DNA from: a virus
Reading direction: 5' to 3' (one strand)
IMG/VR virus record: IMGVR_UViG_3300044620_001324
Coordinates: 1-23,536 of that record
DNA: 23,536 nt
Both the position numbers and the translations under genes were made by a program. Below the pieces are notes generated by a model. The model saw only the letters and a list, made by a program, of their open reading frames with translations. It ran no database searches and was not told where the DNA came from. The number at the start of each line of letters is the position of its first letter. Position 1 is the stretch's first letter. Below are positions 1 to 23,536 of this stretch, piece by piece.

Positions 1-414
1 AACCCAGATGTGGTCTTTCATCGGCTTGTGGTTCAGCCTGCGCATGTAGAGCGCCTGCATCACGGTTTCCGTTGAAATGTCGGGAAGGTTCGGCTCACGC
101 TTCTCCGCCTTGGCCTTGTGCATTTCCTCAACCATTGCGTCCCACGCTTTGATTGCCTTGGCAAACTCCGCGTCCTTCACGATTCGCCACGTCACGATGC
201 CGGGAATTTTCCGCTCGCGCGCTTCGATGACCGCAGACTCGAATACCTGCGGCGATACGGGCGATTGAGGGAGCAACCTGCGAGAACGGCAAAGGTCTGG
301 CGTGTAGTGGTTGATGCACGGCGGCACGTCTCCGGTGTCGCTGCCTGCTAGCTTTGCGCCCGCCGTGATGAGGCTAAGTGCAAGCTCCTCGTCTGTTGTC
401 TCGAAAATTTCCAT
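1..414 (-). CDS. Partial phage protein, possible tail-assembly chaperone position
   Basis: An open frame runs from an ATG at 414 off the left edge of the window, giving 138 codons without a stop. The product starts MEIFETTDEELALSL and is mostly charged and helical, with a Lys/Glu-rich stretch (EEMHKAKAEKREP) around residues 95-110. I do not recognise a family. It follows the putative tail-tube genes, where many siphophages place tail-assembly chaperones, so that role is possible but rests on position only. No Shine-Dalgarno precedes the ATG, as elsewhere in this window. The C-terminus is missing because the window ends, not because the gene is visibly broken. Confidence 0.6.
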   Translation of the reverse strand, partial: MEIFETTDEELALSLITAGAKLAGSDTGDVPPCINHYTPDLCRSRRLLPQSPVSPQVFESAVIEARERKIPGIVTWRIVKDAEFAKAIKAWDAMVEEMHKAKAEKREPNLPDISTETVMQALYMRRLNHKPMKDHIWV

Positions 415-470
415 GTGGTTTGATTGACGTTTGCGGGTTCCGTCTCCCGGCCTTTCGGCGGTGTGAATGG

Positions 471-1100
471 TTAGCCTTGAATCGAAGTGTAAAGCTCTGC
501 CGCTGCCCACGCGCCGATGACGGCGGTGCCGGTAGCGGCGTCTGTGACGGCGATGGCGGCTTTGATGTCGAGCATGTCGCCGGGTAGCAAGCCCGAGGAC
601 GTGAGCGCGAATGAAGTCTCGGCTAGCGTCACGCTGCGGATGCTGACGGCGGCTCCGGCGTAAAGGTTTGCGCCAACAGTGCGGTCGCGGCTGACCTTGC
701 GCACGTCCACGATGAGCGTCGCGGCGGTGTCGGCGATGGTCGTGATACAACCTGCGGAAAAACGCACCGTTACGGTCGCGGCGGCGACGTAGGACGGCGG
801 CAGCACTTTGAGGCAGCGAGCGTAGCGCGTGGTCGCGCCCGCCCCCTTTAGGTCGCTGGTGCCGATGTAGCTGCCAGCCGTGCCGTGCGTGCCGGTGTAG
901 TAGCCGAGGTCATCGGTCGCGCTAGTCGCTGGCAGAACGGTGCCCACGGCATCCCACACGCGCCAGATGTCGAATGGCAGCGGGAGTATCTGGTTCGTGT
1001 CCGTGGCGAGCGATGAGCGCGGATACGATGGCAGGTTTCCGGCAACGGCGAGGTTGCCCTGAATCTGCACATTCGGAAATACTGCCGTGTCCGTGGCCAT
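471..1100 (-). CDS. Putative virion structural protein (209 aa)
   Basis: The 209-residue product starts MATDTAVFPNVQIQGNLAVA and is rich in Ala, Thr, Ser, Gly and Val. It has alternating hydrophobic stretches typical of beta-rich virion proteins and no catalytic motif that I can see. The C-terminal half (VTVRFSAGCITTIADTAATL onward) reads like a jelly-roll or receptor-type sandwich, but that is impression only. It lies 3 bp after the putative tail-tube gene and before the partial gene at the left edge, so a tail or decoration protein is likely. Family not recognised. Confidence 0.7.
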   Translation of the reverse strand: MATDTAVFPNVQIQGNLAVAGNLPSYPRSSLATDTNQILPLPFDIWRVWDAVGTVLPATSATDDLGYYTGTHGTAGSYIGTSDLKGAGATTRYARCLKVLPPSYVAAATVTVRFSAGCITTIADTAATLIVDVRKVSRDRTVGANLYAGAAVSIRSVTLAETSFALTSSGLLPGDMLDIKAAIAVTDAATGTAVIGAWAAAELYTSIQG

Positions 1101-1103
1101 AGC

Positions 1104-1484
1104 TTAGGCGACTGCGAAGCGGCTGGAATACTTGGCCGTGACTTTCTTGAGGCCGTTGCGCTCGTTGTCCACGGTCGCGGTGTCGCGGTAGAATCCACCA
1201 GCCGAGCGACCAAAGTAGGTGGTCGAATTGACGGGCACGAACGCCGTGTAGAAGTTGTGGACGAAAAGGCTGCTCACCGTGGTGATGTCCAGCGTCTCGC
1301 CTTCGATGTCGAGTTCGCCCTGAGGGTCGCCGACAACTTTGCCGCGCGCCTGCCCGTTGATGCCGGGAATCCACTCGTTAATTTCCGGTGAGACGGTGAC
1401 GGAAAACTTGGAGCAGTTGATGCCAAGCTCTTCGCTTGCGATGCCCCAGACTCCGTTGGTGAAGGATACGAGTTGAACGGCCAT
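1104..1484 (-). CDS. Putative major tail tube protein
   Basis: This 126-residue product starts MAVQLVSFTNGVWGIASEEL. It has a central motif GDPQGELDIEGETLD (about residues 52-66), reminiscent of phage tail tube proteins, where a beta-sandwich fold carries this kind of Gly/Glu-rich hairpin. Size and place (after connector genes, before a putative chaperone) fit a siphophage tail tube subunit or gpV N-terminal equivalent. The assignment is by composition and synteny; I recognise no diagnostic signature. Neighbours are separated by only 2-3 bp. Confidence 0.6.
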   Translation of the reverse strand: MAVQLVSFTNGVWGIASEELGINCSKFSVTVSPEINEWIPGINGQARGKVVGDPQGELDIEGETLDITTVSSLFVHNFYTAFVPVNSTTYFGRSAGGFYRDTATVDNERNGLKKVTAKYSSRFAVA

Positions 1485-1486
1485 GA

Positions 1487-1678
1487 TTAGGATTTGGTGG
1501 GTGTTGCGGGTGCGGGTTTCGAAAGTTGTTTTTCCAGCGAGGCGAGTTGCTGTTTTTCGTCGGCGATAGTCGCGCTGCGATCCACGTTGTCTTTCAGCGC
1601 CTCGATCGCGGCGATGGAACTGCGCAATCCTGCGGCCATTTCGCGGAGTTGGGTTTCCTGCTGTGAAGATAGCGCCAT
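1487..1678 (-). CDS. Small coiled-coil protein, phage hypothetical
   Basis: A 63-residue protein, MALSSQQETQLREMAAGL at its N-terminus, with heptad-like spacing of Leu/Ile/Ala (residues 8-52) indicating a single helix or short coiled coil. The tail is Pro/Thr/Lys-rich (SKPAPATPTKS). It sits between two connector/tail genes with short gaps, so it is probably translated in the same operon. No function can be given; small helical proteins here may be accessory morphogenesis factors. Confidence 0.55.
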   Translation of the reverse strand: MALSSQQETQLREMAAGLRSSIAAIEALKDNVDRSATIADEKQQLASLEKQLSKPAPATPTKS

Positions 1679-1695
1679 AGTGGTTCGCTTCTACG

Positions 1696-2106
1696 TCAAA
1701 CGCTTGCGACTTGCAAGGGAATTGTGCGGGTGAACACGCGAAAATTGCTGCGCGTTTCCATCGTCGTCCTTGCGGCCTCGGTCATTACGAGCAGCCATGT
1801 GAAATTCGCTGTGACGTAAGCGGATGTTGCCGGGGATACAAGCGAAGCCTCCACTTTGGCAAATACATCGTTCGCCTCGTCCGCGTCGCGGTTGACGGTG
1901 TGGAATGAAACGTCGAGTTGCGCGGCGTAGGGCTTCTGCCCTTCCAGCATTTTCTCGCCAACCTCGGCCTTCACCACGATGCGCTCCGTCGCTGTCTCCG
2001 CGCTGCTGTTGAACGCCTCAACCTGCAAGTCGAATGGCAGCGTTGCCGACGCCCGTAGCGCCTGAATTGCCCACGCTTCGATTTTGTTGCCGATGGTCTG
2101 TTGCAT
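1696..2106 (-). CDS. Putative connector or tail-terminator protein (136 aa)
   Basis: The product starts MQQTIGNKIEAWAIQALRAS. Its layout is an N-terminal helix, then ERIVVKAEVGEKMLEGQKPYAAQLDVSFHT-like strands with a DADEANDVFAKVEASL helix; the whole order (helix, strand, strand, helix, strand) resembles small neck or tail-terminator proteins of siphophages. This is a structural impression plus gene order, not a family match. Its start codon overlaps the stop of the upstream gene (TAATG at 2104-2108), which implies translational coupling. Confidence 0.6.
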   Translation of the reverse strand: MQQTIGNKIEAWAIQALRASATLPFDLQVEAFNSSAETATERIVVKAEVGEKMLEGQKPYAAQLDVSFHTVNRDADEANDVFAKVEASLVSPATSAYVTANFTWLLVMTEAARTTMETRSNFRVFTRTIPLQVASV

Positions 2107-2459
2107 TACTCGGAAGCTGTTGGGTCGCCAACTGTGATGTAAAAAATGCCGTCGCGCTCGTCCACGTCGAGGATGACGTGATCTTGCCCGCGCACCGTTA
2201 CTGGCGTGAATTTCGGCGGCTCGCCATTCGGGAATTTCACCGTGTCGGCGTAGTCAGTGAGCAAGCTCTTTTTGATGGCAAGCAACTGCGATCCAGACTC
2301 GCCGACTCCGCCTGGCAAAAGCACGTCGCCGAATGCGTTCGTGCCGATGACGCACGGGATCGCGCTCATCGTGCCAATGGTCGCGACGCAGGCGGTGCCG
2401 TATTCTGCCGATTGGCAGGCGGCTAGTTCATCGTGTGCAGATGCAAAGGCGTTTGCCAT
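2106..2459 (-). CDS. Putative head-tail connector protein (117 aa)
   Basis: The 117-residue product starts MANAFASAHDELAACQSAEY and ends in a beta-rich half with a typical VRGQDHVILDVDERDGIFYI motif. Length, beta content and position between the head genes and the tail tube are like the lambda gpFII group of head-tail joining proteins, but I cannot show homology by eye. It is the first conventional virion gene after the glycosylation cassette. Its stop overlaps the next start, so it should be co-translated with that gene. Confidence 0.6.
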   Translation of the reverse strand: MANAFASAHDELAACQSAEYGTACVATIGTMSAIPCVIGTNAFGDVLLPGGVGESGSQLLAIKKSLLTDYADTVKFPNGEPPKFTPVTVRGQDHVILDVDERDGIFYITVGDPTASE

Positions 2460-2489
2460 TCGCGCACCTTAGCGGCACGCGCGGGAGTG

Positions 2490-3479
2490 TCAAGACAACG
2501 CGTCGAGCACGGTGCGGGCGGCGGCTTCCCATGTCCAGTTCGGAGCGGGAGTCATGTGTGGATAAAGCAGCGAGTGCATCATTGCGCCCTTCATCGCGTA
2601 TGTGATTTCCTCAGGCGTTTGCACCGCCCAATGGTTCTCATCCTTGGTCGCGTAGATGCGGTGAGTGATGGCCTCGCGCACGTCCGCATGGCCGGTCATT
2701 GCGTTCGCTACGATGCGCCGCCCGCACGATGCGTATTCTTGCAGCACAAGGTTATTGCCGCCTTCGCACCGATTCGGGAAAAGCCCGAAGTCGGTGTGCG
2801 CCATCTCGCGCGCGAGGGCCGCGTGACTGAGTTGCGGAAGGATGGTGAACTGCGAATCGGTGATGCCGTTGTTGCGCAACAGGCTGCGGAAAAACTCCGG
2901 CTGAGTTGCGCCGTGCGCCAGCGGGCTGATTACCTTAGTGTGCGCCATCGTCTTGAAAAGCGCAGGCCAAGGGTTGTGCCACGCGCAGACAAGGTGCGCC
3001 TCGGGATGCACCTTGGCGAACTCGCGGAAGGCGGCGATCACCAAGTCCTGCCCTTTGCGATACTCGAATTTGCCGCCGCTGAAAATGCGGATCGTGCCAT
3101 CGGGCGTGCGCGGCGGTTGCGGTTTGAAGATGTCGCCGTCAACTCCTTGGATGAGCACGCGCGTATTGAGGATGCCCGCCTCGATGCATCGCTGCTGGCA
3201 CCATGTCGAGCCGACGAAACACACGTCGAATTGCGCGGCGTTCTCTCGCGCGTCCGGTTCAAGCGGCGACTCGAAAAAGTTCATGCACACGTTGACCTTC
3301 CCTCGCGCTGGCGCGAGCGGGCGGAATGCGCCGTCAACCGGCATAAAGCACACGTCAATCGGGTCGTGGTTCGATGTCACCATGACGAAGTGCTTGTCGA
3401 GTTCGCGATACATGTTGGCGTTAAACACGCCCCATCCGTAGCCGGTGCCGGGAGTGCCTGCGAAGTGCATGGTTTTCAT
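2490..3479 (-). CDS. Glycosyltransferase, GT4-like (GT-B fold)
   Basis: A 329-residue protein with the C-terminal half of a GT-B retaining glycosyltransferase. It shows the FSGGKFEYRKGQDLVIAAF region (around residues 152-170), where GT4 enzymes start the nucleotide-sugar domain. Near residue 255 it has RCEGGNNLVLQEYASCG, the acidic loop contacting the donor sugar phosphate. The N-terminal half (GTPGTGYGWGVFN) would bind the acceptor. Donor and acceptor cannot be read from sequence. Its ATG overlaps the stop of the methyltransferase gene by four bases (ATGA), and the TPR-glycosyltransferase lies just upstream, so the three act as a cassette. Likely targets are a virion protein or a host surface glycan (inference). 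Confidence 0.85.
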   Translation of the reverse strand: MKTMHFAGTPGTGYGWGVFNANMYRELDKHFVMVTSNHDPIDVCFMPVDGAFRPLAPARGKVNVCMNFFESPLEPDARENAAQFDVCFVGSTWCQQRCIEAGILNTRVLIQGVDGDIFKPQPPRTPDGTIRIFSGGKFEYRKGQDLVIAAFREFAKVHPEAHLVCAWHNPWPALFKTMAHTKVISPLAHGATQPEFFRSLLRNNGITDSQFTILPQLSHAALAREMAHTDFGLFPNRCEGGNNLVLQEYASCGRRIVANAMTGHADVREAITHRIYATKDENHWAVQTPEEITYAMKGAMMHSLLYPHMTPAPNWTWEAAARTVLDALS

Positions 3480-4078
3480 AGCTTGCGAGCAATCACGCTC
3501 AGATATTTGTCCGGCCCTGCCATAGTTTGCAGGCCAATCTCGCGGACTTCGTGAAGCTCAAAGCCTGAGCGGGCAATAAGAAATAGCCATGCGTCCTTAC
3601 CGAGAACGCTGTAATGGTTCAGATTTGCGACATGGTTGCATGGCGTGTCAGGCATTGGCACTTCCACGTATAGGATGCCGCCCGGTTTAAGCACGCGCGC
3701 AAATTCGTGTAGCACAAAAAAAGGAATCACGGAATGCTCTAAGACGTGCCGCGCCCAAATGCAATCGAACTCATCCACGTAAAAGTATTCCCCGATGCTG
3801 TGCATGTCGATGAACGGGATTCTGTGTCCCAATAAAACGCACGCTTCTAAATCCTCTCTGTTAATCGTTGTTCCGGTAACGTCGAAACCAGACTTGCTGA
3901 ACCATTCAAGCGCCGGGCCTTGCCCGCAGCCCACGTCAAGCACACTCGCTCCCGCTGGCAGCATCGCGGCGACAAGCGGTGCCATCATGTTCGTGATTTC
4001 AGAGTGCTGCGCGGTGGCGGGCTCGGGGTAAGTCTCCGCTGCGCGCGCGGCCATGAAAGATTCAAGCCGGGTGTTCAT
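3476..4078 (-). CDS. Class I SAM-dependent methyltransferase
   Basis: A 200-residue Rossmann-fold methyltransferase of the Methyltransf_11/23 kind. Motif I VLDVGCGQG lies at residues 46-54. A motif around DCIWARHVLEHSVIPFF (about 104-121) and the following LKPGGILYVEVP strand (about 131-142) are the usual post-motifs. Such enzymes methylate small molecules or glycans. Placed between two glycosyltransferases with ATGA overlaps on both sides, it most likely modifies the sugar they transfer, for example by O-methyl capping. That is inferred from context; DNA methylation is unlikely because no NPPY/DPPY motif is present. Confidence 0.85.
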   Translation of the reverse strand: MNTRLESFMAARAAETYPEPATAQHSEITNMMAPLVAAMLPAGASVLDVGCGQGPALEWFSKSGFDVTGTTINREDLEACVLLGHRIPFIDMHSIGEYFYVDEFDCIWARHVLEHSVIPFFVLHEFARVLKPGGILYVEVPMPDTPCNHVANLNHYSVLGKDAWLFLIARSGFELHEVREIGLQTMAGPDKYLSVIARKL

Positions 4079-5436
4079 AGCAATTCGCTGATTTGTTTGA
4101 TGACGCCTTGCCAGCCACCTTCACGCTCCTGGCGAAACAGGCGCATCGTCGGATACCATGGCGAGTCGCTGCGACCAAGCAGCCACCGCCAGTCAGGGGA
4201 GTGCGGTGTCAGCATCCAAACATTGCAGGACAGCGCGCCAGCGAGATGGGCAATGGCGGTGTCCACGGTAATGAGCAGGTCGAGTTGCTGGAGCGCCTGC
4301 GCGGTGTGAGTCCAGTCGCTTATAAGTGGCGCGAGATCCGTCACGTTGCGCAGCTTGGCTACCTCATCGGCGCGCGGGCCGCACTGGAGCGAGTAAAAAG
4401 AGCATTCAGGGTGCGCGTCCACGAGAGGCTGGAATAACTCTGGCTCGAAGCTCCTGAACTCGTCGCGACCGTGCCGAGGCGAGCCGGCCCAAACCAGCGC
4501 GACATTAAATGATCCAGCCTCAAGTTTCTCGTCGGATATGATACCAGCGCCGCCGGTCCTGATATACGGCACCGCGCTTGGTATTGACGCGAGCGTGGTG
4601 CCCATACGAAACGGAAGGCTCATGGTCGGGACGTGGTAATCATAGGCCATCTCGCTGGCATCCGTCACAAAAGCGTCCACGCCGTCGGCGGTAAGGATGA
4701 TATTTTTAAGCGCGGCGTCTCCTCGAAAAATAATACGGCAACCAGGCCACTGATTTTTAAGTTCCGCGCAGTAGCGGACCATCTGAAAAGTATCTCCGTA
4801 GCCCTGCTCCTGAGTGACGAGCAGCGTCTTACCGTCCAAACACTCGCCATTCCATGATGGAACATCCGTGATAAACAACTTCGCCGGGAAACTGTCCACA
4901 AAGTGCCTGCTTTCGTAGAGCCTGAATCCTTCCTCTAAGTCGCCAAGCAGCAGCTTGATCATCCCGCTGCTAAACTTCGCTCCGTGGCTCTCCGGGTCGA
5001 GATTCAACACGGCCTCAAACTCAGCATCCGCCGCGTCATACTTGCCCTCGTAGCGTAGCGCGTCGCCAAGATTTACGCGGGCAGCAGCGTTTGTCGGGTC
5101 AATCTGCGTGGCGAGGTTGAAGCAAATCGTCGCCTTCGCGTGGTGCCCGACCTTAAGCATCATCACGCCGAGGTTCGACATGGCGTGTGCCTTAGTGTCC
5201 ATCTCAACACCAGGGCACGTCAGCACCTTCTGGTAGCACTCCGCCGCTGCGTAGCGGTCCGACGGGTTGTCTGCCGTCGCCTGCAATGCCGCGCCGAGAT
5301 TAAACCACACGGCGGCGTCCAACGGGTCAAATTCAAGATGCTTACGCCAGAGCGGGATCGCTTCGGCCCACTTTTTGTCGCGCTGCAAGTCCTGCGCACG
5401 CTGGAGCGCTTCGATGTTAATGGTTCGTGCGGTCAT
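4075..5436 (-). CDS. TPR-repeat glycosyltransferase-like protein (GT9/GT41-like C-terminus)
   Basis: This 453-residue protein has three to four tetratricopeptide repeats in residues 1-160 (AAVWFNLGAAL, AHAMSNLGVMML, AAARVNLGDAL and neighbouring helices). A glycosyltransferase B-type module follows. The C-terminal part contains NVALVWAGSPRHGRDEFRSF, LLITVDTAIAHLAGAL (about residues 388-403) and PDWRWLLGRSDSPWYP, a set typical of TPR-linked heptosyltransferase-like enzymes. Such proteins often glycosylate protein targets, the TPR array binding the acceptor. The start is an ATG coupled to the upstream stop (ATGA), and the stop overlaps the methyltransferase start. The substrate cannot be told from sequence. 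Confidence 0.85.
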   Translation of the reverse strand: MTARTINIEALQRAQDLQRDKKWAEAIPLWRKHLEFDPLDAAVWFNLGAALQATADNPSDRYAAAECYQKVLTCPGVEMDTKAHAMSNLGVMMLKVGHHAKATICFNLATQIDPTNAAARVNLGDALRYEGKYDAADAEFEAVLNLDPESHGAKFSSGMIKLLLGDLEEGFRLYESRHFVDSFPAKLFITDVPSWNGECLDGKTLLVTQEQGYGDTFQMVRYCAELKNQWPGCRIIFRGDAALKNIILTADGVDAFVTDASEMAYDYHVPTMSLPFRMGTTLASIPSAVPYIRTGGAGIISDEKLEAGSFNVALVWAGSPRHGRDEFRSFEPELFQPLVDAHPECSFYSLQCGPRADEVAKLRNVTDLAPLISDWTHTAQALQQLDLLITVDTAIAHLAGALSCNVWMLTPHSPDWRWLLGRSDSPWYPTMRLFRQEREGGWQGVIKQISELL

Positions 5437-5738
5437 AAATCCTTTCGGCCGGCCAGCGCGCGGCGAACTTCATCGCCCATTTCCTGCTCTGGAAATAGCT
5501 CGATTTCGTTGTGACATGTGACGCAGCAAAGACACGCTTCGCGTAGCTGCTCTGGCGTGGTAATGTTTCGGCGCTTGCGGCTGTGCGCGAACGTGAGAAA
5601 CATCCCGCGCTGGCATCCGATCTTGCGGATCTCGCATTGCGTGATTCCGAGTCGCACACACTCCGCCTTGAGTTCCTTGCGTGCGGCATTCCATTCGCGG
5701 CCTTTCTTGCCGATGCGTTTTAGCGGAGTGCGTTTCAC
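5433..5738 (-). CDS. Small Cys-rich HNH-like nuclease
   Basis: I choose the GTG at 5738, giving 101 residues starting (M)KRTPLKRIGKKGREW. The longer frame upstream is out-of-frame shadow of the neighbouring gene. The protein has two Cys clusters (TQCEIRKIGC near 34-42; ACLCCVTCHNEIE near 68-80) and AHSRKRR in between, the pattern of small phage HNH proteins with a zinc-bound beta-beta-alpha fold and an AH motif. A nicking or packaging-related nuclease is plausible. Both ends are coupled to neighbours: GTGA with the upstream 84-residue gene, ATGA with the TPR gene. Confidence 0.75.
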   Translation of the reverse strand: MKRTPLKRIGKKGREWNAARKELKAECVRLGITQCEIRKIGCQRGMFLTFAHSRKRRNITTPEQLREACLCCVTCHNEIELFPEQEMGDEVRRALAGRKDL

Positions 5739-5989
5739 TTCGTCTTTCTTTTTTTTGGCTGTCGCCCGTTGCGACGAGCAGCAGCAGCCTTGGCGTCGCT
5801 CTTGATGCTTCCAAGCGCGGCGGCGGCTGAGACGACGGGCGCAAACGCCACCTTGATAAAGCGACGGCCTTCCGTGATTTTCGTCTCCGTGACGACGCAG
5901 ATGCCAAGGTCGCGGGAATTGATCGTGGTTCCTTGCGCTGGAAACGGCTCGCGGGCCGACCATTCGATCCAGTCTTTTTCGTGCTTCAT
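5735..5989 (-). CDS. Small basic protein with ALGSIKS...AAARRNG tail
   Basis: An 84-residue protein starting MKHEKDWIEWSAREPFPAQG. The first 50 residues look like a small beta domain. The C-terminal third (ALGSIKSDAKAAAARRNG, then Lys/Arg-rich) matches a short basic motif seen at the ends of many mobile-element proteins. A relative of the motif occurs in the 58-residue gene near the right end (22994-23170). Function unknown; nucleic-acid contact is plausible from the charge. It is first in its operon, with a promoter just upstream and no Shine-Dalgarno. Confidence 0.65.
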   Translation of the reverse strand: MKHEKDWIEWSAREPFPAQGTTINSRDLGICVVTETKITEGRRFIKVAFAPVVSAAAALGSIKSDAKAAAARRNGRQPKKRKTK

Positions 5990-5995
5990 GCGCGC

Positions 5996-6024
5996 ATCAA
6001 GCCATCGTTGGCTTTAATCGTCAA
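5996..6024 (-). promoter_or_regulatory. Promoter for the cassette/tail operon, probably leaderless
   Basis: On the minus strand a -35 TTGACG (6024-6019), a 17-bp spacer and an extended -10 (TGG followed by CTTGAT, 6001-5996) are followed after only six bases by the ATG at 5989. The -10 itself is weak (three of six), but the TG extension and geometry match other starts in this window. Transcription should begin at or within a base or two of the start codon. Confidence 0.5.
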
Positions 6025-6064
6025 GTGCAAAAGCAAGGGCCGCTCAGATTTCTCCGAGCGGCCC
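6025..6064 (-). terminator. Intrinsic terminator after the capsid operon
   Basis: A perfect 9-bp inverted repeat (GGGCCGCTC at 6037-6045 and GAGCGGCCC at 6056-6064) with a 10-base loop is followed on the minus strand by the T-rich run TTGCTTTTGCAC. It lies about 30 bp past the stop of the last gene of the capsid operon and just upstream of the next promoter. The T tract is interrupted, so termination may be partial. Confidence 0.65.
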
Positions 6065-6091
6065 GAGATGAGTACCAACCCTACGCGAAAC

Positions 6092-6490
6092 TTAGAAGCT
6101 GCCGACGCGGTTCTTGAGACCGACCATCACCGCCGAAGTCGTGAACGTCGCGGTGGTGCTGGTAGTCAGCGCCTTGAACTGCACGTAGCGCCGAACCGCC
6201 TTCGGATCGAGCGCGACCGTGGCGAGCGTGCTGGCCGCAGTGACGGCAGCGAACGTCGGTGTCGTGAGCGCCGTGAACGTGGTGTTGTCGGCGCTGTCGA
6301 GTAGCGAATAAGTGATCGTCGCGCCGCCGTCCGTGTTTGCACCGGCAGCGGAAAGAACGATCATCAGATTGCCGACGTAGCCGGTGAGGTCAACGCCAAC
6401 GCCGGTCTGCGTTCCAGCAGCCACGAGGACGTGTTTGTTGAGCAGCGTGGTGGCGGTGAGTGCGCCGTTGAGATCAGGATTGAGTGCCAT
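6092..6490 (-). CDS. Putative head decoration or structural protein (132 aa)
   Basis: The product starts MALNPDLNGALTATTLLNKH and is Thr/Ala/Val-rich with alternating polarity throughout, as in beta-sandwich virion proteins. The middle carries ATITYSLLDSADNTTFTAL (about residues 58-76), a stretch seen in jelly-roll-like capsid accessory proteins. There are no cysteines and no enzyme motif. It is the last gene of the head operon, two genes after the major capsid protein, where decoration proteins often lie. A terminator follows about 30 bp past its stop. Confidence 0.65.
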   Translation of the reverse strand: MALNPDLNGALTATTLLNKHVLVAAGTQTGVGVDLTGYVGNLMIVLSAAGANTDGGATITYSLLDSADNTTFTALTTPTFAAVTAASTLATVALDPKAVRRYVQFKALTTSTTATFTTSAVMVGLKNRVGSF

Positions 6491-6493
6491 AGG

Positions 6494-6691
6494 TTATGCG
6501 GTTTTCTTGATTGGTTGTGCGGTGGATTTTTGAGCGGGTTCAGGCTTTGCTTGCGGCAGTATCTCCACAACGTCGTGCGTCATGGCGAGCTTACGGTAGA
6601 TGTCCTCAGGAAGAAGCACTTCGTCGCCCTCATTGAGGGCTTTGCCGTCGTGCGTCGTTCCTCGGACAACTTTGCAAATGCGGTCAGGCAT
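6494..6691 (-). CDS. Small beta-barrel-like phage protein (65 aa)
   Basis: The product starts MPDRICKVVRGTTHDGKALN. The first 45 residues (KVVRGTTHDGKALNEGDEVL) look like a small SH3-like barrel, and the last 20 are Lys/Pro/Gln-rich. It sits directly after the capsid fusion gene with a 2-bp gap, where head accessory or head-completion proteins are found. No known family is recognised. Expression is presumably coupled to the capsid gene. Confidence 0.65.
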   Translation of the reverse strand: MPDRICKVVRGTTHDGKALNEGDEVLLPEDIYRKLAMTHDVVEILPQAKPEPAQKSTAQPIKKTA

Positions 6692-6693
6692 GA

Positions 6694-8661
6694 TTAGTTG
6701 GTGGAGACGCAGAACGACTTCGCGTGACGGAGCGCGACGCTCGTGAGTTGCTGCATGACGATGCGAACCTGACCCTGGAGCGAGAGCGAGTAGGGATCAA
6801 CGATGATTTCCTGTCCTGCCCAGTCGCCGATGATGAGGTCGGCCCAGTTGCCGAAGAACACCGTGCCGGCGCTGGTGATTTGTAGCGTGGCGTCGGCGGG
6901 GTAGCCGTTCACCATACCGCCCTTCCAGACCGGGTTCGCGTTCGACGCGGAGATTTCAGCGGTTGCCTTTGTGCCGGCGCGGACGGTAGGAGTGGTGAGG
7001 TAGCCGAGGCTTCCCACATCCGCGTTGTTGTTCGCGACGTTCAACTCGAAGCGGAGAGCTTCGGCGTAGGTCATCGTGCCGGCGTTAGCCAGCGTGACGG
7101 AAGTGGAGAGGCCGGACGTGTTGTAGATGCCGAGCGGTTCGCCGGCACTACCTGCGCCGACGAGTGCGGCCTTATCCTTGGCGAGCGCCAGAACCTTCAT
7201 CAGATCCTCGCGGACGAAGTTCTCGATGTCGGGGTTGTCGGTCTGCGCGAGAAGCTGGAGCGTGAAGGCGGTGGCGGCACCGAGGCGCTGAGGCGTGAGC
7301 GCAACCTGCCCAACCGTCTGGTCGGTGGCCGTAATGGTGCCATTCTCCGGGAGCCAGTAAGCGGTCGCGCCGCCAGTCTGCGCCGGAATAGCGAGATTAC
7401 CGACGAGGCCAGAGAGGGTGCGGGCACCCATCTTCACGACCTTCATCTGGTTGCGGTAAAGCTCGATCATGCTCTGTCCCTGCGGGCCAGCCTGAACGAG
7501 CGCGCCGGCTCCGGTGAAGACGTTAGTGGAGAGCGCGCGGTGGGCCATCACATCGTTCGGCACAAAGAATCCGCCATTGGACTCGCGGCCAAGCTGCTTG
7601 GTGGTGGCGTCGTGCATCTCGCGCTCCAGACCTTCCCACTTCTTGCGGTTGAACTGGCCGAGGGCACCGTTCATCGCGCGGATGAGCGAATACTTGCTGA
7701 TGTCACGCTGACTCGCGCCGATGTCTGGCGAGGTCGTGATTGGCTTGAGTTCGGGAAGCTCGGAGCGCATCAACTCACCTTGGAAGTCCTCGACGCGCTT
7801 GCCTTCGGCGATCATCCGCGCAGAGATAGCGTGGATTGCGGACGGATCAACCTTGCGGCCAAACACACCCTTTTCGCAGATGTGCTTTTCAAGATCCTGC
7901 ACCTCGGCGATGCGCTTCCGCTCGACCTTGATGGCGTCCTCGCGCTCGGCGACGACATTGACTTTCGGGGTTTCGATGACGGGCGGTGCGGGAGTTTCTG
8001 GTGCCATATGTTTTGGTGTTGAAGTGTTTTTGGGTGCCGCAGTTTGTGCGGTGATGTGCTTTTGCGCTACGTTTGCGTTGCTGTCAATATCTTTTTGACG
8101 GGAAATGCTAATGCTGCGAAAAAGCATTCCAGCGGGCTTGTCGCCGCGCCCCACTCCGACAGTGATATCAGCGGGAACGGGTGCAAGGCTAGCCTCGTGC
8201 GGAGCCCACTTGAATTTGTAAATGGGGCAGCCATCTTTTGCGCCGATGCACTCTCCGTCATCGGTGATGCGATAGCCAACGCTCGTATTGCGTAGAGCGC
8301 CGCTTTTGGCGTCTGCTTGCATGTCCTTCGCAAACTGGCTTGATCCCCACTTGATTCCTCCGACGGTGATTTTTTTGCCATCGTTGGCATAGCTGGTAGC
8401 CGTCCCGAGCGGTTGGTTCGCATTGTGATTGAAAAGGATCGGCAACCCGGCCTTGAGGCGCGAATCGTCGCAGCCGCCAACTGCGTGATCAAGCACCTCG
8501 TAGTAGTCCTCGTCATTGGCGTAATCGTAACGCTTGTATGGCGTGTCGCTGGAAATGCTCATGGACATTTCGTCTCCGTCCGGCTCTCCGTCTGCGTGCG
8601 CGCGAACTTCGATTGTGGCGGAGCGGAAAAGCTGCTCGGGGATTTCGATTTGTTTTTTCAT
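6694..8661 (-). CDS. Prohead protease-major capsid protein fusion (HK97 type)
   Basis: One 655-residue polypeptide carries two head functions. Residues about 1-185 are a U35-type prohead serine protease: LPILFNHNANQPLG gives catalytic His79, GALRNTSVGY gives Ser127, and WAPHEASLAPVPAD follows as usual. Residues about 190-320 are Pro/Thr-rich then charged and helical (VERKRIAEVQDLEKHICEKG), the expected scaffold or delta domain. From about 355 the HK97-fold capsid begins (GGFFVPNDVMAHRAL, GATAYWLPENG, DKAALVGAGSAGEPLGIYN). The protease should cut off itself and the scaffold during maturation. In HK97 the protease and capsid are separate genes. The start is coupled to a 35-residue upstream gene (ATGA). 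Confidence 0.93.
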   Translation of the reverse strand: MKKQIEIPEQLFRSATIEVRAHADGEPDGDEMSMSISSDTPYKRYDYANDEDYYEVLDHAVGGCDDSRLKAGLPILFNHNANQPLGTATSYANDGKKITVGGIKWGSSQFAKDMQADAKSGALRNTSVGYRITDDGECIGAKDGCPIYKFKWAPHEASLAPVPADITVGVGRGDKPAGMLFRSISISRQKDIDSNANVAQKHITAQTAAPKNTSTPKHMAPETPAPPVIETPKVNVVAEREDAIKVERKRIAEVQDLEKHICEKGVFGRKVDPSAIHAISARMIAEGKRVEDFQGELMRSELPELKPITTSPDIGASQRDISKYSLIRAMNGALGQFNRKKWEGLEREMHDATTKQLGRESNGGFFVPNDVMAHRALSTNVFTGAGALVQAGPQGQSMIELYRNQMKVVKMGARTLSGLVGNLAIPAQTGGATAYWLPENGTITATDQTVGQVALTPQRLGAATAFTLQLLAQTDNPDIENFVREDLMKVLALAKDKAALVGAGSAGEPLGIYNTSGLSTSVTLANAGTMTYAEALRFELNVANNNADVGSLGYLTTPTVRAGTKATAEISASNANPVWKGGMVNGYPADATLQITSAGTVFFGNWADLIIGDWAGQEIIVDPYSLSLQGQVRIVMQQLTSVALRHAKSFCVSTN

Positions 8662-8765
8662 CGGATGAATAATTCTTGCGGGTCTCGTTGTTCGATCTGA
8701 ATTGACAGCGGCTTGCGCTGCTTTTTCTTTGGCTTCTTGGATGGGCCTGGTTTGGATTTGCTCAT
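8658..8765 (-). CDS. 35-residue basic peptide between portal and capsid genes
   Basis: A short frame, MSKSKPGPSKKPKKKQRKPL at its N-terminus, fits exactly between portal and capsid genes. Its ATG overlaps the portal stop (ATGA at 8762-8765) and its TGA overlaps the capsid start (ATGA at 8658-8661). Double coupling is strong evidence that it is translated. The first 20 residues carry about nine Lys/Arg, and the rest is acidic and hydrophobic (QIEQRDPQELFIR). The role is unknown; it could bind DNA or assist head assembly, or mainly carry ribosomes onto the capsid start. Confidence 0.6.
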   Translation of the reverse strand: MSKSKPGPSKKPKKKQRKPLSIQIEQRDPQELFIR

Positions 8766-10726
8766 GGGATAAGTTTCACACGCTTGGATTTTGTCATGTG
8801 ATTTTTCTTAACGGGGGCCGGAGGCTCAACCTCGTCCGGTTCGTCTGGAGGTTCGTGAGCTTCAAGCTTAGAGGTAATTGCGGTAATTTCGCTCTCGGTC
8901 ATCAGCGGGAATGCGGCGGAAATAAGCGCGGCGGCGGTGGCGATTCCGATCTCGCCGAGCGTCACTTTGTTGATGATGGAGAGAAGCCCTTCGATCTGTG
9001 CGCCGTTCAGTCCTGTGCCTTGGATGCTGGCGTTCTGAGCGGCTTCGGCTCCGTCTTCGCTGGACTGACCGAATAATCCTGCGTTCATCTCGACCGTCTT
9101 GCTCGTTGCGATACCGAACGCTTCCTTCATCATGTTGGCCTCGGCCTGCTCGAAAAGCATCGTCTCGAAGTCCACGCCGTATTGGTCGCATTCGTGCTGG
9201 TCGCTGCTGAAATGATTCGCGATGCGCAGCGCGGCGGCGGTCACTTCCTTCACCTCGTCAACCTGAGGCGTGCGCGGGCCTTGGAAGTGCGGGGCGTTGA
9301 ACTTGTCGAACTTCGCCAGCGGCAACGGAATTTGTCCGGTCATCAAAGCCATCTCAAGCCACGCCTCAAAAATTGGGATCTCGGCGTCGTCGATGTCAAA
9401 CCGCTGAATCATGTAGGTCATCGAATCCGTAGCGAGGCGCTGAAGTCTGCCGGCGCTGAAGTTGATCGCCTCGTAGTCGTTCGCTAATTCACTGTATGCG
9501 GCACCTGGCATTCCAGCTGCTTGCTCGCGCAGCATCGCCTTGCGGAAGTTTTCAAAGTTTCCATTCGGATGCTTCGGGTCCGACTCCGTGTATTCCACGC
9601 CCCAAGGCAGTCCGACGATGCTTCCCGGCGTGAGTTCCTGACGCGGGACACCAGTTCGAGGGTCAACGTCTGTCGGGACGCCACCCTCCGGGACGACGGT
9701 TGAGGATAGCCACCCAACCTTGCAAGCCTGCGCGCGGGCGGCGATGACCTCGGCGATGGCATACTGGCTGAGTTGCCGCGCAACAGGGATGCAGGACGCC
9801 ACCCACGGAGCGGGGCGCGTGCTCTCGGCATCAACCGGGCGCGCGTAGTGGACGATCTCGCTGGCGGGAATTTCGTCGTGCAGTGCGCCTCCGTAGAAGT
9901 TGAACGCTCCAGGGACGCTGAATTGCCAGTCCTTCGGTTGGCGTTTGATGAAAAAGTAGCTGACCGGCTCACCAAGTCCCCACGAGTTCATCTTGTAGCG
10001 GATGCCCATGCGGACTTCATCGCCGTTTGGCATCGTGTCGTTGTAGAAGCGATCTACCCACTCGGCGTTGATCAGCTGTAGCGAGAAACCAAATTTGTTG
10101 ACGTTCTTTCCGCGCACGAGACGGATGAAAAAGTCGCCGTCGCGGATGGCGCTCCAAAGGCGAAGTTGCCGGATCTGCGCGTAGGTGCGGGATTTTCGAA
10201 CGTCGCAGTATTCCGCGCGCTGCCATTCCTTCCACTTGGCCTCGATGAGTTGATTGGCGTAAATGTCAGGGTCGCCAACCTTGATCACTGTCTGTCGTGA
10301 ACCGTTCATTCCGAGATCACGAAGCAGCGCGAACGGCTTGTGTTCACGGCCCTCTTTTTCAGCCTGATAGCGAAGCACTCGATTGCGTCGATTTTCGTAG
10401 GCGCGCAGCGCGGCTTTCTCGTCTGGAGTGTAGATCACTCGGTCCTCGCGTTCCTTTGCCTTCATGCGTAGCATCGTTCCAGCCTCGCCGAACACGCTAC
10501 CCCAGATGAGTTCGCGATACCTGACAAACGTGGGATTCGATTGCGCAAGCGATCGGGTGCGCGACGTGAGCAAATATGCGTTCATCCACACAGCCGCATC
10601 CTCGGATTGCGCCACGTTCACCCAATCGGAATTGGTGCCGCCAAGCGCAACGGATTCGCGGTAGTTGCGCTGGCCTTCCGCGCCTTTTTTTCCAAACAAC
10701 CCTCGAATGTATTTGAACGGATTCAC
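8762..10726 (-). CDS. Portal protein, lambda gpB family
   Basis: This is a 654-residue portal of the lambda type, the dodecameric ring through which DNA enters and leaves the head. Seen: NAYLLTSRTRSLAQSNPTFV near the N-terminus, the long wing region (WSAIRDGDFFIRLV, PASEIVHYARPVDAESTRP), and GMPGAAYSELANDYEAINFS (about residues 410-430), a hallmark of the family. The C-terminus is Glu/Pro-rich then Lys-rich. I choose the GTG at 10726 (MNPFKYIRGLFGKK), because it overlaps the gpW-like gene stop as GTGA. A GTG at 10759 would add 11 residues. In lambda the protease gene follows the portal, but here an HK97-type fusion does. Confidence 0.93.
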   Translation of the reverse strand: MNPFKYIRGLFGKKGAEGQRNYRESVALGGTNSDWVNVAQSEDAAVWMNAYLLTSRTRSLAQSNPTFVRYRELIWGSVFGEAGTMLRMKAKEREDRVIYTPDEKAALRAYENRRNRVLRYQAEKEGREHKPFALLRDLGMNGSRQTVIKVGDPDIYANQLIEAKWKEWQRAEYCDVRKSRTYAQIRQLRLWSAIRDGDFFIRLVRGKNVNKFGFSLQLINAEWVDRFYNDTMPNGDEVRMGIRYKMNSWGLGEPVSYFFIKRQPKDWQFSVPGAFNFYGGALHDEIPASEIVHYARPVDAESTRPAPWVASCIPVARQLSQYAIAEVIAARAQACKVGWLSSTVVPEGGVPTDVDPRTGVPRQELTPGSIVGLPWGVEYTESDPKHPNGNFENFRKAMLREQAAGMPGAAYSELANDYEAINFSAGRLQRLATDSMTYMIQRFDIDDAEIPIFEAWLEMALMTGQIPLPLAKFDKFNAPHFQGPRTPQVDEVKEVTAAALRIANHFSSDQHECDQYGVDFETMLFEQAEANMMKEAFGIATSKTVEMNAGLFGQSSEDGAEAAQNASIQGTGLNGAQIEGLLSIINKVTLGEIGIATAAALISAAFPLMTESEITAITSKLEAHEPPDEPDEVEPPAPVKKNHMTKSKRVKLIP

Positions 10727-11322
10727 GACTGGTAAGGGTTGATGTAAGGAGCCGGCCACGCTGGCGGAAAGTAGGCATCAACGCGCCCCCCTGTTCGCTC
10801 GCCGCGCTGTGCCTTGAGTGCCTGCTGTTCGCGAATGACGGCGGCCTGATAATACACAAGCTGCTTCTGGTATTCAGACACCCCGGCGCGCTCAAACTTC
10901 TGGCCGTTGAAATCTACCACGCGCTTGTCAGTCGCGTTGAATGAAGCGAGAACGGTTTGCAGGAGAGTGACTTGCGCCTCAGAGAAACTTGGTGTGCGGG
11001 CCACTGAAAGATTCGGAAGAATCGTGATCAATCCCGTCTCCGCTGTAGTGCGCTGCGATGACGACGTGACGTAAATCGCATACTGATACTCGCCAGTGCC
11101 AGCCACCCCGAGGGCTGCCGTGGCAGCACTAGTGAGCGTGAAAAGGAAGTCATTACCGCTTGTGGTCGCGGCGGTGCTCGACGGCGTTCCCGTGCCCTTA
11201 ACGAGCACGAGCGCAGCCGTCCATGCGGAGTTTGGATACCCGGCGTAGCTCACCGTAAAGTGAACTTCGTTGCCAGCCTCGATGCTGACTGGAACGCCTT
11301 GCGTTGTCGTGACTGCGGCCAT
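10723..11322 (-). CDS. gpW-like head-tail joining protein with N-terminal beta domain
   Basis: The 199-residue product has two parts. Residues 1-110 (MAAVTTTQGVPVSIEAGNEV, then GYPNSAWTAALVLVKGTGT) form a beta-rich domain seen as a separate short protein near portal genes of other phages. Residues about 112-199 resemble lambda gpW: a helix, then KRVVDFNGQKFERAGVSEYQKQL, corresponding to the gpW beta-hairpin and second helix. gpW sits between terminase and portal in lambda, exactly as here, and closes the portal. The ATG at 11322 matches the usual domain start. A GTG at 11388 that overlaps the terminase stop is an alternative. The fold assignment is by eye. Confidence 0.75.
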   Translation of the reverse strand: MAAVTTTQGVPVSIEAGNEVHFTVSYAGYPNSAWTAALVLVKGTGTPSSTAATTSGNDFLFTLTSAATAALGVAGTGEYQYAIYVTSSSQRTTAETGLITILPNLSVARTPSFSEAQVTLLQTVLASFNATDKRVVDFNGQKFERAGVSEYQKQLVYYQAAVIREQQALKAQRGERTGGRVDAYFPPAWPAPYINPYQS

Positions 11323-11380
11323 TGTTGGCGCTGCGTATAACCGCACCGCGCCGGGGTTGCAAGCGTAAAACTGAGGGCGG

Positions 11381-13402
11381 TCACACACTCCATCCGCGAC
11401 CACCTCCGAACCCGCCACCCACGACGACCGCAGACGTGACAGGCGCAACCGGCTTCGGCGCAGCGCCTTCGTTCTTTGAGGCGCGCGCTTCCTCGGCAAG
11501 CTGACGCTCGATGGTGTCCCAGTCCCACCCGCCCATGTCCTTGTTGCGGCGGAAGGCGGCGAGGTTTCCCACAAGCAAATCAAGAGCCTCGTTTCGGTTT
11601 CCGTCCGGGTTTTTGAATGTCTCCACGTTTTTTCCGTTCACGATTTTCCAAACCGAAAACTCGCTGACGACCTGACGGATAAACTCGTCCGAGTAGCACT
11701 TTCCGAAATGAATGAAGCCAGGGAGTGATTTTTCCTTGCCGCTGTGCCAGCGCAGCCGCTCGTAAATCAGCGACTTTGCGCACCATGTTCCGATGATAAT
11801 TCCTTTCGCGTTTCCCTTCACGGTGCCCCACTTGTTATGCACGACGCTCTGCCACTGCGGAGCGCCTTTACTGATGCGGATTTTTCCAGATACCCCAGGG
11901 ACGTGCACGCGCTGCAATCGCTGGAGTGTCGCCAAAACCGGATCGACCCGCCACCCGCCGTCAACTGTAGCCATGTGAAGCTTGAGATTTGCGCCGCTTT
12001 CGTGCGGGAACGTCTTGCGGAGATGCTGCGTCCACTCATCCCAAACTTCCGTTCGGTTCGTGTCGCCAAACAAAACGTAGTGACCGCACCCCCAACTTTC
12101 CTCGTCGCGCGCCCACGCCCGCCATTCCACTTCGAGCCGGTCAGCGTGCAAGTCGGTCATGCTCGTAAGCACAAGCGCACGAGCAGGGAGAACTACCTTC
12201 TCGTGCGTGGCGTAGTCCTCGCGCCCGTCGAGAATTGGCTGGTATGCCGGCGGAGGGATTTTTTCCGAGTCTGGATTCCAAAGCTCGGCCCGCATTTCGT
12301 TCACCCATACCTTCTTCACCTCAGATGAAGCGGCCATCGCGGATTCGTTTTCGGAAAATAACTGATGAAGCTTGGTTTTGTACCCCTTGCCTTTTGGGAA
12401 AAGCGAGTTGGCTCCGTTGATCCAGTAGCCACGCACCCCGTTAAACGGTGCGGTGGGGAGCCATTGTCCGCCGTCCACCATGCGCCGCCACTGCTTCTCG
12501 TCGTGGTCGGAGTCGCAGGATTCGCAAAAGTAAAAATGCAGCGTGCCGCTTTTCTTTGTGACGGCTTTGATCTGCTCGAACTTGAGCCACTGCCCAACCC
12601 CGCACTTGCGACATGGGCAGAACCATTTTCGCTGGTCGCTGGAGTCATACCACTTTTCGATGTTGCTGCGGTAGATTTTCTTTCCGGTCTCGTCTATCTC
12701 GGCAGTGAATGTTCCGGTGCTCTCCACGATCTTGACGGCCTCGAAGCCCTCAGTGCGTCCAAACAGCTTGGCGATTGGGTCGCCCTCACCCTGACTGCTG
12801 ACGGGATAGGCGTCAACCTCGTGAGCCATGACGATCTTCGCCGCCATGCCGCGCGTCTTGCTCTTGCTGCCTGCGTTGATGATGTAGATGGAGCCGCCGT
12901 GGAACCGCTTGTATTCGATGGTGCGGCCAGTGTCCCGGCTGCGGCGCTCCACGAACACCCTAGTTAGCGCCGGGGTGGCTTCGATCATCGGCTCGATCAC
13001 GTCACGCGAAAAGCGGTCGCTGCTGTCCTCCACGGGCCACATGCTGATGATGTTGCCGGGGTCGTCTGTGACGGTGCGCCCGATGATATTGCCGCACACG
13101 CCCTCGGTCTTGCCGCTGCGCCTAGCCATCCACAGGACAATCGTGTTCACCGTCAAATCGTCGGCGGCGTCCATTGGCTCCACGCACCACGGCATGACGG
13201 CGTGCCGATACGGGATGTCCTCGCCGTGCGTCAACGGAGATTGGCCGGCTGCGATGCGCCTTTCTTCCACGGCCCACTCGCTCGGCTTGCGTTTTTCTCG
13301 GAGTTTCCAGCCTGACCATAGCGCGTAAAAGTCGCGCCGGGTCTGCTCACGTATCCGCCTGAACTCCGGGTGCTGGATCGGTTTTTTCGTCGTCTGGCTC
13401 AT
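11381..13402 (-). CDS. Terminase large subunit, GpA family
   Basis: The 673-residue DNA packaging motor and cos-cutting nuclease of the lambda gpA type. The N-terminal ATPase has a divergent Walker A, WMARRSGKTE (91-100), followed by SMWPVEDSSDRFSRDVIEPM and the Walker B-like AAKIVMAHEVDAY. A zinc-binding insert follows (CPCRKCG and CESCD near 275-320). The nuclease half contains LTSMTDLHADRLEVEWRAWA, equivalent to the first catalytic Asp strand, and FGDTNRTEVWDEW. The C-terminus is Gly-rich. GpA-type enzymes usually act at cos ends. The start overlaps the small subunit gene by 56 bp. Confidence 0.95.
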   Translation of the reverse strand: MSQTTKKPIQHPEFRRIREQTRRDFYALWSGWKLREKRKPSEWAVEERRIAAGQSPLTHGEDIPYRHAVMPWCVEPMDAADDLTVNTIVLWMARRSGKTEGVCGNIIGRTVTDDPGNIISMWPVEDSSDRFSRDVIEPMIEATPALTRVFVERRSRDTGRTIEYKRFHGGSIYIINAGSKSKTRGMAAKIVMAHEVDAYPVSSQGEGDPIAKLFGRTEGFEAVKIVESTGTFTAEIDETGKKIYRSNIEKWYDSSDQRKWFCPCRKCGVGQWLKFEQIKAVTKKSGTLHFYFCESCDSDHDEKQWRRMVDGGQWLPTAPFNGVRGYWINGANSLFPKGKGYKTKLHQLFSENESAMAASSEVKKVWVNEMRAELWNPDSEKIPPPAYQPILDGREDYATHEKVVLPARALVLTSMTDLHADRLEVEWRAWARDEESWGCGHYVLFGDTNRTEVWDEWTQHLRKTFPHESGANLKLHMATVDGGWRVDPVLATLQRLQRVHVPGVSGKIRISKGAPQWQSVVHNKWGTVKGNAKGIIIGTWCAKSLIYERLRWHSGKEKSLPGFIHFGKCYSDEFIRQVVSEFSVWKIVNGKNVETFKNPDGNRNEALDLLVGNLAAFRRNKDMGGWDWDTIERQLAEEARASKNEGAAPKPVAPVTSAVVVGGGFGGGRGWSV

Positions 13403-13814
13403 TCGTTTTCTCTGGCTTTAGGTCCGGCAGCTTCACACCGCGAAGCTCTGCCATGACGGATTCTTTCTGCGCCTTGCTCAAAGTTTTAAGTCTTGAGATT
13501 CTGCTGACTCCGTGCGCGATAGCGTCGGCGAAGTCGTTCAGATAGTCGTCCCGGTAGCAGAGCGTGCCGTCCATCTTTGCGCTTTCCATCTCGGCGATGT
13601 CGGCCTCGGCTTTGAGTTTGCGCGACTTGTCCTCCTTGGCGGTGACTGAGTGGCGGTCGCGCAGATGGCGGATGTAAAGCGTGTTGCACTTAATCGCCTG
13701 CCATACGGCGTTTTCCGGTTTCGGGATGACGCCCTGACGCGCGAGCACATAGAGGTGCTCGCGCGTCACGTCGAGAAGTTGGGCGGTGCGGTCGGCGTTC
13801 CAGAGTTCTGCCAT
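13347..13814 (-). CDS. Terminase small subunit, Nu1-like
   Basis: A 155-residue protein beginning MAELWNADRTAQLLDVTREH. Its first 55 residues form a winged-helix DNA-binding domain (RTAQLLDVTREHLYVLARQG), as in lambda Nu1, which recognises the cos region. The middle (KSRKLKAEADIAEMESAKMD) is a coiled helix that binds the large subunit, and the tail is Asp/Glu/Lys-rich. I choose the ATG at 13814, one base after the radical SAM stop, over an in-frame ATG at 13862 that would add a Ser/Arg-rich segment encoded inside the upstream gene. Confidence 0.88.
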   Translation of the reverse strand: MAELWNADRTAQLLDVTREHLYVLARQGVIPKPENAVWQAIKCNTLYIRHLRDRHSVTAKEDKSRKLKAEADIAEMESAKMDGTLCYRDDYLNDFADAIAHGVSRISRLKTLSKAQKESVMAELRGVKLPDLKPEKTNEPDDEKTDPAPGVQADT

Positions 13815-13815
13815 A

Positions 13816-14886
13816 TCAGAGAAGGATCGCGCCGATGTTCTCGCGGGCTTTCCACCACTCACGATTGCTGGCGTTCACGTATTGCAGGAACCGGAACTTG
13901 CCGGGAGCGTAGCCGGCATTTACGTGCGCCTCGAAGGTGGCGCGAGCGTATGCCTCCCACTTGGCTGAATCGCCGGAGACGGCCAGCAGTGCGTCGGCGT
14001 TGTCAGCGAACCCGCCACCCCGCAGCGCGTCCACCGTGCGCGTCATGGACTCCCCTCGGACGTTGATGACCTCCCCCCACACATGCTCGCACTTGTCGGG
14101 ACGGATGGCATCCCTCATCTCGCGGGCCATGCCGGAATAGTCGTCACCGGCCTGCGGCAGTGACGGGCACAACATGCCGTAGGTGCGACAGCCGGCGTCC
14201 TGGAGTTTATGGAGCGAGGCGATGCGTTTCGAGACAAGCGGCGTGCCGGCCTCGAACGCTTTAGCGAGAGGGTCGTTGAGCGTCCCTGTGGAAACGCCGT
14301 AGATGACCCGCAGGGCGGGTTTCAGCTTGCCGGCGACGGGATGGGCGTCGAGACCTTCGGCGACCTGTGGCAGCAACGTGGATTTCGATAGCAGCCGGAT
14401 GTCCCACCGCGTGAGTTGCAGGATGAGCGCGCACGCTTCCACGGTCTCGCGGACCAGTTCCATGTTCGCCGCCACGTCCACGGACGGGCTGGCGTAGATG
14501 ACTCGCCCCTGTTGCTCGGGGCCGTTAAACTTTGGCGAGCCGTTGCGGTCGGTGAGTTGCTGACGCATGATGCCGAGTGCGTTGAGCCGTCGCACCACGA
14601 TGTCCTCGTGAGCGCCATCGGCACCGTGCTGAGACAGCCAAGGCACCAGCTTGCGCATCATGTCGGGCACGTAGCAGAAGGAGCACGAATAGGCGCACGC
14701 CATGCCAGTGCTGAACGTGGGGCCGTCGCATAGCAGCTTGTGAGAAAAGCCGCTGTCGAAGTTGATCACGGTTTTCGATGGGACGCTGAAAACGGGCTTG
14801 CCGTTCATGGTTTCGCGGCCACCACGGGCGGGCGCGGGTTTCGCGGAACTGAAAAGCTCCGGCTGAGTGGTTGCGTTCTTAGTCAT
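13816..14886 (-). CDS. Radical SAM protein, spore photoproduct lyase/Rv2578c-like
   Basis: A 356-residue radical SAM enzyme. The CX3CX2C cluster that binds the 4Fe-4S iron-sulfur centre is ACAYSCSFCYVPDM, with Cys64, Cys68 and Cys71. The rest follows the SplB/Rv2578c pattern: VIYASPSVDVAANMELVRE, WDIRLLSKSTLL, VSTGTLNDPLAKAFEAGTPL, RIASLHKLQDAGCRTYG. Known relatives include the spore photoproduct lyase that repairs thymine dimers, but most members have no known reaction. The ATG at 14886 lies right after an A/C-rich leader (ACAACCACACAAACACAAA) inside the 3' end of the HTH gene. It is one base upstream of the terminase small subunit, an unusual place for such an enzyme. Confidence 0.85.
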   Translation of the reverse strand: MTKNATTQPELFSSAKPAPARGGRETMNGKPVFSVPSKTVINFDSGFSHKLLCDGPTFSTGMACAYSCSFCYVPDMMRKLVPWLSQHGADGAHEDIVVRRLNALGIMRQQLTDRNGSPKFNGPEQQGRVIYASPSVDVAANMELVRETVEACALILQLTRWDIRLLSKSTLLPQVAEGLDAHPVAGKLKPALRVIYGVSTGTLNDPLAKAFEAGTPLVSKRIASLHKLQDAGCRTYGMLCPSLPQAGDDYSGMAREMRDAIRPDKCEHVWGEVINVRGESMTRTVDALRGGGFADNADALLAVSGDSAKWEAYARATFEAHVNAGYAPGKFRFLQYVNASNREWWKARENIGAILL

Positions 14887-15151
14887 TTTGTGTTTGTGTG
14901 GTTGTGCCGCCCCCTGTTGAAGCAGGTGTGCCCGTCTGGGTTTTGTCATTCTCCCGCCGGGCCGGGCGGCTTTTCTTTACGGGCTGAATGATGATTTGCA
15001 GGAGCGCGCGGAGCGCGAGCCCCCTCGGAGTGTTGCGACCGCATTCCCAATTCTGAAGCGTGTCGATAGGCACCCCGATGCGGAGCGCTGCTTCGGCCTG
15101 CGTGAACTTGTGGATCGCGCGGTAGGTTTTCAGGTCGGAAATAAGGTTCAT
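14879..15151 (-). CDS. XRE-family HTH regulator, first gene of the late operon
   Basis: The 90-residue product starts MNLISDLKTYRAIHKFTQAE. A helix-turn-helix occupies residues 16-40 (FTQAEAALRIGVPIDTLQNW and CGRNTPRG), as in small XRE-type regulators. The C-terminal tail is low complexity (STGGGTTTQTQND); its codons double as the A/C-rich leader of the next gene. I choose the ATG at 15151 rather than the longer frame from 15292, because a palindromic operator ends three bases before it. Binding there would make the gene autoregulated. It heads the packaging and head operon and is the best candidate to bind the same palindrome at two other promoters. Confidence 0.82.
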   Translation of the reverse strand: MNLISDLKTYRAIHKFTQAEAALRIGVPIDTLQNWECGRNTPRGLALRALLQIIIQPVKKSRPARRENDKTQTGTPASTGGGTTTQTQND

Positions 15152-15154
15152 GGT

Positions 15155-15192
15155 TACGCGGGAAGCGTAGCCGTTTTTCGGGTGTGACGCAA
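15155..15192 (-). promoter_or_regulatory. Operator (third copy) and possible promoter of the HTH gene
   Basis: The palindrome TACGCGGGAAGCGTA (15155-15169, plus strand) ends three bases before the HTH start codon. Its perfect 5-bp arms and Gly/Ala spacing match the two other operators, in inverted orientation. A weak -35 TTGCGT (15192-15187) and -10 TACGCT (15169-15164) with a 17-bp spacer would put the operator over the -10. The hexamers are poor, so the promoter is less sure than the operator. Confidence 0.55.
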
Positions 15193-15212
15193 GGCATTTG
15201 TTGGGCGAGTTT

Positions 15213-15251
15213 GCAGCCACCGCGTCAGCCGTCCACCGTGCAGCCACCGCG
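15213..15251 (+). repeat. Direct repeat GCAGCCACCGCG in the gap before the HTH gene
   Basis: Two perfect copies of GCAGCCACCGCG (15213-15224 and 15240-15251) flank a CCGTCCACC element in the roughly 100-bp non-coding gap between the AAA+ gene and the HTH gene. They belong to the GCCACC repeat family that fills the right end of the window. A binding site for a phage DNA-binding protein is possible. Confidence 0.6.
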
Positions 15252-15252
15252 C

Positions 15253-15951
15253 TCACGCTGCCACCCCCTGTTTCGCGCGCATGGTGTCCCATGCCCGCTT
15301 TGCTGATTCGCTGCGGGATGAGCAGATGACCTTCGCCTCGATTTTTGGCGGGCGCTTAACCGTCAGGCCAAGGACCGCGAAGCCCTCGGCCTGGAGCATG
15401 GCATCACGGACGTTGCCGCACGAGCCGCTAGCGAACATGGCAGCGGATGCCTCCGGTAGTTTGTAGTGGGACCGGAGCATGGCGGCGATTTCCTCACTGT
15501 CAGGCGCGGCCACCTCGACCGGCATAAAGCGAGTCGTAAAGCGTTCGGTCAGGCTTTCATGGCTGGCGTTAGATGTCGCGAGGATGGCCGTGAATGGCGG
15601 GATCTCATCCATGTAGGTAAGCATCAGGTCTTGCGCCATGACGGGGCAAAGATCCACTTCATTGATGACCTTGATTTTCCAGCCGCCAAACAGCGAGACG
15701 TAACGGACTGCGGCCTGCCATTCGCGCACCACGTCAATCGTAAGCGAGCGCCCGTTGATGGACTCGATTTCGACCGAGTGATTTGCAAGTGACTTGGCCA
15801 CCGCGTTGGCGATGGTGGTCTTGCCTGTTCCTGGTGGGCCGTGGAATAGCACGGCGAGTTTCGCGCCGGGTTTCGCCGCTATGTTCTTTGCGTGACTGAG
15901 TAGCTTTGGCAGGATGGAACCTGCGGGACCGATGAGGGTTGGAGTTGTCAT
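15253..15951 (-). CDS. AAA+ ATPase, clamp-loader-like
   Basis: A 232-residue AAA+ protein. Walker A is GPPGTGKTT (38-46). Walker B is VINEVD (95-100), with Asn where the first acidic residue is usual. Sensor 1 is ATSNAS (Asn128) and a likely arginine finger is TERF (Arg137). The lid continues to about residue 190 (SGSCGNVRDAMLQAEGF), like replication factor C or DnaX subunits. The C-terminus has SESAKRAWDTMRAK, a short helix also found at the N-terminus of the RadC-like protein two genes upstream. I start at 15951, right after an A/C-rich leader, rather than at 16008. A role in phage replication or repair is likely; the exact partner is unknown. Confidence 0.82.
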   Translation of the reverse strand: MTTPTLIGPAGSILPKLLSHAKNIAAKPGAKLAVLFHGPPGTGKTTIANAVAKSLANHSVEIESINGRSLTIDVVREWQAAVRYVSLFGGWKIKVINEVDLCPVMAQDLMLTYMDEIPPFTAILATSNASHESLTERFTTRFMPVEVAAPDSEEIAAMLRSHYKLPEASAAMFASGSCGNVRDAMLQAEGFAVLGLTVKRPPKIEAKVICSSRSESAKRAWDTMRAKQGVAA

Positions 15952-15977
15952 TTTTGGTTTGTGGTTTGTGGTTTGGT

Positions 15978-17210
15978 TCAGATTGAAACGGCGGTCTCGC
16001 GCATCCATGCTCGGCGCACTGCGGCTTCCACGCGTGGCTTGTCGCCATTGGCGGCGGCGAGCAGGCGCGTGGCCGGGACGCTAAACAGGTGCCCACCTGC
16101 CAAGATTTCTTCGCGCGGGATGTGTAGCTTGCGCTCGGCGAATGCCAGCGACCCCTCGACGCAGTTGCCGGCGGCGCGGCTGTCGGCGATCGTCACGCGC
16201 ACCGTTGGCAAATCGCGCTCGAAGTAGAAGCGATCCCGCTCGGCGCGGTCCTCGCTTTCCTTTTGTTGCAGGCGACGTTCGGAGTTTTCTTCAAGTTGCT
16301 CGATGAGTTTTGATGGCTTGCCGGTGACGATCTCCTTTGTGGTCGGGTGATAATCCATGCCATCGGACTCGCGGACGATGTGGACCCCATTATGATCCGA
16401 CGCCCACCGATAGCCGTCAGGAATGGTGACAGCGCCCACGGTCTCGTGAATCATCCACTCGCATCGGGCGGGCGCTTTCGGGTTGAGCCATGCGAACGCG
16501 CGGACGTAGTTGTCGTGGGTGGCGCGGACGTATTCAGCGCGCCCGTCCTTAGCGACCTTGGGAAGATAGCGCTGTTCGACGACGCCACCCCCATCGCGCC
16601 AGATATAGTGAGGATCGGAGTGTGTGCCGTGGCTGGATTCGAGGCACGCCGTCAGCGTGGCGTCCTCGCCGGTCATGGTGATTGAAGCACCAAAGCGGCG
16701 GGCGATATGCGGATCAATCGTGAGCAGGTGAACGTCAGTCACCGGCGGAATGGCTTTCGACTGCGACTTAATGCCAAGATTTTTCCGACTGCGAGCCACC
16801 GCGGCGAGCGCCGACTTGCGTGCCGGGATGCCGTCCACCGTGCTCGCCACATCAATCATCGTCTTTGGTGTCTTGCGTCTGAGCGCGGCACGTTCGGCGG
16901 CGCGGAGTGTCTGCGCCTCCTGCCGCTTATAGGATGGGTCGTGAGCGGCGCGCTTGGCGGCGCGCTGTTCTGGAGTGAACCGCTGCGCGCGCGGCTTGTA
17001 GCCACCCCTGCGGAAGTACATCGGGTCACCTGCCCACTGGAAGCCGTTGCGCTTTGCATCGGGCTGGAGTTGCGCGAGTCCAAGCAGCGGCTTTTGCGCT
17101 GGGCGGTTCCTGAGTGCGCGGACGATGCCGCGCGTGGTGGTGGCTGTGCTGCCTAGCGCCTGCGCGGTTGCGCGGGCGCGGATGAGTGTGGGGTGCGTCG
17201 TGGTTTTCAT
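15978..17210 (-). CDS. Phage protein of unknown function (410 aa)
   Basis: A 410-residue protein starting MKTTTHPTLIRARATAQALG. Residues 1-150 are basic and helical (FTPEQRAAKRAAHDPSYKRQ). A folded region follows (PPVTDVHLLTIDPHIARRFG onward). The C-terminal third has VRVTIADSRAAGNCVEGSLA, in which the GNCVEGS loop resembles the Cys/Gly-rich core of PcfJ-like proteins, though I would not assign that family. It also contains VASTVDG (about residues 127-133), encoded by a dispersed DNA repeat shared with the 129-residue gene at 18288-18677. The start follows a 27-base A/C-rich leader. Confidence 0.75.
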   Translation of the reverse strand: MKTTTHPTLIRARATAQALGSTATTTRGIVRALRNRPAQKPLLGLAQLQPDAKRNGFQWAGDPMYFRRGGYKPRAQRFTPEQRAAKRAAHDPSYKRQEAQTLRAAERAALRRKTPKTMIDVASTVDGIPARKSALAAVARSRKNLGIKSQSKAIPPVTDVHLLTIDPHIARRFGASITMTGEDATLTACLESSHGTHSDPHYIWRDGGGVVEQRYLPKVAKDGRAEYVRATHDNYVRAFAWLNPKAPARCEWMIHETVGAVTIPDGYRWASDHNGVHIVRESDGMDYHPTTKEIVTGKPSKLIEQLEENSERRLQQKESEDRAERDRFYFERDLPTVRVTIADSRAAGNCVEGSLAFAERKLHIPREEILAGGHLFSVPATRLLAAANGDKPRVEAAVRRAWMRETAVSI

Positions 17211-17237
17211 GGTTTGTCGGGTTGTTTGGGTTGTGTG

Positions 17238-17426
17238 TTAGGGGCTGATCCTGTCCGCCGTTGCGCGGGCTTGCTCGGCGCGGATTCTGTCAATCTCGCG
17301 GCGGCGGCGGTTCGTCGTGCGCACGAATGCGCCCCGGCGGGACAGTTCGCGCCGGGCTTCGGCGAACGTGGTGCCGTTGCGCTGCGCGAGGGTGATGGTC
17401 AATGCGTTCAGATCGTGGGATTTTAT
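17238..17426 (-). CDS. Small basic protein, possible ATA start codon
   Basis: The frame ends with TAA at 17238 and encodes a convincing small Arg-rich protein (ITLAQRNGTTFAEARRELSR in its first half, helical throughout). There is no in-frame ATG or GTG at its beginning. A leader of A and C only (AAACCCAAAACCAAACCC) comes straight after the RadC stop and runs directly into ATA at 17426, which would give 62 residues starting (M)KSHDLNAL. Other genes here place ATG exactly at that spot. A TTG at 17402 (54 residues) is the conventional alternative. Function unknown. Confidence 0.55.
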   Translation of the reverse strand: MKSHDLNALTITLAQRNGTTFAEARRELSRRGAFVRTTNRRRREIDRIRAEQARATADRISP

Positions 17427-17448
17427 GGGTTTGGTTTTGGGTTTCTGG

Positions 17449-18000
17449 TTAAAGCACCCCCGCAGAGCGGAAGGAAAAATGGGGCGTGGCGTGGCCTGCC
17501 TTGCCGACCACTACGTGATCGAGCAGGTTGATCTGCATCAGGTTGGCGCAATCTTTGATGCGCAGGGTCATGCGGCGATCTGCGTCGCTCGGCGTGGCGT
17601 CGCCGCTCGGGTGATTATGCATCAGGATGAAGGAGTGACAGGCGCCCACGATGAGCGGGCGGAAGATTTCGCGCGGGCTGGCAAGGCACTCGTTCAGCGT
17701 GCCGATGGAAACGAAAACGTGGCCCTTCAACTTCAACTTCGTGTCGAGCATCAGCACCACCAGATGCTCCTTCTCGCCGTCGATGTTCGGCGCGATGTTC
17801 GCGTTCCAATATGCCGCCGACTCATCGGGCGTGCTGCATGACGCGGCAGGCGTTTCATTCTGGCGGACGACGCACAGCCGAAACTCGGCGGCGCAGTTCG
17901 CGTAGTTGACCGGAGCCACCACGGGCGCGGCTGTGGTCTCGTTGAGTTTCGCGCGGCGGGTGGCCCACGCTTGTTTTGCGGATTCGGATGCGGTTTTCAT
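17449..18000 (-). CDS. radC: RadC-like JAMM/MPN+ domain protein
   Basis: A 183-residue RadC-family protein. The JAMM metal site is clear: HNHPSGDATPSDAD gives His128, His130, Ser138 and Asp141 (HxHx7SxxD). The N-terminal HhH domain of chromosomal RadC is absent, as in mobile-element versions. The N-terminus instead carries SESAKQAWATRRAK, a helix shared with the C-terminus of the AAA+ protein in the same operon. RadC-like proteins of this kind are zinc metalloproteases or nucleases of debated role, common in phages and plasmids. It is the first gene of its operon, with a promoter and operator just upstream. Confidence 0.88.
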   Translation of the reverse strand: MKTASESAKQAWATRRAKLNETTAAPVVAPVNYANCAAEFRLCVVRQNETPAASCSTPDESAAYWNANIAPNIDGEKEHLVVLMLDTKLKLKGHVFVSIGTLNECLASPREIFRPLIVGACHSFILMHNHPSGDATPSDADRRMTLRIKDCANLMQINLLDHVVVGKAGHATPHFSFRSAGVL

Positions 18001-18008
18001 GTGCGGAG

Positions 18009-18057
18009 AGAATACGCTTCTCGCGTAGTTTTGTCGAGTGGAAATGTGATTTATTTT
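18009..18057 (-). promoter_or_regulatory. Promoter and operator of the RadC operon
   Basis: Minus-strand elements in order: an AAAATAAAT block (18057-18049), -35 TCGACA (18037-18032), 17-bp spacer, -10 TATTCT (18014-18009), then eight bases to the ATG at 18000. The palindrome TACGCGAGAAGCGTA (18013-18027) fills the spacer and touches the -10. The module matches the HNH-operon promoter nearly base for base, including 11 bases between the AT block and the -35. Confidence 0.75.
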
Positions 18058-18068
18058 TCACGGTTCAG

Positions 18069-18284
18069 TTAGCCACCCACCATCGGCACCTGGCCGCACG
18101 GCAGGATGCGGAAGTCGAGTCTGCCGGGATAAACGGCGCACCCACGGCGCGTCTCCCGCACGATGCGGTCGGCCTGTTTCTGTGTCAGCGGTCCCTCGCC
18201 GTTTGGCTCCCAAGTCCCGGCAGCGCCCCCGTGGAAGGCGGAAGCCACCTCGTCCTGTTTGATCCAGATGATGAATTTTTTCAT
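18069..18284 (-). CDS. Small phage hypothetical (71 aa)
   Basis: A 71-residue protein starting MKKFIIWIKQDEVASAFHGG. It has Trp/Gly motifs (TWEPNGEGPLTQKQADRIV) and ends in PCGQVPMVGG. The N-terminal IIWIKQD strand plus a helix (TQKQADRIVRETRR) suggests a small alpha-beta fold. It is last in the HNH operon, three bases after the preceding gene's stop, and is followed by the RadC promoter. No family recognised. Confidence 0.65.
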   Translation of the reverse strand: MKKFIIWIKQDEVASAFHGGAAGTWEPNGEGPLTQKQADRIVRETRRGCAVYPGRLDFRILPCGQVPMVGG

Positions 18285-18287
18285 GGC

Positions 18288-18677
18288 TCAGTATTCGCCG
18301 GTCAGCATGGCGATGGTGTAATTTTGCGTAGCGTCCTCGCAGATGTAGGTCGCGATGTAGATCGGCTCGCCACCCACCATGTATTTCGAGAGCAGCCTGC
18401 CGGTGCCATCGATGATGTCGTGCTCGTTCGCGTCCTTGTCCTCCTGTTCGAGATCCCCCCAGTCGCCGGCCAAATGGCGGCGCATGGCGGAATGAAGATC
18501 GAAGGCGTGGCGCTCGGATTCGTCAGCCACCACTTTGAGGCCGGCTGTGATGTGAAGCGGGCCGGATGTGAAGCGGCTGCTGTGGGAGACAGCCACCCCG
18601 GAGGCGACGCCCCCGTGATTTCCGTCCACCGTGCTTGCCACCCCTTGTGGGATGGGTTGGTTTTGTCGTGTGCTCAT
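18288..18677 (-). CDS. Conserved mobile-element protein (129 aa), GDWG family
   Basis: Residues 35-129 fit a family widespread on plasmids and phages: FTSGPLHITAGLKVV, then MRRHLAGDWGDLEQEDKDAN, GTGRLLSKYMVGGEPIYIAT and an EY end. Databases often mislabel it a restriction endonuclease subunit M; its function is not known. Residues 1-34 are repeat-derived (PQGVASTVDGNHGGVASGVA) and absent from the family core as I know it. They are encoded by GGGGTGGC-type DNA repeats. The start follows the A/C-rich leader AAACCCAAACCAAAACACGACC-type sequence directly after the previous gene. Confidence 0.8.
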   Translation of the reverse strand: MSTRQNQPIPQGVASTVDGNHGGVASGVAVSHSSRFTSGPLHITAGLKVVADESERHAFDLHSAMRRHLAGDWGDLEQEDKDANEHDIIDGTGRLLSKYMVGGEPIYIATYICEDATQNYTIAMLTGEY

Positions 18678-18704
18678 GGTCGTGTTTTGGTTTGGGTTTT
18701 CTGT

Positions 18705-18893
18705 TCAGAGGATTTCGTGAAGCTCGACGCGGAAGCGCAGGCCACCCACCACGAGAACGGTCTCGCCGGTCTCGCCGTCCTGCCGGACGCTGTGAATGCT
18801 GAACTCTTCGCGCGCATCCATCAGCGCGGAGTAAATGATGGACTGCACTTCGCAGGCGGCGGAATTTTCGGACGGTTTTCTGTGGATTGTCGT
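18705..18893 (-). CDS. Small protein with possible ACG start codon
   Basis: A frame ending with TGA at 18705 encodes a plausible small alpha-beta protein (VQSIIYSALMDAREEF, then ETVLVVGGLRFRVELHEIL). No ATG begins it. Right after the TAA of the upstream gene a leader of AACCCAAACCCAAACC type leads into ACG at 18893, which would give 62 residues beginning (M)TIHRKPSENSA after an additional Thr. Its distance from the leader matches the ATG of other genes. The conventional alternative is a GTG at 18848 (47 residues), leaving about 45 bases of unused coding-like sequence. Function unknown. Confidence 0.55.
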   Translation of the reverse strand, partial: TTIHRKPSENSAACEVQSIIYSALMDAREEFSIHSVRQDGETGETVLVVGGLRFRVELHEIL

Positions 18894-18927
18894 GGCTGGT
18901 TTTCTGGTTTGGGTTTGGGTTGAAAGC

Positions 18928-19749
18928 TTAGGCGGCTGCGGCCACCTCGATGCCGAGTGATTTCAGTTGCGCGAGAATCCAAGCGGCGGCGCTGGACTCG
19001 TTCCAGAGTTGCGAGGCACCAACATAGATGTCGCCGCGCATAGATTCTGGCACATTGCTTACCGGGCCGTAGTAGTCATCAGGGCCAACTTCCTCGGATG
19101 GATTGATCGTCTCGTGGATTGCGAAGCCGAGTCGGCGGAATGTGGCAGGGTTGGCGAGCGCGAACGCGAGGCGGTCAATCTCCACTGGTTCCTCGGTCGC
19201 CTTAACTTGCGCCTGAATGCGCAGCCCGCGTCCTGTCTCTGTCTTGTCGACTTGCGTCTCGGTCACAAGCAGGACTTCCACACGCACCCCCTGTGATTCC
19301 AGAGTGTCGATGAGCGCAACCGTGGCCGCGCCTTTGATCTGCATCTGCTCTGGGCTGACACTGGCGCTGGTGGTCATATTGAAGACTACCTTGGCGAATT
19401 TCGTGGACGGCCTTTCTGTCGCCACCTCGTGAAACTCGATCATGCACTCAGGCTCCCCAGTCACGAAGCGGCCAACGTCCACTTCGCTGCCGGCCAGTTG
19501 CCAGTCGCAAATCTGCTGCACCCCCATACTGGACTGGATACGCTCGCTGATGACAGCGCGGAACTTCTCAACAATCGCGCGCCCGTCTGCCCATCCATTG
19601 CGCGCTAGGTCGATTGCTTCCTCCCATGTCTCAGTGCCACCCCATCCGCGCTCGCGCGCGATGCGGGACCGGCGCGAGACGCCAGCGAACGCGGGACCCT
19701 CGGCGGCTGTTACAAAGTCCGCGAAGCTTGCGAAGTATTTCGTGATCAT
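18928..19749 (-). CDS. Putative VWA-like partner of the MoxR ATPase (273 aa)
   Basis: A 273-residue protein starting MITKYFASFADFVTAAEGPA. After an N-terminal helical part (GWGGTETWEEAIDLARNGWA, residues 35-54) comes GSEVDVGRFVTGEPECMIEF. The core KVVFNMTTSASVSPEQMQI and ATVALIDTLESQGVRVEVLL follow (about residues 120-165). These read like the first strand, metal-site loop and first helix of a von Willebrand A domain with a degraded site (NMTTSAS instead of DxSxS). MoxR ATPases are typically paired with VWA proteins, and the next gene upstream is one. Related phage proteins are annotated DUF7192-like, from memory. The leader before the ATG is TTTTCACCACCTAAGACG. Confidence 0.7.
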   Translation of the reverse strand: MITKYFASFADFVTAAEGPAFAGVSRRSRIARERGWGGTETWEEAIDLARNGWADGRAIVEKFRAVISERIQSSMGVQQICDWQLAGSEVDVGRFVTGEPECMIEFHEVATERPSTKFAKVVFNMTTSASVSPEQMQIKGAATVALIDTLESQGVRVEVLLVTETQVDKTETGRGLRIQAQVKATEEPVEIDRLAFALANPATFRRLGFAIHETINPSEEVGPDDYYGPVSNVPESMRGDIYVGASQLWNESSAAAWILAQLKSLGIEVAAAA

Positions 19750-19767
19750 CGTCTTAGGTGGTGAAAA

Positions 19768-20736
19768 TTAAAGTGCGGCCCCGACCTTCGCGCGGCTGTC
19801 GAAGTCCATGCCCTTCCAGAGCACCGAGTCCTCGACTTCGGACTGAGCCACCCCGGCGGCGAGCATCTTCGCGCCTGAGAATGAAGCGCGCGGCGAGACG
19901 ACGTGGCGAATCTTGAGGCGAGCCACCGCCTTGCGGACGGCCTGCACCCTCGTCACCCATGCGTCGTTGCCGGTCAGGTGACGCTCTAGCGATTCGTCAT
20001 ACGGCCATTCAAGGAAAGCGAACCTGTCGATGCTGGCGGCGTCGAGTTGATTGCGGCCCACGTATTGCCTATCTGCTCCGGTGCCGAACGTATTAGCAGC
20101 GGCCACGCAGCGGAAGTCCTTGTGACGCTTAACCATGCCATCCGGGAAGCTGCATGTGCCATTGGCAAGCGCGGCGTTCAAGATAGTTAGGACGTTAGCG
20201 TTACCGGCATCAACTTCGTCGAGTAGAAACACGCCGCCTTTTTCAAAAGCCGAACGAAAGACGGTGCCGACGTATTTACCAGTCGCATCCATATAGCCAA
20301 GCAACTGAGCCTGCGTCGTCTGCGCGCCAACGGACTGGCAATAGAAGTCAAGCTTCAACATATCAGCGCACTTCTCGGCAGCTGTCGTCTTACCGCTTCC
20401 GGCTGGCCCGACAAGATAAGCGTGCAGGCCGCAAGAGAGAATCTGAAGGAGCGAGCCAAAGCGAAAGTGCTGCACCCCAGCGTCCGCGCTGATGTTCAGT
20501 TTGGGGATCTCGATGGTGAGCTTGCGCGGCGGCTGAGGCGGCTGGACTTTTTCCAGAGCGTCGAGGCGGACAGCGAGCGGCTGCACGTGAGCGGCGACCG
20601 CCTGTCCGATGGCTGGTTTCAGTGTGTCAACCGTAGCGCACATGGCGGCGGCGATCTGTTCGGCTTGGCGGCGGCGGCGGGTCTCGGCGGCGCGGGCACC
20701 TGCTCCGGTGCGCTTTGGGGTTTCGATGGTGGTCAT
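19768..20736 (-). CDS. MoxR/CobS-like AAA+ ATPase
   Basis: A 322-residue AAA+ ATPase. After a basic, helical N-terminus (1-70), Walker A is GPAGSGKTT (110-118). Walker B is VFLLDEVD, with Asp173 and Glu174. Sensor 1 is AAANTFG (Asn215) and the arginine finger is IDRF (Arg238). GYMDATGKYVGTVFRSAFEK between them is typical of MoxR and cobaltochelatase CobS relatives, which remodel protein complexes or help insert metal with a VWA partner. The VWA-like gene follows after a short gap. The start is preceded by the 30-base leader containing CCCCAAACCCAAACC, directly after the HNH stop. Target unknown. Confidence 0.87.
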   Translation of the reverse strand: MTTIETPKRTGAGARAAETRRRRQAEQIAAAMCATVDTLKPAIGQAVAAHVQPLAVRLDALEKVQPPQPPRKLTIEIPKLNISADAGVQHFRFGSLLQILSCGLHAYLVGPAGSGKTTAAEKCADMLKLDFYCQSVGAQTTQAQLLGYMDATGKYVGTVFRSAFEKGGVFLLDEVDAGNANVLTILNAALANGTCSFPDGMVKRHKDFRCVAAANTFGTGADRQYVGRNQLDAASIDRFAFLEWPYDESLERHLTGNDAWVTRVQAVRKAVARLKIRHVVSPRASFSGAKMLAAGVAQSEVEDSVLWKGMDFDSRAKVGAAL

Positions 20737-20766
20737 TGTCGGGTCTGGTTTGGTTTGGGTTTGGGG

Positions 20767-21216
20767 TTAGAGAGTGGCGAGAGCTTTGGAGGCGGACCCG
20801 CGCCGCGCGATGAGCGCCGCCGCTTCAGCTTTGTGAGACTTCAGCGAGCGCGCGGTGCAGTTGCGAACGTGGCTTTCGATGTCCGCCGCTTTCACGCCGT
20901 GGTTAATATAGGCGGCAACGTCGCGAGCGAAGCGCGCCACCGTGCGCGCCTGACGGCTGGAATTGCAGCGGCGGCAGGCCGTCACCAAATTGGATTCGTG
21001 ATTGCTGCCGCCGTTCGTGTGGGCGCGGAGGTGATCGAGTGTGAGAATCGCGCCGTTTTCCACGGTCGCACCGCACCAGGCGCACGCGCAGCCGTCGCGC
21101 AGGTAAATGGCGAGGCGCTTCGCCTGGCGAATCCAGTTCATCCCCTGCCACTCTCCGGCAGTGCGGGCGGTGGCTTTTGTGGCGGTTTTTTTGTCGGTGC
21201 GTTTGGTCTTGTTCAT
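20767..21216 (-). CDS. HNH endonuclease domain protein
   Basis: A 149-residue protein. After a basic N-terminus (TKRTDKKTATKATART) comes the HNH core: CACAWC (Cys45/Cys48), LDHL (Asp61-His62), SNHESNLVTAC (Asn76) and CRRC (Cys81/Cys84). The paired Cys bind a structural zinc, and His62 with Asn76 would form the metal site for DNA cleavage. The C-terminal 60 residues are a basic helical tail. It is first in its operon behind an operator-bearing promoter, with no sign of an intron or intein around it. A nicking or recombination role, or a homing-type nuclease, are both possible. Confidence 0.87.
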   Translation of the reverse strand: MNKTKRTDKKTATKATARTAGEWQGMNWIRQAKRLAIYLRDGCACAWCGATVENGAILTLDHLRAHTNGGSNHESNLVTACRRCNSSRQARTVARFARDVAAYINHGVKAADIESHVRNCTARSLKSHKAEAAALIARRGSASKALATL

Positions 21217-21222
21217 GGGATG

Positions 21223-21270
21223 AAGATACGCGGCTCGCGTAGTTTGTCACCACAATTCTGCATTTATTTT
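21223..21270 (-). promoter_or_regulatory. Promoter and operator of the HNH-MoxR operon
   Basis: Minus-strand elements: AAAATAAAT (21270-21262), 11 bases, -35 GTGACA (21250-21245), 16-bp spacer, -10 TATCTT (21228-21223), six bases, ATG at 21216. The palindrome TACGCGAGCCGCGTA (21227-21241) lies in the spacer and overlaps the first bases of the -10. Repressor binding there would exclude RNA polymerase. The transcript should start at or next to the ATG. Confidence 0.75.
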
Positions 21271-21306
21271 CGCTCTCCCGGTGTAAGGGTGCGTGTTTTG
21301 TGGGCT

Positions 21307-21897
21307 TTACGACGAAAGATTTTTTTCGTCAGGGGTGCGTATCGGCTCCAGACGGATGCCGAAATATCGCGCGTGTCCACCGGGATTCAGCGCCTCGGCG
21401 CACTCCACCACTTTGAACTTTCGGAGCGCCACCCCCAGCAGCGCCCCTGTCGCGAAATCGTGCAGGTGTCCGCCGAGGCTCTGCGGCATGTCGTGCGTGA
21501 ATGCGATTCCGAGCGCCCCTTTGGCGGCCCCGCTCAATCCACCACCGCCGCCCATCTGGATAAGGCCCACGGTCAGAAACACCGTCACCGCGTGATCGCA
21601 CGTCGAGAGAAGCGCGAGCCAGTGCGCCCACGGCGAGCCGTAGGCGTCAAGGTCAACCACGTCCTGACCCCACCCCGGCTGCGCCAGGATGCGCTCGCTG
21701 TCGATCTTGATGCGGCCCTTCGCCGGCTTCACGTCCACGCCCCAATACTTCACCGCGTAGTCTTTCCGCAAGCGGCCCCACACCTCGCCGGACCCCATGA
21801 AGCAATCGAGCACGCTGCGCGCTGGATAGCGATTCAAGAAGCGCCTGCGCAAGTCGAGCTTGGCAAAGATATTATGATTATCAGTTTTGGTTTTCAT
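21307..21897 (-). CDS. Methyltransferase-like protein following the ParB-domain gene
   Basis: A 196-residue protein with a class I methyltransferase-like start. RSVLDCFMGSGEVWGRL (about 27-43) is motif I and YWGVDVKPAKGRIKIDSERI is the following strand and acidic loop. VDLDAYGSPWAHW (81-93) occupies the place of motif IV but lacks the NPPY/DPPY that amino-DNA methylases need, so the substrate is unclear; RNA, or loss of catalysis, are possible. Later it has AVTVFLTVGLIQMGGGGGL. Its ATG overlaps the end of the ParB-like gene by 17 bases. ParB-like and methylase domains are often fused in phages, and here they are split. Confidence 0.75.
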   Translation of the reverse strand: MKTKTDNHNIFAKLDLRRRFLNRYPARSVLDCFMGSGEVWGRLRKDYAVKYWGVDVKPAKGRIKIDSERILAQPGWGQDVVDLDAYGSPWAHWLALLSTCDHAVTVFLTVGLIQMGGGGGLSGAAKGALGIAFTHDMPQSLGGHLHDFATGALLGVALRKFKVVECAEALNPGGHARYFGIRLEPIRTPDEKNLSS

Positions 21898-22528
21898 CGG
21901 CTCCGAAGTCGCTGATCGTTGTCTCTACCATCGTTCCTGTGATTTTTGCGATAGCCTCCACTGATTCGTTAATCTCGCCAAAGCGCACGAGCGGGATTCC
22001 GATGAGCACCCACGCCATTTTCGGAGGCTCCTGCACAGCCACCTCCTTGATGTCTGTCTCTGGTGCCGTCGCGGTCATCAGTTCTTCCAGAGCCTCGCCG
22101 TCGAACCCTGTCAGGTCCATGTCGAACGCCCCGGTGTCCATCTGCTCGGCAAGGTCTTTCAGCATCGCGCGATCCGCGTCGGCGAGTTCGGCTAGCCGGT
22201 TGTCGGCGACAAGGTGCGCAAGCTCATCTTCGTCGCTGGCAAAGTCTTGCTCGTCCACTGGAACCTGAGACGCGCCAAGCAGCCTCGCCGCTTCGAGCCT
22301 GCCGTGGCCGGCGACCACGAGGCCGCTGCGCTTCGAGACGGTGATCGGCGCACGCCACCCCTGATGCTTGATGACCTTTGCCAGCAACGCAATCTGTTTT
22401 TCGCTGTGCTTATTCGGGTTGCGCGGATTCGGACGAAGCGAGACGAGATCCGCCATGCGCAAGTGCGCGCAGTGGACCGGGATGCCGGATGTTTCAGCGG
22501 ATACCCTGCCAAGTGTTTTGAGTTTCAT
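21881..22528 (-). CDS. ParB/Srx-like N-terminal domain protein
   Basis: A 215-residue protein. Residues about 20-120 are a ParB-like domain: LRPNPRNPNKHSEKQIALLA, HQGWRAPITVSKRSGLVVAG, then GHGR (74-77), LLGASQVPVDEQDF and HLVADNRLAELAD. Such domains have been linked to CTPase or nuclease activity and often precede phage methylases. No ParA gene is visible, so this is not an obvious partition system. I start at the ATG at 22528, because the promoter's -10 lies seven bases upstream. ATGs at 22540 and 22537 overlap that -10, and a GTG at 22705 would read through the tandem repeat. The C-terminus (residues 150-215) is not recognised. Confidence 0.85.
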   Translation of the reverse strand: MKLKTLGRVSAETSGIPVHCAHLRMADLVSLRPNPRNPNKHSEKQIALLAKVIKHQGWRAPITVSKRSGLVVAGHGRLEAARLLGASQVPVDEQDFASDEDELAHLVADNRLAELADADRAMLKDLAEQMDTGAFDMDLTGFDGEALEELMTATAPETDIKEVAVQEPPKMAWVLIGIPLVRFGEINESVEAIAKITGTMVETTISDFGADENQN

Positions 22529-22535
22529 TCGGTGC

Positions 22536-22563
22536 ATCATAAACGAATCGCCAGCAAGGTCAA
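22536..22563 (-). promoter_or_regulatory. Strong promoter for the ParB-like operon, leaderless
   Basis: On the minus strand, -35 TTGACC (22563-22558), 16-bp spacer and -10 TATGAT (22541-22536), each five of six to consensus, are followed by seven bases and the ATG at 22528. No Shine-Dalgarno is present and there is no room for one. The mRNA would begin at or just before the start codon. Confidence 0.75.
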
Positions 22564-22614
22564 GAAATACGCAACACGCGCAGCCACCCCGTGCGCGAAG
22601 CACCCACGGGCGGG

Positions 22615-22662
22615 CCGTCCACCCCTGTAGCCACCCCTGTAGCCACCCCTGTAGCCACCCCG
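22615..22662. repeat. Left block of 12-bp tandem repeats
   Basis: It starts CCGTCCACCCCTGTA and continues with GCCACC at 22630, 22642 and 22654, a period of 12 bp with unit GCCACCCCTGTA. The last unit breaks off as GCCACCCCGGG. The CCGTCCACC head is also seen at three other places in the window (15229, 16831, 18622). Confidence 0.9.
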
Positions 22663-22780
22663 GGCTCGGCAGGCACCGCGTTGTAATGTGCTGTTTTTTT
22701 AGCACTATCTGCGCGGGGTGGGGAATTCGGAACCTAGGTAGAGGAAAAACACCGGGGAGAACCTATGGCCACCCCCCTTA

Positions 22781-22884
22781 CCTGTAGCCACCCCTGTAGC
22801 CACCCCTGTAGCCACCCCTGTAAGCCACCCCTGTAAGCCACCCCTGTAGCCACCCCTGTAGCCACCCCTGTAGCCACCCACCAC
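22781..22884. repeat. Right block of 12/13-bp tandem repeats
   Basis: Eight GCCACC units start at 22787, 22799, 22811, 22824, 22837, 22849, 22861 and 22873. Six spacings are 12 bp and two are near 13 bp, because an extra A gives CTGTAAGCC. The unit is GCCACCCCTGTA. An isolated unit, GCCACCCCCC, starts at 22768. The repeat is nearly perfect, so recent expansion is likely. Confidence 0.92.
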
Positions 22885-22910
22885 GGGAGGTCGTAGCCGC
22901 CTCGTAAAGA

Positions 22911-22992
22911 AGCCACCCCTGATTTACGCACAAGCCACCACGTCGCAATTACGACAGCCACCACGGTAGTTTTTTATCAGCCACCACGGACA
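22911..22992. repeat. Iteron-like AGCCACC elements with 22-23 bp spacing
   Basis: AGCCACC begins at 22911, 22933, 22956 and 22979 (spacings 22, 23, 23). The last three share AGCCACCACG and are followed by AT-rich bases (GTAGTTTTTTATC, GACATTTATTC). A spacing of about two helical turns places the sites on one face of the DNA, as in replication or partition iterons. A degenerate GCCGCC at 22896 may be another unit. Confidence 0.75.
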
Positions 22993-22993
22993 T

Positions 22994-23170
22994 TTATTCA
23001 GCCTGAGGATGCCGCACGGAATCGCCGACTGCCACCGCCTCCCTGCGCGCCTTCATCACCGCCCTGCCCTTGGCAGCGTTGGCCTGCCTCGCGGTGATGC
23101 TGGCAGGCGTGAGCGTCTTGGGCTTGCCCTTGGCTTTGCGGCCAAGAGCTACGGCGTGCGGGTCTTTCAT
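22994..23170 (-). CDS. Small basic protein (58 aa)
   Basis: A 58-residue Lys/Arg/Ala-rich protein starting MKDPHAVALGRKAKGKPKTL. The segment ALGRKAKGKPKTL through ARQANAAKGRAVMKARR resembles the ALGSIKS...AARRNG motif of the 84-residue protein at 5735-5989. Such basic helical stretches are common in mobile-element proteins and suggest nucleic-acid binding, but the function is not known. Its own promoter lies directly upstream. Its stop borders the iteron-like repeats, so a product that binds there is worth considering. Confidence 0.65.
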   Translation of the reverse strand: MKDPHAVALGRKAKGKPKTLTPASITARQANAAKGRAVMKARREAVAVGDSVRHPQAE

Positions 23171-23177
23171 GGGTGAT

Positions 23178-23206
23178 ACGCTAGAGCGGTTGCGTGCGCG
23201 TGTCAA
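23178..23206 (-). promoter_or_regulatory. Promoter of the 58-residue gene
   Basis: A perfect -35 TTGACA (23206-23201), 17-bp spacer and a weak -10 TAGCGT (23183-23178) end seven bases before the ATG at 23170, the same leaderless layout as other operon heads. GCGTAT at the -10 resembles half of the palindromic operator, but the other half is missing. Confidence 0.6.
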
Positions 23207-23411
23207 GCGCGGCCAATGCCGCGCGCGTATTGCTCCACGTGCTCGGCGTGCTCCTGCGCGTAGCCGGGGCAGCGTTTGAGTAGCCACAAGTGGCAGGCGA
23301 GGCGGATGTCATGCAGGTCTCGCCGTGTCGTTTGCTGGATACGGCGTCGCGCTCCTTCCAGCGGCTGCGGTAGTTGAGGTGGGTGTTTGCGCTATGGGTG
23401 CGGTTTCTCAT
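23181..23411 (-). CDS. Uncertain small gene with an apparent frame switch
   Basis: An ATG at 23411 follows an A/C-rich leader (CCCCACCCCAAA) after the previous stop and opens a 76-codon frame (MRNRTHSANTHLNYRSRWKE). In the first half this frame has C/G-rich third positions, as expected for a real gene. In the second half the frame shifted by one looks more like protein (RRDLHDIRLACHLWLLKRC, then EHAEHVEQYARGIGRA) and ends at the TGA within TTGACA. A frameshift near 23310-23340, a sequencing error or two overlapping frames would explain this. No family recognised. Confidence 0.35.
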   Translation of the reverse strand: MRNRTHSANTHLNYRSRWKERDAVSSKRHGETCMTSASPATCGYSNAAPATRRSTPSTWSNTRAALAALDTRTQPL

Positions 23412-23423
23412 TTTGGGGTGGGG

Positions 23424-23536
23424 CTAGCGGTTGAGTGTGCGGAGAAAGGCTTCGGCGCGTTGGGCGGCGGTGGCGAAAAACGCAGCGGTGATTGCAGTCA
23501 TCGGCCCCGCTTCTGGATTGTGGTCGCGGCGAACGA
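23424..23536 (-). CDS. C-terminal end of a gene running off the right edge
   Basis: An open frame enters from the right edge and ends with TAG at 23424. The visible part reads VRRDHNPEAGPMTAITAAFF and ends in AQRAEAFLRTLNR. An internal ATG at codon 13 could also start a 25-residue peptide. It is too short to identify. Its stop is followed by a 12-base A/C-only leader and the next ATG, in the style of the internal genes here. Confidence 0.45.
   Translation of the reverse strand, partial: VRRDHNPEAGPMTAITAAFFATAAQRAEAFLRTLNR

Follow-up and report, generated by a model that had tools for sequence, protein, structure and literature searches.

Short direct repeats are concentrated in a gene-free stretch of a viral DNA fragment, between the gene for a ParB-N-domain protein and that for a small basic protein, and their arrangement raises the question of whether the locus serves replication, partition, or packaging and regulation, the options named in the first-pass annotation. 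The window analysed here (23,536 nucleotides) is the whole IMG/VR fragment and encodes large and small terminase, portal, capsid and head-tail proteins, with all main genes on the minus strand. The large terminase, TerL (11381..13402, minus strand), belongs to the lambda gpA-like family (phrog_15, E 2e-126) and is 80-81% identical to the proteins of five relatives found through it, L041-L045. The small terminase, TerS (13347..13862, minus strand), matches phrog_57 (E 7e-7), and its putative recognition helix, TREHLYVLAR, is the same in the window and L041-L044. Capsid relatives were located in two Verrucomicrobiota metagenome-assembled genomes (MAGs), one of which, carrying the Spartobacteria prophage L040, also has the large terminase in common (67-69%); a verrucomicrobium is therefore the probable host. 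The region 6694-13402 is a mosaic head module, in which portal and capsid are 78-86% like those of L015 and TerL is 80% like that of L042 and only 32% like that of L015. Between TerS and an HTH gene (14879-15160), a large ORF (13816-14949) matches Radical SAM weakly, with an E value of 0.008 that falls below the cut-off.

The repeats themselves are real and far beyond chance. TRF reports two tandem arrays of the same 12-bp unit on the minus strand, one of 3.6 copies with 100% match (22619..22661) and one of 8.1 copies with 97% match (22781..22879), the unit of the latter being GGTGGCTACAGG with two adjacent copies 13 bp long. These are followed by four spaced minus-strand elements (22911..22985) with the core GTGGTGGCT/GGGGTGGCT every 22-23 bp and unrelated spacers; their AGCCACC cores start at 22911, 22933, 22956 and 22979 (intervals of 22, 23 and 23 bp), and TRF finds a weaker 23-bp periodicity at 22955-23003. 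Read on the minus strand the elements are GGTGGCT, a word that occurs 16 times in 22529-23036; in 1000 dinucleotide shuffles it averages 0.2 occurrences and never exceeds 3. Self-match at lag 12 is 44/60 in the block and at most 32 in shuffles. Both repeat blocks and the four AGCCACC elements of the first-pass annotation are thus borne out, while other parts of that description need adjustment. The span 22615-22992 does hold the repeats, but GGTGGC elements reach further, to 22588 and 23036 on the minus strand; the setting described as AT-rich is only mildly so (GC 0.49 at 22901-23000 versus 0.60 overall); and the supposedly only long gene-free stretch is the longest internal one (465 bp in the gene list used here), accompanied by gaps of 250 bp (18678-18927) and 238 bp (17211-17448). 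Across the whole window GGTGGC is distributed 54 versus 13 by strand, a bias that is mostly coding, the minus strand being the one that carries all main genes. Since the 9-bp cores of the spaced units are 94% identical and their spacers 24%, the random level, in a set of four units, the spaced elements appear to be selected protein-binding sites.

The repeat was sought elsewhere. None of the 388 Verrucomicrobiota genomes sampled contains the 12-bp dimer, the 24-mer has no occurrence in viral contigs, and the spaced pattern was matched, in 4 of 195, only by other tandem arrays that by sequence look protein-coding. Three matches to the 18-mer (L012-L014) fall within reading frames or have a coding appearance. 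On these results a host-wide or mobile repeat was rejected. A known RNA (no Rfam match at the gathering score) and a hairpin structure (the strand folds worse than shuffles, z +3.0) were likewise rejected, and a short, limited literature search found nothing on such an array. In L042, intergenic arrays of GGCNN pentamers (GGCACGGCGAGGCAAGGC...) at 5207-5301 and 6194-6271 flank genes just downstream of TerL.

Comparison with relatives identifies the segment at about 22670-22766, between the two tandem blocks, as the packaging site, a feature overlooked in the first reading. L042 and L044, from two metagenomes other than that of L043, have GGTTCCG as their very first bases, with the ParB-like gene 62 bp further on; the capsid relatives L017 and L018, from two further metagenomes, likewise start exactly at this word. 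GGTTCCG stands at 6 of 22 contig ends, for which the chance probability is ~1e-20 on its local density, a value that is only indicative as the contigs are related. The 39,542-bp contig G407 carries an identical 10 bp at both ends, ATGCGGAACC (complementary to GGTTCCGCAT), a pattern suggestive of cohesive ends of 10 nt; 10 bp is shorter than expected of an assembler overlap and would match the remnant of filled-in 5' cohesive ends, of which we infer the polarity. By homology to these GGTTCCG ends and to GGTTCCGCAT, the putative cosN of the window is GGTTCCGAAT (22725..22734, minus strand, first base 22734), which sits between both tandem arrays in the segment alignable with the relatives. As the window contig crosses the site, its putative cohesive ends are placed by homology to relatives. 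The two-fold symmetry usual for cosN in lambda-like phages is, by eye, weak in the window and G407, while flanking GGCA/TGCC are symmetric in L043. On this placement the arrays at 22619..22661 and 22781..22879 lie on the left- and right-terminus sides of cos, respectively. The ParB-like gene (21881..22528, minus strand; 75% identical in L042-L044) is the first after cos, and the gene for the 58-aa basic protein (22994..23170, minus strand; 93% identical over 46 aa in L043) is the last before it, at the right genome terminus.

Further putative signals of a lambda-type site are found in the expected register. In the lambda record (J02459), the cosQ word GGGTCCT stands 30 nt before the left cohesive end; the window has AGGTTCT (22758..22764, minus strand), which matches it at only 5/7 positions, 30 nt upstream of the inferred cut, followed by CCGGTG in lambda's register. 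G407 has ACGGGTCCT in the cosQ register, 9/9 identical to lambda, and L043 has AGGTTCT at -31. In the L040 prophage AGGTTCT is followed 32 nt later by the cos-like AATTCCGTAGTGCC, just upstream of the small terminase. In lambda-like phages cosQ is needed for packaging termination, and cosN and cosB for initiation (PMC4669245). On the other side of the cut, four phages (the window, L042, L043 and L044) have RTTACAA at exactly bp 48-54, counted from the left end; in the window this is ATTACAA (22681..22687, minus strand), a candidate first TerS site equivalent to R3, the critical TerS site of lambda and N15 at about bp 48-65 (PMC9026076). Adjoining it in the conserved cos-proximal segment is an imperfect palindrome around an A-tract, GTGCTAAAAAAACAGCAC (22688..22705, minus strand), for which an alignment of the window with L042, L043 and L044 gives GCGCAAAAAAC in the relatives. 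Cos sites of the lambda type have an IHF bending site between TerS sites. The ends of relatives, the cosQ-like word and the terminal repeat of G407 support the packaging option raised initially, with the qualification that they do so for the core between the blocks, and the locus very probably contains a cos site of the lambda type. In a Verrucomicrobiota genome, GGGTCCTTCCGG (L088:810) resembles the lambda cosQ region upstream of a 36% identical TerL and is a possible further cos.

The likeness to the cosQ-cosN-cosB arrangement of lambda thus includes the cosQ-like word 30 nt from the cut, the candidate TerS site at bp 48-54 and the terminase genes downstream of the left end (PMC4669245, PMC9026076), here a lambda-family TerL (phrog_15) and an HTH-type TerS (phrog_57). 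TerS lies ~9 kb from cos in the window and ~1.5-1.8 kb in L042-L044; the segment between it and the ParB-like gene, ~8 kb in the window versus ~1 kb in the relatives, looks different in each of L042, L043 and L044 and resembles a variable slot adjoining cos. In contrast to lambda, whose ends are 12-nt, those of the window group are apparently 10-nt (from one relative), the cohesive sequence differs, and the R sequences of lambda were not recognized by eye in the window. Also unlike lambda, the window has cos flanked on either side by a long array of direct repeats, mostly upstream of the cut. In total 17-18 GGTGGC copies, all in one orientation, span -302 to -39 and +76 to +147 relative to the inferred cut, with those of the left array at +76, +88 and +100 and one more at +147 (22588). 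The left array overlaps the interval of lambda's further TerS sites, a positional resemblance only. The R sites of lambda and N15 resemble R3, whereas the array unit has no clear likeness to the conserved ATTACAA segment.

The array was seen in the window phage and in none of the relatives, over the stretches compared. L043, the closest, is 99.2% identical to 23036-23536 over 501 bp (L043:10-510) and departs from the window at 23035, inside the first GGTGGC element. It keeps the cos core, the small gene, the ParB-like gene (75%) and a small terminase whose putative recognition helix is that of the window phage, and there are no repeats between its small gene and its ParB-like gene, on either side of cos. 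The contrast between 99.2% identity at 23036-23536 and only 75% in the ParB-like gene points to a recent exchange whose breakpoint, at 23035, is near cos. For a small ORF (23181-23411), the L015 homologue (3188-3380) is matched in two different frames, and compared with L015 the copies in the window and L043 look frameshifted. No array is present within comparable distances of cos in L043, L040 or G407, on the left side of cos in L042 and L044 (the sole side visible in both), beside the 65% identical ParB relatives L008 and L009, or in the ~1.5 kb of flank covered beside the host-genome ParB relatives L089-L092. Because L042-L044 share the putative TerS helix while L043 lacks the array on both sides, and L042 and L044 on the left, terminase in this group does not need the array, and binding of it by TerS is not required. 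A relative that keeps the flanking genes without the block had been named beforehand as evidence against the initial interpretation, and L043 is such a relative at the sequence level. The flanking ParB-like and small proteins, proposed as binders in the first-pass annotation, are therefore not obligatory ones: both, like TerS, are encoded by L043, so none of the three requires the array there. Binding of the array by any of them in the window phage would still be compatible with this comparison, since phages of one packaging specificity can differ in the number of cos binding sites, as N15 and Monarch do (PMC4669245). The window and L043 may differ in site number much as the complex cosB of lambda does from the simple cosB of N15.

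Taken together, the block is probably a lambda-type phage cos region with an accessory, lineage-specific array of protein-binding sites. Comparison of genomes shows the site, its position, the array and the array's absence from the closest relative; on this basis we infer how the region would work. The terminase of the window phage would cut concatemers at GGTTCCGAAT (22725-22734), generating ~10-nt cohesive ends, with AGGTTCT (22758-22764) serving as cosQ and bp 30-60 (22675-22705, including ATTACAA at bp 48-54) as the likely contact and anchoring site of the small terminase. This ordinary core would be ringed by the 17-18 same-orientation GGTGGC(T) elements (-302 to +147), of which the spaced ones may be bound cooperatively by a phage or host protein, and the bound array would, as a set of accessory cosB-like sites, aid packaging or organize the genome ends. 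It is slightly more likely than not that the array functions as protein-binding sites; that it assists packaging or end organization is a tentative proposal. It is unlikely, although conceivable, that a dedicated protein coats the 17-18 sites flanking the cut, organizing or protecting both ends or excluding packaging parasites, which would make this a new kind of cos region; the coated array would then be a layer on top of the lambda-type signal.

The main rival accepts the cos core as functional and regards the 12-bp arrays as neutral, a G-rich minisatellite prone to slippage that grew where no coding constraint applies. The exact 12-bp copies and the two adjacent 13-bp variants do resemble recent slippage, the cos regions of L043, L040 and G407 lack the array, and the repeat dimer is missing from the sampled Verrucomicrobiota genomes. 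Against this, the same 12-bp unit occurs on both sides of the core, and 94% identity of cores versus 24% of spacers is hard to obtain by neutral decay, an argument limited by there being only four units. This reading retains a modest chance of being correct. It is quite unlikely that the repeats serve as iterons for a phage replication initiator, at an origin that happens to adjoin cos. Like plasmid and phage iteron arrays, they have directly repeated cores at a regular spacing of about two helical turns, diverged spacers and an AT-richer stretch (GC 0.49); unlike such arrays, they straddle the packaging cut, an odd position for an origin, no initiator gene was recognized beside them in the fragment, which does not include the right part of the genome, and they are lacking in L043, which has the same flanking genes. 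The GC skew profile of the fragment was uninformative.

A partition centromere (parS/parC-like) for the ParB-like protein, the second option of the initial note, is unsupported and highly improbable. The gene adjoins the block, and the two sets of direct repeats of 11-12 bp, one on each side of a central segment, recall plasmid parC arrays. However, the protein matches the ParB N-terminal domain only, below the Pfam cut-off, with no match to an HTH domain; its best phage family is annotated as DNA methyltransferase; no ParA gene was noted in the fragment; and the 75%-identical gene of L043 has no repeats beside it. Equally improbable are Chi-like sites near the phage end, steering the host RecBCD/AddAB nuclease. 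The G-rich elements all point to the right end, as Chi must in Escherichia coli to act from an end on that side, and phages and Chi sites are reportedly treated in a published paper; nevertheless, GGTGGCT and the array octamers are not over-represented (z ~ -1.6 to 0.7) in 299 kb of a Spartobacteria MAG that carries a related prophage, although the true host may differ, and the word was rejected as a Chi candidate in that host. Finally, it is very unlikely that translation from a GTG at 22705 through the left array gives the ParB-like protein a (GWLQ)n extension at its N-terminus: the reading frame of ORF 21881-22705 does run uninterrupted across the array, but the extension would start inside the conserved cos segment, and relatives start at ATGAAACC, similar to the window's ATGAAACT at 22528.

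The familiar part of this region is a probable cos site of the lambda type, and the new part is the dense flanking array, not found in the closest relatives. The cos core offers a packaging site that can be put to the test in uncultured phages probably infecting Verrucomicrobiota, and suggests that lambda and distant phages of this group have the cosQ word and its 30-nt spacing in common. The window phage and L043 form a natural pair with and without a large cos repeat array, which allows the role of extra sites in a packaging signal to be asked.
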